Source: Nocardia sp. BMG51109 (GTDB lineage Bacteria; Actinomycetota; Actinomycetes; Mycobacteriales; Mycobacteriaceae). Taken from it: DNA of 64,000 nt. The position numbers and the translations under genes were made by a program. The notes beneath the pieces were generated by a model. It was not told where the DNA came from, did not search any database, and saw nothing but the letters and a program-made list of their open reading frames with translations. Where the stretch lies: assembly GCF_000526215.1 (NCBI RefSeq), contig NZ_JAFQ01000004.1, forward strand, positions 2,852,001 to 2,916,000, given 5' to 3'. Shown one piece after another: positions 1 to 64,000 of this stretch. Position 1 is the stretch's first letter. The number at the start of each line of letters is the position of its first letter.

Positions 1-76
1 GCGTGCGAACCGTTCTGCGGCGCCGTGCCGAGCATCGGGGCCCGCCCCTGAACCGGGCGGGCCCCGCGGCCCGGGC

Positions 77-1210
77 TCATCCGAACAGGTTGCGCACGAA
101 CGGGATCGAATCCGGCAGCGATGTGTTCACCGTGTCGTCGTGGTCGGTCGGGTAGGTCTTCAGCGTCACCGGCTGCCGGTTGGCCGCCAGCACCCCCGCG
201 AACCGCAGCGTCTGCGGCGTGAGCACATCGGTGTCGCGCAGCCCCTGCCCGAGGAACAGCGGCCGGTCGTAGCCGGTTTCGGGCAGGCCGATGGTGTCGG
301 CGAGCAGCCCGTGCAGGTTCGGGATCTGCGCCAGCGGGCGGGCGAACAGGTCGCCGATCACCACGTGCTGGGCCGCCAGCTCGTCGCTGAGCGGCCCCAG
401 GCATTCGGTGCGGGCCCGTTCCAGCCACATCCGGCCGGAGTCGTCGAGGAACGACTCGATGTTCAGCTCTGGATGCGAGGTACGCAGTCCGTTGAGCAGA
501 TACAGGAGGTACGCGTTGCCGTGCGCGCCGATGGCCACCGGCGGCACACCCGGCCCCAGCGCGGGGATGACGTCCTCGATGTAGGCCGGGACACCGGTAC
601 CCACCGCACCGCGGTAGTCGAGTTCCGGCCCGCCGAATTCGGTGGCGTAGCGCGCGGTGGCGACCGCGGCGCCGCCGCCCTGGGACTGGCCGACCACGAC
701 CCACTTGTTCGATATCGACGAGTACTGCCGCGACGCCGCCCGCACCGCGTCGACCACGTTGTGCGCCTCGACCCGGCCGTTCAGGTACGGGTGCTCACCG
801 GGCGTGCCCAGACCGGCGTAGTCGGCGGCGACGACGGCGTAGCCCTGGCGCAGCCAGGTCCCCAGGTAGGCCCAGTCGCGATCGACGGCGCTGGGCCCGT
901 TCACGCTGTAGGCGCACGAGTCGCCGAGACCGATGGTGCCGTGCGCCCAGGCCACGACCGGCCATCCGCCGGGCGGCGGCGATCCGGGCGGGAAGTACAC
1001 GGCGGCACCGGCGACGGCCGGTTCGTCGCCGACCGTGCTGCTCTCGTACAGCAGGCGTTCGGAATGCACCGAGCCCGGCAGCGTGGCCCGCGCCGGCAGC
1101 GGCTGCACCGACTCGACGGCGCCGGCATCCGCCGCGGCACCGGTGGCCAGGCTCGACATCCCCGCCGCGGCCAGCAGCGCGGTGAGCGCGGCAACGCACA
1201 GTTTTCGCAT
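77..1210 (-). CDS. Secreted LIP-family lipase/esterase
   Basis: A 377-residue alpha/beta hydrolase, probably a secreted lipase acting on acylglycerols or other esters outside the cell. The protein starts with MRKLC and a hydrophobic stretch ending near GAAADA, which is a clear Sec signal peptide. The ATG at 1210 is preceded by GGAAGGGA at good spacing; an upstream start at 1312 would put 34 unlikely residues before the signal peptide. The nucleophile elbow is GQSQGG with Ser176, and a late DHDD motif probably supplies the catalytic His. Length and motifs fit the actinobacterial secretory lipase (LIP) family. It is divergent from aceA across a 467-bp gap. The substrate cannot be told from sequence. 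Confidence 0.85.
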   Translation of the reverse strand: MRKLCVAALTALLAAAGMSSLATGAAADAGAVESVQPLPARATLPGSVHSERLLYESSTVGDEPAVAGAAVYFPPGSPPPGGWPVVAWAHGTIGLGDSCAYSVNGPSAVDRDWAYLGTWLRQGYAVVAADYAGLGTPGEHPYLNGRVEAHNVVDAVRAASRQYSSISNKWVVVGQSQGGGAAVATARYATEFGGPELDYRGAVGTGVPAYIEDVIPALGPGVPPVAIGAHGNAYLLYLLNGLRTSHPELNIESFLDDSGRMWLERARTECLGPLSDELAAQHVVIGDLFARPLAQIPNLHGLLADTIGLPETGYDRPLFLGQGLRDTDVLTPQTLRFAGVLAANRQPVTLKTYPTDHDDTVNTSLPDSIPFVRNLFG

Positions 1211-1434
1211 CGTGTTCCCTTCCGAGGACCGGGCCCCGCCGACGGTGTGGGAAACAGTCTCGCAGTTGGACGTGCGCCCAGCCGTCTCGGCACGGAAAGT
1301 GGCCGGGCCCACACCGGCGGCATCCGACCCACCTTGTGAACGTCCTCACAGCCGGGAAAGCCGGGCGGCGAGATCGGGCGGTGGGGGAGATCACCGAAAA
1401 CAGTACGCCCGTTACGTAAAACCGCATGTCAGAC

Positions 1435-1448
1435 CTACTCGGGAGTAG
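1435..1448. promoter_or_regulatory. Palindrome CTACTCGGGAGTAG
   Basis: An inverted repeat with 6-bp arms (CTACTC/GAGTAG) around GG, lying in the middle of the lipase/aceA divergent region. It resembles the TACYCG-type palindromes before both CocE-type hydrolases (45582 and 48155), so it may be a TetR-type operator. It is over 200 bp from either start codon, so its target is unclear. Confidence 0.35.
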
Positions 1449-1470
1449 AGTTGAGGCATGCAATTGCTGG

Positions 1471-1600
1471 GCAAATTTCGCAGGATTAGCAAATGGTCCG
1501 CGACGCCTAGCACGGATTCACAATAACAACAGGTAGACGGCACTTTTTCGGTGTGCCATCGTGTGGATGTACACCCGATGGGCCTAGCAAGCCTGCAAAT
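1471..1600 (+). promoter_or_regulatory. Possible RamB-type sites upstream of aceA
   Basis: GCAAAT occurs three times before aceA (1471-1476, 1489-1494, 1595-1600). RamB, which controls isocitrate lyase genes in corynebacteria and mycobacteria, binds TTTGCAAA-like elements, so these are candidate half-sites. The motif is short and in a relatively AT-rich stretch, so chance occurrence is possible. Confidence 0.3.
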
Positions 1601-1677
1601 TGCCGCTCCAGCAGAGTTCGGACATCGCGACGGATTCCGGACATGGGGCACGACCGAACGAAGAAGTGGAGTCAGAG

Positions 1678-2964
1678 ATGTCGACTGTCGGCACCCCGAA
1701 GACCGCTGCGGAAATCCAGCAGGACTGGGACACCAACCCGCGCTGGAAAGGCGTCTCCCGGAACTACACCGCGGAGCAGGTGGCCAAGCTGCAAGGCACC
1801 GTTGTCGAGGAGAACACGCTCGCCCGCCGTGGCGCGGAAATCCTCTGGGAGGGTGTCAACGGCGGCGAGTACATCAACGCGCTGGGCGCGCTGACCGGCA
1901 ACATGGCCGTGCAGCAGGTGCGCGCCGGCCTCAAGGCCATCTACCTGTCGGGCTGGCAGGTCGCCGGTGACGCGAACCTGTCCGGCCACACCTACCCCGA
2001 CCAGAGCCTCTACCCGGCCAACTCGGTGCCGGCCGTGGTGCGCCGCATCAACAACGCGCTGCTGCGCGCCGACGAGATCTCCCGCGTCGAGGGCGACACC
2101 TCCGTCGACAACTGGCTGGTGCCGATCGTCGCCGACGGCGAGGCCGGCTTCGGCGGCGCGCTGAACGTCTACGAGCTGCAGAAGGCCATGATCACCGCGG
2201 GCGCCGCCGGCACCCACTGGGAGGACCAGCTGGCCTCGGAGAAGAAGTGCGGCCACCTGGGCGGCAAGGTGCTCATCCCCACCCAGCAGCACATCCGCAC
2301 GCTGAACTCCGCGCGCCTGGCCTCCGACGTGGCCGGCACCCCCACCGTGGTCATCGCCCGCACCGACGCCGAGGCCGCCACCCTGATCACCTCCGACGTG
2401 GACGAGCGCGACCGCCCGTTCATCACCGGTGACCGCACCGCAGAGGGCTTCTACCAGGTCAAGAACGGCATCGAGCCCTGCATCGCCCGGGCCAAGGCCT
2501 ACGCCCCGTACGCCGATCTGATCTGGATGGAGACCGGCACCCCCGACCTGGAACTGGCGCGCAAGTTCGCCGAGTCGGTGAAGAGCGAGTTCCCGGACCA
2601 GCTGCTGGCCTACAACTGCTCGCCGTCGTTCAACTGGCGCAAGCACCTGGACGACGCCACGATCGCGAAGTTCCAGAAGGAGCTGGGCGCGATGGGCTTC
2701 AAGTTCCAGTTCATCACCCTGGCCGGCTTCCACGCGCTCAACTACTCGATGTTCGACCTGGCCTACGGCTACGCCCGCGAGGGCATGACCGCCTACGTCG
2801 ACCTGCAGGAGCGCGAGTTCGCGGCCGAGGAGCGCGGCTACACCGCCACCAAGCACCAGCGCGAGGTGGGCGCCGGCTACTTCGACGCGATCGCCACCAC
2901 CGTCGATCCCGACAGCTCGACCACCGCGCTGAAGGGTTCGACCGAAGAAGGTCAGTTCCACTGA
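1678..2964 (+). CDS. aceA: Isocitrate lyase (Icl1 type)
   Basis: Cleaves isocitrate to succinate and glyoxylate, the first step of the glyoxylate shunt, needed for growth on fatty acids and acetate. The protein has 428 residues, the length recalled for M. tuberculosis Icl1. The catalytic loop KKCGH is at 189-193, placing the active-site cysteine at Cys191 as in Icl1. The start MSTVGTPKT at 1678 is supported by a GGAG site and matches the usual N-terminus; an in-frame start at 1600 is rejected. Two strong hairpins follow, so it is probably transcribed alone. It is followed by fadB2 as in M. tuberculosis (Rv0467-Rv0468), tying it to fatty-acid use. Confidence 0.97.
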
Positions 2965-3001
2965 GCGGTGGGGTTTCCCCGCCCGCAGTGCTTGCGCCCT
3001 T

Positions 3002-3033
3002 CCGCCGCACCCGGCGTCGCCCGGGTGCGGCGG
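3002..3033. terminator. Hairpin after aceA
   Basis: A perfect 13-bp stem (3002-3014 with 3021-3033) around a 6-nt loop, starting 38 bp after the aceA stop. There is no U-tract, as is common in actinobacteria. Confidence 0.6.
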
Positions 3034-3106
3034 GGTGGTCGGGGCCCAGTCCGCATCACCTGGGCCCCGGCCTCCCCGTCCTCGCGTCCGCCCGGACGCG
3101 CACTCG

Positions 3107-3138
3107 CCCTTCCCACCGAACAGCCCCGGTGGGAAGGG
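3107..3138. terminator. Second hairpin between aceA and fadB2
   Basis: A perfect 12-bp stem (3107-3118 with 3127-3138) around an 8-nt loop, followed by CTTTCCCCCT. Together with the hairpin at 3002 it separates aceA from fadB2, though it could also be an attenuator in the fadB2 leader. Confidence 0.5.
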
Positions 3139-3195
3139 CTTTCCCCCTAACGTTTCCCACAGCCACCGAGCCACAACGACCAGCAGGAGCGGGAC

Positions 3196-4071
3196 GTGAG
3201 CACCGAGAAGATTCAACGCGTCGGAGTGATCGGCGCCGGACAGATGGGCGCCGGAATCGCGGAGGTGTGCGCCCGGGCGCATGTCGATGTGCTCGTGTTC
3301 GAACAGACCCGGGAACTGGCCGCCGCGGGCCGCGCCCGGATCCTGCGCTCGCTCGATCGCGGCGTGTCCAGCGGCAAGATCACCGAGCGGGAGCGTGAGC
3401 AGGCCGCGTGGCGGCTGCGCTTCACCTCGGACCTGGGCGATTTCGCCGACCGCCAGCTGGTCGCCGAGGCCGTCGTGGAGAACGAGGAGGTGAAGACCTC
3501 GATCTTCGCCGAGCTGGACAAGGTCGTGACCGATCCGGCCGCCGTGCTCGCCTCGAACACCTCCTCGATCCCGATCATGAAGATCGCGATGGCCACCGCC
3601 AACCCCGATCGCGTGGTGGGCATGCACTTCTTCAATCCGGTGCCGGTGCTGCCGCTGGTGGAGCTGGTGACGACGCTGAAGACCAGCGACGCGGTGTCCA
3701 AGCGCGCCGAGAACTTCGCCGCCGACGTGCTGGGCAAGCAGGTCGTGCGCTCGGCCGACCGCTCCGGTTTCGTGGTGAACGCGCTGCTGGTGCCGTATCT
3801 GCTCTCGGCGATCCGGATGGTCGAATCGGGCTTCGCGACCAAGGACGACGTCGACAAGGCGATGGTGCTCGGCTGCGCGCACCCGATGGGCCCGCTGGCG
3901 CTGACCGACCTGGTCGGCCTGGACACCGTGAAGTCGATCGCCGACTCCATGTACGACGAGTTCAAGGAGCCGCTGTACTCGGCGCCGCCGCTGTTGATGC
4001 GCATGGTCGAGGCCGGGCTGCTCGGCAAGAAGACCGGCGCCGGCTTCTACCAGTACAACAACAACCGCTGA
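3196..4071 (+). CDS. fadB2: 3-hydroxybutyryl-CoA dehydrogenase
   Basis: Oxidises or reduces 3-hydroxyacyl-CoA with NAD(P) in short-chain fatty-acid turnover. The 291-residue protein has an N-terminal Rossmann fold with GAGQMGAGIAE (about residues 10-20) and the HFFNP catalytic-His motif (GMHFFNPVP). The C-terminal half forms the usual helical dimer domain, with a late GKKTGAGFY motif. The GTG start at 3196 has AGGAG about 7 nt upstream. It sits next to aceA exactly as Rv0468 sits next to Rv0467 in M. tuberculosis, which supports the fadB2 name. Confidence 0.93.
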   Translation: MSTEKIQRVGVIGAGQMGAGIAEVCARAHVDVLVFEQTRELAAAGRARILRSLDRGVSSGKITEREREQAAWRLRFTSDLGDFADRQLVAEAVVENEEVKTSIFAELDKVVTDPAAVLASNTSSIPIMKIAMATANPDRVVGMHFFNPVPVLPLVELVTTLKTSDAVSKRAENFAADVLGKQVVRSADRSGFVVNALLVPYLLSAIRMVESGFATKDDVDKAMVLGCAHPMGPLALTDLVGLDTVKSIADSMYDEFKEPLYSAPPLLMRMVEAGLLGKKTGAGFYQYNNNR

Positions 4072-4203
4072 CGCAACCCCCGCCGGAACGACGGGCTTGC
4101 CGCGAGCACGCCGCCGGGAATCGCGACGGCCGCTACCGCCACCGGGCATAAGCTGCGAAAAGGGCCGAGTCGGACCCGCGGCTGGAGAAGGAGTGTCCCG
4201 CTC

Positions 4204-6510
4204 ATGGTCAACGTCACCGAGGGTTTCGGATCGAGCATTCTCGGCTATCCGAGAATCGGACCGCACCGGGAGCTCAAACGCGCGCTGGAGTCGTACTGGC
4301 GCGGTTCGCTCTCGCGCGACGAGTTGCTGTCCGTGGGCCGGGAGATCCAGGAGACCCAGTTCGCCGAGCTGCACGCGGCCGGGCTCACCCAGGTGCCCGG
4401 CAACACCTTCTCCTTCTACGACCACATCCTCGACAACGCGCTGCTGTTCGGCGCGGTGCCGAAGCGGTTCGAGGGGTACCGAGAAGGCTTGCACCCCTTG
4501 GACTTCTACTTCCTGATGGCGCGCGGCCGGCCGGACCTGCCGCCGCTGGAGCTGGTGCGCCTGTTCGGCACCAACTACCACTACCGCCAGCCGGAGCTGG
4601 ATGCCGACACCGAGTTCTCGCTGCATCCCGAGGCCCTGCTCGACGAGTGGGACCGGGCCATGGCCGCCGGGATCGAGCAGCGGCCGGTGGTGCTCGGGCC
4701 GGTGTCGCTGCTGTTGCTGTCCAAGGCCGGGCAGGTGCCCGGCGAGGCCGAGTTCGACAGGCTGGCCCTGCTGGACCGGCTGCTTCCGGTGTACGAGGAG
4801 CTGCTCGAGATCCTCGCCAAGCGCGGGTCGACCTGCGTGCAGCTGGACGAGCCGTGCTTCACCAGCGAGCGCACGCCGGCCGAGCTGGCGGCGTTCGAGC
4901 GGGCCTACCAGCGCCTGTCGACCGCTCCGCTGCGTCCGCGCATCCTGGTCACCGGCCAGTACGGCGATTTCGGTGAGGCCGTGCGGATCCTGGCCGGGAC
5001 GGCCGTGGAGGCGATCGGGCTGGATCTGGCCAGCTTCCGGATGCGCCCGGAGGAGCTGGCGAAGATCCCCGGGATCCGGCGCAAGCGGCTGTACGCGGGC
5101 GTGATCAGCGGCACCAACGTGTGGCGCGCCGACCGCTACGTGACGCTGCAGTACCTCGAGGAGCTGGCCCGGGTCTGCCCGGATCTGGTGGTGTCCACCG
5201 GGACGACGCTGCTGCACGTGCCCTACGACGTGCTCGTCGAATACGATATCGACGGCAATGTCGCCGACCGCCTGGCCTTCGCGAAACAGAAGGTCCTCGA
5301 GGTGGTTTCGCTCGCGAAGGCGCTGACCGAGGGGCCGTCGGACAACTGGCGCAAGCGGCCCGGCGAGGTGCACTTCAAGCAGAAACACGCTGTGCGGCAA
5401 CGGGTTTACGCCGTGACGCCGCAGATGCGCGAGCGCGAGCCGTACGAGGTGCGCTGGGAAGCTCAGCGCGCCGCGCTGAACCTGCCGACGGTGCCGGCCA
5501 CCACGCTGGGCTCGTTCCCGCAGACCGCGGCGGTCCGTCAGGCCCGCTACGAGCTCGGCGCGGGGCGGCTGTCCTACGAGGAATACCGCAAGCGGATCGA
5601 GGCCGAGATCGAGTCGACCATCCGGTTGCAGGAGGACATCGGCCTGGACGTGCTGGTGCACGGCGAGCACGAGCGCAACGACATGATCCAGTACTTCGCC
5701 GAACTGCTGGACGGCTTCGCCACCACGCATTTCGGCTGGGTGCAGGTGTACGGGTCGCGGTGCGTGCGGCCGCCGGTCCTGTACGGCGATGTCGCGCGGC
5801 CGAAGCCGATGTCGGTGGAGTGGATCACCTACGCCCAGTCGCTGACCGACAAACCGGTGAAAGGCATTGTCACCGGCCCGGTCACGATGGTGGCACGCTC
5901 GTTCGTGCGGCAGGACCAGCCGCTGTACGAGACCGCCGACCAGGTGGCGCTGGCGATCCGCGACGAGCTGGCGGATCTGGAGAAGGCCGGGGTGCCGATC
6001 ATTCAGGTCGACGAACCGGCGGTGCGTGAGCTGCTGCCGCTGCGCCCCAGCGGGCGTCCCGAATACCTGCGCTGGGCGGTGAACGCGTTCCGGCTGGCCA
6101 CCTCGGGCGTTCGGCCGGAGACCCAGATCCACACGCATATCGGCTATTCCGGCCGGGCCGAGATCGTGCGGGCGATCGAGGAGCTGGATGCCGACGTCAC
6201 CGCGATCGTCGCCACCCGGTCCATCGAATGGGTGCTCAAGGCGTTGCGGGAGGACGTGGGGGAGGGCCACGGGCTCTCGCACGGCGTGGGTCCGGGTGTG
6301 TACGAGAGTCGTTCGGCGCGCATCCCCGACATCGACGAGCTGGACGAATCGCTCACCGCGGCGGCCGAGGCGGTCACCCCGGAGCGGCTGTGGGCGAATC
6401 CCGACGGCGGCTTGAAGACTCGGCACTCCTGGCAGCTGGAACCGTCGCTGCGCAATCTGGTCGCGGCCGCGCGACGGGTGCGGCGGCGGGCGGAGCAGGG
6501 CCCGCGGTAA
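4204..6510 (+). CDS. MetE-like protein lacking zinc ligands
   Basis: A 768-residue, full-length relative of cobalamin-independent methionine synthase. Both MetE halves are present: the N-terminal LGYPRIG start, and C-terminal motifs TLGSFPQT, RNDMIQYF, GWVQVYGSRC and QVDEPAVRE that line the homocysteine and folate sites. The zinc site is broken. In E. coli MetE the ligands are His641, Cys643, Glu665 and Cys726. Here His645 is kept, but the other positions are Gly647, Val669 and Gly735 (NPDGGLKT instead of NPDCGLKT). Normal homocysteine activation by zinc is therefore unlikely. It may be a repurposed methyltransferase or an inactive paralogue. ATG at 4204 has GGAGAAGGAG 10 nt upstream. It sits where mycolate cyclopropane synthases lie in M. 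tuberculosis. Confidence 0.85.
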   Translation: MVNVTEGFGSSILGYPRIGPHRELKRALESYWRGSLSRDELLSVGREIQETQFAELHAAGLTQVPGNTFSFYDHILDNALLFGAVPKRFEGYREGLHPLDFYFLMARGRPDLPPLELVRLFGTNYHYRQPELDADTEFSLHPEALLDEWDRAMAAGIEQRPVVLGPVSLLLLSKAGQVPGEAEFDRLALLDRLLPVYEELLEILAKRGSTCVQLDEPCFTSERTPAELAAFERAYQRLSTAPLRPRILVTGQYGDFGEAVRILAGTAVEAIGLDLASFRMRPEELAKIPGIRRKRLYAGVISGTNVWRADRYVTLQYLEELARVCPDLVVSTGTTLLHVPYDVLVEYDIDGNVADRLAFAKQKVLEVVSLAKALTEGPSDNWRKRPGEVHFKQKHAVRQRVYAVTPQMREREPYEVRWEAQRAALNLPTVPATTLGSFPQTAAVRQARYELGAGRLSYEEYRKRIEAEIESTIRLQEDIGLDVLVHGEHERNDMIQYFAELLDGFATTHFGWVQVYGSRCVRPPVLYGDVARPKPMSVEWITYAQSLTDKPVKGIVTGPVTMVARSFVRQDQPLYETADQVALAIRDELADLEKAGVPIIQVDEPAVRELLPLRPSGRPEYLRWAVNAFRLATSGVRPETQIHTHIGYSGRAEIVRAIEELDADVTAIVATRSIEWVLKALREDVGEGHGLSHGVGPGVYESRSARIPDIDELDESLTAAAEAVTPERLWANPDGGLKTRHSWQLEPSLRNLVAAARRVRRRAEQGPR

Positions 6511-6579
6511 CGATCCGGGGTGCCGGGCGTCCCGTCCGGTTAGCCTGGAATAGCCAGTTTCGCGACAGGAGATGCGGTC

Positions 6580-6762
6580 ATGGGAATGTTCAACTTCAAG
6601 AAGATCGCCGACCTTGCCGGCAAGCACGCCGACAAATTCGAGCCGGTGATCGACAAGGTCGGTGACGCCGTCGACAAGCAGACCAAGGGCAAGTACGCCA
6701 AGCAGGTCGACAAGGCGCAGCAGACGGCCAAGAAGACACTGCGCGAGCAGCGTCACAAGTAG
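6580..6762 (+). CDS. MT0933-type (Rv0909-like) antitoxin, orphan
   Basis: A 60-residue, lysine-rich, helical protein beginning MGMFNFKKIADL. The pattern (short hydrophobic start, AGKHADK, VIDKVGDAVDKQTKGKY) matches the MT0933 antitoxin family typified by Rv0909. In M. tuberculosis that antitoxin is followed by a toxin (Rv0910). Here the next gene is a secreted lipase, so no partner is visible. Annotated as an antitoxin by family only; its role may be different. ATG at 6580 has AGGAG 9 nt upstream, and a very strong hairpin follows the stop codon. Confidence 0.75.
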   Translation: MGMFNFKKIADLAGKHADKFEPVIDKVGDAVDKQTKGKYAKQVDKAQQTAKKTLREQRHK

Positions 6763-6767
6763 TATCC

Positions 6768-6811
6768 GACGAACGGCGGCCCGGGTGTTCGCACCCGGGC
6801 CGCCGTTCGTC
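6768..6811. terminator. Perfect 20-bp hairpin with TTCG loop
   Basis: Arms 6768-6787 and 6792-6811 are perfectly complementary around the tetraloop TTCG, an exceptionally stable structure 5 bp after the antitoxin stop. No U-tract follows. Confidence 0.85.
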
Positions 6812-6919
6812 GTTCCGCCCCTCCGGCGTTTCGGCGCTCGCCTACCCGAATTCCCGCTCTCACCGTCCTAGCATCGGCAATCGATCCGTTACTGCTCTTC
6901 GGTGTGGAAGGGATGAGTG

Positions 6920-7834
6920 ATGCGTTCGCCGGCCGTGCTGCTGTTGGTCATGGGTTTGTGCACGGTGATGGGGGTGGGTGCGGCAGCAGCGGATTCCGGG
7001 ACCGCTGCCGAACCGCACTCCGCCGGCAGCTCCTCCCCACCGGAGGCTAATGATTGGCAATGCATACCGGAGGCCGGACATCCCGAACCCGTCGTGCTCG
7101 TGCACGGCACCTGGGGCAATCGGCACAGCTGGGATGCGCTGGCGCCGAAGCTGAAGGCGGCGGGTCATTGCGTCTTCGCCCTCGACTACGGGCGCGACAC
7201 CTCGAGCCTGTACGGCAGTCAGCCGGGCGTCTACGGCACCGGCGATATCCGGGCCTCGTCCGGCGAACTCGCCGAATTCATCGAGAGGGTCCGCGCGGCG
7301 ACCCGTTCCGAGCGGGTCGACATCGTCGCGCATTCCCAGGGCGGACTGGTGGCGCGCCAGTACATGCGCTTCGGCGGCGGCGTGGATCCGGCCGCCCCGG
7401 AACGGAATACGGTGCGGCAGCTGATCACCGTCGGAGCCACCAACCACGGCACCACCGCCAGCAATCTCGGCTACCTGCTACCCACCGGCAGCGCGGCCGA
7501 GCCGAGCGCGGATATGGTGGCTCGGGTACTCGGCCCCGCCGCCGCCCAGCAGCTCGTCGGCAGCGAATTCCTGAACACCCTCAACGCCGGCGGCGACACC
7601 GAACCCGGCGTGCGTTACACGGTGGTAGCCAGCCGCTTCGACGAGATATCCACACCCCCCGAGGCAACTTTCCTCCAGGCCGGCCCGGGCGCGCTGGTGA
7701 ACAATATCTGGGTCCAGAACGTCTGCGCCGCCGACACTTTCGACCACGGCAGATTACTCCGCTCACCCACCGTCATCCAGATAGTCCAGGCGGCCCTCGA
7801 CCCGACGCATACCGCAGCTCGTTGCGCCGGATAG
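6920..7834 (+). CDS. Secreted class-2 lipase (alpha/beta hydrolase)
   Basis: A 304-residue secreted esterase or triacylglycerol lipase. An N-terminal signal peptide (MRSPAVLLLVMGL...) is followed by PVVLVHGTWGN (oxyanion-hole HG) and the nucleophile elbow AHSQGG with Ser139. The late FDHGRLLRSP segment probably contributes the catalytic His. The pattern fits the Lipase_2/EstA group common in mycolate actinobacteria. ATG at 6920 is preferred over GTG at 6917 because GGAAGGG ends about 7 nt before it. It stands alone between two hairpins (6768 and 7918). Confidence 0.85.
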   Translation: MRSPAVLLLVMGLCTVMGVGAAAADSGTAAEPHSAGSSSPPEANDWQCIPEAGHPEPVVLVHGTWGNRHSWDALAPKLKAAGHCVFALDYGRDTSSLYGSQPGVYGTGDIRASSGELAEFIERVRAATRSERVDIVAHSQGGLVARQYMRFGGGVDPAAPERNTVRQLITVGATNHGTTASNLGYLLPTGSAAEPSADMVARVLGPAAAQQLVGSEFLNTLNAGGDTEPGVRYTVVASRFDEISTPPEATFLQAGPGALVNNIWVQNVCAADTFDHGRLLRSPTVIQIVQAALDPTHTAARCAG

Positions 7835-7917
7835 TTCTTGCCGATCTGCGCTGGTCCCGTCGGACGTGTGGAATCAGTGGGCGCGTGAAAAGGGTTGCGG
7901 AACATAGGGCAGAAGAA

Positions 7918-7951
7918 TGGGCGCAGACCCGGTGAATGGTGTCTGCGCCCA
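7918..7951. terminator. Bidirectional hairpin between convergent genes
   Basis: An 11-bp perfect stem (7918-7928 with 7941-7951) around a 12-nt loop, between the ends of the lipase (rightward) and a secreted protein gene (leftward). Confidence 0.65.
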
Positions 7952-7997
7952 CCTCGTTTCGGTTTGCGGGTGTTTCGTTTCGGCTACCCGCGCCGCA

Positions 7998-8621
7998 TCA
8001 CGGCTGGCCGGTGGCGAATGCCTGCACGGCGTCCAGGAACTCCTGGCCCCCCTGGGAGTATCCACCGATGATTCCGCCGATGACGACACCGGCGGGGATG
8101 GTGAAGATCCACAGGAAGGGCACGAAGGCGCCGATGATTCCGCCGATAACGGCACCGATGGTGACGTTCGGCTGGTTCTTGTTGATCTGCTCCAGGAGCC
8201 GGTCGAAGGAGCTGATGTCCTTCAGCTGGGCAATGTCTTCGGCCGTCGGGGTGGGCGTCAGCGTCAACGTGTGCCCGTCGGCGCCGATCTGCTGCGCGGC
8301 CGCAATGGAAACGCCCTCGACATCGAACTGCAGCGGCACCTCACCCATGGTCTCGCCGGTATCGGACTTGAGCGCCACCGCTGTTCCGCTCGGAGCCAGC
8401 TCGAACCTGCCGTTCGCGACGGTGGTCGTGACGGTCTTGTCGACCGGGGAAACCGCTGTCTGGTAATTGATGCCGCGGTCGACGCCAGAAGTCGCGTCCC
8501 CCGCCGTCACTGCCGCCGGCTGCTCCGTGACTGCTGCCGACTCGCCGTGTGCGGTTGCCGCTGTGATCCCCGTCGCGGCGATAGCCATGAAAACGGTAGC
8601 AGTGATCTTCCCGAACTTCAT
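7998..8621 (-). CDS. Nocardia-type secreted protein with glycine-rich helix
   Basis: A 207-residue secreted or membrane-attached protein of unknown function. It has a signal peptide (MKFGKITATVFMAIAATG), a beta-rich middle (VTTTVANGRFEL...), and a strongly hydrophobic glycine-rich C-terminal stretch (GAVIGGIIGAFVPF...PAGVVIGGIIGG) that could insert in a membrane or oligomerise. This layout recurs in Nocardia and Rhodococcus proteins, which I recall under the label DUF8020, though I am not certain of the number. The ATG at 8621 has GGAGGG 9 nt upstream. Transcribed alone. Confidence 0.75.
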   Translation of the reverse strand: MKFGKITATVFMAIAATGITAATAHGESAAVTEQPAAVTAGDATSGVDRGINYQTAVSPVDKTVTTTVANGRFELAPSGTAVALKSDTGETMGEVPLQFDVEGVSIAAAQQIGADGHTLTLTPTPTAEDIAQLKDISSFDRLLEQINKNQPNVTIGAVIGGIIGAFVPFLWIFTIPAGVVIGGIIGGYSQGGQEFLDAVQAFATGQP

Positions 8622-9144
8622 TCTTAGAATTCCCTCCACTTGTCTGCCCCGGATGGGCGACCGGAAAAGACCTTAGGGGAGATGGATTGCGTTGTCGCGC
8701 AGGGGGTTCGTCTACGCTGCGTGTCTCGGCGATAGCTGGCTATTATCTGTGTTGCGGGCGATGCCCGGACCGGACGGCTGTTGATCACGCGAAAATGCCC
8801 TTGAATCCTGTTGCGCCTCAAATTTGCTGTGCGCCCGGTAGCGCAATCTGAATCAAGCTGCCCACATCGGCGCGTCGACCGGGAAATTCCGTGCTCAGAC
8901 GCGTGTAGGGCAGATCGGCATGTCTGTGTTCAAAGTCACAGTAACGTACGCCCGGTCCGGGCTCGGCGAATCACGGACCATGGGTGACCACTGCGGCTCG
9001 GCACACCGGCGGCGTCCACGGAGAACTCATCTGCGATGCAGGGTAATTCGACCTGATGAGGTCGGATTCGACAGCCGCGGCCATGTTTTCGGTTGACAGT
9101 GGCGGCCTCGCCGGTCGGTGTCACGGCTCCCGTGGATACTCGGA
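8622..9144. other. Long non-coding stretch with no clear gene
   Basis: No protein-like reading frame with a start signal was found here. The stretch is less GC-rich than the neighbouring genes and runs into the broken DUF397 remnant at 9145-9325, so it may be decayed DNA. It must also hold the promoter of the secreted protein gene ending at 7998. Confidence 0.5.
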
Positions 9145-9325
9145 TCATCGTCGGCAAAGGCGATTCCTCTGGGTAGCAGAGTATTTCAAGCTCGAGCGCC
9201 GGTTCACCGGGTTCCTTGAATCGCGGACTTCGACGTTGTCGGTATCGAGATAGGTCAATTCGACGCACTCGCAGGCCCTGGCCGCTGTAGCTGCCCTCGA
9301 ACCACTCGGTGCTCACCGGGGTCAT
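9145..9325 (-). pseudogene. Frameshifted DUF397 remnant
   Basis: Read leftward from ATG 9325, one frame gives MTPVSTEWFEGSYSGQG. A shift of one frame then continues with ECVELTYLDTDNVEVRDSRNP. Together these reproduce the signature of DUF397 proteins (W-x-x-SSYSG, then ECVEV, then VRDSKNP). A second shift is needed near GEPALEL before the frame ends at 9145. DUF397 proteins normally accompany an XRE regulator; none is adjacent. This is a decayed orphan. The call rests on motif recognition across frames. Confidence 0.65.
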
Positions 9326-9398
9326 CGGTCTCGGCGAAATTCCGTATGACGAAAGGGGGCGCGTCCGTTCCGTCATGGTCGCCGGTACCCACGTCGAT

Positions 9399-10451
9399 CT
9401 ACATGGTGGAGGCGTCGATGACGAAGCGGTAGCGGACGTCGCTGTTCACCACTCGTTCGTAGGCCTCGTCGATGCGGTCGGCGGAGATGACCTCGATCTC
9501 GGCGCCGATGCCGTGCTCGGCGCAGAAGTCGAGCATCTCCTGGGTCTGCGGGATGCCGCCGATCATCGAACCGGCCAGGGAGCGGCGGAAGCCGGCGAGC
9601 GTGAACGGCTTCACCTCGAGCGGGTTGTCGGGCAGGCCGAGGATCACCAGGGTGCCGTCCAGGTTCAGTAGCTTCATGTACCGATCCATCGGCAGGTCGG
9701 CGGAGACGGTGTTGAGGATGAGGTCGAATTCGCCGCGCAGTTCGCGGAATGTTTGCTTGTCGCTGGTGGCGTAGTAGTGGTGCGCGCCGAAGCGGCGGCC
9801 GTCGTCCTGCTTGCTCAACGAGTGGCTGAGCACCGTCACCTCCGCGCCCATCGCCGCGGCGATCTTGACGCCGATATGCCCGAGCCCGCCCATGCCGATG
9901 ATCGCGACCTTCTTGCCGGGCCCGGCGTTCCAGTGCCGCAGCGGCGAGAACAGGGTGACACCCGCGCACAGCAGCGGCGCGGCGACATCGAGCCCGATCC
10001 CCTCCGGAATCGACACGGCGAAGTTCTCGGTCACCACGACCTGCGTCGAGTAGCCGCCGAAGGTGTGGCCGCCCGGCTGGAACTCCTCGGGCACCGTCGT
10101 GTTGTAGGTCATGACGGCGCCGCGGGTGCAGTACTGCTGCTCACCCGCGACGCACGGCCCGCACTCGCCGCACGAGTCGACCATGCAGCCGACGCCGACG
10201 CGGTCGCCGACCCGGTGCCTGGTCACTGCGGACCCGACCGCGGCGACCAGGCCGGCGATCTCGTGTCCGGGGATGCACGGGTAGGTCGTCCCGTGCCACT
10301 CATCGCGAGCGGTGTGGATATCGGAATGACAGATACCGGCGTACTTGATGTCGATCAGGACGTCGTGCGGGCTCAGCTCGCGACGCTCGATCGTGGTCTT
10401 GGCGAACGGTCCGTCGGGAGTCGAGACGGCATAGGCGGCAGCGGTCGTCAT
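9399..10451 (-). CDS. Zinc-dependent alcohol dehydrogenase (AdhC/CAD type)
   Basis: A 350-residue medium-chain dehydrogenase that interconverts alcohols and aldehydes with NADP(H). The catalytic zinc motif is GICHSDIHT with GHEIAG following, the structural zinc site is CGECGPC...QQYC, and the cofactor fold has [11 protein letters not shown]. Overall it resembles the cinnamyl-alcohol dehydrogenase branch, including M. tuberculosis AdhC (Rv3045). It is divergent from the ZIP transporter gene with a 102-bp gap, so the two may share a control region, although zinc need alone is no proof of a link. Confidence 0.9.
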
Positions 10452-10553
10452 GCACCCATGCCTACCCTCGCATTGTTAGCTACGCAAACGGGTGTGGCCC
10501 GCGGCACCGAACTCGCCGATCCGATTTGCCTGGAGTGTGCCACGCGATAGCAC

Positions 10554-11297
10554 ATGCTGAACGTCGTGGCGATTCTGCTTTCGCTGGTCTCTCTGTTGTC
10601 GACACTGCTGGGCGGGCTGGTGGCGGTCCGCATCGGCGAACGCAAGCGTGTCGTGCTCGGCCTGGCCGCCGGCGTCATGCTCGGCGTGGTCGCCTTCGAT
10701 CTGCTGCCCGACGCGCTCGCGGAATCGGCGTACACCGTCGTCGGGGTGCCCGGCGCGCTGGTCGCGGCCGTCGTCGGGTTCTTCACCGTTCACATCATCG
10801 AGCAGGCCACCGCCATCCACGTCGGCCACGAGGGCGAATTCGGCAGTCACACACACGATTTCCAGTCCGTCGGCGTCCTCGCCGCGTGCGGGCTGATCTT
10901 CCACAGCATGCTCGACGGCCTGAGTATCGGCGTCGGCTTCCAAACCGGTGCGGCACTGGGGATCTCGGTGGCGATCGCGGTGATCTGCCACGACTTCGCC
11001 GACGGTTTCAACGCCTTCACCATCCCGACCCTGTACGGCAACGCGCACCGCCGCGCACTGGTGCTGCTGTGGCTCGATGCGCTCGCGCCCGTGGTCGGCG
11101 CGGTGATCGGCACGGTCGTTCACATACCGGCCGACCTGGCCGGGCTGTATCTGGGATATTTCGCGGGCTTCCTGCTGTACCTGGCGACCGGGGACATCCT
11201 GCCCGAGGCGCATGCCGGTCGGCCGTCGCGGCTGGTGCTGCTGTGCACGATCGCGGGAGCCCTGCTGATGTTCGCCGTCGCGGCCCTGAACTACTGA
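10554..11297 (+). CDS. ZIP-family metal transporter
   Basis: A 247-residue membrane protein of the ZIP family, expected to import zinc, iron or similar divalent metals. About eight hydrophobic segments are visible. The metal path residues appear in IFHSMLDGLSIGVGF and CHDFADGFNAFTIP, and a His-bearing loop (HVGHEGEF GSHTHDF) precedes the first of these. No clear ribosome binding site precedes the ATG at 10554, so the start could be leaderless or slightly different. The 3' end is repeated in tandem after the stop codon (11291-11404). Confidence 0.87.
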   Translation: MLNVVAILLSLVSLLSTLLGGLVAVRIGERKRVVLGLAAGVMLGVVAFDLLPDALAESAYTVVGVPGALVAAVVGFFTVHIIEQATAIHVGHEGEFGSHTHDFQSVGVLAACGLIFHSMLDGLSIGVGFQTGAALGISVAIAVICHDFADGFNAFTIPTLYGNAHRRALVLLWLDALAPVVGAVIGTVVHIPADLAGLYLGYFAGFLLYLATGDILPEAHAGRPSRLVLLCTIAGALLMFAVAALNY

Positions 11298-11404
11298 CGC
11301 GAGTTGCGGCTCCCGGACTACCGACGTGAGTTGCGGCTCCCGGACTACCGACGCGAGTCGCGACCCCCGAATCGCTGATGCGGGTCGCGGGCCGAACCAC
11401 TGAC
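11291..11404. repeat. 27-bp tandem repeat of the ZIP gene end
   Basis: Units start at 11291, 11318, 11345 and 11371, with a partial fifth. The first unit contains the final codons and TGA of the ZIP gene; the next is nearly identical with TGA changed to CGA, and later units are more diverged. Confidence 0.85.
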
Positions 11405-11592
11405 GGAAATCGGTGACACGACAGCCGAATTACTCCCCGGCGCTGGAACTTTCCCGACTCGGACCGTTGACCAGCAGGAAACGGCAGGGCGGTAGACAGG
11501 TATCAGGGAACGGGCGCACCGGGCCCGCAGTGCTGCTACATATAGAAACACAATCGCCGGAGCCCGACGGGCTGCACGAGGCGGGAGTGGCC

Positions 11593-12750
11593 ATGGACGA
11601 TCGGCGATACGACGACCGGTACCGGACGACCGGCGATCCGCCGCCCGACGGTGCCGCAGGCGGCGCCGGCAGCGGGCCGGGTCGTGCCTGGCGGGCGCCG
11701 GCGATTCTGCTCGCGCTGGTCCTGGTCGCGGTCGGCTTCCTCGGCTACCGCGGGGAGCTTCCGCGCTGGGCCTTCGGCCTCGGTCACCCGACCGCGACGC
11801 TGCTCGGGCCGCCGCTGCCGCCGATGGATCCGGGCGCGGTCGCCGCGGCCGTGGAACCCCGGCTGGCCAACGTCGACGTGTCCATCCGGCCGTCCGGGCT
11901 GAGCGCCGCCGGTTCGGGCATCGTGCTCACCGCCGACGGTCAGGTGCTCACCAGTCATCACGTGGTCAAGGGCGCGGATTCCATCAGCGTCGGCGATCTC
12001 GGCACCGGCGACCGGTACACCGCGACCGTGCTCGGCTACGACTCCGAGGCCGATATCGCGCTGCTGGCCCTGGCCCGGGCCGACGGGCTGCCGGTCGCCC
12101 GCATCGGCAGTTCCGCGGGATTGCGCATCGGCGACGAGGTGATGGCGATCGGCAATGCCGGCGGCACCGGCTCGCCGACCGCGACACCCGGAACGGTCAC
12201 CGCCCTGGGTTCGTCGATCATGGCGCGGGATTCGGCCGACTCGTCGGCCAAGGCGCTGACCGGCATGGTCGAGATCGCCGCGCCGGTGACGTCCGGACAG
12301 TCCGGCGGCGCGCTCGTCGATCGCTACGGCGCGGTGGTCGGCGTGATCGCCGCCGCGAACGGCGAGCCGGCCCGGGCCGCGGGCCAGGCCAGCGGGTACG
12401 CGGTGCCGATCGACCGGGCGATGGGCGTGGTCCGGCAGATCCGTTCCGGCATGCCGACCGAGACCGTGCACGTCGGGCCCACCGCCACCCTGGGCGTGAT
12501 CACCTCGGACGAGAAGCCCGCCGGGGCCCGGGTCCGATCGGCCGTCTACGGCATGCCGGCCTACGCCGCCGGACTGACCGAGGGCGATCTGATCACCGGA
12601 ATGGACGGCCGGGTGATCAGCTCCGTCCAATCCCTGAAGGCCACGCTCAACCTGCGCAAACCCAACGACACCGTGCACCTCGAACTCACCGGGCGCGACG
12701 GCGCCAGGCGAACGGTGGCCGTGGTGCTGGCCGCGGGCCCGCCGAACTGA
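11593..12750 (+). CDS. HtrA/DegP-like membrane-anchored serine protease with PDZ
   Basis: A 385-residue trypsin-like protease, probably for envelope protein quality control. One membrane segment (APAILLALVLVAVGFLGY) near residues 35-55 anchors it, with the protease outside. The triad is His123 (TSHHVV), Asp154 (EADIALL) and Ser237 (GQSGGAL). A PDZ-like domain fills the C-terminus (AYAAGLTEGDLITGMDG). The start at 11593 is chosen because GGGAG precedes MDDRRYDD and the upstream extension is not protein-like. It converges on the VKOR gene, whose stop lies 3 bp from its own. Confidence 0.85.
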   Translation: MDDRRYDDRYRTTGDPPPDGAAGGAGSGPGRAWRAPAILLALVLVAVGFLGYRGELPRWAFGLGHPTATLLGPPLPPMDPGAVAAAVEPRLANVDVSIRPSGLSAAGSGIVLTADGQVLTSHHVVKGADSISVGDLGTGDRYTATVLGYDSEADIALLALARADGLPVARIGSSAGLRIGDEVMAIGNAGGTGSPTATPGTVTALGSSIMARDSADSSAKALTGMVEIAAPVTSGQSGGALVDRYGAVVGVIAAANGEPARAAGQASGYAVPIDRAMGVVRQIRSGMPTETVHVGPTATLGVITSDEKPAGARVRSAVYGMPAYAAGLTEGDLITGMDGRVISSVQSLKATLNLRKPNDTVHLELTGRDGARRTVAVVLAAGPPN

Positions 12751-12753
12751 TCC

Positions 12754-13311
12754 TCAGACCAGCGACATCCAGTAGTCCTGGAACTGCAGGAATACCAGCA
12801 GCAGCAGCACCGCGTAGAACACCACCACGACGGTCCAGCGCCATTCCGCGATGATCCGCAGCGGCGCCTGCGCGCTCTCCCACAGCTGATTGGTCACGAC
12901 GGCCAGCAGGATCGGCGTGGCCGCCCACACGACCATGCAGTACGGGCACAGCGCGTTGATCCGATACAGGCTCTGGAAGATCAGCCAACCGATGAACGCC
13001 ATGCCCAGGATCAGGCCCAGCCACAGGCCGCCCCAGATCCAGCGAGGGAACTGGACACCGGCGACGGTCAGCACCCCCAGCGTGACCACGACCGAGAAAC
13101 CGACGATGCCGATCAGCGGATTCGGGAATCCGAACACCGAGGCCTGATCGGTCGCCATCACCGAGCCGCAGGACAGCACCGGGTTGATGCTGCACGAGGG
13201 CCGGTAGTCGGGATCCATGAACAGCTTGAACCGCTCCACGGTCAGCGTGACCGAGGCGATCCAGCCCGCGAGCCCGCCGATCAGCAGAACCCAGGCGGAA
13301 CGTGTCGTCAT
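12754..13311 (-). CDS. Vitamin K epoxide reductase (VKOR) family protein
   Basis: A 185-residue membrane protein that re-oxidises DsbA-type thiol oxidases by passing electrons to quinone. It has about five hydrophobic segments. The paired cysteines of the family are visible: one in SCSINPVLSCGS on the loop after helix 1, and the active-site CPYC in NALCPYCMVVW. It lies downstream of a DsbA-like gene on the same strand, as with Rv2968c-Rv2969c in M. tuberculosis. ATG 13311 has GGAAGGAG upstream. Together the two genes form an extracytoplasmic disulfide-forming pair. Confidence 0.93.
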   Translation of the reverse strand: MTTRSAWVLLIGGLAGWIASVTLTVERFKLFMDPDYRPSCSINPVLSCGSVMATDQASVFGFPNPLIGIVGFSVVVTLGVLTVAGVQFPRWIWGGLWLGLILGMAFIGWLIFQSLYRINALCPYCMVVWAATPILLAVVTNQLWESAQAPLRIIAEWRWTVVVVFYAVLLLLVFLQFQDYWMSLV

Positions 13312-13324
13312 CCCGCACTACTCC

Positions 13325-13431
13325 TTCCGGTGCCCGCCGGGGGCCGGCCTCGATGTTCCGGCGTGGGCGTACTTCCCGGCGGTCACGATGTTCCGGTGCC
13401 CGCCCGGGCCTACTTTCCGGCGGACTCGATG
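13325..13431. repeat. Imperfect repeat of the DsbA-like gene end
   Basis: Three imperfect units of 31-41 bp begin with TTCCGG at 13325, 13356 and 13391. The last unit contains the stop and final codons of the DsbA-like gene; the other two lie between it and the VKOR gene. Confidence 0.65.
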
Positions 13432-14183
13432 ACCTGGCGCAGGCCGTCCGGCTGCATGAGCTGCTGTGAGCTCTTGATCTGGTTGCCGTTCACGAACACC
13501 GACGGCGTGGACTGGATGCCCTCGCCCAGCACGTCCTGGCTGACCTTCTGCACGTACTTGTCGTACTTGTCGCTGGTGATGCACTCGGCGACGGCGGGAT
13601 CGGTGTATCCGGCGGCCTGGGCGATCTGCACGATCTGCTCGTCGGGCAGGCCGGTGCCGTTCTCCGGCGGCTGCTGCTGGTACATGCTGGTCAGCCAGGG
13701 CAGGAACTTCGCCGGATCGGACTCGGCCACGCAGTAGGCGGCGTTCGCGCCGCGCGAGGAGTAGCGGGTGCCCGACGACATCTTGTCCAGGAAGGCGATG
13801 ACGTTGTATTCCACCGCGGCGTTGCCGGCCTGCACCTCGTCCTCGAGCACCTTGCCGTTGGCCTGCTCGAACGCCTGGCAGGCCGGGCACTGCAGGTCGG
13901 CGATCACGCGGACGGTCGTCTTGGCGCTCGGCTTCCCGATGCGGATGGCGCCGTTGTCGGTGATCGAGCCGGTGATCGCGTCGGGCGTGGCGGGCTGCGC
14001 GGCGACCGCCGGTGTGGGGCCCGGGTCGTTCTTCTTGTTCTGCTTCACCGCGATGCTGATGCCGATAGCGGCGATGAGCGCGACCAGCACGGCCCCGACA
14101 CCCACCTGGATCAGGATGGTGCGGGTGCGATCGGCACCCCGCACCGAGGCCAGCGGGCTCTTCCCTCGCGGATTCTTGCTCAC
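13410..14183 (-). CDS. DsbA-like thioredoxin-fold oxidoreductase, membrane anchored
   Basis: A 257-residue thiol-disulfide oxidoreductase facing outside. A signal anchor (IQVGVGAVLVALIAAIGI) lies near residues 25-45. The thioredoxin-fold active site is CPAC in DLQCPACQAF, and a late TPSVFVNG supplies the usual cis-proline loop. The GTG start at 14183 follows AGGAAGG at 9 nt; the longer reading from 14255 lacks support. It precedes the VKOR gene and most likely hands its electrons to it. A substrate link to the adjacent HtrA-like protease is plausible but not shown. Confidence 0.9.
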   Translation of the reverse strand: MSKNPRGKSPLASVRGADRTRTILIQVGVGAVLVALIAAIGISIAVKQNKKNDPGPTPAVAAQPATPDAITGSITDNGAIRIGKPSAKTTVRVIADLQCPACQAFEQANGKVLEDEVQAGNAAVEYNVIAFLDKMSSGTRYSSRGANAAYCVAESDPAKFLPWLTSMYQQQPPENGTGLPDEQIVQIAQAAGYTDPAVAECITSDKYDKYVQKVSQDVLGEGIQSTPSVFVNGNQIKSSQQLMQPDGLRQVIESAGK

Positions 14184-14349
14184 CTTCGAGTCGCCTTCCT
14201 GTGTTTTGCTGCGGACAGCCGTCCGGTGCCGCCTGCGATGGTACGGGGCGTCCACGCCGCTGGCGCGTCGCAGCCTTCCGTGCGGCCGGGGGCGGTCCGG
14301 ACGCCATGATTACCCGCGAACCTGAGAAATTGCCCAGACCGGCCGTCGC

Positions 14350-15243
14350 TCAGGAGGCCGCGAGCCGGCGTTTCTGCTCCTCGACGTCGAACTGCGCTGC
14401 CGGCCAATCCAGTTCGAGCCGTCGCAGCGCATCGATCAGCAGTTCGGTGACCGCCAGCCGGGAGTACCACTTGCGGTCGGCGGGCACGGCGTACCAGGGG
14501 GCGTATTCGGTCGAGGTCCGGTCCAGGACGTCCTGATACGCCTCGCGGTAGGCGGGCCAGTGGCCGCGCTCGGCGATATCGTCCGGATCGAACTTCCAGT
14601 ACTTGTCGGGGCGGTTCAGCCGTTCGGCGAGCCGCTTCTTCTGTTCGTCCAGCGAGACGAACATCGCCACCTTCACCAGCGTGGTGCCGGCCTCGGTGAG
14701 CTTGCGCTCGAACCGGTTGATCTCGTCGTAGCGCCTGCCCCACACGTCCGGCGGGACCAGCTCGTGCACCCGGACCACCAGCACGTCCTCGTAATGCGAC
14801 CGGTCGAACACCCCGAGCTGCCCGCCGCGCGGCAGCCGCTTGCGGATCCGCCACAGATAGTGGTGCCGCCGCTCCTCGGCGGTCGGCACGCCGAAGGCCG
14901 CGTGGTCGACGCCCTGCGGATCCACCGAGCCGATCACGTGCCGGACGATGCCGCCCTTGCCGGCGGTGTCCATGCCCTGCAACACCAGCAGCACGTTGCG
15001 CGGATCGCCCGAGCGGCCGTTGGCGAACAGTTTCTCCTGCAGATCCGACAGCACCGGGCCACGCTCGGCCAGCAGCCGTTCGCCGGACTTCTTGTCGCCC
15101 CGGAAACCGGGGGTCGCGGAGGTGTCGAAGGCGCCGAGTTCGATGTCGCCGAGTTCGATGTCGCCGAGTCCGATGCCGCCGAGTTCGATGCCGTCGGCCC
15201 GCAATGCCTCGGTGATCGGTGTGGACCAGGGGGATTTGGCCAT
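14350..15243 (-). CDS. Polyphosphate kinase 2 family protein
   Basis: A 297-residue PPK2-type kinase that moves phosphate between polyphosphate and nucleotides. The Walker A loop GMDTAGKGG is near residues 90-98 and the Walker B-like DRSHYEDVL follows, with a downstream lid containing RYDEINRFE. The start at 15243 (MAKSPWSTPITEAL) is chosen because homologues begin similarly; no strong ribosome binding site is visible. Near residues 18-38 a five-residue motif (IELGD/IELGG) is repeated about four times, encoded by a 15-bp tandem repeat; it is an unusual addition just before the kinase domain. Confidence 0.92.
   Translation of the reverse strand: MAKSPWSTPITEALRADGIELGGIGLGDIELGDIELGAFDTSATPGFRGDKKSGERLLAERGPVLSDLQEKLFANGRSGDPRNVLLVLQGMDTAGKGGIVRHVIGSVDPQGVDHAAFGVPTAEERRHHYLWRIRKRLPRGGQLGVFDRSHYEDVLVVRVHELVPPDVWGRRYDEINRFERKLTEAGTTLVKVAMFVSLDEQKKRLAERLNRPDKYWKFDPDDIAERGHWPAYREAYQDVLDRTSTEYAPWYAVPADRKWYSRLAVTELLIDALRRLELDWPAAQFDVEEQKRRLAAS
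15133..15192. repeat. 15-bp in-frame tandem repeat inside PPK2 gene
   Basis: Four units of GCCGAGTTCGATGTC or close variants at 15133, 15148, 15163 and 15178. The period keeps frame and adds IELGD-type pentapeptides to the N-terminal region of the kinase. Confidence 0.85.
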
Positions 15244-15312
15244 AACTGAGCAGTATGCCCGGCTCGGTGGCCGGGCCCGGTGATTGCGCGGCATGTCCGG
15301 TGCGGGACGGAC

Positions 15313-16056
15313 TCAGCCGATGCCCGCCAATTTCATCAGGTGGCCGGCGAAATCGTCGTCCGACACCGGCGTCAGGAGCAGGTCCGCAGCGGTGGTGAGC
15401 AGGTAGCGCCCGTCGCCGCTGAAGTCGAGCCAGGTGCGGTGGCGGGTGGGCGGCGACATCGGATTGTCGGGGGCGACCGTGATGGTGATGAAGCCGCGCG
15501 CGTCGACCGGCTCGCGCAGCTTGCGGCGCAGCCGGGCGGCGCCGGGCCGGCCGTTGGCGGGGGCGGTCGGCGGTTCGTCCGGATTCAGCACCTCGTGCTG
15601 CGGTTCGCGCATGGGTGCCTGCCGGCCCGGCGGGGCCGAACCGATCACATCCACCAGCTTGGCGCCCAGCGCGCGGGCGTGACAGACCGTGACGGTCACG
15701 GTGTCGGGGCGCGCGACCAGGATGCCGGCGTGCTGGTGCACCACCGCGGCGAAGGCCAGGATCCGTTCCGGCTCGCCCGGTCGCGAGGCGGTGGGCGCCC
15801 GCCGGTCGCGCCGGTCGCTCCGCTCCCCGGTCACGGTGACGGTGGTGGCGTCGGCACGCGCGCACAGCATCAGCGCGGCGGTCAGGTCCGGGTCGGTGTT
15901 GCGGGCGTAGCGGTGCCGCAAACCCAGTGCGGCGTATTCGGATTCGGTGCGCGCGGTGGCCGCGGGGATCATATTTACGGGGTAAGGTCGGCGGTCCAGC
16001 CCGGTCTCGGTGGCCCAGACGTGAGTGAACTCGTCCGGGGTGAGTACCCATTTCAC
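15313..16056 (-). CDS. EspG-like ESX secretion-associated chaperone
   Basis: A 247-residue protein of the EspG family, cytosolic chaperones that bind PE-PPE heterodimers and deliver them to type VII secretion machines. The start VKWVLTPDEFTHVW is the family's typical opening (W-x-L-x-PDEF-x-x-W), and the C-terminus SDDDFAGHLMKLAG also fits. The GTG start at 16056 overlaps the stop of the upstream gene (TAGTG), implying translational coupling. It closes a three-gene module with a PPE-like and a PE-like protein. No ESX ATPase or membrane component lies nearby, so the module must use a machine encoded elsewhere. Confidence 0.85.
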   Translation of the reverse strand: MKWVLTPDEFTHVWATETGLDRRPYPVNMIPAATARTESEYAALGLRHRYARNTDPDLTAALMLCARADATTVTVTGERSDRRDRRAPTASRPGEPERILAFAAVVHQHAGILVARPDTVTVTVCHARALGAKLVDVIGSAPPGRQAPMREPQHEVLNPDEPPTAPANGRPGAARLRRKLREPVDARGFITITVAPDNPMSPPTRHRTWLDFSGDGRYLLTTAADLLLTPVSDDDFAGHLMKLAGIG

Positions 16057-16799
16057 TATTCGCGACCCCCGCTCGAACCGGGTCCGGACGGCGCCGGCGG
16101 GAAGCGGGGAACGCGGTCCCCGGACGGGGGCAGAGTCGGGTTGTAGACGTAGGTCATGGCGTCGCGCGCGGCGGCCAGGGCGGCCGCGGTGTGCAGGTCG
16201 TGCTCCATTCGCCGCGGGCCGCCGTGCACCGCCTCGGCAGCCGGATCGTCCAGCGGCCGATACGCCGGCGGCGGTGGCGGGATCGCGTCCCGGATCCCCT
16301 GGGCCGCCTCGGCGTCGGACTCCAGCAATCGGTGCAGCGTGGCGCACGCCTCCGCCACGGCGTTTCCGCGCGCGACGAGGTCGCGGGTGGCCCGCTGTGC
16401 CGCGTCCCGGGCCCGGCCGGCCCAGCGGGCGAACTCGGCGTTGGTGCTGTCGGAGAAGGCGCGGAATGCCTCGCCGACCAGATCGGCGTTGCGGCGCCAG
16501 GCGTCGGCGGCCTCGCCGAGGGCGCCGGGATCGAGGGTCTCGTGTACCCGATCCCAGAGTTCCCGATGGGAGAAGGCGCCGAACACCTCCCGGTCCGGCA
16601 CGTAGGGCGGATCGAACTCGTCCCGCGTTTCGCCGGGGCGGTTCGTGCCGGGGGCCGGCGGACCGCCGGAGGCCACGCCCTCGGGGGCCGCCCGGACGTC
16701 GGACAACCCGGCCTCGTCCGGACCGGTGGAGTGGTCCGCCGGTCCGCCGGGCGCCTGCTCCGGCGCACCGTCGGGTGCGGCCGGTTCGTTCGGCGTCAC
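16056..16799 (-). CDS. PPE-like type VII secretion substrate
   Basis: A 247-residue protein rich in proline and acidic residues at the N-terminus (to about residue 70), followed by a long helical region (HRELWDRVHETL...AADAWRRNADLVGEAFRAF...). This helical-hairpin pattern resembles PPE/WXG100-like partners encoded next to EspG in Nocardia. The PPE motif itself is not conserved, so this is a call by position and fold impression. Its GTG start overlaps the upstream stop by 4 bp (GTGA) and its stop overlaps the EspG-like start, so all three genes are coupled. It probably pairs with the upstream PE-like protein. Confidence 0.6.
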   Translation of the reverse strand: MTPNEPAAPDGAPEQAPGGPADHSTGPDEAGLSDVRAAPEGVASGGPPAPGTNRPGETRDEFDPPYVPDREVFGAFSHRELWDRVHETLDPGALGEAADAWRRNADLVGEAFRAFSDSTNAEFARWAGRARDAAQRATRDLVARGNAVAEACATLHRLLESDAEAAQGIRDAIPPPPPAYRPLDDPAAEAVHGGPRRMEHDLHTAAALAAARDAMTYVYNPTLPPSGDRVPRFPPAPSGPGSSGGRE

Positions 16800-17182
16800 C
16801 GGTGCTCCAGCCGGGCGGCGGCCACTTCGAGGGCGGCGCGGTTGGCGGCCTCGGCCTCCTCGAAATGTCTGCCCGCGGCCAGGTAGGCGGCCTTGAACAG
16901 CAGGGCCGTCTCCTGGAAGGCGAGGACGGCGTCGAGGAATTCGCGGCCCTTGGCGCTGAAGCCGCGAGCCAGCCCGTGCCCGGACGGAAGATCGGGGAAG
17001 CCGGTGACCGCGGTGGGCTGATCGGTGCGCAGCGACTGCCGCAGATCGTCGACGAGCCGGTCGCAGGCGGCGGCCAGGTTGCGCGCCACGTCCTCGTCGA
17101 TCTCGAAGGCATCGCCGCCGGAAGCCGTTGCCGCGGCGTACAGTTCGCGGGCGGCCTGTTGTCCGGTATCCGGTACACCCAC
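16796..17182 (-). CDS. PE-like small helical protein
   Basis: A 128-residue, almost entirely helical protein, first gene of the module. The two amphipathic segments (FEIDEDVARNLAAACDRLVDDLRQSL and LAFQETALLFKAAYLAAGRHFEEAEAANRAALE, with a central glycine-rich turn) suggest a helical hairpin like PE or WXG100 proteins. The GTG start at 17182 is preferred over 17206 because AGAGGGGAG lies 6 nt before it. The three stop-start overlaps in the module indicate one operon. Naming as PE-like is inferred from partners and fold, since the PE dipeptide is absent. Confidence 0.55.
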   Translation of the reverse strand: MGVPDTGQQAARELYAAATASGGDAFEIDEDVARNLAAACDRLVDDLRQSLRTDQPTAVTGFPDLPSGHGLARGFSAKGREFLDAVLAFQETALLFKAAYLAAGRHFEEAEAANRAALEVAAARLEHR

Positions 17183-17477
17183 CCGCGTCTCCCCTCTGCT
17201 CACCACCCACCTGTCCCCATCGGGACATTACCGGAGCGTTACCGGCGATGCCGCCGATCGGCGCTGTGACACGACACACCATTGTCCCGGTGCGGATTGT
17301 GAAAGCCGTTGCAGGCCCGGTGTTTCCGTCGTCCGGATGACCGGCCGGACCGTTCCGGCGGCCGCCGGAACGCTCGGGGCGAGCGGCCCCGCCGCGCCTC
17401 GGTTCGCGCCGTCCGCGGGCATCGTGGCGCAAGTGCGACGGCCCGGGGCGTGTGGACGGACTGTCCCCGAGCGGCTT
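17183..17477. other. Intergenic region before ESX-like module
   Basis: No gene seen. It should contain the promoter of the leftward PE-like/PPE-like/EspG-like operon and the end of the methyltransferase transcript. No convincing hairpin or operator was found. Confidence 0.4.
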
Positions 17478-18110
17478 TCAGCCGGGGCGGGTGGCGCTCA
17501 CGTACTGCATGAGCCCGTGCACCTGCTGCTCGATCTCCACCAGGCCCGCCTCGGCGAACAGTTCCGGGAAGGTGCCGGCATCGAAGACCCGCAGCCCGCC
17601 GGCTCCGCCGACCGCCGTGCTGACCCGGCCCAGCGGGCCGTCGGAGCGGTGGCTGGTGCTGATCGCGATTCGTCCGCCCGGGGCGAGGACCCGGATCATC
17701 TTGGCGGCCGCCAGCATCGGGTCGGGGATCAGGTACAGCGCGCCGAAGCAGCACACCGCGTCGAAGCCGCCGTCCGGGAACGGCAGCCGGCGGGCGTCGC
17801 CGCGCACGTAGCCGGCCCGCGGGCCGCGGTTGTCCGCCCGCGCCCGGCGCAGCATCGGCACCGAGAAGTCGATGCCGACGGCGTAGCCGTCACCGGGCAG
17901 TCGCCGGCTCAGATAGTGCGTGAAATTACCGGGGCCGCAAGCGACGTCGAGCACCGTGCGGGCGCCGCTCAGGCGCAGCGTGCGCACCGCGTCGCGGCGG
18001 TCGGCCTGCATGGTGCGGCCGGTCGCCGCGAGGAAGCTCGTCGGCCGCCAGATGCGCTCGTACGCCAGGGCGAAGGCGGGGTGGTTCATCGTGCGCCGCG
18101 CGAGGTTCAC
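17478..18110 (-). CDS. SAM-dependent methyltransferase (UbiE-like, class I)
   Basis: A 210-residue class I methyltransferase. Motif I is VLDVACGPGNFTHYL and the following GIDFSVPMLRRAR positions SAM; LPFPDGGFDAVCCFGALYLI is motif II/III. The substrate is unknown. The GTG start at 18110 overlaps the stop of the DUF4873 gene by 4 bp (GTGA), so the two are co-translated. Opposite them, divergent by about 160 bp, is an AurF-type oxygenase, suggesting that the three act in one oxidation/methylation pathway; this is inference. Confidence 0.85.
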   Translation of the reverse strand: MNLARRTMNHPAFALAYERIWRPTSFLAATGRTMQADRRDAVRTLRLSGARTVLDVACGPGNFTHYLSRRLPGDGYAVGIDFSVPMLRRARADNRGPRAGYVRGDARRLPFPDGGFDAVCCFGALYLIPDPMLAAAKMIRVLAPGGRIAISTSHRSDGPLGRVSTAVGGAGGLRVFDAGTFPELFAEAGLVEIEQQVHGLMQYVSATRPG

Positions 18111-18436
18111 CCGGCCGTCCTCTCCTCGGTCGCGGCCGCCGTCGCGACCCGGAACGGCGGCGTGCTGTGGCCCGTCACGCGCAGGCGGCCCCAGAAATCA
18201 CGGTCGCCGAGCTGTGCCTCGGCCACTCCCTCGGGGGTGTGCAGGCGCACGCGCTTCTTGCGGTTGCCCGCGGCGCGGTTCAGCGCCGGATGCGGGTCGA
18301 TGCGACCGTACCAGCGGTAGACGCCGTCGATCGGCTGACGGTGCCCGCGCAACCGCACCCGCACCGAGAAGCTGTCCTCGCCCAGCGTGACGGTGGCCGG
18401 ACCCTCGTATTCGGCCGGCTCGGGGACCAGTTCCAT
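18107..18436 (-). CDS. DUF4873 domain protein
   Basis: A 109-residue protein, nearly all one domain, with the family's pattern of beta-strands (ATVTLGEDSFSVRVRLRGH, GVYRWYGRIDP, VRLHTPEG, FWGRLRVTG). DUF4873 has no known biochemical function; in actinobacteria it is often fused to or near flavin monooxygenases. ATG 18436 has GAGGAGG directly upstream. It is coupled to the methyltransferase (4-bp overlap) and divergent from a diiron oxygenase, so a role as accessory to oxygenation is plausible but unproven. Confidence 0.8.
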   Translation of the reverse strand: MELVPEPAEYEGPATVTLGEDSFSVRVRLRGHRQPIDGVYRWYGRIDPHPALNRAAGNRKKRVRLHTPEGVAEAQLGDRDFWGRLRVTGHSTPPFRVATAAATEERTAG

Positions 18437-18540
18437 TGCGCCTCCTCGCCATTGGGGAGTCGTTCTCGTGGGCTCGGTTCGCCCGCCGTCCGGCCTTCTC
18501 CTGCGGAACCGTTGACGGATGGTGTGTCCTGGCGCACACT

Positions 18541-18580
18541 CGATATTAACTATAACTCAGTGTTACGTCTAACTTGTTAT
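18541..18580. promoter_or_regulatory. AT-rich divergent control region
   Basis: A strikingly AT-rich 40-bp stretch between the DUF4873 and AurF-type genes with several TAAC/GTTA copies, including TAACTCAGTGTTA (4-bp arms). It probably contains both promoters and may hold a TetR-type operator. Confidence 0.4.
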
Positions 18581-18595
18581 CCGAGGTGAAGTGCG

Positions 18596-19507
18596 ATGCC
18601 GCACGGACTCGACAACACCGACGGCCGCGAGCGCGTCGCCGACCGGCTGCTGCGCTCTTCGGCCGAACACTTCTACGACGCCGATGTCGATATCGACTGG
18701 GCCGCTCCGTGGGAAGAGGGCAAACACTGGCTGCCCGAACATCGCCTCTCGCTGTACGGCACCGAGCTGTGGCGGCGGCTGACCCCCGAGCAGCGGGTGG
18801 AACTGGGCAAGCACGAGCTGGTCAGCCTGCTGTCGTTCGGCATCCTGGCCGAGGGGCTGCTCAGCAAGTATCTGTTGCGCATCGTGGCGCGGGAGCCGGC
18901 CACCAGGCATGCGATGTACGCGCTCACCGAGATCGGCGAGGAATCCCGGCATTCGACGATGTTCGCCCGGCTCATCGACAAGACCGGGGTGGCGCCGTAC
19001 CGGCCGAACCGGCTCAACCGCATCCAGTTGAAGCTCGCCGAATTCTTCCCGCTCGGTCCCGTGGTCTACGCCGGCACCCTGCTGATCGAGGAGATCCTCG
19101 ATCGCGGTCAGCGAGAGACCATGGCCGACAGCACGATTCAGCCGCACGTACGTCAGCTGATGCGCATCCACGTGCTGGAGGAGGCCCGGCACATCGGGTT
19201 CGCCCGCGACGAACTCGCCCGCGGCATGGCCGAGCGGGGCGCCGCGCGGCGGCTGCCGCATCAGCTGCTGCTCGCCTATTTCGGGCTGGTGGTCTACCCG
19301 ATGCTGATCAATCCGAAGGTGTACGAATCGGTCGGTATTGAGCCCTGGCGCGGATTCCTGGCGGCGTTCACCGGTCCGCAGTACCGCGCGACGATGCGGT
19401 TCCTGTCCGAGCCGATGCTGCGCTATTTCGCCGAGGTCGGCCTGCTCGACGGCAAGGTGGTGCACGCGCTGTGGCAGCTCGCCCGATCGCTGCCCGACGA
19501 TTTGTGA
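18596..19507 (+). CDS. AurF-type diiron oxygenase
   Basis: A 303-residue non-haem diiron protein of the AurF (p-aminobenzoate N-oxygenase) family. All expected ligand positions are visible: Glu in ILAEGLL, Glu116 and His119 in EESRH, Glu165/166 in LIEEILD, and His192, Glu196 and His199 in HVLEEARH. Family members oxidise arylamines or hydroxylate carbon substrates; which one applies here is unknown. The ATG at 18596 is preceded by GAGGTGA at 6 nt. It is divergent from a DUF4873-methyltransferase operon. No larger natural-product cluster surrounds it. Confidence 0.88.
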   Translation: MPHGLDNTDGRERVADRLLRSSAEHFYDADVDIDWAAPWEEGKHWLPEHRLSLYGTELWRRLTPEQRVELGKHELVSLLSFGILAEGLLSKYLLRIVAREPATRHAMYALTEIGEESRHSTMFARLIDKTGVAPYRPNRLNRIQLKLAEFFPLGPVVYAGTLLIEEILDRGQRETMADSTIQPHVRQLMRIHVLEEARHIGFARDELARGMAERGAARRLPHQLLLAYFGLVVYPMLINPKVYESVGIEPWRGFLAAFTGPQYRATMRFLSEPMLRYFAEVGLLDGKVVHALWQLARSLPDDL

Positions 19508-19550
19508 ACCACCGCAACGGTTTTCAGTCCGGTTGGCATCGACGGACCGT

Positions 19551-19628
19551 AGGCCCGGTCGGTGTCGGTCGGCCTCGGGCCCGGTCGGTATCGGTCGACC
19601 TCAGGCCCGGTCGACGTCGATCGTCATC
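19551..19628. repeat. 26-bp tandem repeat of reductase gene end
   Basis: Three 26-bp units at 19551, 19577 and 19603 with the core GGCCCGGTCG. The third unit contains the last codons of the leftward reductase gene, whose stop lies at 19601-19603. Confidence 0.85.
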
Positions 19629-20842
19629 CCGGCTGTGCGCAGGCGTTCGGTGAGCGCGTCGCCCATCGCCGCCGCCGGGGTGAGAATGCCTGCGAGATCG
19701 GGCAATTCGTCGAAGGCCAGGCTGAGCCCGGACTCGCCGAGCAGCACCGAGGTGGCCTGGTACCCCGGATCGCCCCGGCCGGAGAACGTGCACACGTACT
19801 TGGCCCCGGAGGTGGTGTGCGCGAAGGTCTTCATCGTGAACCAGCCGGCGAGCCTGGTCTTCTCGCTCGGACCGGTGCCCGGATCGGGCAGCACCCGATC
19901 CAGCACCTTGCGGCCCACCGCCATCCGTGACAGCACCGCGCCCGTGGCCATCGCCGCCACCACGCCGCCCGCGATGCCGGCCGCCACCAGCGGGGCCGCG
20001 GGCGACTTGCCGGCGCTCATCGTCTCGCGGTAGCGGAAGTTCTTGCCGTACACCCACCCCAGCAGGCCGTTGCTGCGCCGCACGATCTTGGTGTTGTGCG
20101 CGGCCATCACGAACGTCGTCACCCAGCCGTCCAGGCTGGGATCGATGCTCGACGCGCGCGCCAGCGTCTGGTCGGACTGCCGGCCGACGTCCGGATCCTG
20201 TGCCTTGTCCGGGCTCAGCGAATACGGATGCGACAGCGTGGATCCTTGCGACGGGTCCTCGGCGATCGCCTCCATGATGGCGCGCCCGGAGGCGATCGTT
20301 CCGCCGCTGACGCCGCCCCGGATCCAGGCCACCAGCGTGGTGTCGGTCAGCTCGCCGGTGTTGTCCTCGACCGACCGCCGGTACAGCCGGTACACGCTCA
20401 GATCCGACGGAATCGAGTCGTAGCCACAGGAATTCACGATCTTCGCACCGCTGGCGGCGGCCTCGTCGTGGAACCGGTCGATGCATTCCCGGATGAACGG
20501 CGGCTCACCGGTCAGATCGGCGTAGTGGGTGCCGGCCCGCGCGCACGCCCGCACCAGCGGCAGTCCGTAGCGCAGATAGGGCCCGACAGTGCTGACGACA
20601 ACCTTTGTCCGCACCGCGAGGGCGTCCAGTGCGGCCTGATCCGACGAATCCGCAACCAGCAGCGGCCATTCCGCGGCTGTCGGGCCCAGTTCGTCGCGGA
20701 CCCGGGTGAGCTTCTCGGGGGAGCGGCCCGCGAGCGCGATGCGCGCCCCCGCCGGTGCCGCGCCCGCCAGGTACTGCGCCGTCAGCTTGCCGACGAAGCC
20801 GGTCGCGCCGAACAGGACCAGGTCGAATTCCCTGTCTGCCAT
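19601..20842 (-). CDS. Saccharopine dehydrogenase-like reductase (Rv2449c type)
   Basis: A 413-residue NAD(P)-dependent protein of the family that includes Rv2449c and the trans-acting enoyl reductase Rv2953, which acts on polyketide lipids. The N-terminal Rossmann fold reads DLVLFGATGFVGKLTAQYL, followed by ALAGRSPEKL and STVGPYLRYG. A hydrophobic glycine-rich segment (VAAGIAGGVVAAMATGAV) in the second half suggests membrane association. ATG 20842 is chosen to match the MADREF-like starts of homologues; ATG 20854 is possible. It lies 22 bp downstream of the ABC1 kinase gene, likely in one operon. No polyketide synthase is near. Confidence 0.85.
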   Translation of the reverse strand: MADREFDLVLFGATGFVGKLTAQYLAGAAPAGARIALAGRSPEKLTRVRDELGPTAAEWPLLVADSSDQAALDALAVRTKVVVSTVGPYLRYGLPLVRACARAGTHYADLTGEPPFIRECIDRFHDEAAASGAKIVNSCGYDSIPSDLSVYRLYRRSVEDNTGELTDTTLVAWIRGGVSGGTIASGRAIMEAIAEDPSQGSTLSHPYSLSPDKAQDPDVGRQSDQTLARASSIDPSLDGWVTTFVMAAHNTKIVRRSNGLLGWVYGKNFRYRETMSAGKSPAAPLVAAGIAGGVVAAMATGAVLSRMAVGRKVLDRVLPDPGTGPSEKTRLAGWFTMKTFAHTTSGAKYVCTFSGRGDPGYQATSVLLGESGLSLAFDELPDLAGILTPAAAMGDALTERLRTAGMTIDVDRA

Positions 20843-20864
20843 GGATTTTCCCATCTGCCGGGTG

Positions 20865-22304
20865 TCAGGCCTTGCGCCGTCGTTTTCCGGTGTTCGCCTT
20901 CTTGGGCGCCGGAGCGGTCTGTGTCACGAGTTCGGGCCGCTGGGCCAGCCAGGCGTGATGCGCCTTGCCCAGTTCGGTGACCGGTGGATCGTCGTAGAGC
21001 CATTCGCGCGCGATGCGATGCCAGTTCGCGGTGGCCTGCAACTGGCCGAGCACACCGAAGGTGAGGAAATCGGCGCGCCGGGAGAACAGGTGCTCGGGCG
21101 GCAGATTCTGCTGCTTCATCCCGGCGTACTCGCCGGCGCGCGGGTCGACGGCCAGCACGAACGCGCCGCTGGCCAGCTCCGGGGTGATGGTCAACTCCTC
21201 GTCCAGCACCGCCCATTCGCAGGCGGCGAGCACGTATTCCAGGCATTCCTCCGGGCTGACCTCGTCGGGCTCCTCGATGACGCCGCGATCGATCATGATC
21301 TGCCACAGGTCGTCGGCGCGGTCCTCGGCCGCCGCCCGGATTCCGGCGATCTCCGCCTGGACGTGCTTGGGGTCCATCCGGTTGAACAACCCGAAGTCCA
21401 GGAACGCCACCCGGCCGTCCTCGCCGAGCAGCAGATTGCCCGGATGCGGGTCGCCGCAGAACTCGTTGAAGCTGAACAGCGAACCCACGTAGAAGCGGTA
21501 GATGATCTCACCGACCCGGTTGCGCTCCGCCGCCGGCAGCTCCCGGATCCGTTCGAAGTCGTGGCCGGGAAAATACTCGCTGACCAGGACCCGGGTGCTC
21601 GACAGCTCCGGCATGGTGGCGGGCACGACGATGAACGGATGATCGGCGTACAGCTCGGCGATCTGGCGCTGGGTGTGCGCCTCGGCGACGTAGTCGAGTT
21701 CGCTCTCCAGATTCAGCCGCAGCTCGTCGAGCACCGCCGGCGTCACCCACGGCATCGCCGTCTGCAGCACGCGCCGGAACATCGCCAGGTTCTTCAGGTC
21801 CGCGCGCACGGCGGCGTCGATGCCCGGATACTGCACCTTCACCGCGACCTGCCGGCCGTCGTGCAGCCGGGCCCGGTACACCTGCCCGATGGAGGCCGCG
21901 GCGATCGGTTCCGGTTCGAATTCGGCGAAGATCTCGTCCAGCGGGCGGCCGTAATCCTCCTCGACCACCGCGCACATCGTGTCGAACGAGACGTTCGGCG
22001 CGCTGTCGCGCAGTACCGCGAGCCGGCGCTGGAACCGTTCCCGATGCTCGGGCGGCACCAGGTCGAGATCCAGCACCGAGAGCATCTGGCCGAGCTTCAT
22101 GGCGACGCCCTTCATGGTGCCCAGCACCATGACCATCTGTTCGGTCGACCGGAGCATCGACTCCTCGGCCATGCGCTCGCGCACCGCCTCCGAGCGCCCG
22201 CGCATCGAGCGGCGGGTGCGTTGTGCGCGAATGACGTTGCCGGCTACGGCCACGCCCAGCTTCGTCCCCCGAGCGAACCGGGACGTCGGCAGCTCCTTCG
22301 CCAT
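20865..22304 (-). CDS. ABC1/UbiB-family atypical protein kinase
   Basis: A 479-residue ABC1 (AarF/UbiB) protein, an atypical kinase-fold ATPase linked in other organisms to quinone and isoprenoid-lipid handling. Family marks are KxGQ (MKLGQMLS), the ASIGQVY loop, the VAVKVQYPG lysine strand and the NLLLGEDGRVAFLDFG metal-binding segment. The C-terminus is strongly basic (KKANTGKRRRKA). ATG 22304 is preceded by GGAGG. It shares direction with the reductase gene 22 bp downstream. M. tuberculosis Rv0647c is the likely family relative, located elsewhere in that genome. Confidence 0.9.
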   Translation of the reverse strand: MAKELPTSRFARGTKLGVAVAGNVIRAQRTRRSMRGRSEAVRERMAEESMLRSTEQMVMVLGTMKGVAMKLGQMLSVLDLDLVPPEHRERFQRRLAVLRDSAPNVSFDTMCAVVEEDYGRPLDEIFAEFEPEPIAAASIGQVYRARLHDGRQVAVKVQYPGIDAAVRADLKNLAMFRRVLQTAMPWVTPAVLDELRLNLESELDYVAEAHTQRQIAELYADHPFIVVPATMPELSSTRVLVSEYFPGHDFERIRELPAAERNRVGEIIYRFYVGSLFSFNEFCGDPHPGNLLLGEDGRVAFLDFGLFNRMDPKHVQAEIAGIRAAAEDRADDLWQIMIDRGVIEEPDEVSPEECLEYVLAACEWAVLDEELTITPELASGAFVLAVDPRAGEYAGMKQQNLPPEHLFSRRADFLTFGVLGQLQATANWHRIAREWLYDDPPVTELGKAHHAWLAQRPELVTQTAPAPKKANTGKRRRKA

Positions 22305-22611
22305 TGAACCTCCGTTGGTGCCGACGCGCGGTCGATGGGACCGCGCTCCCTGCCCGGTCCTCAGACTAACGAACGGGGCGCATCTGGCCCAGACACAGAT
22401 CGGCCCCGACGGCGCGCCGTGATCGACCCGCCCGCGCGCCGTGATCTAGCCGCGTCCGGCCCACCACGGCGGGCCGTGTATCGAGAACCACGGCGGGCCG
22501 TGTATCGAGAACTGCGGGGAGCCGTGTCAACGCGGACTGCGGCGAGCGGAGCCGTGTATCGCCGACCGTCGACAGGCCGGTGTTCTGCGGCGACGGGTGT
22601 TTCGGTGCCGG
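22305..22611. other. Intergenic region rich in short tandem repeats
   Basis: A 307-bp gap between the ABC1 start and the TetR stop, containing no gene. The right part is filled with 24-bp repeats (22421-22564); the left part must hold the ABC1 promoter. Confidence 0.55.
22421..22564. repeat. 24-bp imperfect tandem repeat
   Basis: Two identical 24-bp units at 22464 and 22488 (core CACGGCGGGCCGTGTATCG) are followed by two diverged ones at 22512 and 22536. Two copies of GCGCGCCGTGATC lie just before them. Not in a gene. Confidence 0.8.
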
Positions 22612-23382
22612 TTACTCCGCGGTGTCGCCCGGCTGCGGGAGCCGGTGCGGAGCGGCGTTGAACTTCTCCGGGGAACCGTCGGCCAGGACCATGCCCTCGA
22701 TGGCGCTCCACGCCATCATGGTCATGTGGTCGAGCATCCGCTCGGCCGTCATCGTGCGGTGGGTGATCCACCAGTCGGTGGCCAGCTGGACGCCGCCCAC
22801 CAGGACGTACGCATAGAGTTCGACGCCCTCGGTGAACAGCTGGCGGTCGTAGGCCTTGTCCCGCAGCACGGCCGTCACCACGTCGGCGAACAACTTCTCG
22901 AAATCGGCGAGGGTGGATTTATCGGTGCTCGACCCGTTGCCCATGATGAACCGGTACACGTCGGTATCGGCGTCGACGGTGTGCACATAGGCGGCGAGGG
23001 TGTTGCGCACCAGCTGATATTCGTCCAGATCGTCGCTGATGGCCTCGTAGATGCGCGGCATCAGGGTGGTCTCGATGAATCGCTCCATGGTGGCGCGGGT
23101 CAGATCGCTCTTATCCGAGAAATACCGGTAGAGAACGGTTTTCGAGACACCGATCTCGGTGGCGATCTCATCCATGCCGACATCCCCGCCGCGCTTGCGG
23201 ATGGCGGCCAGGGTGCCGTCGACCAGTTCTTCGCGCCGGTCGATCTTGTGCTGATGCCAGCGTTTCTTCCGGCCGTCCACTCGCCCCGTACGTGCCGGAG
23301 CGGCTTTTTTCGCGCGTTTGCCGACCTCGACGAGCTCTTCGGTGGACAGGATGGACTCCCTTGCTGGGCGGTACGGGGGCAT
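22612..23382 (-). CDS. TetR-family regulator (Rv0472c homologue)
   Basis: A 256-residue TetR-type repressor with an N-terminal extension before the helix-turn-helix (VDGRKKRWHQHKIDRREELVDGTL...DEIATEIGVSKTVLYRYFSDKSDLT). The motif KRWHQHK and the position before the DUF445 gene match Rv0472c of M. tuberculosis. The ligand-binding half is typical in length. ATG 23382 is the best start though its ribosome binding site is very close. It is divergent from the DUF445 gene, with only 118 bp between starts, so it may control itself and that gene. Confidence 0.9.
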   Translation of the reverse strand: MPPYRPARESILSTEELVEVGKRAKKAAPARTGRVDGRKKRWHQHKIDRREELVDGTLAAIRKRGGDVGMDEIATEIGVSKTVLYRYFSDKSDLTRATMERFIETTLMPRIYEAISDDLDEYQLVRNTLAAYVHTVDADTDVYRFIMGNGSSTDKSTLADFEKLFADVVTAVLRDKAYDRQLFTEGVELYAYVLVGGVQLATDWWITHRTMTAERMLDHMTMMAWSAIEGMVLADGSPEKFNAAPHRLPQPGDTAE

Positions 23383-23500
23383 CTCCAGCTTAAATCCTCG
23401 GCAACGCGCGTGCTCCGACTTCGGACAGGGACCCGATGTTCCCGGCGCGGCGGTAGGGGGTGGGCGGGTCTCACCGGGCCGGTCGATCACTGCGACCAGA

Positions 23501-24913
23501 ATGGGCTATATGGAGCGATCTGCCAGCAGTGCACCCGTCGCCGGTGCGGATTCGGGCTCTCTCGCCGAATCCGCTGCCGGAGTGGGAAACAACACAGCCG
23601 GTCCGCCGGGTGGGCGCCCGGCTCCCGGGTCACCGTCGTCGTTCGCCGACCTGATGGACGAATCCGGCAAGCGGCGCGATCTGCGCAAGATGAAGATCGT
23701 GGCCACCGGATTCCTGGCCGGTGCCACCGTGATCTATCTGTTCTGCTGCTGGCTGGGCGCGCAGGGGGCGGGCGGGGAGTGGGTCGGCTACCTGCGCGCG
23801 GCGTCGGAGGCGGGCATGGTCGGCGCGCTGGCCGATTGGTTCGCGGTGACGGCGCTGTTCCGGCATCCGCTCGGCCTGCCGATCCCGCACACCGCGATCA
23901 TCCGCAAGAAGAAAGACCAATTGGGCGCCAGCCTCGGCGATTTCGTCCGCACGAATTTCCTGTCCCCGGACACCGTGGTGGAGAAGGTCAATTCGGCGCG
24001 GATCTCGCTGCGGCTGGGCCGCTGGATGGCCGATCCGCACCACGCGGACCGGGTGTCCGAGGAATCCTCGACGATCCTGCGCGCGGTGATCGGCGCGCTG
24101 CGCGACGAGGACGTCGAGCAGGTGATCGACAACACCATCGTCAAGCGCATCGCCGAGCCGCAGTGGGGCCCGCCGATCGGCCGGGTGCTCGCGGAGCTGC
24201 TGGCCGAGAACCGGCAGGCGCCGCTGCTGGACCTGCTCGCCGAACGGGCACACCAGTGGGCGCTGGCCAGCCAGGAAACCCTGGACCGGATCGTCCTGCG
24301 CGACGCGCCGTCCTGGGCACCGAAATTCGTCAATATGATGCTGTCGGAACGAATTTATCGGGAGTTGGTGGAATTCACCTGGAAGATCCGCTCGCAGCCG
24401 GATCACGAGGTGCGGCTGGCGGTCACCCGCTTCCTGGAGGAATTCGCGAACGATCTGCAGTACGACGAGGCCATGATCGCCAAGGCCGAGCGGGTGAAGG
24501 CCGAGATCATGGGCCGCGAGGAGATCACCGGAATGGCCCGGGCCACCTGGCGGGCCGCCAAGCGGATGATTCTCGAATCGGCCGACGATCCGCACAGCAC
24601 GCTGCGCCGCAAGATCACCGAGAATGTCGGGCAGCTGGGGCAGCGGCTGGTCGACGAGGAGCCGCTGCGGTCCCGGGTGGATTCGTGGGTGGAACGCGGT
24701 GTGCGCTATCTGGTTTCCAACTACGGTTCCGAGATCGCCACCCTCATCAGCGATACGGTGGCGCGGTGGGACGCCGAGGAGGCGAGCCGCAAGATCGAAT
24801 TGCAGGCGGGTCGCGATCTGCAATTCATCCGGATCAACGGAACGGTCGTGGGATCTCTCGCCGGACTGGCGATCTACACCGTTTCGCACGTGCTGTTCCC
24901 GGGCTGGTCATAG
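23501..24913 (+). CDS. DUF445 membrane protein (Rv0473 homologue)
   Basis: A 470-residue membrane-bound protein of the DUF445 family. After a disordered N-terminus of about 60 residues it has a transmembrane segment (KIVATGFLAGATVIYLFCCWLG), the family core (GYLRAASEAGMVGALADWFAVTALF), a long soluble helical domain, and a C-terminal membrane segment (VVGSLAGLAIYTVSHVLF). The function of DUF445 is unknown; it recurs in actinobacteria and in proteobacterial YjiN. ATG 23501 or 23510 could be the start. Its place between Rv0472c-like and Rv0474-like genes fits the mycobacterial order. Confidence 0.9.
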   Translation: MGYMERSASSAPVAGADSGSLAESAAGVGNNTAGPPGGRPAPGSPSSFADLMDESGKRRDLRKMKIVATGFLAGATVIYLFCCWLGAQGAGGEWVGYLRAASEAGMVGALADWFAVTALFRHPLGLPIPHTAIIRKKKDQLGASLGDFVRTNFLSPDTVVEKVNSARISLRLGRWMADPHHADRVSEESSTILRAVIGALRDEDVEQVIDNTIVKRIAEPQWGPPIGRVLAELLAENRQAPLLDLLAERAHQWALASQETLDRIVLRDAPSWAPKFVNMMLSERIYRELVEFTWKIRSQPDHEVRLAVTRFLEEFANDLQYDEAMIAKAERVKAEIMGREEITGMARATWRAAKRMILESADDPHSTLRRKITENVGQLGQRLVDEEPLRSRVDSWVERGVRYLVSNYGSEIATLISDTVARWDAEEASRKIELQAGRDLQFIRINGTVVGSLAGLAIYTVSHVLFPGWS

Positions 24914-24926
24914 CCGCCGGGGCGTA

Positions 24927-24957
24927 GTGCTAGCAAGGTGCTTGCAAAAGCTAGCAC
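24927..24957. promoter_or_regulatory. Operator-like inverted repeat before the XRE gene
   Basis: GTGCTAGC (24927-24934) and GCTAGCAC (24950-24957) form perfect 8-bp arms. Overlapping them, TGCTTGC at 24939 pairs imperfectly with GCTAGCA. The latter resembles the TGCTTGC...GCAAGCA palindromes at 26605 and 28020. It is likely an operator for the XRE-hbhA transcript. Confidence 0.55.
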
Positions 24958-24998
24958 CTGGTTTTAGAATCGACCGTACAACCGCCGGAAGGTGAGTG

Positions 24999-25553
24999 AT
25001 GGCACAGGAGCCCGAGGTTTCCGACCAGAACACCGGGGCATCCGCGGAGACGTCCGCGGCCGGAGAACGGGTGGGCCGCGTAGCCAATGCGGCACACGAC
25101 ATCGGAGGCTTCATCCGGGCGCAGCGGGAGGCCGCGCAGGTCTCGCTGCGTCAGCTCGCACAGCTGGCGGGGGTGAGCAATCCGTATCTCAGTCAGATCG
25201 AGCGCGGATTGCGTAACCCGTCCGCCGAGGTGCTCGCGCAGATCGCCAAGGGTCTGCGGGTCTCCTCGGAGGTCTTGTACATGCGGGCCGGTTTTCTCGA
25301 AGAGAGGCCACCCAGCCCGGTCCGGGACGCCCTGCTGGCCGATACGGGAATTACCGAGCGGCAGAAGCAGGTGCTGCTGGACATCTATGAATCGTTCCGT
25401 CGCGAAAACGCGGGGAACGACTTCGGCGGGGACGCTACGGACATTCAGGAGGGCGTTCCCGGGGGAGGGAACTGGGACAACGAGGTTCCGCTTCACGCCA
25501 CCGACGGCAGCACTACCGAAGTTCCGCCACGCCAGGAGAACGAAACATCATGA
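24999..25553 (+). CDS. XRE-family regulator (Rv0474 homologue)
   Basis: A 184-residue DNA-binding protein with a helix-turn-helix at about residues 45-100 (REAAQVSLRQLAQLAGVSNPYLSQIERGLRNPSAEVLAQIAKGLRV, shortened here to its recognisable parts SLRQLAQLAGVSNPYLSQIE). The C-terminal third is acidic, Gly/Asn-rich and longer than in the mycobacterial homologue. ATG 24999 follows GGAAGGTGA. The gene overlaps hbhA by 4 bp (ATGA), so the regulator and adhesin are co-translated. A palindrome upstream suggests autoregulation. Rv0474 is reported, from memory, as copper-responsive; whether this applies here is unknown. Confidence 0.9.
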   Translation: MAQEPEVSDQNTGASAETSAAGERVGRVANAAHDIGGFIRAQREAAQVSLRQLAQLAGVSNPYLSQIERGLRNPSAEVLAQIAKGLRVSSEVLYMRAGFLEERPPSPVRDALLADTGITERQKQVLLDIYESFRRENAGNDFGGDATDIQEGVPGGGNWDNEVPLHATDGSTTEVPPRQENETS

Positions 25554-26242
25554 CCGAATCCGAAGCCACCACACCCACGGTCACCGTGACCAAGCCGCTC
25601 TACGCGACCGTCGGCGCCGGTGACGCGCTCTACAACGCCGTGAACGACCTGGTCGAGAAGGTGCGCGAACGTGCGGGCACCGCCGATGTGAGCGGCCGGG
25701 TCGAGGAGGCCCGCGAGCGCCTGTCCACCCTGCCGGCCGATGCCCAGGAGCAGTTCGACACGCTGCGCCAGCGGCTGACCGGCCTGCCCGCCGAACTGCC
25801 GGACGACCTCGCCGAGCTGCGCGAGAAGCTCACCCCCGAGGAGCTGCGCAAGTCGGTCGACCAGTACTACCACCAGCTGCTCGACCTGTACACGGAGCTG
25901 GCTTCGCGCGGCGAGGAGACCGTGGGCCGGCTGCGTTCGGAGAGTTCGAGCTTCGACGAGCAGTTCGGCCGGGTAGAGGGCCTCTACAGCGATGTCGTCA
26001 CCCGTGCCGAGGACGTGTTCGGCAAGGTGACCGACCAGGCCCGCGGCTTCCTCGGGCAGAAGGTCGACGAAGAATCCGACGCCGCGGAGGCCGAGCCGGT
26101 CGTCGACGCCGAGGTCGTGCAGGTGACCACGGAGTCCGACCCGGAGGAGCCGGCCCCGGCGGCCGCTCCGGCCAAGAAGGCGCCCGCGAAGAAGGCGCCG
26201 GCCAAGAAGGCCGCGGCGAAGAAGACCACCTCCGAGGAGTAA
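25550..26242 (+). CDS. hbhA: Heparin-binding haemagglutinin-like protein
   Basis: A 230-residue surface-associated protein like mycobacterial HbhA, which binds heparan sulfate and takes part in aggregation or lipid-body binding. The N-terminus (VTVTKPLYATVGAGDALYNAV) and long coiled-coil region (about residues 30-165) match HbhA; the tail is lysine- and alanine-rich (KKAPAKKAPAKKAAAKKT), the heparin-binding signature. It has no signal peptide, as in mycobacteria. ATG 25550 overlaps the XRE stop. A hairpin at 26258 follows. Gene order matches Rv0474-Rv0475. Confidence 0.93.
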   Translation: MTESEATTPTVTVTKPLYATVGAGDALYNAVNDLVEKVRERAGTADVSGRVEEARERLSTLPADAQEQFDTLRQRLTGLPAELPDDLAELREKLTPEELRKSVDQYYHQLLDLYTELASRGEETVGRLRSESSSFDEQFGRVEGLYSDVVTRAEDVFGKVTDQARGFLGQKVDEESDAAEAEPVVDAEVVQVTTESDPEEPAPAAAPAKKAPAKKAPAKKAAAKKTTSEE

Positions 26243-26257
26243 GGCCGGACGGGTGCA

Positions 26258-26283
26258 CCCCCGCACGCCCTGGCGTGCGGGGG
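26258..26283. terminator. Hairpin after hbhA
   Basis: A perfect 12-bp stem (26258-26269 with 26272-26283) with a minimal loop, starting 16 bp after the hbhA stop and just before the DUF2516 gene. Confidence 0.7.
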
Positions 26284-26296
26284 CGTAGCCCGTATC

Positions 26297-26593
26297 ATGA
26301 GGCTTGTGTACTCCGTGACTGGTGCAATCGTCTTGGTGCTGTGGCTTGCCGCATTGGGCGCGACCATCTTTGCGCTGGTCCACGCCGTCCGGCAGCGTTC
26401 CGACGCATTCACCGCCGTAGACAAGCTGACCAAGCCCATCTGGGTCGCCATCCTCGCCGGCGCGCTGGCCTTCCTGCTGCTGGCCAGGACGCCGGTGGGC
26501 CTGCTCGGCATCATCGCGGTCGTCGCCACCGGCGTCTACCTGGCCGACGTGCGGCCCAAGGTGGACGAGGTGCAGCGGGGCCCGCGCTGGTAG
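26297..26593 (+). CDS. DUF2516 membrane protein (Rv0476 homologue)
   Basis: A 98-residue integral membrane protein with two or three hydrophobic segments (IVLVLWLAALGATIFALV; VAILAGALAFLLLA; LLGIIAVVATGVYLADV). The family occurs in actinobacteria next to hbhA and has no assigned function. The hairpin at 26258 lies between them, so it may have its own transcript. Order matches M. tuberculosis Rv0475-Rv0476. Confidence 0.88.
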   Translation: MRLVYSVTGAIVLVLWLAALGATIFALVHAVRQRSDAFTAVDKLTKPIWVAILAGALAFLLLARTPVGLLGIIAVVATGVYLADVRPKVDEVQRGPRW

Positions 26594-26604
26594 CAGGGCG
26601 CCAC

Positions 26605-26622
26605 TGCTTGCACTGGCAAGCA
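26605..26622. promoter_or_regulatory. Palindrome TGCTTGC-N4-GCAAGCA (copy 1)
   Basis: TGCTTGCACTGGCAAGCA has perfect 7-bp arms around ACTG, about 50 bp before the start of the first hydrolase gene. The same 18-bp palindrome with only one base changed stands before the second hydrolase (28020). A conserved operator is the simplest reading; it includes a TTGCAC that may serve as a -35 element. Confidence 0.7.
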
Positions 26623-26635
26623 TGCACTCCTTCGA

Positions 26636-26656
26636 GTTACTGTTGCAGTCAGTAAC
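26636..26656. promoter_or_regulatory. Second palindrome GTTACTG-N7-CAGTAAC
   Basis: Perfect 7-bp arms (26636-26642 and 26650-26656) between the first palindrome and the ribosome binding site of the first hydrolase. TTACTG...CAGTAA half-sites are typical of TetR-type operators. It has no equivalent before the second hydrolase. Confidence 0.5.
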
Positions 26657-26672
26657 ACACAAAGGAGTGTCC

Positions 26673-27692
26673 ATGCGGGCAACGCCGCCGAGCCTGATGG
26701 CGGAGATCGCGGGCCGGGTCCGGGCTCTGCTGCGCGCGCATCGCGCCACCCTGCGCACCCGGGTCTACCCGACGGGCGCACTGAATCCACCGCACGCACC
26801 CTGTGCGGTCGTGCCGGTGATCGCCGCCGGCGGCACCCGATTACGGGTGCACGCCTACGGGCCGTCCGACGGCGACGTCATTGTCCTGGTGCACGGGTGG
26901 ACCTGCTGCATCGAATACTGGAATCCACAGATCAACGCCTTCGCCGGCGACTACCGCGTGATCGCCTACGACCAGCGCGGCCACGGCGAGAGCGAGTCCG
27001 GCAACAGCCCGCTGAGCACCGATCTGCTCGCCGACGACCTGTCCGCCGTGCTGGCGGCGGTGCTGCGGCCCGGGCAGCGCGCGGTTCTGGTCGGGCACAG
27101 CCTGGGCGGCATGACGATCCAGGCCTGGGCCGGTCGGCATCCGGAGCAGGTCGGGAACCGCGCGGCGGCGGTGCTGCTGACCAACACCGCGCCCGGCGAT
27201 CTGATCGCCGAGACCACCGTCGTGCCGCTGTGCAACCGCGGATCGGTGCGGCTGCCGTTCGCGGTCGGCCGGGTCGGGCTCGGCGGCCGGATCGTGTTCC
27301 CGCCGATCGCGCCGGTGCGCTGGGCGTTCCGCCGCCAGGTCATGAGCCTGGCAAGCACCGGTGACATCGCCGAGTTCGCGCAGGCGATCGTGCGCTCCTG
27401 TCCGGCCGCCGTGCGCGCGAGCTTCGGACTGCTGCTCGCCGACCTGGCGCTGGGCCGTGCCGCGGCGAATCTCACCGTGCCGACCACGCTGCTGGCCGGC
27501 AGGTTCGACGACCTGACTCCGGTCGTGCACGCCCGGCGGATAGCCGACATGCTGCGCTCCACGGGCAGCCTCGACCGATTCGACGTCCTGCCGACCGGGC
27601 ACCTGGGCAACGTGGAGGCCTACGAGCGCTTCAACGAGGAACTCGCCCGCGTCGCCGCCGCGGCCTACCCCGCCCGCGAGGCCACCGCCTAG
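26673..27692 (+). CDS. Alpha/beta hydrolase, tandem copy 1
   Basis: A 339-residue cytosolic alpha/beta hydrolase with LVHGWTCCIEYW (oxyanion loop) and nucleophile elbow GHSLGG with Ser143; a late TGHLGN supplies the catalytic His. The first 60 residues are a helical, basic extension. It is a close paralogue of the gene at 28083, sharing long stretches (YWNPQINAFA; RPGQRAVLVGHS). Both have the same leader (ACACAAAGGAGTG) and the same upstream palindrome, so they arose by duplication that included the promoter. Substrate unknown; epoxide hydrolase, esterase or lactonase activity are possible. Confidence 0.88.
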   Translation: MRATPPSLMAEIAGRVRALLRAHRATLRTRVYPTGALNPPHAPCAVVPVIAAGGTRLRVHAYGPSDGDVIVLVHGWTCCIEYWNPQINAFAGDYRVIAYDQRGHGESESGNSPLSTDLLADDLSAVLAAVLRPGQRAVLVGHSLGGMTIQAWAGRHPEQVGNRAAAVLLTNTAPGDLIAETTVVPLCNRGSVRLPFAVGRVGLGGRIVFPPIAPVRWAFRRQVMSLASTGDIAEFAQAIVRSCPAAVRASFGLLLADLALGRAAANLTVPTTLLAGRFDDLTPVVHARRIADMLRSTGSLDRFDVLPTGHLGNVEAYERFNEELARVAAAAYPAREATA

Positions 27693-27824
27693 CCCCACCG
27701 GGTGGCCGCGCAGCCGAATCTGTTGTGGCGCACAGGTATAGGTTCTCGTCGGTGAGCGGATCGTTCGTGATTCGTTATCCGGCCAGGTGAGAGCGCGGCC
27801 GCCGGTCCGGCCGATATGTGGTGT

Positions 27825-27950
27825 AGGTAACAGTGGCTCATCGACGGGTTCGTGCGTGAATGCCGTTGCGTGCGCGGGGTATCCGATAGGTAACAGTGGC
27901 TCATCGACGGGTTCGTGCGTGAATGCCGTTGCGTGCGCGGGGTATCCGAG
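27825..27950. repeat. Two 63-bp tandem direct repeats
   Basis: Copy 1 (27825-27887) and copy 2 (27888-27950) are identical except at the last base. This points to a very recent duplication. The period is a multiple of three, but no protein-like frame runs through it. Confidence 0.95.
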
Positions 27951-28019
27951 GAGTACGGGAGGCAGGCGGCGGAACTGTCCACGCACCCGGCGCTCGGGTG
28001 CGTCACAGGCACGGTCCAC

Positions 28020-28037
28020 TGCTTGCACTAGCAAGCA
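28020..28037. promoter_or_regulatory. Palindrome TGCTTGC-N4-GCAAGCA (copy 2)
   Basis: TGCTTGCACTAGCAAGCA with perfect 7-bp arms, 45 bp before the second hydrolase start. Differs from copy 1 (26605) only in the central spacer. Confidence 0.7.
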
Positions 28038-28082
28038 CTGCTGCTAGCGCGGTAGTGTGCGGGTGGACACAAAGGAGTGCTC

Positions 28083-29099
28083 ATGCTGGTGAAGCTGCCC
28101 GAAACGGTGACCGGCCTGCGAAGCGGCGCCGATGCGCTGAGTTCCGCATATCGCGCGCGATTGCGTGCCCGCACCTACGCGACGGCCGCGCTGAACGCCG
28201 TCCCCTCGCCCGAGATCGTCCCGGTCACCACCGGCGACGGGGCCCGCCTGCGGGTGCACGCCTACGGACCCGCCGACGGCGACGTGATCGTGCTGATCCA
28301 CGGCTGGTCCTGCTGCCTCGAGTACTGGAACCCGCAGATCAACGCGTTCGCCGACCAGCACCGGGTGGTCGCCTTCGACCTGCGCGGGCACGGCGCGAGC
28401 GAGGTCGGCACCCGCGAATTCTGCGCCGACCAGCTCGCCGACGATCTCCGCGACGTGCTGGACGCGGTACTGCGGCCCGGACAGCGCGCGGTTCTGGTCG
28501 GCCACAGCATGGGCGGCATCACGATTCAGGCCTGGGCCCGGCGGTATCCGGAGCAGGTCGCCGAGCGCGCCTCCGCCGCGCTGCTGGCGACCACGACGTC
28601 CGGCGCGATCGCGTCCGAGACCCAGGTGCTGCCGATCTTCAACGACCTGGTGCCCGCGCCGATCTGGCTGGGCCGGGTGCTGTTCGGCACCCCGGTACCG
28701 CTGCCGACCGGCGCCCCGGTCCGGGCGATCCTCAAGTCCCGCATCCTCAATCGCACGGCCACGGCCGAACAGGCCGACTTCGCCCTGTCGATCGTGCGGT
28801 CCTGCCGCCCGCAGGTCCGCGGCCGGTTCGCGCTGGCGCTCGCGGAGATGGAACTGGAGGACGCGGCCGCCCACCTGACGGTACCCACGAGCGTGGTCGC
28901 CGGCCGGTACGACCGCCTGCTGCCCCGGCGGATGTCGGAGCGCATCGCCGATCGGCTGTCCGAGGTCGGCAGCCTGGACCGCTACGTCGTCATGCCCACC
29001 GGCCACCTGCCGAATATCGAAGCGGCACAGGAGTTCAACGCCGAACTGCACCGCATGGTCCGCATCGGCCGGTACGGGTCGCGCGCCGCGGCGAGCTGA
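28083..29099 (+). CDS. Alpha/beta hydrolase, tandem copy 2
   Basis: A 338-residue paralogue of the hydrolase at 26673, with LIHGWSCCLEYWNPQ, the elbow GHSMGG (Ser142), and TGHLPN for the catalytic His. AAAGGAG lies 5 nt before ATG 28083. Divergence is spread over the whole length, so both copies are probably maintained and perhaps specialised. It converges on purU, and the space between holds repeated palindromes that could end both transcripts. Confidence 0.88.
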   Translation: MLVKLPETVTGLRSGADALSSAYRARLRARTYATAALNAVPSPEIVPVTTGDGARLRVHAYGPADGDVIVLIHGWSCCLEYWNPQINAFADQHRVVAFDLRGHGASEVGTREFCADQLADDLRDVLDAVLRPGQRAVLVGHSMGGITIQAWARRYPEQVAERASAALLATTTSGAIASETQVLPIFNDLVPAPIWLGRVLFGTPVPLPTGAPVRAILKSRILNRTATAEQADFALSIVRSCRPQVRGRFALALAEMELEDAAAHLTVPTSVVAGRYDRLLPRRMSERIADRLSEVGSLDRYVVMPTGHLPNIEAAQEFNAELHRMVRIGRYGSRAAAS

Positions 29100-29104
29100 C
29101 CTGT

Positions 29105-29174
29105 CGGTCGAAGATCACACTGACGCGCGCGTCAGTCGAAGATCACACTGACGCGCGCGTCAGTCGAAGATCAC
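29105..29174. repeat. 28-bp tandem repeat of purU gene end with palindromes
   Basis: Two full 28-bp units (29105, 29133) and a partial third (29161) that lies within the end of purU. Each junction forms the perfect 18-bp palindrome ACTGACGCGCGCGTCAGT (29119-29136 and 29147-29164), a plausible bidirectional terminator between convergent genes. Confidence 0.9.
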
Positions 29175-30041
29175 GGTGCGGCGGCCGTGCACCAGCACCC
29201 GCCCCTCCAGATGCCAGCGCAGCCCGCGGGCCAGGACGACGCGTTCGATGTCGCGGCCGCGGCGGACCATGTCGGGCACGGTGTCGGAGTGGTCGATGCG
29301 GATCACGTCCTGTTCGATGATCGGGCCGGCGTCCAGCTCCGGGGTCACGTAGTGGCAGGTGGCGCCGATCAGCTTCACGCCCCGGGCGAACGCCTGGTGG
29401 TACGGGCGCGCACCGACGAACGACGGCAGGAAGCTGTGGTGGATGTTGATCGCCCGGCCGGCCCAGTGCTCGCACAGCTCGGCGGGCAGCACCTGCATGA
29501 ATCGCGCCAGCACCACGGCATCCGGATCGTGCGCGTCCACCAGCTCCCGGACCTGTGCGAAGGCCGGCCCCCGCTCGGCCGGATCCTGGGGGAAGGGCAC
29601 GTGATGGAAGGCCACGCTGTGCGCCGCCGCCATCTCCGCCAGATCCGGATGATTGCCGATCACCGCCTCGATGGTCGCGGGCAGTTCCCCGCTGAGCGCC
29701 CGGCCGAGCAGGTCGTGCAGGCAGTGACCGTCCCGGCTCACCAGCAGCACCGCGCGTCGCCGGGCGCCGGAATCCAGTAGCTGCCAATCGGTTTCGGGCC
29801 CCAGCTCGGCCGCCACCGCGGCGAACCGGTCGCGCAGTTCGCTCAGCCCGAACGGCACCGTCGACGCCTTCACCGCCTGCCGGGTGAAAAACCAGCCCGA
29901 GTCGGTGTCCGAGTGGTAGCCGGCCTCCACGATCGATCCGCCGAAGTCGGCGATGAACGAGGTGATCCGGGCGATGATGCCCGGCCGGTCCGGACAGCCC
30001 AGCATCAGGACGTAGCGGCGGTCGTCGGCGGTCGGGCTCAT
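29160..30041 (-). CDS. purU: Formyltetrahydrofolate deformylase
   Basis: Hydrolyses 10-formyl-tetrahydrofolate to formate and tetrahydrofolate, balancing one-carbon units and supplying formate for purines. The 293-residue protein has an N-terminal ACT domain (LMLGCPDRPGIIARITSF) and a C-terminal formyltransferase-like domain with INIHHSFLPSF and ELDAGPIIEQD, which contain the catalytic Asn, His and Asp. ATG 30041 has GGGAGG upstream. The stop at 29160 lies inside a repeated sequence, so the end of the gene has been duplicated outside it. Confidence 0.96.
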   Translation of the reverse strand: MSPTADDRRYVLMLGCPDRPGIIARITSFIADFGGSIVEAGYHSDTDSGWFFTRQAVKASTVPFGLSELRDRFAAVAAELGPETDWQLLDSGARRRAVLLVSRDGHCLHDLLGRALSGELPATIEAVIGNHPDLAEMAAAHSVAFHHVPFPQDPAERGPAFAQVRELVDAHDPDAVVLARFMQVLPAELCEHWAGRAINIHHSFLPSFVGARPYHQAFARGVKLIGATCHYVTPELDAGPIIEQDVIRIDHSDTVPDMVRRGRDIERVVLARGLRWHLEGRVLVHGRRTVIFD

Positions 30042-30120
30042 GGCTCGATCCTCCCAGGTTGTGCACCTGCGGATACCGGTTCGGGCGGCCCGGAACGCCG
30101 ACGAAGAGACGGCGGGCCGG

Positions 30121-30666
30121 TCACAGGCTGTAGAACGGCTCCGCGTACCGGAACTCGCCTGCGATCCCCGTCTCGTAGGCCGTGAGCGGCCGCACCTGGA
30201 AGTGCGAGGCCCAGGTGGGCTCGTCGGGCAGGATGCCGGCCCGCGATCCGCGGACGAATCCGAAGCGCGGGTAGTAGTCGAGGCTTCCCAGCAAGCCCAC
30301 GAGCGGTTCGTCCAGGGCGTCGGCGGCGCCGAGCGCGGCATGCATGAGCGCCGAGCCGACACCGTCGCCCTGATGGCCGGGCAGCACACCGATCGGCCCG
30401 AGCGCCAGCACCGGGAACGGGCCCACCCCGGCCCTGGTCAGGCACACGTGCCCGACCACGCGGTCGTTGACCTCGGCGACCATCGACAGCGTCGGAATCC
30501 AGCCGGAATCGCTGCGCAGCCGGTGCACCAGCGCGACCTCGGCCGGATCGGCGGAGGCGCCGGGGGACTCCTCGGTCGTTGCGTCGGGGTAGTCACGGGC
30601 GAATGCGGCCCGGTGCACCGCATCGATCGCCGAGATGTCGCCGCCCCGTTCGCGACGGATCAGCAC
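30121..30666 (-). CDS. GNAT-family N-acetyltransferase (YhbS-like)
   Basis: A 181-residue acetyltransferase. The acetyl-CoA loop is IGVLPGHQGDGVGSALM and a preceding strand reads GPFPVLALGPIGV, followed by GSLDYYPRFGFVRG, typical of the YhbS group. The acceptor is unknown. GTG 30666 is supported by GGAGGAG at 10 nt. It is separated from purU by 79 bp on the same strand, and is divergent from deoC. Confidence 0.88.
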   Translation of the reverse strand: MLIRRERGGDISAIDAVHRAAFARDYPDATTEESPGASADPAEVALVHRLRSDSGWIPTLSMVAEVNDRVVGHVCLTRAGVGPFPVLALGPIGVLPGHQGDGVGSALMHAALGAADALDEPLVGLLGSLDYYPRFGFVRGSRAGILPDEPTWASHFQVRPLTAYETGIAGEFRYAEPFYSL

Positions 30667-30820
30667 GCTGAATTCTCCTCCCCGGCGATGGGCACATCCG
30701 CACGTTCCGATTCGGCAGTGAAGCGCCGAGCCCGCGGGGGCCGACTCCTATGAGTGTGCGCGACCGGCGATCCCGGCCGCAACGATATTCGCCGCGTGGC
30801 ATGTGCCAGACTCTGAGCCC

Positions 30821-31507
30821 ATGGCCGACCCCGCCCCGCACTCAGGTTCGCGCGCGCTCACCCGCGGTGAGGTGGCCGCGATGATCGACCACACCCTGCT
30901 CGCGCCCGAGGCCACCGCGGCCACCGTCGCCACCGCCGTCGAGGAGGCGCGGCAGCTCGGCGTGTACGCGGTATGCCTGTCGCCGGCGATGCTGCCGGTC
31001 GACGCGCCCGGGTTGGTGCTCGCCACCGTCGCCGGGTTCCCGTCCGGCAAGCACCACTCCCTGGTCAAGGGCACCGAGGCGCGGCTGTCGGCCGAGCAGG
31101 GCGCCGCCGAGGTGGATATGGTCATCGATATCGGCGCGGCGCTGGCGCGCGACTACACCGCGGTGCTGTCGGACGTCATCACCGTGCGCGAGGCGCTGGG
31201 CGAGCAGGTCGTGCTGAAGGTGATCGTCGAATCGGCCGCGCTGCCCGACGAGGTGCTCGTCGAGGTGTGCCGGGTGGCCGAGCGGGCCGGCGCGGATTTC
31301 GTGAAGACCTCCACCGGATTTCATCCGGCGGGCGGCGCCGACGCGCGCGCCGTCCGGCTGATGGCCGACACGGTGGGCGGCCGGTTGGGGATCAAGGCCA
31401 GCGGCGGCATCCGGACCGCCGCCGCGGCCGCCGAACTGATCGAGGCGGGCGCCACCCGGCTCGGGCTGTCGCGGTCGCGCGACGTCCTGGCCGGATTCCC
31501 GGAGTGA
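30821..31507 (+). CDS. deoC: Deoxyribose-phosphate aldolase
   Basis: Splits 2-deoxyribose-5-phosphate into glyceraldehyde-3-phosphate and acetaldehyde in deoxynucleoside salvage. The 228-residue TIM-barrel protein has the Schiff-base lysine in DFVKTSTGF (Lys162), the proton-relay lysine in GIKASGGI (Lys192), and [12 protein letters not shown] 30821 is chosen; no clear ribosome binding site is visible, and GTG 30803 is an alternative. Its last codons and stop are repeated in tandem downstream. Position matches Rv0478, followed by the opposed DUF2993 gene (Rv0479c) as in M. tuberculosis. Confidence 0.95.
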
Positions 31508-31545
31508 CGCCGGATTCCCGGAGTGACGCCGGATTCCCGGAGTGG
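31491..31545. repeat. 19-bp tandem repeat of deoC end including stop
   Basis: CCGGATTCCCGGAGTGACG at 31491 and exactly again at 31510, then a shortened copy at 31529. The first copy holds the last deoC codons and TGA; since 19 is not a multiple of three, the second TGA is in another frame. Confidence 0.95.
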
Positions 31546-31557
31546 CCCGCCGACCGG

Positions 31558-31587
31558 TCAGCAGGTGGCGGCTCAGCAGGTGGCGGC
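31558..31587. repeat. 15-bp tandem repeat of DUF2993 gene end including stop
   Basis: TCAGCAGGTGGCGGC at 31558-31572 and 31573-31587. The second copy contains the stop and final codons of the leftward gene; the first gives an extra in-frame stop just beyond. Confidence 0.95.
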
Positions 31588-32334
31588 CTGGCCGTTCTGG
31601 GCGGGCTCCAGCTTGGTGGCGCCGCCGGTGAGCGCGACCTCGATGCCGTTGTCGGTGACCTTCACCTCGGTCGGCCGCATATCCAGAGGGTAGCTCTGCA
31701 GGCTCTCGGTCATCGTCTGCACGATGCCATCCACCAGATCGGTCGGCAGGCCGAGCCCGAACAGCTGCGCGGACTGCGTGGTCACCTCGATCTTGTCGCC
31801 GACGATCTGCGGCCGGACCTGCAGCCCGGCCAGTCCGCCGAGCACCTTGACGTCCAGGGTGCCGGCGCCGGGATTCGACTGGACGCCGGACACCAGACCG
31901 CTCAGCGTGTCGGTGATGCCCTGGTTGCTCCAGGTGGCGCGGGCGTTGCTGCTGCCGACATCGGCGCCGCCGTCGTCGTTCATCCGGATGTCGTCGAGCC
32001 GCACGTGCACCTTCATATCGGTGGCCGGCCCGAACTTCGCGTCGTCGCTGTCGACGTTCACATACTGGATCCGGTGGTCGATCGCGGTGAGTAGCAACGG
32101 TTTCGGACCCAGGCCCACCGAGACCTTGGAACCCAGCGTCTGCTCGACCTGAGTGGCGATGCAGTTCTCGGTCTTGTTGCGGTAGTAGGTCTCGACCGCG
32201 GCCACGCAGCCGACCGCGACGAGCGCGACGACGAGTCCGACGATCAGGATGATCCGCCGCACGTTCCGGGTCCCGGACGGTCCGCTCGGCGGCGGGCCGG
32301 GGGCGATCGCGGTCTCTGGAGTGTTCGAACTCAT
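31573..32334 (-). CDS. DUF2993 (LmeA-like) envelope protein, Rv0479c homologue
   Basis: A 253-residue membrane-anchored protein. A single membrane segment (IILIVGLVVALVAVGCVA) near residues 27-45 precedes a domain of the DUF2993 family, which includes mycobacterial LmeA, a phosphatidylinositide-binding factor in lipomannan maturation. Alternating strand patterns such as LGGLAGLQVRPQIVGDKIEVT support a lipid-binding beta structure. ATG 32334 follows GGGAAGA. Position downstream and opposite to deoC matches Rv0479c. Confidence 0.87.
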   Translation of the reverse strand: MSSNTPETAIAPGPPPSGPSGTRNVRRIILIVGLVVALVAVGCVAAVETYYRNKTENCIATQVEQTLGSKVSVGLGPKPLLLTAIDHRIQYVNVDSDDAKFGPATDMKVHVRLDDIRMNDDGGADVGSSNARATWSNQGITDTLSGLVSGVQSNPGAGTLDVKVLGGLAGLQVRPQIVGDKIEVTTQSAQLFGLGLPTDLVDGIVQTMTESLQSYPLDMRPTEVKVTDNGIEVALTGGATKLEPAQNGQAATC

Positions 32335-32450
32335 GGCACCGATTCTTCCCGAGCTTTCTGAGCCCGCTCTGTGGGACGGATGAGGGGCCGGAGGCAAGGA
32401 CGTCCGTGATTGTGACATGCCGCACAGAACCCCGGCGTAACCTGGGTCAC

Positions 32451-33059
32451 ATGTCCGGTAGCGCCGCCGCCAGCCGTATCCGCGATTCGGAGCGGGGGTG
32501 GCGCGTGCTGCGGCGGCTGGCCGACCGGCATGCCGGGTATTTCACCACCCGCTTGGCCTCGCGCACGGGCTGCGAGGAGCGGGTGCGGGTGGCCCTCGCC
32601 GAGGGTTCGGTCGCCCGCGCCGGAGTCGGGCTGCTGCGGATGACGGATTGGCCGCGCGGGCCGCTGGACGAATACGCGATGTGGTCGGCGTGGTTCGAGG
32701 GCGGTGCCGCGGTCAGTCACCACAGCGCGGCCGAACTGCACGGTCTGGGGCGGCTGCGGCCGCGGTTTCTGCACCTGTCGGCCGATGGCGGGCGGGTGCC
32801 CAGCGTGCCGCGGCTGGTGGTGCTGCGTCGGCCGCTGCGGGCGAACGATGTCGAGTCGGCGGGAACGTTCCTGGTCACCACGCCGGTGCGGACGGTGCTC
32901 GATCTCGCCGAGACGGGGATAGGGCAGAGCGCACTGGACGAGGTGGTGGCCGATGCGGTCGCCATCCACCGCTGCGCGGGCGCGGACCTGCGCGCCGGCG
33001 TCGCGGCGCTGCCGCCCCGCACGGCCGCCCGAGTCCGTCACGCGCTCTCCCGGGCCTGA
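32451..33059 (+). CDS. AbiEi-type antitoxin/regulator, orphan
   Basis: A 202-residue protein like the AbiEi antitoxins of type IV toxin-antitoxin and abortive infection systems. The N-terminal winged helix (RVLRRLADRHAGYFTTRLASRTG) and middle motif (AVSHHSAAELHGLGRL, TTPVRTVLDLAE) are typical. The usual partner, a nucleotidyltransferase AbiEii toxin, is not next to it; the next gene is unrelated. Stand-alone AbiEi-like regulators are common in actinobacteria, so a defence role is not proved. ATG 32451 has no strong ribosome binding site. Confidence 0.8.
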   Translation: MSGSAAASRIRDSERGWRVLRRLADRHAGYFTTRLASRTGCEERVRVALAEGSVARAGVGLLRMTDWPRGPLDEYAMWSAWFEGGAAVSHHSAAELHGLGRLRPRFLHLSADGGRVPSVPRLVVLRRPLRANDVESAGTFLVTTPVRTVLDLAETGIGQSALDEVVADAVAIHRCAGADLRAGVAALPPRTAARVRHALSRA

Positions 33060-33078
33060 AAGACCGGGCCTGAAAGAC
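33051..33078. repeat. 14-bp tandem repeat of AbiEi gene end including stop
   Basis: CGGGCCTGAAAGAC at 33051-33064 and 33065-33078. The first holds the stop codon TGA (33057-33059). Confidence 0.95.
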
Positions 33079-33217
33079 ACTGACGCTCACCGCCTGCCGC
33101 CCGCTCACCGTCGGCCGGACATGCGCGGTATTCGCCCGAGCGGGAATGATGTGGTGCCGCAATGAGGCATCGGGTTCGGGTTTCCCGGTGTCCGCGTTCA
33201 TGGCAGGGTGGCTGATT

Positions 33218-34699
33218 ATGGTGCGGGTCGGCTGCAGCGGCGGTTTGTACTTCCCGCCCGGACCGACCGGCCGGATCGCCGACATGGTCTCCGCGGCGGT
33301 CATCGCCGACGCCGTGCGCCGCTACGACGCCGACCTGGCGCAATCGGTGGAAACCTGCCGCGACTGGGGCCGCGCGTACCGCCGGGTCTTTCGCGGGATG
33401 ACCGCCCTGGCCGCCAGCGCCCCGGACGTCTCGCTCGGGATCGCCGCGGACGGGCTGCGAGCGATGCGGGCGATGCTCCACGTGACCGCCGGGCGCTCGG
33501 TGCGCCCGCTGCACGCGGTGGAACTGCCGGCGCTCGGGTCCGCCGTGCTTCCGGTCGAGACGGCGGAGGTCGCCGGAACGGCGAAACCTGCCGAGCGCCT
33601 GGAGGTTCCGCTGGGCGGCGAGGTGCTGGCCGGCGACCGGCTGCGGCGGCAACTGCGCGAATGGCAACGCCGGGGCGTCCTCGAACCCGGTTTCGCCACC
33701 GCGGTGGACCGAGTCGTCGACCATCCGGAATGGTTGTCGCTACCCGGTTTTCGCATCGTGGTCACCGGCGCCGATGCGGCGCTCGGCCCGCTGCGACCGC
33801 TGTTGCGATGGGGCGCACACGTCTCGGCGATCGATCTGCCCGGCCATCGGCGCTGGGAGGAATTGCGGGAGCGGGCGCGCGCGGGAGCGGGACGGCTGCG
33901 TTTCCCGGTCCTGGCGGGACGCGCGGGCGCCGATCTCGTCGCACATCTCCCTTCTCTCGTGCAGTGGGTCGAGGCCGAGTTCGGGGCCGACGTCCGGCCG
34001 GTGCTGGGACGGTATGCGACGGCGTCCGGCCCGGCCGGTGTGCGCGTCGCGGCCGCGACGGACCTGCTCACGGACGCGGTGTCCCGGCTACGCCCGGAAA
34101 CCGCACTGGCGCAACTGGGTTCCCCGGCCGACTGCTACGCCGTGCCGTTCGAGGTCCTGACCGATGCACGAGAACGGCTGGCGCGGTACGGATTTCGCGG
34201 GGCGGCGCACAATGCCGCCCGGCTGCTCTCCGGCTCGACATTCTTCCGCCCGAATTATCGCCACGAGCTGACCGACGAGGCGGGACAACGCTGGGGCGTG
34301 GCCGACCTGCTACCACCCACACCGGGTCCGAACTACGCACTGGCCCAGCGACTACCGCGCTGGCGAGCACAGTTGTCACAAGCCCAGGGACGGACCGTAT
34401 CCCACGCCGTGGCGCCGCTCGTCGCGAGCCGAACCGCCCGCGACGCCCGCTCGACAGTCGTCCGCCACGGCTGCGCCCGCTACGGCATCGAGTTCCTCGA
34501 GCCCGGAACCGCCCGCACACTGCTGGCGGCCAAACTCGTTGCCGACCTGCTCGAACCCCCGGCTCCCCCACCCAACCCGGAGTCCCTGTTCACCACAGGA
34601 GCCTTCCACAGCGGCCTATGGCGCCTCCCCTACGAGCCGCGCTCGGTGCCTCCGGTAGCAGCGGCCATCGGCCGCATACGCGACCTGCGATCCGGCTGA
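33218..34699 (+). CDS. Conserved hypothetical protein with Rossmann-like motif
   Basis: A 493-residue protein that I do not recognise. It has a helical N-terminus (AAVIADAVRRYDADLAQSV), a possible Rossmann strand-loop-helix near residue 185 (FRIVVTGADAALGPLRPLLRWG) and further alpha/beta segments; no catalytic motif was found, nor signal peptide. ATG 33218 has AGGGTGG at a good distance; ATG 33284 is a shorter alternative. It lies directly downstream of the AbiEi-type gene, but its size and motifs do not fit AbiEii. About 60 bp of its 3' end are repeated, diverged, 142 bp further on (34773). Confidence 0.6.
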   Translation: MVRVGCSGGLYFPPGPTGRIADMVSAAVIADAVRRYDADLAQSVETCRDWGRAYRRVFRGMTALAASAPDVSLGIAADGLRAMRAMLHVTAGRSVRPLHAVELPALGSAVLPVETAEVAGTAKPAERLEVPLGGEVLAGDRLRRQLREWQRRGVLEPGFATAVDRVVDHPEWLSLPGFRIVVTGADAALGPLRPLLRWGAHVSAIDLPGHRRWEELRERARAGAGRLRFPVLAGRAGADLVAHLPSLVQWVEAEFGADVRPVLGRYATASGPAGVRVAAATDLLTDAVSRLRPETALAQLGSPADCYAVPFEVLTDARERLARYGFRGAAHNAARLLSGSTFFRPNYRHELTDEAGQRWGVADLLPPTPGPNYALAQRLPRWRAQLSQAQGRTVSHAVAPLVASRTARDARSTVVRHGCARYGIEFLEPGTARTLLAAKLVADLLEPPAPPPNPESLFTTGAFHSGLWRLPYEPRSVPPVAAAIGRIRDLRSG

Positions 34700-34841
34700 C
34701 TCCCGCCTCACCGGTTCCGAATGTCCGCGCGCCAGGTGAGGCCCGGCAGGTCGGCAGGCTGAAGGTCGGGCTATGAGCCACGTTCGGTGCCCCCGGTGGG
34801 CAGCGGCCATCGGCCGCATGCGGGCCGTGTCGCTCGCGTGC
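34631..34841. repeat. Diverged direct duplicate of the gene end
   Basis: The last 65 bp of the preceding gene (34631-34695, with GCAGCGGCCATCGGCCGCAT inside) recur with scattered changes at 34773-34839, outside the gene. The offset is 142 bp. Confidence 0.8.
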
Positions 34842-34904
34842 ATGGCGGAACTCATCGGTCGGCGGTCGGCCTGTAGTTTCGGGCGGCTCGCGGGCGGTGC
34901 GGGC

Positions 34905-35714
34905 TCACCGGTCGTTCGGGGCTACCGTCTCCCAAGGCACCGACAGCACGCAGTCGCGCATTCGGCGGCGGTAGCGGCGGACCGGAAAACCGTTGTCGCG
35001 CAATATTTTCGCGGCCTCGCGCCAGCGTACGCGCGGGCCGTAGGGTGCCAGCGGGGCGGCGTGCGCCCAGGCGCGGTCGGCGGCGGTGAGCAGGGTGTGT
35101 ATCGGTTCGCCCGGGACGTTGCGGTGGATCAGGACCTTCGGCAGGCGTTCGGCGACGTCGGACGGGCGCTCGACGGTGAACGGATCCCACGCCAGCGTCA
35201 GCGACACGGGACCCGACTGCTCCAGCAGCACCCAGGCGCAGCGGCGCCCCAGCTCGTCACAGGTGCCGTCGACCAGCAGCCCGCCCGGCGCCAGCGCGCG
35301 CAGCACCGTCGACCACGCCGCGGGCACCTCGGACTCCGGATACTGCCGCAGCACGTTGAACGCGCGCACCAGCACGGGCCGCAATCCGGCCAGCTCGAAT
35401 CCGCCGCGCGCGAACAGCACGCCGTCGCTGCCCGGCACCACCCGCTCCGGATCGATCTCCAGGCCGACCACCCGCACGTCGGCGCGCACCCGCCGCAGTC
35501 GCGCCGCCAACTCCAGGGTGGTCACCGGGCTCGCCCCGTAACCGAGATCGACGACCAGCGCATCCGCGGCCGCCGACAGCCGCGAGAGGACCAGTTCGTC
35601 GTGCGTCAGCCAGCGATCGCTGCGCCGCAGCCGGTTGATTCCGGTGGTGCCGCGGGTGATCGTGCCGATCGGCCTGCGGGGTGTCAGCTGGTCGGGTGCT
35701 GTTCTTCCAGCCAC
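34905..35714 (-). CDS. Class I SAM-dependent methyltransferase-like protein
   Basis: A 269-residue protein with a recognisable SAM-binding motif (LVVDLGYGASPVTTLELAARL) and a following acidic strand end (VVGLEIDPERV). The segment LRALAPGGLLVDGTCDELGRR resembles motif III. Substrate unknown. The GTG start at 35714 lies inside the DUF2505 gene upstream, an overlap of about 31 bp that implies coupled translation. No clear M. tuberculosis counterpart is placed here. Confidence 0.75.
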   Translation of the reverse strand: MAGRTAPDQLTPRRPIGTITRGTTGINRLRRSDRWLTHDELVLSRLSAAADALVVDLGYGASPVTTLELAARLRRVRADVRVVGLEIDPERVVPGSDGVLFARGGFELAGLRPVLVRAFNVLRQYPESEVPAAWSTVLRALAPGGLLVDGTCDELGRRCAWVLLEQSGPVSLTLAWDPFTVERPSDVAERLPKVLIHRNVPGEPIHTLLTAADRAWAHAAPLAPYGPRVRWREAAKILRDNGFPVRRYRRRMRDCVLSVPWETVAPNDR

Positions 35715-36199
35715 TGCGCCGTGAATTCGGCCTCGGCCCGCAGCAGATCCACGAGGTTGATCAGCATCATCTGCTCGAACTTCGGGCCCAGCATCGGGAT
35801 GAACACCTTCGCCGTCGACGACGTGCGCAGCGTGCAGCCGGTCTCGGTGGGGAACAGGTGCATGCTGCCGCCCAGGCTGCCGGGGCCGGCCGGAATCGCC
35901 GCCGTGTACTCGCCGGTGACCTCCGGGCCGAACGGGCCGTAGGTCTCGGTGCGGGTGATCACCATGTCCTTGCGCATCACCGTCTGGGCGATCTCGGGCA
36001 GCATGTCACGGGGCAGAATGTGCTGAATCTCGACCTCGATACCGCTGTCCCCCGCGGACAGCGCGATCACCTCGTTGGGAGAGTACTTGCGCATCTCCTC
36101 CATCCGCGCATCCCAGTAGTCGCGGTCGGACAGCGCCGCGTACAACTCTTTCGTGGTATGCAGCGGGTAGCGGGCGGAGTAGTCCAGTCGGCGAGCCAT
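35684..36199 (-). CDS. DUF2505 (SRPBCC-type) protein, copy 1
   Basis: A 171-residue protein of the DUF2505 family, related to the START/SRPBCC lipid-binding fold. It opens MARRLDYSARYPLHTTKELYAAL and has the long C-terminal helix LVDLLRAEAEFTAQWLEEQ typical of SRPBCC. It is a tandem paralogue of the gene at 36291. In M. tuberculosis the family has a member here as well (Rv0481c). Function unknown; binding of a small hydrophobic ligand is plausible. Confidence 0.85.
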   Translation of the reverse strand: MARRLDYSARYPLHTTKELYAALSDRDYWDARMEEMRKYSPNEVIALSAGDSGIEVEIQHILPRDMLPEIAQTVMRKDMVITRTETYGPFGPEVTGEYTAAIPAGPGSLGGSMHLFPTETGCTLRTSSTAKVFIPMLGPKFEQMMLINLVDLLRAEAEFTAQWLEEQHPTS

Positions 36200-36290
36200 G
36201 GGGAGCTAGGCTACCGGGGCCCGTCGGCCGTGCGGCAGTCGTGGCGCATTTGTGCGCGCGTCGGCCCGGTGGTCGTCGACGGGGGGTCGG

Positions 36291-36782
36291 TCAGCGGTTC
36301 GCGATCCACTCGTTGGTGAAGTCGGTCTCGGCGGCGAGCAACTCCAGCAGCTTCTCGGCGACGACGCCCTCGATCTTCTTGCCGAACAACGGGATACTCA
36401 CCTCGACCGAACCCTGGATGTCGGCCCGAGCGGTCTCACCCTGGTCGGTGAGGGTGACGGTGCCGCGCACCTGGGCCGGCGCATCCTGCACCTGTGCGGT
36501 GAAGGTGCCCGCGAAGCCGGAGTAGCTCTCGGTGCGCGGGATGATCAGATCGCCGGGCCGCGCCGAGGTGATCGCGCTGGGCAGTTCCGCGGCCGGGATG
36601 GACTGCACCATCTCGACGTGCACCTGTTCCTCGTCGACGGAGGCGCTGAACGAGTCCAGTCGCGCGTTCGGGCCGCCGACCTCCTCGATCCGGTCCTTCC
36701 AATACTGCTCGTCGGCGAACGCGGCACGGATCGCGTCGGCCGGATGCGTGTACTGAGCCGTGTACGCCAAGGGTGTCGCCAT
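36291..36782 (-). CDS. DUF2505 (SRPBCC-type) protein, copy 2
   Basis: A 163-residue DUF2505 paralogue of its neighbour at 35684, with matching ends ([39 protein letters not shown]). It is divergent from murB with a 26-bp gap between start codons, so the two promoters overlap. The pairing with murB matches Rv0481c-Rv0482. Confidence 0.87.
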
Positions 36783-36808
36783 GGTGCAACACGCTACCGT
36801 CTGTCGCT

Positions 36809-37927
36809 GTGCATACGTCTCGAGTGGTGCCGATCCACAAAATGCGGGAGCTGCTGGCCGGGACCGGTGCGCGGGTGCGCAATTCGGTTCCGCTGGCGGA
36901 GCTGACCACCCTGCGGGTCGGCGGCCCGGCGCTGGTGGCCGACTGTGCGGACACCGAGGCACTGGTCGCGACGGTGCGCACCCTCGATGCCGAGGGCGTT
37001 CCGGTGCTGCTGGTTGCGGGCGGGTCGAATCTGCTGATCTCCGATGCCGGATTCGGCGGTGTGGTCGTGCGGATCGCGACCGAGGGAGTCGAGATCGGCG
37101 CCGACGGCGGCGCGCACCGGGTGGTCGCCGAGGCCGGGGCGAATTGGGACGCCGTGGTCGCGGCCACGGTCGCGGCCGGATGCGGCGGCCTGGAGTGCCT
37201 GTCGGGCATTCCGGGCTCCGCGGGCGCCACGCCGGTGCAGAACGTCGGCGCCTACGGCGTGGAGGTCGAACACCTGCTGCGCCGGGTGCGGTTGCTGGAT
37301 CGGGCGAGCGGTGAGATCCGCTGGGCCGCACCGGACGAACTCGGCTTCGGCTACCGCACCTCGGTGCTCAAACACAGCGATCGGGCCGTGGTTCTGGACG
37401 TGGAGTTCGCCCTCGACGCCGGCGGCGCGAGCGCACCGTTGCGCTATCGCGAACTGGCCGAGGCCCTCGACGCGGAGGAGGGCGGGACGCGGCCTGCCGC
37501 GCAGGTGCGCGAGGCCGTGCTGCGGTTGCGCGCGCGCAAGGGCATGGTGCTCGATCCCGCCGACCACGACACCTGGAGCGCGGGCTCGTTCTTCACCAAT
37601 CCGGTTGTGCCGCACGAGCGTGTGGACCGGGTGCGCGCGGCGATCGCCGACCGTGTGGGCGATGTCACAGTCCCCACGTATCCGGCGGTCGGCGGGGTGA
37701 AGTTCTCGGCGGGCTGGCTGATCGAGCGAGCCGGCTTCGGGAAGGGTTTCCCCGGTGCCGGGGCGCCGGCGCGGCTGTCCACGAAACACACGCTGGCGCT
37801 GACCAATCAGGGCGGCGCGACCGCCGCGGACCTGGTCGAGCTGGCCCGCACGGTCCGCGACGGCGTGGCCGAGCGATTCGGAATCCGGTTGGAACCGGAG
37901 CCGGTGACGGTGGGTGTCACCCTCTAG
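36809..37927 (+). CDS. murB: UDP-N-acetylenolpyruvoylglucosamine reductase
   Basis: Reduces UDP-GlcNAc-enolpyruvate to UDP-MurNAc, the second committed step of peptidoglycan precursor synthesis. The 372-residue FAD enzyme shows [35 protein letters not shown] and [10 protein letters not shown], the last with the active-site serine. The lack of an inserted tyrosine loop fits type I MurB. The start is taken as GTG 36809; ATG 36842 would give a 361-residue form. Next gene downstream is an L,D-transpeptidase, so two wall enzymes stand together. Confidence 0.95.
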
Positions 37928-37980
37928 CGGTGGCGTGTGCCACGGTCGGCCCGGTCGATCGTGGCGGTAAATTCGAGGAA

Positions 37981-39219
37981 GTGAGCATTCGAGGAGGTAC
38001 CAGCCGCCGCGCCGTGCTGATCGGGATGGCCCAGCTGGCGGGAGCCGCGCTGGTGGCCGGATGTTCGAACGGCGGCGAATCGACGCCGGAGGACAACGGA
38101 CCGGTCGCCAAGGTGACTTTCGATCCCGGCAACGGCAGCACCGACGTCAATCCGACCGCACCGATCTCGGTGACGGTGGCCGCCGGTCGCATCGACCAGG
38201 TGGCCCTGACCAATGCGAGCGGTAAGCAGGTCGCCGGTGCGCTGTCCCCGGACGGCACCGGGTTCAAGATCACCGAGCCGCTCGGCTACGACGCCGCTTA
38301 CACCTGGTCGGGCACCGCGACCGGCACCGACGGCAAACCGGTCCCGATCGAGGGCAAGTTCAGCACGCTGGCGCCCCAGCAGACCGTATCCGCCACGCTG
38401 AACATCGGCGACGGTCAGGAGGTCGGCATCGCGGCGCCGCTCATCCTGCAGTTCAAGAGCCACGTAGTGGACAAGGCCGCCGTGGAGAAGGCGCTCACCG
38501 TCACGACCACGCCGGAGACCGAGGGCGGCTGGGCCTGGCTGCCGGACGAGGGCGGCGGCTCCCGCGCGCACTGGCGCCCGCGCGAGTACTGGGCGCCGGG
38601 CACCGACGTGAAGTTCTCGGGCAAGCTCTACGGCGTCGAACTCGGCGGGGGAGCCTACGGCTACGGCGATCTGACCTCCGAATTCAAGATCGGCCGCAGC
38701 CAGATCGTGCAGGGCTACGCGCCCAGCCACCGGGTGCAGGTGGTCCGCGACGGCCAGACGGTCTTCGACTTCCCGTGCAGCTACGGCGAGGGCAACGAGG
38801 CGCGCAACGTGACCCGCTCGGGCACCCACGTGGTGACCGAGAAGTACGAGGATTTCATGATGTCGAATCCGCCGTTCTACGAGAACGTGCGTGAACGGTG
38901 GGCGGTCCGCATCTCCAACAACGGCGAGTTCATCCACGCAAACCCGGAATCGTCCGGGGCGCAGGGCAATACGAACGTCACCAACGGCTGCATAAACCTG
39001 AGCACGGGCGACGCGCAGGCCTTCTTCCCGACGGCGATGTACGGCGATCCGGTCGAGGTCACCGGCACCTCCATCGCCCTGTCGGCCGCCGACGGCGACA
39101 TCTACGACTGGACCATCGACTGGGAAACCTGGAAAACCATGTCGGCCTTGCACGGTGAGCCCAAGTCGGTCGTCTCCGCCACCCCGGTGCCGCCGGGCCC
39201 GGTCGGCGGTACCCGCTGA
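37981..39219 (+). CDS. lprQ: L,D-transpeptidase lipoprotein (LprQ/LdtMt5 type)
   Basis: Forms or modifies 3-3 crosslinks in peptidoglycan from outside the membrane. The 412-residue precursor has a twin-arginine-like start (TSRRAVLIG) and lipobox LVAGC, with Cys28 as the lipidated residue. Two Ig-like domains precede the YkuD catalytic domain, in which FIHANPESS provides the His and NVTNGCINLSTGDA the catalytic Cys. The usual SHGC is TNGC here, as recalled in Rv0483. The GTG start at 37981 is close to GAGGAA. It follows murB as in M. tuberculosis. Confidence 0.93.
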   Translation: MSIRGGTSRRAVLIGMAQLAGAALVAGCSNGGESTPEDNGPVAKVTFDPGNGSTDVNPTAPISVTVAAGRIDQVALTNASGKQVAGALSPDGTGFKITEPLGYDAAYTWSGTATGTDGKPVPIEGKFSTLAPQQTVSATLNIGDGQEVGIAAPLILQFKSHVVDKAAVEKALTVTTTPETEGGWAWLPDEGGGSRAHWRPREYWAPGTDVKFSGKLYGVELGGGAYGYGDLTSEFKIGRSQIVQGYAPSHRVQVVRDGQTVFDFPCSYGEGNEARNVTRSGTHVVTEKYEDFMMSNPPFYENVRERWAVRISNNGEFIHANPESSGAQGNTNVTNGCINLSTGDAQAFFPTAMYGDPVEVTGTSIALSAADGDIYDWTIDWETWKTMSALHGEPKSVVSATPVPPGPVGGTR

Positions 39220-39297
39220 CGGCCGCGCCGCGCTCCAGGATCGTCGTCCGGTAGCGCGGGCCGGGGCCAACGTCGCTGTGCGGCCGGTGAATTCGGA

Positions 39298-39420
39298 ATC
39301 GGCCGTGGCGCGCGAGGCGGTTGGGCTCGGTTCGGTTGCGAGGTCGGGCGGCGGTGGTGTCCGGGTCGAATGTCGTTGTGTGGTCGGCCGAATCGGAAAT
39401 CAGCTGCGGCGTGCGAAGCG
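39298..39420. repeat. Diverged ~100-bp duplication of SDR gene end
   Basis: The stretch beginning TCGGCCGTGGCGCGCGAGG (39299) repeats, with changes, the end of the SDR gene beginning TCAGCTGCGGCGTGCGAAG (39400). Upstream parts of the two copies also align (GTCGCTGTGCGGCC and GTCGTTGTGTGGTC). Confidence 0.65.
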
Positions 39421-40134
39421 GCCGGGACCGGCCTGATCGCGGGGCTTGACGACGATGGTGTCCAGGTTGACGTGCGCCGGCCGACCGGCCACGAAGGCGA
39501 TGACCTCGGCGACGTCCTGGGCGACCAGCGGATCGATACCCTCGTAGACCTTCGCGGCCCGCTCGGCGTCGCCGTCGAACCGGACCAGCGAGAACTCGGT
39601 TTCCACTGCGCCCGGGGCGATTTCGGTCAGCCGCACCGGCCGGCCCAGCAGCTCGCCGCGCAGCGTGCGGTGCAGGACGCCCTGAGCGTGCTTGGCGGAG
39701 GTGTAGCCGGAACCGTTGTCGTAGGTGTCCATCGCGGCGATCGACGTGACGGTGACGATCAATCCGTCGCCGGAGTCGATCAGCTTCGGCAGCAGCGCCT
39801 TGGTGACCCGCAGCGTACCGAGCACATTCGTCTCCCACATCCAGCGCCAGTCGTCCAGATCGGCCTCGGCCACCGGCGCCAGCCCCTTGGCGCCGCCGGC
39901 ATTGTTGACCAGCACGTCGACCCGCTCGACCGCCTCGGTGAACGCCCGCACCGACGCCTCGTCGGTCACATCCAGCGGCAGTGCGGTGCCGCCGATCTCG
40001 TCGGCCAGCCGCTTCAGCCGATCCACCCGCCGGGCCCCGACGTACACGTGAAAGCCCTGGCGGGCGAGTTCCCGTGCGGTCGCTTCGCCGATTCCCGAAC
40101 TGGCTCCAGTGACGACAGCGGTGCGAATGCTCAT
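39400..40134 (-). CDS. Short-chain dehydrogenase/reductase (Rv0484c homologue)
   Basis: A 244-residue classical SDR. Motifs: TGASSGIGEATARELA (cofactor), VDVLVNNAGG, and catalytic Ser-Tyr-Lys as VTSIAAM and SGYTSAKHA. The acceptor substrate is unknown. It faces lprQ (convergent), matching Rv0483-Rv0484c. The last codons are repeated, diverged, downstream of the stop. Confidence 0.9.
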   Translation of the reverse strand: MSIRTAVVTGASSGIGEATARELARQGFHVYVGARRVDRLKRLADEIGGTALPLDVTDEASVRAFTEAVERVDVLVNNAGGAKGLAPVAEADLDDWRWMWETNVLGTLRVTKALLPKLIDSGDGLIVTVTSIAAMDTYDNGSGYTSAKHAQGVLHRTLRGELLGRPVRLTEIAPGAVETEFSLVRFDGDAERAAKVYEGIDPLVAQDVAEVIAFVAGRPAHVNLDTIVVKPRDQAGPGRFARRS

Positions 40135-40421
40135 GCCCTGAGCATATGTGCCGGCAATTCACTCGGCAGTGTGCGGTTACGTGCTCGGCGATGTCATGCG
40201 CCGGGCAGAACGGGTCCAGCGCGTCGGCCCGGCATCCACCTGAATTGCCCCGCGCCGCCGAGCTGGTACTGCCCCGGCGCCCGTCGTCACCGGCGTGCAC
40301 TGCGACCTCCCGCCCTCCCGGAGGGGAATCCACAGGTGGCCGGTCATGAGCATGCCGGGCCGACGAGGACCGGCGTCGCATGCCCGGTGACCGGGTCCGC
40401 TGCGGTGGCTAGCCTGACCGC

Positions 40422-41246
40422 ATGGCAATTCGGGACGTAGTCGGCGCGGACGGGACCAGCATCGTGTACCGGGTGACAGGCCCGGCCGACGGGAAGCCGC
40501 TCATGCTGCTGCACGGCTGGGCCGGAAATCTGCGCTGCTGGGGGACCGCCGCCGGATTGCTGGCCGAACGCTTCCGGGTGATCGCCGTCGACCTGCGCGG
40601 GCACGGCTACTCGGAGGCGCCGGAGACCGGTTACGACGATCCGAAGATCTGGGCCGCCGACATCGCCGCGGTGCTGGCGGCGGAGCGGATCGAGACCGGC
40701 GCGGTGCTGCTCGGCTGGTCCTACGGCGGCATCGTGCTCAGCGACTATCTGACGGCGTACGGCACCGGCGCGGTGGCGGGCATCGTCTACTGCGGTTCAC
40801 AGGCGGGAATCGGGCGGGGCGTGCCCGGTGCCGAGCCCGGCCCGGCGATGCGGCAGGCCATCCCCGACGTGTTCGAGGAGAGCCCGGGCCGGGCCATGCG
40901 CGGCTTCGCGGCATTCGGCAATGCCAATACCGGCAGCCGGCGCGACCGGGGCGAGGATGCCCAGCGCCTGTTCGGCGGCAGCCTGTCCACCCCGCCGCGG
41001 GTGCGCAAGGCGCTGTTCTACCGCACCGTCGACAACACCGAAACGCTACGCACCCTGGACGTTCCGGTGCTGATCCTGCACGGCACCGCCGATCCGGTGG
41101 TCCCCGTCGACAACGGCCGCTACATCGCCGAGACCGTCCCCGACGCCCGCACCTCGTACTGGGACGACGCCCAGCACGGTCTGTTCGTCGAGGATCCGGC
41201 CCGCTTCGCCGCGGAGATCACCGCATTCGTCACCGGACTGGATTGA
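40422..41246 (+). CDS. Alpha/beta hydrolase
   Basis: A 274-residue hydrolase with [14 protein letters not shown], the elbow GWSYGG (nucleophile Ser100), [15 protein letters not shown] with the acid residue, and [11 protein letters not shown] with the His. GWSYGG recalls haloperoxidase-like and epoxide-hydrolase-like members. Substrate unknown. It lies between Rv0484c-like and mshA genes, where no hydrolase occurs in M. tuberculosis. The gap to mshA is 175 bp. Confidence 0.88.
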
Positions 41247-41421
41247 ACCGCAATGCCCCGTTCGGCGTTCGCCGGATGTGATCGATGACATGCTCCGGCG
41301 CTCCGGTGGGCGCGCGGCGGTCCGGCGAAGGGCCGCCGCGGCGGCGAATTACCTTGTGACTACGGTCACTTGGCGACGGAGGTCGCGACGGTCCGCGCCG
41401 CCCGGCGTGCACACTGGAGCG

Positions 41422-42774
41422 GTGAGTCAACGCACGGACCTACGGCCGGATCGAATAGCCGTGTTGTCGGTGCACACGTCGCCACTGGCGCAGCCGGGCA
41501 CCGGCGACGCGGGCGGCATGAACGTCTACGTGCTGCAAACCGCGATCCAGCTGGCCCGGCGCGGGGTCGAGGTGGAGATCTTCACCCGCGCCACCTCCTC
41601 CGACGACGAGCCGGTCGTCGAGGCCGCGCCCGGTGTGCTGGTGCGCAACGTGGTGGCGGGCCCGTTCGAGGGCCTCGACAAGCACGACCTGCCCACCCAG
41701 CTGTGCCCGTTCGCCGCCGAGGTGCTGCGGCAGGAGGCACGGCACCAACCCGGCTACTACGACCTGATCCACTCGCACTACTGGCTGTCCGGCCAGGTCG
41801 GCTGGCTGGCCCGGGATCGCTGGCGGGTGCCGCTGGTGCACACCGCGCACACGCTGGCCGCGGTCAAGAACGCCCATCTCGCCGAGGGCGACAGCCCGGA
41901 GCCGCCCGGCCGGGAGATCGGCGAGAAGCAGATCGTCTCGGAGGGCGACCGGCTGGTCGCCAATACCCGCGAGGAGGCGCGGCAGCTGGTCGAGCTGTAC
42001 GGCGCCGAGCCCGAGCGGATCGATGTGGTGCTCCCGGGCGCCGACCTGAGCAGGTATCGCCCCGGTGATCGCGCGGCGGCCCGTGCGGAACTCGGCCTGG
42101 ACCCCGACGAGCAGATCGTCGCGTTCGTCGGCCGCATCCAGCCGCTGAAGGCCCCCGACGTCCTGGTGCGCGCGGCCGCGCGGGTCCTGCGCGATCAGCC
42201 GCACCGCCCGCTGCGCGTGCTGATCGTCGGCGGCCCGTCCGGCACCGGCCTGGACCGCCCCGACGCGCTGATCGACCTGGCCGCGGAACTCGGGATCGCC
42301 GACCGCGTGACGTTCCTGCCGCCGCAGCCCCCCGACCAGCTGGTCCGGGTGTACCGGGCGGCCGATCTGGTCGCGGTGCCCAGCTACAACGAATCGTTCG
42401 GCCTGGTCGCCATCGAGGCGCAGGCCACCGGCACGCCGGTGCTGGCCGCGCACGTGGGCGGCCTGGGCACGGCGGTGCGCGACGGGGTGTCGGGGCTGCT
42501 CGTGCCCGGGCATCGCATCGACGACTGGGCCGCCGCGCTCGGCTCGCTGTTCGACGATCCGGCCCGCCTGCGCCGCATGGGCGCCGTCGCGGTCGGGCAC
42601 GCCGCCGAATTCTCCTGGGAGCACACCGCCGAGGGCCTGCTGGACAGCTATGCGCAGACATTGGCGGGGTACCGGGGCATGCGTTCGCGCCCGGTGGGTA
42701 CGTTGCAGGCAGAGAGCAGCCAGGCCAGATCGCGGGCGCTGTGGCGGCGCCGGACAGGAGTGGTTCGCCGGTGA
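41422..42774 (+). CDS. mshA: D-inositol-3-phosphate glycosyltransferase
   Basis: Transfers GlcNAc from UDP-GlcNAc to inositol-3-phosphate, the first step of mycothiol synthesis. The 450-residue GT4 enzyme has [10 protein letters not shown] near the start, HSHYWLSG, and the donor-site segment [21 protein letters not shown] with the catalytic Glu. The GTG start at 41422 ([11 protein letters not shown]) has GGAG close by; the upstream extension is not protein-like. Its stop overlaps the YbjN-type gene by 4 bp, as in the Rv0486-Rv0487 pair. Confidence 0.95.
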
Positions 42775-43280
42775 CCGAGCACGACCCGATCCGAGAGACC
42801 GCGGAGCTGATCGAGGACACCCTGCGCGAACGCGAGGTGGACTACACCCGCGAGGGCGAGGACACCTTCATCGTCGTGCTCCCCGGTGAGCGCAAGCTGA
42901 AGACCACCGTGATGCTGACGATCGGCAAGCACGGCATGCGGGTGGAATGTTTCGTCTGCCGCAAGCCCGACGAGAACTTCGAGGGCGTCTACAAGTTCCT
43001 GCTGCGCCGCAACCGCCGGCTCTACGGCGTCGCCTACACCCTCGACCGCGTCGGCGACATCTACATGGTCGGCCGCTTCGCCACCCACACCGTGACCGCC
43101 GACGAACTCGACCGCATCTTCGGCCAGATCCTCGAGGCCGTCGACGCCGACTTCAACGTCCTGCTCGAGCTCGGCTTCGCCGAATCCATTCGCCGCGAAT
43201 GGAAGTGGCGCGTCTCGCGCGGCGAATCCCTGAAGAACCTCCGCGCCTTCGAACACCTGGTGGACACCGAGGACTCCTGA
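42771..43280 (+). CDS. YbjN domain protein (Rv0487 homologue)
   Basis: A 169-residue YbjN-type protein. It begins [20 protein letters not shown], with the core [35 protein letters not shown]. The fold resembles a type III secretion chaperone, but its role is unknown; overlap with mshA (GTGA) suggests a link to mycothiol formation. GTG 42771 has AGGAG 10 nt upstream. Order matches Rv0486-Rv0487. Confidence 0.9.
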
Positions 43281-43407
43281 CCGTCATGCCCGGAGCGCGG
43301 GAACGGGCCGGTGCGCGGGCGGGAGCAGTGGCCCGGCGCCAGGGCGACGGGTCAGAATGCGGGTGGTCCGGCACGGCCGCGCCGGGTGGGTAGAAGGTGG
43401 CTTCGCG

Positions 43408-44313
43408 ATGACTGTTCTGGCACTCGATATCGGAGCGACCAAGCTGGCGGCCGGTGTGGTGCGCGCCGGTCGGCTGGTGCGGGACGTGCGGCGGGCCGCC
43501 GTGCCGGCGGCGGCCGTCTGGGAGACGTGCCGGGATCTGCTGGCGGCGGTGGCGGGGGACACCCGGGTGACGGCGGTCGGCATCGGGTCGGCCGGGCCGG
43601 TCGACGTGCGGTCGGGAACCATTGCGCCGCTGAATATTCCGGAATGGCGGTCGGGATTTCCCCTGGTGCCCGCGGTGCAGGAGGCGTTTCCCGCCGCCGT
43701 GGTCCGGCTGGCCGTCGACGGTGCCTGCCTGGCGCTGGCCGAACATCACGTCGGCGGTCTGCGCGGGGTGCGCAACGGCCTGGCGATGACGGTCTCGTCG
43801 GGAATCGGCGGCGGAATCATCGCGGACGGCCGAGTCGCGGTGGGCCGCACCGGAAACGCCGGACACGTCGGTCACATCGTGGTGCCGGGTTCCGAGGCGC
43901 CGTGCGGGTGCGGTGGTGCCGGCTGCGTGGAGGCGGTGGCGAGCGGCATGTCCTCGGTGCGCTGGGCCCGGGAACAGGGGTGGACCGGCGATACCGGCGC
44001 GGAACTGGCACAGGCCGCCCACGCCGGCGATCCGATCGCCCTGGCGGCCCTGGACCGCTCCGGAACCGCACTGGGACAAGCGATCTCGTCGGCCGCCGCA
44101 CTGCTCGACATCGACCGCGTCGTGGTCGGCGGCGGTTTCGCCGAATCCGGTGCACCCCTGTGGGATCCGATGCGCGCGGCCATAGCTGCCCACGCCCGCC
44201 TCGACTTCATCCGCCACCTCCAGGTCGTCCCTTCGCGAATCAGCAACGGCGCCACCCTGACCGGCGCGGGCGTCCTCGCGGCGGGCCACGCTACGGCCGA
44301 CGAGTACGACTGA
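43408..44313 (+). CDS. ROK-family sugar kinase
   Basis: A 301-residue ROK kinase, probably a glucokinase or N-acetylmannosamine/GlcNAc kinase. It has the phosphate loop [11 protein letters not shown], the ADP-site [14 protein letters not shown], and the [10 protein letters not shown] zinc motif. It lacks the N-terminal helix-turn-helix of ROK repressors such as Rv0485. It sits between Rv0487 and gpm1 homologues, where M. tuberculosis has a LysE-type exporter. ATG 43408 follows AGAAGGTGG at 7 nt. Which hexose is used cannot be told. Confidence 0.9.
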
Positions 44314-44506
44314 GTGCGTGGAGCGGTGGTATCAAGCCGCCCGGACACAGGCGACCAGGGACGAAAAACTCCTCTGTGGTGGCGAACACGGGCACGGCCG
44401 CGGACCACGGCTCCGGACAGCGGTGGTCCCGAGGCATGCGACCGACCTGTTCCCCGGCCCGACTGGCCTCCCCGGACGCCCGGCGGGGCGCGTTAGCATA
44501 GCGCGC

Positions 44507-45244
44507 ATGACGTACACCCTCGTGTTGCTGCGCCACGGCGAGAGCGAATGGAATGCCCTGAACCTGTTCACCGGCTGGGTGGACGTTCATCTGACCGACA
44601 AGGGCGCGGCCGAGGGCAAGCGCGCCGGTGAGCTGCTGGCCGAGAACGGGATCCTGCCCGACATCGTCTACACCTCGCTGCTGCGCCGCGCGATCAGCAC
44701 CGCGAACATCGCCCTGGACGCCGCCGACCGGCACTGGATCCCGGTGGTGCGCGACTGGCGGCTGAACGAGCGCCACTACGGCGCCCTCCAGGGCAAGAAC
44801 AAGGCCCAGATCCGCGACCAGTACGGCGAGGATCAGTTCATGCTGTGGCGCCGCAGCTACGACACCCCGCCGCCGCCGATCGAGCCGGGCGGCGAGTACA
44901 GCCAGGACGGCGATCCCCGCTACACCGGTACCGAGGTCCCGCAGACCGAGTGCCTGCAGGACGTCGTCGCCCGCATGGTCCCGTACTGGGAGTCGACCAT
45001 CTCCCAGGAGCTGGTGGCGGGTAAGACGGTTCTGGTTGCCGCGCACGGCAATTCGCTGCGCGCCCTGGTGAAGCACCTGGACGGTATCTCCGATGCCGAC
45101 ATCGCCGGCCTGAACATCCCCACCGGCATCCCGCTGCGCTACGAGCTGGACGAGAACCTGCGCCCGACCGGCCCGAGCCAATACCTGGACCCGGAGGCCG
45201 CCGCGGCCGGCGCCGCCGCGGTCGCGAACCAGGGCGGCAGGTAA
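44507..45244 (+). CDS. gpmA: 2,3-bisphosphoglycerate-dependent phosphoglycerate mutase
   Basis: Interconverts 3- and 2-phosphoglycerate in glycolysis and gluconeogenesis. The 245-residue protein has [10 protein letters not shown] with the phosphohistidine, and [12 protein letters not shown] with the second His. A TAGCAT at 44494-44499 ends 7 bp before the ATG, so the mRNA is probably leaderless, which explains the missing ribosome binding site. It lies upstream of senX3-regX3 in M. tuberculosis (gpm1, Rv0489); here two CocE-type genes and an iron-box pair separate them. A hairpin with T-rich tail follows. Confidence 0.97.
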
Positions 45245-45267
45245 CACCCCGCCGATCCCTCCTCCGA

Positions 45268-45306
45268 AGCGCGCTGCGGTCCTGTGCCGCAGCGCGTTTC
45301 CTTTTG
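45268..45306 (+). terminator. gpmA terminator
   Basis: A 10-bp stem (45270-45279 with 45287-45296) around a 7-nt loop, followed by TTTCCTTTTG. This is the most classical intrinsic terminator of the window. Confidence 0.85.
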
Positions 45307-45581
45307 TGCCCGACACGGAGCGTCCGCTGTCGTTGCCGAGGTTGTGCGGATAAGGTTCGGACGGATCGGTTTGTGAACTACCTCTCTTTCGTGACGGCAC
45401 GGCTATCGTCTTGTCGCTGAGCCGCTTCGGTCGGGCGTGTGGTGGTGGAAGCCGGATCCGGGCCGCTCACGCGCGGTGTGGATGGTGATCGGCAGCCTCC
45501 CCTGCACGTTCGTCTCCGAGGGGGAGGGGTGATCGGCCGAGAGACTTTCGCTCCGATTGATGTAACCGGCTATTTGCAACT

Positions 45582-45593
45582 TACCCGCGAGTA
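45582..45593. promoter_or_regulatory. Palindromic operator before CocE gene 1
   Basis: TACCCGCGAGTA, near-palindromic, 47 bp before the start of the first CocE-type gene. A similar TACTCGTCGGTA stands 55 bp before the second gene; reverse-complemented, the two match at 10 of 12 positions. A shared TetR-type operator is plausible. Confidence 0.45.
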
Positions 45594-45640
45594 GATAAGC
45601 TTCCGGTCGCTTGACCAATTCGAGAGGTGGATCACGTCCG

Positions 45641-47701
45641 ATGAAGTACGTGCTGCGTATGACGGTAGCGGCGGTCGTTACGGCCATGGTTTTCCCCTTC
45701 CTTGTCACCACGGCCACCACGGCCACCGCGGGACCCACCGCCACCGGCCCGGACGGCGGAGCCGCGGGTGCCGCGTGGACGGCGGCCCAGGACGGCCCGC
45801 AGCAGTATCCGAACATCCACATCGACTGGGACGTGCCGATCACGATGAGCGACGGCACGGTGCTGAAGGGCAACGTGTATCGCCCCGCCGACGCCGCCGG
45901 CCGCCCCGCCGACACGCGGACGCCCACCGTCGTCAACCTCACCCCGTACACCAAGCTGGTCTCCAACCTCGCCGATCACGCCCAGTCGATCCCGGGGCTG
46001 TCCGACGCGCTGCTGAACCTGTTCCGGCAGATCGATCTCTCCGGCACCCCGCTGTCCGGGATCACCGACCTGACGAAGGCTTTCGGCGGCGGCGAGCTGC
46101 GCAGCTTCACGGTGGACCGGCAGCTGATCAAGAGCGGCTACAGCCAGGTCGTGGTCGACGTGCGCGGCACGGGCTTCTCGCAGGGCGAGTGGGACATGCT
46201 GCGCCAGCGGGAGCAGCAGGACACCGTCGAGGTGATCGACTGGACCGCGCGGCAACCGTGGTCCACCGGCAAGGTCGGCATGAACGGCATCTCGTACTCG
46301 GGCATCAACCAGGTGCAGGCCGCCGAGAAGCACCCGGACGCGCTGAAGGCGATCTTCCCGGTGGTGCCCGGCAGCGACCTGATCAACGACGTGCTGGCGC
46401 CCGGCGGCGGCTTCGGCTTCAACTTCATCCCGCTGTGGCTGACCGCGATCAACAGCCTGAAGTGGGTACCGGACGTGCAGTCGATCGTGAACGGCAAGTT
46501 CGATACCCGGTGGCTCGGCGATCGGATGGCCGATCCCTACACGTACATGGACGTGCTGCTGTCCGCCTACACCAGCACCCGGATGGAGGATCTGGATCCG
46601 CGAGTGAAGCAGATGCTGTCGGACTACACCGCGGAACGGCAGGCGTGGCTGGGTGACCCGAGCTCGATCGACATCCCCACCTTCGTCGCCGGTGGCTGGC
46701 ACGACCTGTTCACCTACTCGGAATCCAAGATCTACAACGAGGTTTCGCTGCCGCCCGGGCAGAAGCAGCTGTTCATGGGCAACACCTACCACCTCAACTC
46801 GGGTAGCGAGTACGGCAGGCCCGGCCTGCCGCCCCGGCTGGATGTGTTGCAGCGGGCGTGGTTCGACAAGTGGCTCAAGGGAATCGACAACGGCATCGAC
46901 ACCTACGGCCCCGTGACGCTGCGTCAGCAGGGCGGCGGTTGGACGACCCGGGACGGATTCGGCCCGTCCGCGCCCGCCGAGGAGGCATCGGCCTATCGCC
47001 GGATGTACCTGTCCGCCCGCCGAAGTGGCACCGCGAACAGCGCGTACGACGGTTCGCTGACGAGCGCGCCCGACGACGACACCGGCCGCCTCACCGTGGC
47101 CCCCGGCCTGACCACCGTCTGCTCCAACGACGCCGCGCAGGCCACCGCCGGCGTCCTGTCGATCATCGACGGCTGCGCCAAGGATTCGCGGGTGGCCGAG
47201 CTCAACGGCCTGACCTTCACCAGCGATCCGGTCGCGGTCCCGACCACCCTCTCCGGCCCGATCGCGGTGCGGCTCAACACCGTTCAGGACGCGGCCGACG
47301 GCTACTGGGTGGCGACGGTCAACGACGTCGCTCCCGACGGGCAGTCGACCGTGCTGTCGTCCGGCCAGCTGATGGCCTCGCTGCGGCAGATCGACGAGTC
47401 CCGCAGCACGCGCTCCGAGAACGGCGACTACACCGATCCGCGCGCGTACACCTCGCTGGACAAGCGGCAACCCACGGTCCCGGGCGAGGTCACCACGCTC
47501 GACCTCGCACTCCCCGCCACCGAGGCGGTCCTGCAACCCGGCCACCGCCTGCGCGTGGACGTCTTCGCCGGCACCTTCCCCAAGGGCCTCCCGATCATGC
47601 CCATGCTGATCGACACGGGCCTGAAACCCCAGCACATCCAACTGGATCCGACCGCCCCCAGCTTCGTGAACATCCCGGTCCGCGGCAACCCCGCCTGGTA
47701 G
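45641..47701 (+). CDS. Secreted CocE/NonD-family hydrolase, copy 1
   Basis: A 686-residue secreted serine hydrolase of the CocE/NonD (X-Pro dipeptidyl-peptidase-like) family. A signal peptide (MKYVLRMTVAAVVTAMVF) precedes the alpha/beta core with nucleophile motif GISYSG (Ser218). The family jelly-roll domain with GHRLRVDVFAGTFPKG fills the C-terminus. Family members cleave esters or acyl-peptides; the real substrate is unknown. GAGAGGTGG precedes ATG 45641. It is a tandem paralogue of the gene at 48222, with most of the length clearly alignable. Confidence 0.9.
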   Translation: MKYVLRMTVAAVVTAMVFPFLVTTATTATAGPTATGPDGGAAGAAWTAAQDGPQQYPNIHIDWDVPITMSDGTVLKGNVYRPADAAGRPADTRTPTVVNLTPYTKLVSNLADHAQSIPGLSDALLNLFRQIDLSGTPLSGITDLTKAFGGGELRSFTVDRQLIKSGYSQVVVDVRGTGFSQGEWDMLRQREQQDTVEVIDWTARQPWSTGKVGMNGISYSGINQVQAAEKHPDALKAIFPVVPGSDLINDVLAPGGGFGFNFIPLWLTAINSLKWVPDVQSIVNGKFDTRWLGDRMADPYTYMDVLLSAYTSTRMEDLDPRVKQMLSDYTAERQAWLGDPSSIDIPTFVAGGWHDLFTYSESKIYNEVSLPPGQKQLFMGNTYHLNSGSEYGRPGLPPRLDVLQRAWFDKWLKGIDNGIDTYGPVTLRQQGGGWTTRDGFGPSAPAEEASAYRRMYLSARRSGTANSAYDGSLTSAPDDDTGRLTVAPGLTTVCSNDAAQATAGVLSIIDGCAKDSRVAELNGLTFTSDPVAVPTTLSGPIAVRLNTVQDAADGYWVATVNDVAPDGQSTVLSSGQLMASLRQIDESRSTRSENGDYTDPRAYTSLDKRQPTVPGEVTTLDLALPATEAVLQPGHRLRVDVFAGTFPKGLPIMPMLIDTGLKPQHIQLDPTAPSFVNIPVRGNPAW

Positions 47702-48221
47702 TCCGGGAAGCCCACGAGCGTGTGATCCTTGCGGCGACACGCAGCTCAGGTTCGGGTGCCGATCGCGGTGCGCTTGCCCCGTCGCAGATTTCGGGCCGGG
47801 GACCAAGCCGGGTGCCCTGGCTGCTCCGAATACTGATCGGTGTTCGGCACTGCCGGGCACTATCTCGGATACGACCGTCGCCGGTGGTCGGGTGCACTAC
47901 GAGCCGCTTCCGGCCACCGGCGACGGTACCTGCGGACACGCGGATCTCACAGCACGGCCGCGGTCGGTTGTACGGCGGCTCGAGCAGCAGTTTCCCATTC
48001 CCTGGCCGACGGTCTCCGTGCTCGCGTCGGCAACTTGCGCGCGCGGCTGGAATCCTCCGAGGTTCCGCGGTCGAGTCCGGCTGTTCGCTGGTGGGGTGCG
48101 ATAACGATGCCGAAGGTGTGTTGTTGTGCTGCCCATGATTTTCGGCCGTTTTGCTACTCGTCGGTAGCCGATCGTCCTACCTTGAGAATCGACCGCTGGA
48201 CAACGGAGTGGATGGTGGGCG
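47702..48221. other. Gap between the CocE paralogues
   Basis: 520 bp without a recognisable gene. It contains the operator-like TACTCGTCGGTA at 48155-48166 and the promoter of the second CocE gene. No terminator hairpin was found after the first gene, so read-through is possible. Confidence 0.5.
48155..48166. promoter_or_regulatory. Palindromic operator before CocE gene 2
   Basis: TACTCGTCGGTA, 55 bp before the start codon of the second CocE gene. It matches the element at 45582 when reversed, at the same promoter position. Confidence 0.45.
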
Positions 48222-50261
48222 ATGAGGTATCTGCTGCGGGCTGGGCTGGTGGCGGTAGCCGCCATGGCGATGACACCGTTCGTGTCGCCGGTCGTCGCTG
48301 AGACACCCGAGCCGGTGGGGCCCGACGGGGGCGCGGCCGGAACGGCCTGGGCGGCAACGGAAGACGGGCCGCAGCAGTATCCCGGCGTCCATATCGAGTG
48401 GGACGTGCCGATCACCATGAGCGACGGCACCGTGCTGAAGGGCAATGTCTACCACCCCGCCGATGCCTCCGGCCGTCCGATCGCCACGCCCACCCCGACC
48501 ATCCTCAACCTCACGCCCTACACCAAATTGGCGTCTATGGCCATGGACTCGGCGATGTCGATCCCGGGACTGTCGGACCGGATCATGCAGCTGGCCCGTG
48601 ACTTCGACCTGACGGGTACGCCCTTCTCCGGCCTCACCGATCTGACCAAGACGATCGGCGGCGGTCTGATGCGCACGTTCACCGTCGACCGGCAGCTGAT
48701 CAGGAGCGGGTACACGCAGGTGGTCGTCGATGTCCGGGGAACCGGCTTCTCCCAAGGGGTTTGGGATCTGCTGCGGGCGCGGGAGCAGCAGGACACCGTC
48801 GAGGTGATCGACTGGGCCTCGCGACAACCCTGGTCGACCGGCGACATCGGCATGACCGGCGTCTCCTATTCGGGCATCAACCAGGTGCAGGTGGCCGCGA
48901 AGACCCCGCCGGCGTTGAAGGCGATCTTCCCGGTCGTGCCCAGCGGCAACCCGTTCCGCGACGTGGTGGCCCCGGGCGGCGGGATCGGCACCACCTTCAT
49001 GCCCGCCTGGCTGCTGGCGGTCAACATGAGCAAGATGATGCCCGATCTGGTCTCGTTGGCGCAGGGGCGATTCGACACGAAGTGGCTGGCCGATCGCATC
49101 GCCGACCCGTTCACCTTCGTGGACGCGCTGATCGACTCCTTCATCACGCCCACGATCCCGCAGCTGGGTCCGAAGGTGCAGGATTTGCTGCAGGCCGACA
49201 GCCCGTCGCGCCAGGCGTGGGAGACCGATCCGAGCGGAATCACCGCACCCGCCTTCATCTCCGGCGGCTGGCACGATCTGTTCGTCAACTCGCAGTCCGA
49301 GCTGTTCGGCCGAATCCCGTTGCCGCCCGGGCAGAAACAGCTGCTGATGGGCGACACCTACCACATCACCAACGGCGCGGAATCCGGCCGGCCCGGCCTG
49401 CCGCCGCGGATGGACGTCCTGCAGCGTGCCTGGTTCGACAAGTGGCTCAAGGGAATCGACAACGGCATCGACCGGTACGGCCCGGTCACGGTCCAGGAGC
49501 AGGGCGGTGCCTGGACCACCCTGCCGGCGTTCCCGAGGCCGGAGTCGGAGTATCGGCGGATGTATCTGGCCGCCGCGCCCAGCGGAACCGGCGCCGGCAG
49601 CGTGCACGACGGATCGCTGCTCACCGAGCCGAGCCCGAGCGTCGACCGCCTCACCGTTGCACCGGGATTGACCGGACTGTGTTCCCGCGACGCGTCGCAG
49701 CAGACGATCGGTGTCACCGCGATCGTCGTCGCCTGCGGGGAGGACAACCGCGTCCACGAGCTGGGCGGCCTGACCTTCACCAGCGCGCCGGCCGCGGAGC
49801 CGACCACCGTCGCCGGCCCGATGGCGGTGCACCTCGATACAGTGCAGGACGCGACCGACGGCTTCTGGGTCGTCGAGGTCACCGATGTGTCGCCCGACGG
49901 CCGCTCGACGGTGCTGTCCACGGGCCAGCTGATGGCGTCGCTGCGGGCCGTCGACGAATCGTGCAGCACCCGAGACGCGAACGGCGACTACACCATTCCG
50001 GTAGCCGACCTGTCCCTGGACACCCGGCAGCCGACCGTGCCCGGCGAGCCCACTCCGCTCGATATCGCGGTGCCGGCCGTCGACGCCGTCCTGCAACCCG
50101 GCCACCGCCTGCGGGTGAACGTGTACGCCGCGAGCTTCCCGAAGGGCGTGCCGCCGACTCCGCTGCTGGTCGAATCCGGTTTGCGCCCACAGCATCTGCA
50201 ACTCGACCCGAACGAACCCAGCTACGTGAATCTGCCGGTCGCAGGCAATCCCGGCTGGTGA
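48222..50261 (+). CDS. Secreted CocE/NonD-family hydrolase, copy 2
   Basis: A 679-residue secreted paralogue of the hydrolase at 45641, with signal peptide (MRYLLRAGLVAVAAMAM), nucleophile motif GVSYSG (Ser215) and the same order of domains. The segments WDVPITMSDGTVLKGN, FDKWLKGIDNGID and LQPGHRLRV are shared. Differences lie mainly in the middle lid region, so the two may differ in substrate. An iron-box-like site follows directly after the stop, belonging to the next gene. Confidence 0.9.
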   Translation: MRYLLRAGLVAVAAMAMTPFVSPVVAETPEPVGPDGGAAGTAWAATEDGPQQYPGVHIEWDVPITMSDGTVLKGNVYHPADASGRPIATPTPTILNLTPYTKLASMAMDSAMSIPGLSDRIMQLARDFDLTGTPFSGLTDLTKTIGGGLMRTFTVDRQLIRSGYTQVVVDVRGTGFSQGVWDLLRAREQQDTVEVIDWASRQPWSTGDIGMTGVSYSGINQVQVAAKTPPALKAIFPVVPSGNPFRDVVAPGGGIGTTFMPAWLLAVNMSKMMPDLVSLAQGRFDTKWLADRIADPFTFVDALIDSFITPTIPQLGPKVQDLLQADSPSRQAWETDPSGITAPAFISGGWHDLFVNSQSELFGRIPLPPGQKQLLMGDTYHITNGAESGRPGLPPRMDVLQRAWFDKWLKGIDNGIDRYGPVTVQEQGGAWTTLPAFPRPESEYRRMYLAAAPSGTGAGSVHDGSLLTEPSPSVDRLTVAPGLTGLCSRDASQQTIGVTAIVVACGEDNRVHELGGLTFTSAPAAEPTTVAGPMAVHLDTVQDATDGFWVVEVTDVSPDGRSTVLSTGQLMASLRAVDESCSTRDANGDYTIPVADLSLDTRQPTVPGEPTPLDIAVPAVDAVLQPGHRLRVNVYAASFPKGVPPTPLLVESGLRPQHLQLDPNEPSYVNLPVAGNPGW

Positions 50262-50277
50262 TCTCGGCAACCTGTGA

Positions 50278-50296
50278 TTAGGTAAGGCAAAGCTTG
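50278..50296 (+). promoter_or_regulatory. Iron-box-like site before membrane protein gene
   Basis: TTAGGTAAGGCAAAGCTTG matches the IdeR/DtxR consensus TTAGGTTAGGCTAACCTAA at 14 of 19 positions. It sits over the likely -35 region, with TAGATT (50308-50313) as -10, so binding would block transcription when iron is plentiful. Confidence 0.6.
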
Positions 50297-50318
50297 GTTC
50301 GATGGGTTAGATTTGGCT

Positions 50319-51071
50319 ATGCCTTTTCGTCGTTTGCGAGGTCGTGCGGGTCGGCATACGCGCCGTATCCGATGGGCGGGGCTGGCCGGTGTGGCCGGAT
50401 CGGTCCTCTACGCGACGGGTGATGTCCTGCTGCTGGGATCGAAGGTGGAGCCCGACCGGCATCCCATCCTGAGCGAGCCGGGGGTCAAGCCCGAGATCGG
50501 TTCGATGCTGCCGGCGTCCACCACGAGGTCGACCGTGGGGGCGATGTGCGGAGTCTTCGGGTCGCCGCTGTATCTGGCCGCCGCCTGGCATCTGTATCAG
50601 GGACTCGCGCCCGCCGGTCGGGCCCGTGCCGTGCCGCCGGCGCTCATCCTGGCCGCCGCCTGGACCACGCCGGCATTCATTCACGGCACGTTCTTCCACT
50701 GGGGCGAGGCGTACAGGGCGGCGGAGGAACTGGCGCCCGTGAGTGAGGAGGCGAAGCGCCGTCTGCTCCGGCAGGCCGACGACTTCGGCCGCGCCATCGC
50801 GATCGCGTACTGGCCCTTCGGCATTGCCACCGTGGCCGCTTCCGCGCTGGCCATCGCCGCCGTGGCGACCGGCCGCACCGCGTACCCGCGTTGGGCCGGC
50901 CCCGTCGTCACGCCCGCCCTGCCGATTGCCGTCGCATCCGCGGTGACGGGGAATCGCCTGGTGCCGGGCCGGTACAAGCACTCGCTGCAAGGCGCGGGGA
51001 TCAGCCTGGGGCATCTGATCAGCTACGGCGTGAGCACGGCGTTGCTGTGGTCGGGGCGCCGCCGGGCCTGA
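50319..51071 (+). CDS. Five-to-six-TM membrane protein (DUF6796-like)
   Basis: A 250-residue integral membrane protein. Hydrophobic segments include WAGLAGVAGSVLYATGDVLLLG, CGVFGSPLYLAAAWHLY, ALILAAAWTTPAFIHGTFF and GIATVAASALAIAAVAT. I recall the family as DUF6796, without known function, but the number is uncertain. No ribosome binding site is present; a -10 (TAGATT) 5 bp before the ATG suggests a leaderless transcript. The upstream iron-box-like site suggests repression by IdeR. It converges on a methyltransferase gene with its own iron box. Confidence 0.75.
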   Translation: MPFRRLRGRAGRHTRRIRWAGLAGVAGSVLYATGDVLLLGSKVEPDRHPILSEPGVKPEIGSMLPASTTRSTVGAMCGVFGSPLYLAAAWHLYQGLAPAGRARAVPPALILAAAWTTPAFIHGTFFHWGEAYRAAEELAPVSEEAKRRLLRQADDFGRAIAIAYWPFGIATVAASALAIAAVATGRTAYPRWAGPVVTPALPIAVASAVTGNRLVPGRYKHSLQGAGISLGHLISYGVSTALLWSGRRRA

Positions 51072-51093
51072 TCGGCGCGCGTGCGGTCCCGGT

Positions 51094-51909
51094 TCAGCCG
51101 AGCGTGAAGAGATTCAGCTTATACGCCCCGATCAGGGGCGGCACGACGCGGGCCAAGAGCGGCATGCCGAAGCGGTAGCGCCACGGCCAGTGCCGGCCGA
51201 TCTCCGGTTGCGGGGTGGCGAACGTCCGGCTGTCCAGCAGCGTCAGGCCCCACGCCCCCAGCTCGGCCGGATCGTCGCAGATCCACTGCATGCGAGCGGA
51301 GAGCGCCTGGAAGACCGGATTGCGATCCTGGTTGTTCATCATCGTGCGGCCACCGGTATCGAAGGCGAGCCTGCTGCCGGGGAACCGCTCGGCGAGCTGC
51401 CGCACGACGGTGCGCACCTGCTCCTGTTCGAGGTAGAGCAGCACCGCCTCGCTGACGAAGAAGTACGGACCGCCGGTCGCCGCGACCTTGTCGAACCAGT
51501 CGGTGTCCAGGACCGAACCGGCGATCGTGGTGATTCGATCGGTGTCGTCGAAGAATGCCCGCCGCAGTTCGGTCGTATCGGGCAGGTCCAGGTCGAACCA
51601 GTGGGCCCGGCCGTTGTCCAGGCGGTTCGACCGGGTGTTCAGGCCGGCGCCCAGCTCGATCACCGTCCCGTCCGGGTGTTCGTTCAGGAATCGCCGGACC
51701 CAGCCGTCGAAGATGGCCGTGCGCAGGACGGAACCGGACAGTGCGGGCCCGCGGAACTTGGCGAAGTCGTAGTCGATCCGGTCGACGAGCTCGACCGCCT
51801 TGGCATCCCCCAGTACCGGGCGCCGGGTTCCGGCGTCCAGCGCCCGCCCGTAGAGCGGAATCAGCAGGGTCTCCTGCACGGTGCCCAGCCGAATGGCTTC
51901 CTTCATCAT
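51094..51909 (-). CDS. LCM/Omt-family methyltransferase, iron-box regulated
   Basis: A 271-residue SAM-dependent methyltransferase of the leucine carboxyl methyltransferase-like group (PF04072), numerous in mycolate bacteria. Motif I is VIELGAGLNTRSNRL, followed by HWFDLDLPDTTELRR and YFFVSEAVLLYLE. The small-molecule substrate is unknown. An almost perfect iron box lies at 51921-51939, directly upstream, so it should be expressed under iron limitation; a role in siderophore or iron handling is possible. GGGAGG precedes the ATG. Confidence 0.88.
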   Translation of the reverse strand: MMKEAIRLGTVQETLLIPLYGRALDAGTRRPVLGDAKAVELVDRIDYDFAKFRGPALSGSVLRTAIFDGWVRRFLNEHPDGTVIELGAGLNTRSNRLDNGRAHWFDLDLPDTTELRRAFFDDTDRITTIAGSVLDTDWFDKVAATGGPYFFVSEAVLLYLEQEQVRTVVRQLAERFPGSRLAFDTGGRTMMNNQDRNPVFQALSARMQWICDDPAELGAWGLTLLDSRTFATPQPEIGRHWPWRYRFGMPLLARVVPPLIGAYKLNLFTLG

Positions 51910-52278
51910 CCCAGCCTCCCTTAGGTTAGGTTAACCTAACTAAATCGGAGTGGCCGGTCAAGGCCATGGCTCAGAGCCGCCGATGCGGAAGGAGAGTCGC
52001 ATTTCACAGCCGCCGCGCGGGTGCGGCGCCCGGTACCGGACCGAACAGAATGGAGGACAGTTCACAGTGGTGTCGTACAGTCTCCAGATACGTGGTGCCG
52101 CAACGAAATCTGGAAGCGGCATCCTCATCGGCGCCGCGGCGGTGCGGGCCGAGCCGCTCGACGCACCGGTGGAACTTTGCGTAAACGCCGGGCTAACGTC
52201 GGCGGAAGTGCCCGTGACCTGCGGGAAACTTCCCGGGCCCGCACTTGGCCGGCGCGTCCGCGACCGTACGATTCAGTT
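51910..52278. other. Region between iron-regulated methyltransferase and senX3
   Basis: 369 bp without a gene. It holds the iron box (51921), the senX3 promoter with TACGAT (52267-52272) close to the GTG start, and two TTCACAG copies (near 52014 and 52065) that might belong to a RegX3-type control region; this last point is weak. Confidence 0.5.
51921..51939 (-). promoter_or_regulatory. Near-perfect iron box (IdeR/DtxR)
   Basis: TTAGGTTAGGTTAACCTAA, 18 of 19 positions equal to the IdeR consensus, 12 bp before the methyltransferase start. The strongest single regulatory site in the window. Confidence 0.9.
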
Positions 52279-53553
52279 GTGAGCGTTCCCCAGGCCGTGC
52301 TGCTGGCAGTTCTGGCGGCCGTCGTAGGTCTGGCCGTCGGTGGCCTGCTCATCCCGTACATGAATGCCCGGCAGGCGCAGCGCCGCGAGGCCGAATCCGG
52401 CCTCACCATGTCCCAGGTGCTCGATCTGATCGTGCTTGCCTCCGAGAGCGGCATCGCGGTCGTCGACGAATACCGCGACGTGGTGCTGGTGAATCCGCGT
52501 GCGGAGGAACTGGGTCTGGTCCGCAACCGGTTGCTCGAGGAGCGCGCGTGGGCCGCGGTGGAGAAGGTGCTGGCCTCCGCGGAGAGCGTGGACTTCGATC
52601 TCAGCCTGAAGAATCCGGTGCCCGGCCGCAGCCGCATCGCGGTGCGCGGGGTGGCCCGCCCGCTGTCGCGGGAGAACGCCAACTTCGTCGTGCTGTTCGC
52701 CGACGACGACTCCGAACAGGCGAGAATGGAGGCGACCCGCCGGGATTTCGTGGCCAATGTCAGCCATGAGCTCAAGACCCCGGTCGGGGCGATGAGCCTG
52801 CTGGCGGAGGCACTGCTGGAGTCGGCCGACGATCCCGACTCGGTGCGGCATTTCGGCCGGCGCCTGCACGACGAATGCGGCCGGATGGGCAAGATGGTGA
52901 CCGAGCTGATCGCGCTGTCGCGCCTGCAGGGCGCGGAGAAGCTGCCGGAACTCGAGGCCGTGGACGTGGACACCGTCGTCCACGCGGCCATCGAGCGGTC
53001 CCGCACCGCCGCCGAGGCCGCCGGCATCACCGTGAGCACCGACGCGAACAGCGGCCTCGAGGTGCTCGGCGACGAGATGCTGCTGATCACCGCGCTGTCG
53101 AACCTGGTGGAGAACGCCATCAGCTATTCGCCGAAGGGCTCGCACGTCTCGGTGAGCCGCTCGCTGCGCGGGGGACACGTGAACATCGCCGTCACCGACC
53201 GCGGCATCGGCATCGCCAAGGAGGATCAGGAGCGGGTCTTCGAGCGGTTCTTCCGCGCGGACAAGGCCCGCTCGCGCGCCACCGGCGGGACCGGGCTCGG
53301 GCTGGCTATCGTCAAACACGTGGCGGCCAATCACAACGGCGAGATCACGCTGTGGAGCAAGCTCGGCACCGGCTCGACGTTCACGCTGCGCATCCCCGCC
53401 GCCGACGCCGAGGACGAGTCCGCGGGCGGCGCGGGCACGACCGCGATCGCGGCGGAGAGAAAAACTCCCACCGGAAATTCGGTGGGTAAGAAGGAAAACG
53501 GTCCGCGCCCGGCGGGACGGGCCAGACCCAATGGTGTGGAGGCAACACGATGA
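52279..53553 (+). CDS. senX3: Sensor histidine kinase SenX3
   Basis: Phosphate-responsive sensor kinase. The 424-residue protein has a membrane segment at the N-terminus ([20 protein letters not shown]), a PAS domain to about residue 145, the H-box NVSHELKTP with His163, the N-box LVENAISYS and the G-boxes DRGIGI and GTGLGLAI. The C-terminal 35 residues are low-complexity and basic. GTG 52279 follows a TACGAT by 6 bp, suggesting a leaderless mRNA. It overlaps regX3 by 4 bp (ATGA), as expected for the operon. Confidence 0.96.
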
Positions 53554-54239
53554 CGAGTGTGCTGATCGTCGAGGACGAGGAGTCGCTGGCCGATCCGCTC
53601 GCGTTCTTGCTGCGTAAGGAGGGGTTCGAGGTGACCCTGGTCGGCGACGGGCCCTCCGCGCTGGCCGAGTTCGATCGCTCCGGCGCCGACATCGTGCTGC
53701 TCGATCTCATGCTGCCCGGCATGAGCGGCACCGACGTCTGCAAGCAGCTGCGCACCCGCAGCAGCGTGCCGGTGATCATGGTGACCGCCCGCGACAGCGA
53801 GATCGACAAGGTCGTCGGCCTCGAACTGGGCGCCGACGACTATGTCACCAAGCCGTACTCGTCGCGCGAGCTCATCGCCCGCATCCGCGCGGTGCTGCGC
53901 CGCGGCGTCGGCGAGGAGGTCGAGGGCACCAGCGACAGCGGTGTGCTGGAGGCCGGTCCGGTGCGGATGGACGTCGATCGCCACACCGTGCAGGTCAACG
54001 GCAAGTCGGTGACGTTGCCGCTCAAGGAGTTCGACCTGCTCGAGTATCTGCTGCGCAACTCCGGGCGGGTGCTGACCCGCGGTCAGCTCATCGACCGGGT
54101 GTGGGGCGCGGACTACGTCGGCGACACCAAGACGCTCGACGTGCACGTCAAGCGGCTCCGGTCGAAGATAGAGAACGACCCGGCGAAGCCGGAGCACCTG
54201 GTCACGGTGCGCGGGCTGGGGTACAAGCTGGAGGCCTGA
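53550..54239 (+). CDS. regX3: Response regulator RegX3
   Basis: OmpR-type regulator of the phosphate-starvation response, partner of SenX3. The 229-residue protein has the receiver domain with phospho-acceptor Asp52 (LLDLMLPG) and KPYSSREL, then a winged helix with [13 protein letters not shown] and [12 protein letters not shown]. Coupled to senX3 by an ATGA overlap. Convergent with the secreted protein gene at 54262. Confidence 0.97.
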
Positions 54240-54261
54240 ATCCCCGCCCGCGGGCACACCG

Positions 54262-54606
54262 CTACTGGTAGACGAACAGCTGGCGCACCGGAACGGCGAC
54301 CGCGTTCAGGTTGTGCGGCACGCCGTTGTCGTCGTACTGGCGGCAGTCGTGCGGCCATACGTAATGGCCGTCGCCGCGGCACTCGATCGGGCGACCGGTG
54401 CCGTAGGGGCTGACCACCAGGCGCTTCGACGTCTTGGCGGGATCGAAGTACGCGCCCGGGTCGAAGGCCGAGACGAATCCGGAAGTCCAGTCGCGATATT
54501 CGTTCCAGCCGTAGGGGTCCTCCGGGGCCGGATCGGCGCTTGCGGCGGGCGCGGCCATGAGCAGCGCGCCGGCGGCGACGGCGCAGGCGAAGATCGTTTT
54601 GGTCAT
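54262..54606 (-). CDS. Small secreted protein, paralogue A
   Basis: A 114-residue secreted protein with a signal peptide (MTKTIFACAVAAGALLMAAPAASA). The mature part has a core VVSPYGTGRPIECRGDG and two cysteines (ECRGDG and HDCRQYD) that could form one disulfide. Its neighbour at 54719 shares the same core. Unknown function; not recognised as a family. Transcribed toward regX3, with which it converges. It replaces genes present after regX3 in M. tuberculosis. Confidence 0.8.
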   Translation of the reverse strand: MTKTIFACAVAAGALLMAAPAASADPAPEDPYGWNEYRDWTSGFVSAFDPGAYFDPAKTSKRLVVSPYGTGRPIECRGDGHYVWPHDCRQYDDNGVPHNLNAVAVPVRQLFVYQ

Positions 54607-54691
54607 ACCCGTCCTATCGTTCGTATGCCGTTCCGCTATTACAGCGGGCAGCGTAGCGGACGCCCCCGATCCGTTGGGGCGCCCGCGCTCG

Positions 54692-54736
54692 AACGATGTG
54701 AACTCGGACGGTGTGAACTCAGACGATGTGCACCCA
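54692..54736. repeat. 15-bp repeat of secreted-protein gene end
   Basis: Units GAACGATGTGAACTC, GACGGTGTGAACTCA and GACGATGTGCACCCA run from 54691 to 54736. The stop of the second secreted protein gene (54719-54721) ends the middle unit. Confidence 0.75.
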
Positions 54737-55057
54737 GGCGGTGCCGATCTGTGGCAGATCGGTCTTCGACAGCGGCTGCCAGCCGAAGTCGTCGTGCTGC
54801 ATGCAGTCGTAGAGCGGAATGTCGGCGCCGTTACCGCGGCAGGCGATGGTGCGCGAGGTGCCGTACGGAGTCACGATGACCTGCTTGCCGTTCTGCTGCG
54901 CCTGCAACGCCGCCGGATCCGTGTAGTTCACGAACTTGTCGGTCTGCACGTTGTAGTCGAACGGGTCGAAACCGGCGTCCTCGCCGTGTGCCACCGGGGC
55001 CAGCGCCAGCGCCGCGCCGACGGTGAGGGCCGCGGTTGCCATGATTTTTCTCATCAT
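54719..55057 (-). CDS. Small secreted protein, paralogue B
   Basis: A 112-residue secreted protein with signal peptide (MMRKIMATAALTVGAALALAPVAHG). It shares VIVTPYGTSRTIACRGNG and a second cysteine (YDCMQHDD) with paralogue A at 54262, so the two derive from a duplication. ATG 55057 has AGGTG 9 nt upstream; ATG 55054 is almost as good. Function unknown. Confidence 0.8.
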   Translation of the reverse strand: MMRKIMATAALTVGAALALAPVAHGEDAGFDPFDYNVQTDKFVNYTDPAALQAQQNGKQVIVTPYGTSRTIACRGNGADIPLYDCMQHDDFGWQPLSKTDLPQIGTAWVHIV

Positions 55058-55261
55058 GAGGCAAGACACCTACCATCGCCGGGTGAAGCCTGCATGGCCG
55101 CCGGATGTCTTATCGACTCGCTACCCGCGTGTCGTACATTTTGTCGTTGTGTCGCCATCGGTTCCGCAGGTCCTCCCATCGGGGCGCCGGATGTTTGCCC
55201 GTTTTGCGCGGTTCACGCTACGGCATATCGGCGCGCGATAGTTGGCTACCTTTGGGCAATC

Positions 55262-56137
<876 letters not shown>

Positions 56138-56169
56138 CTATTTCCGGATTCGTGCAGAACCGGGGTTTA

Positions 56170-57212
<1,043 letters not shown>

Positions 57213-57216
<4 letters not shown>

Positions 57217-58871
57217 GTGACGATTCAACCCAGCTGTCGGTCGCCGAGCTGCTGGCCCGCAACGGTCAGGGCGTGCCGTCGTCCGGCGGCGGCCGGCGGC
57301 GCCGCAGTGGCCGGGGCATCTCGGTCACGGAGCTGACCGGCGACCAGCCGGTGGTGCGCGAGGGTTCCTCCGCGCACGCCGCCCCCGACCCGGAGGCCGA
57401 CGACGCCTCCGGGGCGATCGACTACGGATACGGGTCGTCCGATTACTCGGCGCCGTCCGATTACTCCGCATCGTCCAACTACTCCGCATCGTCCGATTAC
57501 TCGTCGTCGCTACCGGATTTCGATGCCGGGCCCGCGTATTCGCCGCTGTCGGGGCCGATCTCGCTGTACGACCCGCTGGGGAACAACGGGGCGCACACCA
57601 ACGGTTCCGGGACGAACGGGTCCGCGGTGCCGGAGTCGCCGGCCTTCGATCCCTCCGGCTACGCCCCTCCCGCCTACGAGCCCCCCGCCTATGAGCAGCG
57701 CTCGTACCAGTCGCCCGCCATGTCGGATGCGGCGCTTCGCGATCCGGCGGGTTACGGCTGGCCCGACGCGCCCGCGGAGCAGACCGCGGATGCCGATCCC
57801 GACCCGTTCGGCGGTACCGGAGCGCCGCCACCGACCAGCCGACGAGCGCGCCGCGAGCGCATGGAGGCCATGGAAGCCATGGCCGAACCGCCGCCGCCGA
57901 TCCCGGAGACTCCCGAACAGGCGCCTCCGGGCGTGGACGGCTGGCGCCGCCGCGGTCCCGACGAGCAGGCGACCGAGATCCGGCCGCTCCGTGGGCCGTT
58001 CCCGCAGCGCAACGGCGCGGGCCCCGGGCCGGCCGGGTGGGCGCCCGCGCGTCCGCCCGAGGGCGAGCCGCCGTTCCGCGGCGACCAGCAGGACCGGATG
58101 GAGCCGCCACCCCGCAACGGGGCGGGCGGTCCGCCACCTCCGGGCCTACCCGCGTGGTCGGCGCGAAGGCGCCACCCCGCCGAACCGCCGGCCCCGCCCG
58201 GGGGCCACCCGATGCACAACGGCGTACCCGCGCCCGTCGAGCCGAACGGCGCACCCGCGTGGGCGCTGGCCGACCAGCAGCTGGTCTCCGGTCCCACCGT
58301 CGCCGGGGATCTGCTGCGGGACAAGGGCAATCGGCGCGGTTTCGCGCCCGCGGACATCCCCGCAACCGCGAACGATCGCACCGATGTCTACGCGCCGGTC
58401 CGCCCCGGCGACCTCGATTCCGACGATTCCGACGAGTTCGACGACGATCTCAACGAGTTCGACGACTTCGATGAATTCGACGACGACGAGGACGACGAGT
58501 CCGGCGAGTCGTGGGCGGTGCGCGCCAAGCGGGCCGTCGCCCGCCGCGCACAGACCTCCAAGCAGGCCGTCGCGGAGCGCGCCCGCACCCCGCGCTCCGA
58601 GGAGGACGCCAACCGGCGCCAGTGGCTGGTGCTCGCCGGGCAGGTCGCCGGCGCCGCGGTCGCGGGGATGCTGCTGTTCAAGGGTTTCGAGAAGATGTGG
58701 GACGTGCTGCCGTTCGTCGCCCTGATGCTGGCCATGGTCGTGATACTCGGCCTGGTGGCGCTGGTGCGGGTGCTGCGCCGCACCGACGACATCATGAGCA
58801 CCGTGATCGCCGTGATCGTCGGCATCTTCGTGACACTGGGCCCACTGGCGTTCCTACTCAGCACGAACTGA
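57213..58871 (+). CDS. Large low-complexity membrane protein (Rv0497 homologue)
   Basis: A 552-residue protein with a long disordered N-terminal part and about three C-terminal membrane helices (VLAGQVAGAAVAGMLLF; VALMLAMVVILGLVALV; VIAVIVGIFVTLGPLAFLL). The N-terminal region has SDYSAS-type repeats (residues 76-99), proline-rich stretches and a very acidic segment (DDSDEFDDDLNEFDDFDEFD) near residue 410. Mycobacterial Rv0497 is shorter. ATG 57213 overlaps the ppx-like stop. Function unknown; the order ppx-Rv0497-Rv0498 is conserved. Repeats in the gene could vary among strains. Confidence 0.87.
57438..57509. repeat. 18-bp in-frame repeats coding SDYSAS motifs
   Basis: Four 18-bp units at 57438, 57456, 57474 and 57492, encoding SDYSAP, SDYSAS, SNYSAS and SDYSSS. 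In-frame expansion of a disordered region. Confidence 0.85.
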
Positions 58872-58911
58872 GCGGATGACACCGAGCGGATGAGACAGTG
58901 CGGATGACACC
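58870..58911. repeat. 14-bp tandem repeat at gene junction with three ATGs
   Basis: Units GAGCGGATGACACC, GAGCGGATGAGACA and GTGCGGATGACACC at 58870, 58884 and 58898. It begins in the stop codon of the preceding gene and includes the next gene's start, so ATG occurs at 58876, 58890 and 58904 in three different frames. Confidence 0.9.
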
Positions 58912-59800
58912 GGCGGGGAACAACATCCGGGTGGGACTGTCGACGGCGTCGGTGTACCCCGAGAACGCGGAGGCGGCGTTTCGCTACGCCGCGGAACTCG
59001 GGTACGACGGGGTGGAACTGATGGTCTGGGCCGAACCGGCCAGCCAGAGCATCGCGACCGTGCAGGACTACGCGCGCCGGTACTCGACGCCGGTGCTCGC
59101 GGTGCACGCGCCGTGTCTGCTGATCTCGCAGCGGGTCTGGGGCGCGGATCCGGTCGTGAAGCTGGAGCGCAGCGTGCACACGGCGGAGGCGCTGGGGGCG
59201 AGCACGGTGGTCGTGCATCCGCCGTTCCGCTGGCAGCGCGGCTACGCCGAGGGCTTCGCCGCGCAGGTGGCTCAGCTCGAGGAGCACAGCCCGGTGACGG
59301 TGGCCGTCGAGAACATGTTTCCGATGCGGGCCGACAGCCTGTTCGGGCGTCGCTCGGGCGCCGCGCGACGGCTGGAACGCCGTGGCGGCCCGGGCCTTTC
59401 GCTGACCGCGTTCAGCCCGTCCTACGACCCGACCGACACCGGATTCCGCAACTACACCCTCGACCTGTCGCACACGGCGACCGCCGGCACGGATGCGCGC
59501 GTGCTCGCCGGCCGGATGGGCAAGGGCCTCGCGCATCTGCATCTCGCCGACGGCACCGGCGCCGCGCACGACGAGCACCTGATTCCCGGCGAGGGCAACC
59601 AGCCCTGCGCGCAGGTCTGCGAATCGCTGGTGCACAGCGGTTTCAGCGGCCACGCGGTGATCGAGGTGAACACCCAGAACGCCCGCACCACCGGCGAGCG
59701 GGCCGCCGCCCTGCAGCGCGCCCTGACCTTCGCCCGCACCCACCTCAACGACGTCCGCCCCGCCGCCACCCCGGAAACGACCGGGGTGCAGCGAGTCTGA
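58904..59800 (+). CDS. Sugar phosphate isomerase/epimerase (Rv0498 homologue)
   Basis: A 298-residue TIM-barrel protein of the AP-endonuclease 2-like sugar isomerase group. Conserved segments are GLSTASVYPENAEAAFRYAAELGYDGVELMVW, shown as GVELMVWAEP, then VHAPCLLIS, VVVHPPFRWQ, VAVENMFPM and LAHLHLADGTG, which place metal-binding Glu, His and Asp in the barrel. ATG 58904 is the in-frame start of three repeated ATGs. Substrate unknown. Position matches Rv0497-Rv0498. Confidence 0.88.
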   Translation: MTPAGNNIRVGLSTASVYPENAEAAFRYAAELGYDGVELMVWAEPASQSIATVQDYARRYSTPVLAVHAPCLLISQRVWGADPVVKLERSVHTAEALGASTVVVHPPFRWQRGYAEGFAAQVAQLEEHSPVTVAVENMFPMRADSLFGRRSGAARRLERRGGPGLSLTAFSPSYDPTDTGFRNYTLDLSHTATAGTDARVLAGRMGKGLAHLHLADGTGAAHDEHLIPGEGNQPCAQVCESLVHSGFSGHAVIEVNTQNARTTGERAAALQRALTFARTHLNDVRPAATPETTGVQRV

Positions 59801-60282
59801 GGGTCGAGCCCGACCCACCCGCCCGTCCTGTGTCACGACCGCTGCCCAGGCGGCGAGATACGAACCCGCAACTCGGCGCCTCGTCCGGTGGCCGTGGCTG
59901 CCAATCCCGGAGTCGCCGCGCGATCCCAGCCTCCGTCCCGGGAGTTGCCTCGGGTCCGGCGGTCATCCCAACGTGCTTGGGCCAGGATCCACACCCGGCG
60001 GAAAGCATGTCGGGATACGACGAGGCGGCCTGCCCGAGCGAGGGGTGGGCGTGTCGGGGCGCGGGGTGTGGACGCCGAGACGACGAGATGGGCACGGTGG
60101 GCGGTGCTGCGGGCATGGCGTCGCCGGTGTTCCGGACGAGTCGCGGCGGTCGAGGACTTGTCGATGCCGAGCGCGGCGAACTGGTGGGTTCGTCACACTG
60201 GGCCGGGAATCACGCGCTGTCCGGGCAGACTTATACGCTGTACGGGATCCGGAGCGGGTACAGCCCGCGGGAAGGAGTGGCC
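59801..60282. other. Intergenic region before thioesterase gene
   Basis: 482 bp with no convincing gene. It contains a tRNA T-arm-like stretch on the minus strand near 59850-59870 that lacks the conserved A58, and a TATACG near 60231 that could be the -10 of the next gene. Confidence 0.45.
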
Positions 60283-61182
60283 GTGACGGAGCTGACCACC
60301 ACCGATGCGGAACGGCCGGGTGCGGACGTCGACGACGCCCCGTTCAGCCGAGCCTGCGGGGTGACCGAACTGCCGTCGGACCTCCCGGACGTGGGCCGCT
60401 ATCGCGGCTTCATCGAGGCGACCTGGACCATCGGCAAGAAGCCGCACGGCGGCACCCTGGTCGCGGGCAGCGCCGCGGCCGCCACGGCCCGCCTGCGCGC
60501 CGCCGATCCGGGCCGGACGGACATGTTCGCGATCGCGGCCTCGAGCGATTTCCTCGGTGCGCCCGAACCCGGCGAGGTCGAATATCAGGTGCGCATCCGC
60601 AAGATCGGCAGGCAGATCTGCCTGGCCGACACCGACCTGGTGCAGGGCGGGCGAACCCGGGTGCACACCGCCTTCACCTTCGGCCGCCTCGACGACGCCG
60701 CGCCCGTCTACGCCCGCGACAGCTACACCGACATGCCCGTCGAACCGCCGGGCGACGCGATCGGCTACGAGCCCGGGTCCCCGATGGGCCGCATCGTGAA
60801 CGTCGCCCAGGGCGCCTCCGTGGCGATGGATCGGGCCTGGGCCCACTTCCTCGACGGCGAGCAGGGCGAACCCCGGCTGCGGCTGTGGATCCGCCCGCGG
60901 GCCGGCGACGAGCGCGATCCGGACGTCGCCGCCTACTTCGCGATGATGGCGGGCGATATGAGCCCGCCGGTGCCGATGAACCTGGGCCACTTCGGCTGGG
61001 CCCCGACGGTGCAGATGTCCACCTACCTGCGCCGCCGCCCGGCGCCCGGCTGGCTGCGGGTCATCGCCACCACGCACGAGGTGGGCGAGCGGATGTTCGA
61101 CGAGGATCAGCTGGTCCTCGACGCCACCGGCGCGGTGGTCGCCCAGTCCCGCCAGCTCGCCCTGATCCCGCAGCCGCAATAG
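60283..61182 (+). CDS. Thioesterase-family protein (Rv0499 position)
   Basis: A 299-residue protein with two hot-dog-like halves, resembling acyl-CoA thioesterases. The opening is FIEATWTIGKKPHGGTLVAGSAAAA (shown by its core PHGGTLVAG), a typical thioesterase helix; the second half has PPVPMNLGHFGWAPTVQMS and AQSRQLALIPQ at the end. The acyl substrate is unknown. GTG 60283 follows GAAGGAG at 5 nt. It lies before proC, at the Rv0499 position. Confidence 0.85.
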   Translation: MTELTTTDAERPGADVDDAPFSRACGVTELPSDLPDVGRYRGFIEATWTIGKKPHGGTLVAGSAAAATARLRAADPGRTDMFAIAASSDFLGAPEPGEVEYQVRIRKIGRQICLADTDLVQGGRTRVHTAFTFGRLDDAAPVYARDSYTDMPVEPPGDAIGYEPGSPMGRIVNVAQGASVAMDRAWAHFLDGEQGEPRLRLWIRPRAGDERDPDVAAYFAMMAGDMSPPVPMNLGHFGWAPTVQMSTYLRRRPAPGWLRVIATTHEVGERMFDEDQLVLDATGAVVAQSRQLALIPQPQ

Positions 61183-61242
61183 CCCGCCCGGTCGGCCCGG
61201 CCGTGTGCCCGGGGTTCCGGGGGCGCGGATAGCCTTGCCGTC

Positions 61243-62061
61243 ATGACGAGAATTGCGGTGATCGGTGGCGGACGGATCGGCGAGGCGTTGATCGCCGGGT
61301 TGCTCGAGTCGGGGCGGGCGAGCAAGGATCTGGCCGTCGTCGAGACGGCGCCGGCCCGGTCCGAATTCCTCGGCGAGCGGTTCGGCATCCGGGTCACCGA
61401 CAGTGTCGCGGACGCCGTGACCAGTGCCGACCTGTTGATCGTCGCGGTCAAGCCGCACGACGTCGACGGGGTACTGACCGCGTTGGGCAAGGCCGAACTG
61501 GACAACGATCGCGACCAGGTGGTGGTGTCGCTGGCCGCCGGTGTGCCCACGTCCAAGCTGGAGGGCAAGCTGCCGGCCGGATTCCCGGTCGTGCGGGTCA
61601 TGCCCAATACGCCGATGCTGGTCGGTCAGGGGATGAGTGTGCTCGCGGCGGGCCGCTACGCCAAACCCGAACAGTTGCGGCAGGTGAGCGAGGTGCTGGC
61701 GGCGGTCGGCAAGGTGGTGACCGTGCCCGAGGCCCAGATGGACGCCGTCACCGCGGTGTCCGGGTCCGGCCCGGCGTACTTCTTCCTGGTCGTCGAGGCG
61801 ATGGTGGAGGCGGGGGTGGGGCTCGGGCTGAGCCGGGACGTGGCGAGCGAGCTGGTGGCGCAGACCATGCTCGGTTCGGCGGCGCTGCTGGAGGAGTCCG
61901 GACAGGATGCCGCGGAGTTGCGCGCGGCGGTCACCTCGCCGGCCGGCACCACGGCGGCGGCGATCCGCGAACTCGAACGAGGCGGCGTGCGCTCGGCGTT
62001 CTGGGAGGCGTTGAATGCGGCCAGGCGACGCTCCGTCGAACAGGGGACGACCGCCGAGTAG
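61243..62061 (+). CDS. proC: Pyrroline-5-carboxylate reductase
   Basis: Makes proline from pyrroline-5-carboxylate with NAD(P)H. The 272-residue protein has IAVIGGGRIGEALIAGLL, VVRVMPNTPMLVGQG and the C-terminal signature AVTSPAGTTAAAIRELERGGVR. The ATG at 61243 lacks a ribosome binding site; TAGCCT lies 8 bp before it, suggesting a leaderless mRNA. Position matches Rv0500. Confidence 0.96.
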   Translation: MTRIAVIGGGRIGEALIAGLLESGRASKDLAVVETAPARSEFLGERFGIRVTDSVADAVTSADLLIVAVKPHDVDGVLTALGKAELDNDRDQVVVSLAAGVPTSKLEGKLPAGFPVVRVMPNTPMLVGQGMSVLAAGRYAKPEQLRQVSEVLAAVGKVVTVPEAQMDAVTAVSGSGPAYFFLVVEAMVEAGVGLGLSRDVASELVAQTMLGSAALLEESGQDAAELRAAVTSPAGTTAAAIRELERGGVRSAFWEALNAARRRSVEQGTTAE

Positions 62062-62197
62062 CGCGCAATCGACACTGTTATCTCCCACCCGTCGCAGTAA
62101 TCCCACTGGTCACGCTAAGCTTCAAGGAGCACGTGCGTGTCTGTTCCGCCGGTGGGGAAGCCGGCGGCGCGGACGTGCCGGAGGTGTGAGTGGCGCA

Positions 62198-62422
62198 ATG
62201 ATGTCTGGAAACAGCTCTGCGAGTACCGGTCCCGCAATCGGTGGAGGGACGCAGTTCCTCACCGTCGCCGAGGTGGCGAATCTGATGCGGGTGTCCAAGA
62301 TGACGGTGTACCGGCTGGTGCACTCGGGTGAGCTCCCCGCGGTGCGGGTGGGCCGATCGTTCCGGGTGCACGCCAAGGCGGTGCACGACTATCTGCAGAC
62401 GTCCTACTTCGACGCGGGGTAG
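62198..62422 (+). CDS. Excisionase-family helix-turn-helix protein (Rv0500A homologue)
   Basis: A 74-residue DNA-binding protein with a MerR-like helix-turn-helix of the excisionase type: FLTVAEVANLMRVSKMTVYR, then SGELPAVRVGRSFRVH. Despite the family name no integrase is near; in mycobacteria the same gene is a fixed chromosomal element next to proC. Start ATG 62198 has GGAGGTG 11 nt upstream; GTG 62186 is an alternative. Likely a small regulator; target unknown. Confidence 0.9.
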   Translation: MMSGNSSASTGPAIGGGTQFLTVAEVANLMRVSKMTVYRLVHSGELPAVRVGRSFRVHAKAVHDYLQTSYFDAG

Positions 62423-62651
62423 GTCGGACGCTCGGGCCCGACCGTTCCGGCAGCGGCCGGAACGGTGGGCTCGGCGGCTCTGTGGACGGTGGGTCGCGGC
62501 GGATCCCCGTTTCGTTCGCCGCAGGTTGGCCCGGTAGCATGAACGATCGTCGTGTTCGCCCGCCGGTGTACCGGGGTCCAGTGGGGTGGACACGGGCGTA
62601 CGTGGACCGGCGTGCGCGCCGAGGTATAGAGAGAACGCGAGGAACAGCCCT

Positions 62652-62753
62652 ATGGGTTCTGTGATCAAGAAGCGCCGCAAGCGCATGTCGAAGAAGAAGC
62701 ACCGCAAGCTGCTTCGCCGCACGCGTGTGCAGCGTCGCAAACTCGGCAAGTAA
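62652..62753 (+). CDS. 33-residue basic protein, bS22/AURKAIP1 type (Rv0500B)
   Basis: A very short protein, [20 protein letters not shown]... with over half Lys/Arg. It matches the actinobacterial AURKAIP1/COX24-like protein, identified in mycobacterial ribosomes as bS22. It is preceded by GAGGAA at 8 nt and followed by a terminator hairpin. Same position as Rv0500B between Rv0500A and galE2. Confidence 0.93.
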
Positions 62754-62788
62754 CGCTGCGCTCGGCTGCCGACGCAGTGCTCGCCGAA

Positions 62789-62825
62789 GGCCCGTCACCC
62801 GAGAGGTGGCGGGTTTTTCCTTTTC
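62789..62825 (+). terminator. Terminator after the bS22-type gene
   Basis: CCCGTCACC pairs with GGTGGCGGG (9-bp stem with one G-T pair) around CGAGA, followed by TTTTTCCTTTT. A classical intrinsic terminator. Confidence 0.88.
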
Positions 62826-62930
62826 CGGTGGTGGAAGTCATCGTAAGAAGCAGGTTAAACGCTGCGGCGCCGGTAATGGCAGGGGCTACTCTGGGATCTG
62901 GGAAATCAGCGGAAAACGGGGGCCGTATAG

Positions 62931-64000
62931 GTGGGATCCGGCGTGGGTGCGAGCGTGCGGGACGGGCATACGCCCAAGGTTGTGCTGGTGACCGGCGCAA
63001 GCCGGTTCTTCGGCGGCACCGTGGTTGCACGCCTGGCCGCCGACCCCACCGTCGAGCGGATCCTCGCCGTGGACGCGCGGATGCCGGGACGGCAGCAGCT
63101 ACGCCGCATGGGGCGGGCCGAGTTCGTCCGTGCCGACATCCGAAATCCCTTGATCCGCAAGGTGATCGACGGCAACGAGGTCGACACCGTGGTGCATCCG
63201 GCGATGCTGTCGCGGCCGCCGTCCGGCGGCGGGCGCGCCGCGATGAAGGACTGCAACGTGCTCGGCTCGATGCAGTTGTTCGCGGCCTGCCAGAAGGCAT
63301 CGAGCGTGCGGCGGGTGGTGGTGCGCTCGTCGTCGGCGGTATACGGGTGCAGTGCGAAGGATCCCGCGAAATTCACCGAGGAAATGTCCGCGCACACCCC
63401 GCGCGGGGAGTTCGCCCGCGACATGATCGACATCGAAGGTTTCGTGCGCGGGCTGGCGCGCAGGCGTCCGGATATCGCCGCGGCGATTCTTCGTTTCCCG
63501 CCGATCGTCGGCCCGCGGCTGGCGCAGCGTGGTGTGCGGTATTTCCGCCCACCGGTGACGCCGACCATCCTCGGCCGGGACCCGCGCCTGCAGCTGTTGC
63601 ACGAGGAGGACGCGATCGCCGCCCTGGCGCATGCCGCGCTGGCCGCGCCCGGCGGCACGTTCAACGTCGCCGGCGACGGCGCGCTGGTGCTGTCGCAGGC
63701 CGTGCGCCGGGCCGGCCGCATCGAGCTGCCGATCCCGTACTCGCTGTTCCGCACCGTCGGATGCTCGCTCATGGAGCCGGTGATGCGGGAATTCACGACC
63801 GAGCAGATCGATTATTTTCATTTCGGTTGTGGTCTGGACACCACCCGGATGCGCGCCGAACTCGGATTTCAGCCACGCTGGACGACGGTGCAGGCATTCG
63901 ACGACTTCGTTGGGGGCGCAGCGTTGCGGCCCGTCCTCGATCCACGGTGGATCGACGCTGCAGAATCGAGACTTCTCGGCCTGATCGGGGCCGGAGTGGG
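62931..64000 (+). CDS. galE2: Extended SDR, GalE2-like (Rv0501), cut at window end
   Basis: An NAD-dependent epimerase/dehydratase-like protein of which the first 356 residues are in the window and no stop is reached. The Rossmann motif is VVLVTGASRFFGGTVVARL. The active-site Ser is in VVRSSSAVYG. The usual Tyr-x-x-x-Lys pair is replaced at the expected place by FARDM (GEFARDMIDIEGFV). The enzyme may therefore not be a normal epimerase. GTG 62931 is taken as start; GTG 62943 is an alternative. Position matches Rv0501 (galE2); the name is by order. Confidence 0.85.
   Translation, partial: MGSGVGASVRDGHTPKVVLVTGASRFFGGTVVARLAADPTVERILAVDARMPGRQQLRRMGRAEFVRADIRNPLIRKVIDGNEVDTVVHPAMLSRPPSGGGRAAMKDCNVLGSMQLFAACQKASSVRRVVVRSSSAVYGCSAKDPAKFTEEMSAHTPRGEFARDMIDIEGFVRGLARRRPDIAAAILRFPPIVGPRLAQRGVRYFRPPVTPTILGRDPRLQLLHEEDAIAALAHAALAAPGGTFNVAGDGALVLSQAVRRAGRIELPIPYSLFRTVGCSLMEPVMREFTTEQIDYFHFGCGLDTTRMRAELGFQPRWTTVQAFDDFVGGAALRPVLDPRWIDAAESRLLGLIGAGV

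Follow-up and report, generated by a model that had tools for sequence, protein, structure and literature searches.

Introduction

The window (the whole stretch of 64,000 nucleotides of Nocardia sp. BMG51109 that was analyzed) encodes a full-length relative of methionine synthase MetE (EC 2.1.1.14) in which three of the four zinc ligands are replaced. What does a MetE scaffold do without its zinc site? Neither a zinc-less full-length MetE nor its place beside an isocitrate lyase gene was found in a search of titles and the beginnings of abstracts in the open-licence literature. There is reportedly a 2002 paper on the isocitrate lyase of R. equi, cited in PMC2947987, that may describe the icl-fadB region.

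The MetE Fold Is Kept and the Zinc Site Is Replaced

The features of the gene are as follows (all on the + strand; residue counts refer to the 285 distinct zinc-less sequences defined below, and roles marked with a source are those given in PMC539065).

4204..6510, +: metE-like, zinc-less MetE paralogue, 768 aa, open for 768 codons
4231..5175, +: N-terminal barrel, PF08267, residues 10-324, Pfam match over the domain length
5494..6474, +: C-terminal catalytic barrel, PF01717, residues 431-757, Pfam match over the domain length
5512..5514, +: Ser437, homocysteine carboxylate site (PMC539065), S in 285/285
5665..5667, +: Glu488, homocysteine amino-group site (PMC539065), E in 285/285
6010..6012, +: Asp603, homocysteine amino-group site (PMC539065), D in 285/285
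6028..6030, +: Glu609, pterin-binding Glu, E 276, T 8, D 1 of 285
6136..6138 (CAT), +: His645 (E. coli His641), the sole zinc ligand kept, H in 285/285
6142..6144 (GGC), +: Gly647, replaces zinc ligand Cys643; G 144, T 55, A 47, P 17, S 13, N 6, E 2, Q 1, no Cys
6208..6210 (GTC), +: Val669, replaces zinc ligand Glu665; V 278, I 7 of 285
6310..6312 (CGT), +: Arg703, replaces the His of the DIHSP motif (E. coli 694), YDIHSP having become YESRSA; R 284, H 1 of 285
6406..6408 (GGC), +: Gly735, replaces zinc ligand Cys726; G 284, F 1 of 285

As the original prediction stated, the protein is a full-length MetE relative: the two-barrel MetE fold is present with both Pfam domains (PF08267 and PF01717), and the chain aligned colinearly with 1u1h, the MetE of Arabidopsis, and with three MetE chains from fungi. 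The ligand columns of this alignment fall on His645, Gly647, Val669 and Gly735. Folds were compared with VIA-align over the top chains returned by Foldseek. The translated E. coli b3829 carries H, C, E and C at residues 641, 643, 665 and 726, in agreement with the earlier numbering, which had set His641, Cys643, Glu665 and Cys726 against the same four positions. With 35 close sequences as input, AlphaFold2 gave a poor model (pLDDT 66.9), and a second model was used instead. A domain scan of the protein returned the two MetE domains alone and no added regulatory domain. Of the equivalog profiles, NF003556 scored 927.8 bits (cut-off 541) and TIGR01371 853.2 bits (cut-off 929.95).

Residue roles were transferred by motif from the assignments for Thermotoga maritima MetE. 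The loss of the DIHSP His had not been predicted, nor had the isocitrate lyase and fadB2 neighbours described below. This His (T. maritima 672) is listed as one of three possible proton donors of MetE (PMC539065); the other two candidates (T. maritima Asp467 and His111) are kept as Asp493 (285/285) and His126 (249/285).

The Changes Are Shared by a Whole Clade

An alignment of 401 rows was analyzed, from which 17 were dropped as partial or for a stop in the alignment (none of them breaks the ligand pattern). Among the remaining 384 there were 313 distinct sequences, of which 285 are zinc-less and 28 are canonical. The zinc-less set comprises sequences with >58% identity to the window protein; its most distant member has 60.3% identity and the nearest canonical sequence 55.3%. 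When residues 30-740 only were compared, the distinct zinc-less sequences numbered 283 instead of 285.

The three ligands (two Cys and the Glu) were absent from 285/285 distinct full-length clade sequences, compared with 0/28 canonical MetEs of the same set. All four ligands and the DIHSP His were intact in 28/28 canonical sequences and in 120/120 nearest canonical relatives, which are the best matches to L050, a sequence from a close canonical branch of the first tree. The GGC codons at both Cys positions and the undisturbed frame had been taken to mean that decay by frameshift is not the cause; the sharing of the changes by 285/285 members speaks against decay in this strain. The homologues with the same three changes, whose collection had been proposed as a check, form one clade with conserved neighbours (icl and fadB2).

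The homocysteine residues S437, E488, M494 and D603 were each found in 285/285 sequences, as were the folate residues W512, R519, R522 and R22; K25 was found in 284/285. The earlier claim that both sets of motifs are retained therefore holds, the homocysteine residues being invariant and the folate residues nearly so. The Lys104-equivalent is R in 246, K in 35 and another residue in 4 of the 285. With the pterin Glu changed in 9/285 and Arg at the Lys104-equivalent in most members, the binding of folate may be altered. The zinc-less and canonical groups have different fixed residues at 25 positions, and ten of them lie in the former metal and DIHSP stretches (669, 671, 676, 701-703, 705, 735, 744 and 745).

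Two quick IQ-TREE trees (67 and 59 rows, with SH-aLRT support only) placed the clade on one side of a branch with SH-aLRT 100, its stem measuring 0.74-0.79 changes per column. The zinc-less set stands apart from the canonical MetEs of its own family and is placed among MetEs of another family of the order; its exact attachment point was poorly resolved. The dN/dS ratio of metE-like was 0.012-0.165 in 9/9 pairs (proteins 84-99.6% identical), as under purifying selection, and within the range of icl (0-0.173) and fadB2 (0-0.236) in the same pairs. From these sequences we infer that a rapid change of function, followed by constraint, may be the evolutionary pattern of the clade.

Distribution of the Zinc-Less Gene

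The gene is present in 148/148 genomes of the genus, although the match is partial in one genome whose assembly is fragmented (G015). The genus is the grouping of the tool; the best 120 matches are nearly all Nocardia by name, with one Streptomyces gardneri. The family was surveyed with a 96-residue C-terminal query in 401 genomes, 72 of which gave no match, and the matches split cleanly into those with a best E <1e-33 and those >1e-26. By hand count among the matches listed, the clade was seen in 24 of the 31 sampled genera; the genera without a low-E member among those matches are g2, g5, g6, g88, g93, g99 and g104. Lolliginicoccus, Hoyosella, Nocardia, Rhodococcus, Williamsia, Aldersonia and Skermania are the named genera among the best 80 of 564 confirmed stretches.

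Outside the family, the same changes were not seen among 396 sampled genomes of the phylum with the C-terminal query, which could miss a rare outsider. Only three Nocardia reached E 1e-47 in this sample, the other matches being 1e-25 or weaker, and five of the weaker loci (L198-L202), when read, had all four ligands.

In a genome of genus g4, a remnant of zinc-less metE (the C-terminal part, 55 to 64 aligned codons depending on the query) lies directly after icl-fadB2 (L221, ~8782-8973, minus strand). This is a lineage-specific loss, and it indicates that loss of zinc-less metE does happen.

The Gene Follows icl and fadB2

Two genes precede metE-like in the window:

1600..2964, +: icl/aceA, isocitrate lyase, NF011645 778.2 bits (cut-off 562), start codon uncertain
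3196..4071, +: fadB2, 3-hydroxybutyryl-CoA dehydrogenase, NF005875 528.9 bits (cut-off 319)

The gaps are 231 nt (icl-fadB2) and 132 nt (fadB2-metE-like). The order icl, fadB2, metE-like on one strand was found in 95/95 loci with enough flank, out of a sample of 100 (the window, 80 named loci and 19 further ones); in the remaining five the contig stops too early, although fadB2 can still be seen in L072. Several loci share a species or show a gene twice (L218/L066, L220/L130), so the 95 cases are not independent; the 19 further loci alone span 13 of the tool's genera. The distance from fadB2 to the nearest metE start codon ranges from 5 to 566 nt, and is <=100 nt in 27/95. Synteny counts were obtained by tblastn, and neighbour maps with a crude GC-frame gene caller.

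When 21 family genomes without an intact gene were picked, icl was found at E 1e-60 or better in 18; the three without such an icl come from g88, g93 and g99. In 15 of 17 regions from genomes without an intact gene fadB2 still follows icl, the exceptions being two g6 genomes. A gene of the mycolic acid methyltransferase family lies directly after fadB2 in two of three loci of genus g2 (NF040660 466.6 and 437.3 bits; cut-off 390), a genus that we take to be Mycobacterium. The earlier hint of a mycolic acid methyltransferase locus is thus right by position; the constant link is with icl and fadB2. More generally, the slot after fadB2 in family genomes without the gene may hold SAM-dependent methyltransferase-like genes (of mycolic type in L224 and L226, unclassified in L227).

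Nothing useful was found in papers on co-expression of icl and metE-like; the main text of a Dietzia alkane paper gives icl and makes no mention of metE. A passage of an N. cyriacigeorgica paper places metE and isocitrate lyase on one plastic region, which is consistent with the linkage and not informative. Just downstream of metE-like, the window encodes a 60-aa MT0933-like antitoxin family protein (PF14013, 6580-6762), and ~4 kb downstream a ZIP family zinc transporter (10554-11297); nothing was seen in the window that ties the transporter to metE-like.

Canonical Methionine Synthases and Their Regulation

A search for a second, canonical metE had been proposed, and one was found in the window's genome at G000:C4:8425845-8428133, 50% identical, with all four ligands and a cobalamin riboswitch. 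The genome also encodes MetH. A cobalamin riboswitch was detected at 23 of 24 hand-chosen canonical metE loci (L157 is the one without) and at none of 25 hand-chosen zinc-less loci, which represent 24 genes as L126 and L141 are the same gene. The zinc-less loci were scanned mostly over 1.5 kb upstream, which reaches fadB2 and not the front of icl, and over ~8 kb for L131, L061, L126 and L096. Between 2500 and 7000 of the window there were only matches below the gathering score, none from a riboswitch family. Two further riboswitches were seen near canonical metE genes: a second cobalamin riboswitch on the opposite strand beside the first (L050, 4324-4541) and a SAM riboswitch (L189, 1248-1342, minus strand).

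MetH was found in 36/36 genome entries examined (35 over the cut-off), 34 of which had been picked for no canonical MetE being seen, and some genomes were entered twice. On these counts the divergent copy was rejected as the only methionine synthase of the cell, genome G536 aside. There, metH is split over two frames (G536:C1:1747257-1750774; a frameshift or an assembly error), and no canonical MetE was found.

A zinc-sparing paralogue under Zur control with a COG0523 partner, an idea prompted by PMC2770081, was also considered and found no support: no Zur-like palindrome was found by eye in the 132-nt gap. No COG0523-like protein was present among the 8 and 9 window proteins covered by two scans.

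Rereading of the Rhodococcus qingshengii IGTS8 Proteome

A protein named MetE (IGTS8_peg5907) is reported among the ten most abundant sulfur-proteome proteins of R. qingshengii IGTS8 on dibenzothiophene, 190- to 273-fold above sulfate cultures, and is given 2 cysteines and 7 methionines (PMC8557817). The counts for R. erythropolis NBRC 15567 are 2 Cys and 8 Met, the initial Met included, in the zinc-less protein, and 4 Cys and 7 Met in the aligned portion of the canonical protein. In this strain 37 kb separate the zinc-less gene from mshA on one contig, and the canonical metE is on a different contig; in IGTS8, mshA is peg5948, 41 numbers from peg5907 (PMC8557817). The IGTS8 medium contained cyanocobalamin (PMC8557817), so that a riboswitch-controlled canonical metE should stay low. 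By Cys count, mshA position and B12 in the medium, IGTS8_peg5907 is most likely the zinc-less protein, and the MetE-driven methionine synthesis described during biodesulfurization (PMC8557817) probably concerns this protein.

The published reading is a sulfur-starvation response to a poor sulfur source, many sulfur-scavenging proteins being up too (PMC8557817). Dibenzothiophene was added from a 100 mM ethanol stock to 0.5 mM, and no mention was found of ethanol being added to the sulfate cultures (PMC8557817). The ethanol in the dibenzothiophene cultures works out at ~0.5% v/v, roughly 85 mM. Given the position of the gene beside icl, ethanol could account for the induction just as well as a shortage of sulfur, and may be an alternative cause of the rise of peg5907. 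The words isocitrate lyase and glyoxylate are absent from the main text of that paper.

What the Protein May Do

These data suggest that (i) metE-like is almost certainly no MetE-type zinc methionine synthase; (ii) its role very probably belongs to C2/lipid metabolism; and (iii) the odds that it works as an enzyme on folate, and not as a binding protein, are about even. In two listings of the best 120 matches, clade proteins are named, wherever the source names them, methionine synthase (5-methyltetrahydropteroyltriglutamate-homocysteine methyltransferase). With the zinc site absent this label is probably wrong for the clade, and metabolic models that grant B12-independent methionine synthesis from a zinc-less gene may be wrong as well.

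The explanation that we consider best, and to which we would give slightly short of an even chance, is an old neofunctionalised MetE paralogue acting as a putative zinc-free folate/amino-acid enzyme of C2/fatty-acid metabolism. The protein would be produced along with isocitrate lyase when cells grow on C2 compounds or fatty acids, would bind a (polyglutamyl) folate and an alpha-amino acid, and would carry out a zinc-free one-carbon reaction between the two. The former metal pocket, with His645 retained and Arg703 beside it as placed by motif, would suit an anionic group and not a zinc-bound thiolate. Because three anionic ligands are lost and an arginine is gained, the pocket should suit an acidic side chain or anionic group, and an acidic amino acid or a glyoxylate-derived compound would be candidate partners. 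Against this explanation stand the gene gaps of 231 and 132 nt in the window, the changes at the pterin Glu and the Lys104-equivalent, and the published reading of the IGTS8 induction as a response to sulfur starvation. With Asp493 and His126 retained as candidate proton donors, MetE folate chemistry may not be lost; this leaves the standing of the best explanation unmoved, since the arguments for it come from the zinc site, the locus and the regulation.

With the metal ligands gone, the binding residues kept and the gene beside icl in 95/95 loci, the protein could instead be a non-catalytic sensor of 5-methyl-THF and homocysteine/methionine, or a partner of isocitrate lyase or another enzyme, tying one-carbon status to the glyoxylate shunt. 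We consider this unlikely, as the former metal stretches are newly fixed (R703, E701, W676), as in a working site, and not drifting, and no regulatory domain was found beside the two MetE domains. The original prediction had left the choice between another methyl transfer and a non-catalytic role; its view of a protein retired from MetE-type zinc chemistry stands, and the data favour neither of its two options. A metal-free methionine synthase isozyme, in which Arg703 and His645 hold the homocysteine thiolate and which escapes S-thiolation of the zinc cysteines during lipid oxidation, is decidedly unlikely: homocysteine is activated by zinc in both MetE and MetH (PMC539065, PMC7857596), no B12 riboswitch was detected at 25 loci, and MetH in 36/36 entries indicates that the examined cells do not depend on the zinc-less protein. 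What speaks for such an isozyme is that the clade retains every homocysteine residue, almost every folate residue and two of the three possible proton donors, that S-mycothiolation occurs at the active-site zinc centre of MetE in Corynebacterium glutamicum (PMC4360819), and that methyl-folate is reported to rise in the same early log phase in which the IGTS8 protein reaches its top level (PMC8557817).

A different metal site nearby, formed for example by His645, Glu701 and His741, would draw on a His741 that is new (274/285), on Glu701 (285/285) and on the Glu at position 647 in 2/285 sequences. Further D, E or H residues are newly conserved in the clade as well. Such a site is very improbable, as His741 varies within the clade (Y 7, R 3, Q 1) and the only newly invariant Cys, Cys211, is placed by the model in a strand of the N-terminal barrel. 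Recent decay in the window strain, for which the L221 remnant after icl-fadB2 offers a parallel, has a negligible probability; a strain-specific pseudogene is ruled out by changes common to 285/285 clade members, presence in 148/148 genomes of the genus and dN/dS well below 1.

Carried further, the zinc-free enzyme of C2/fatty-acid metabolism would represent an enzyme type of its own and a novel one: a one-carbon transferase that is built on the MetE scaffold, depends on folate, works without metal and takes an anionic alpha-amino acid as substrate, serving C2/lipid growth through the isocitrate-lyase cluster in most genera of the family and apparently not in Mycobacterium or Corynebacterium. 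We offer this fuller proposal tentatively, as possible and short of probable. The question that it poses is which folate chemistry accompanies isocitrate lyase in lipid-eating actinobacteria.

Comparison with Known Systems

Like MetE (EC 2.1.1.14), metE-like has two face-to-face barrels at full length, the residues for the homocysteine amino and carboxyl groups and most folate residues, with 42% identity to 1u1h by structural alignment. Unlike MetE, it is without three zinc ligands and the DIHSP His, scores under the TIGR01371 cut-off (and over that of NF003556), had no B12 riboswitch found and lies in an icl cluster. The core methionine synthases MesA-MesD present the reverse case: they have no N-terminal, folate-related portion and in most cases retain the zinc ligands (PMC7857596), whereas metE-like has both barrels. 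In the MesB-like proteins of Chloroflexales the zinc residues are described as not conserved (PMC7857596), which makes them the nearest precedent seen for a zinc-less relative in the sources at hand.

The N-terminal barrel of MetE itself is also a MetE-type barrel in which the zinc site was lost after duplication (PMC539065); many homocysteine residues were lost there too, whereas they are invariant in the metE-like clade. Barrels of the uroporphyrinogen decarboxylase and MtaA type showed 11-17% identity, over the C-terminal half only. R. erythropolis (L163) and Rhodococcus sp. SMB37 (L164) each encode a third, single-barrel MetE relative with 29% identity over residues ~426-652, perhaps MesD-like.
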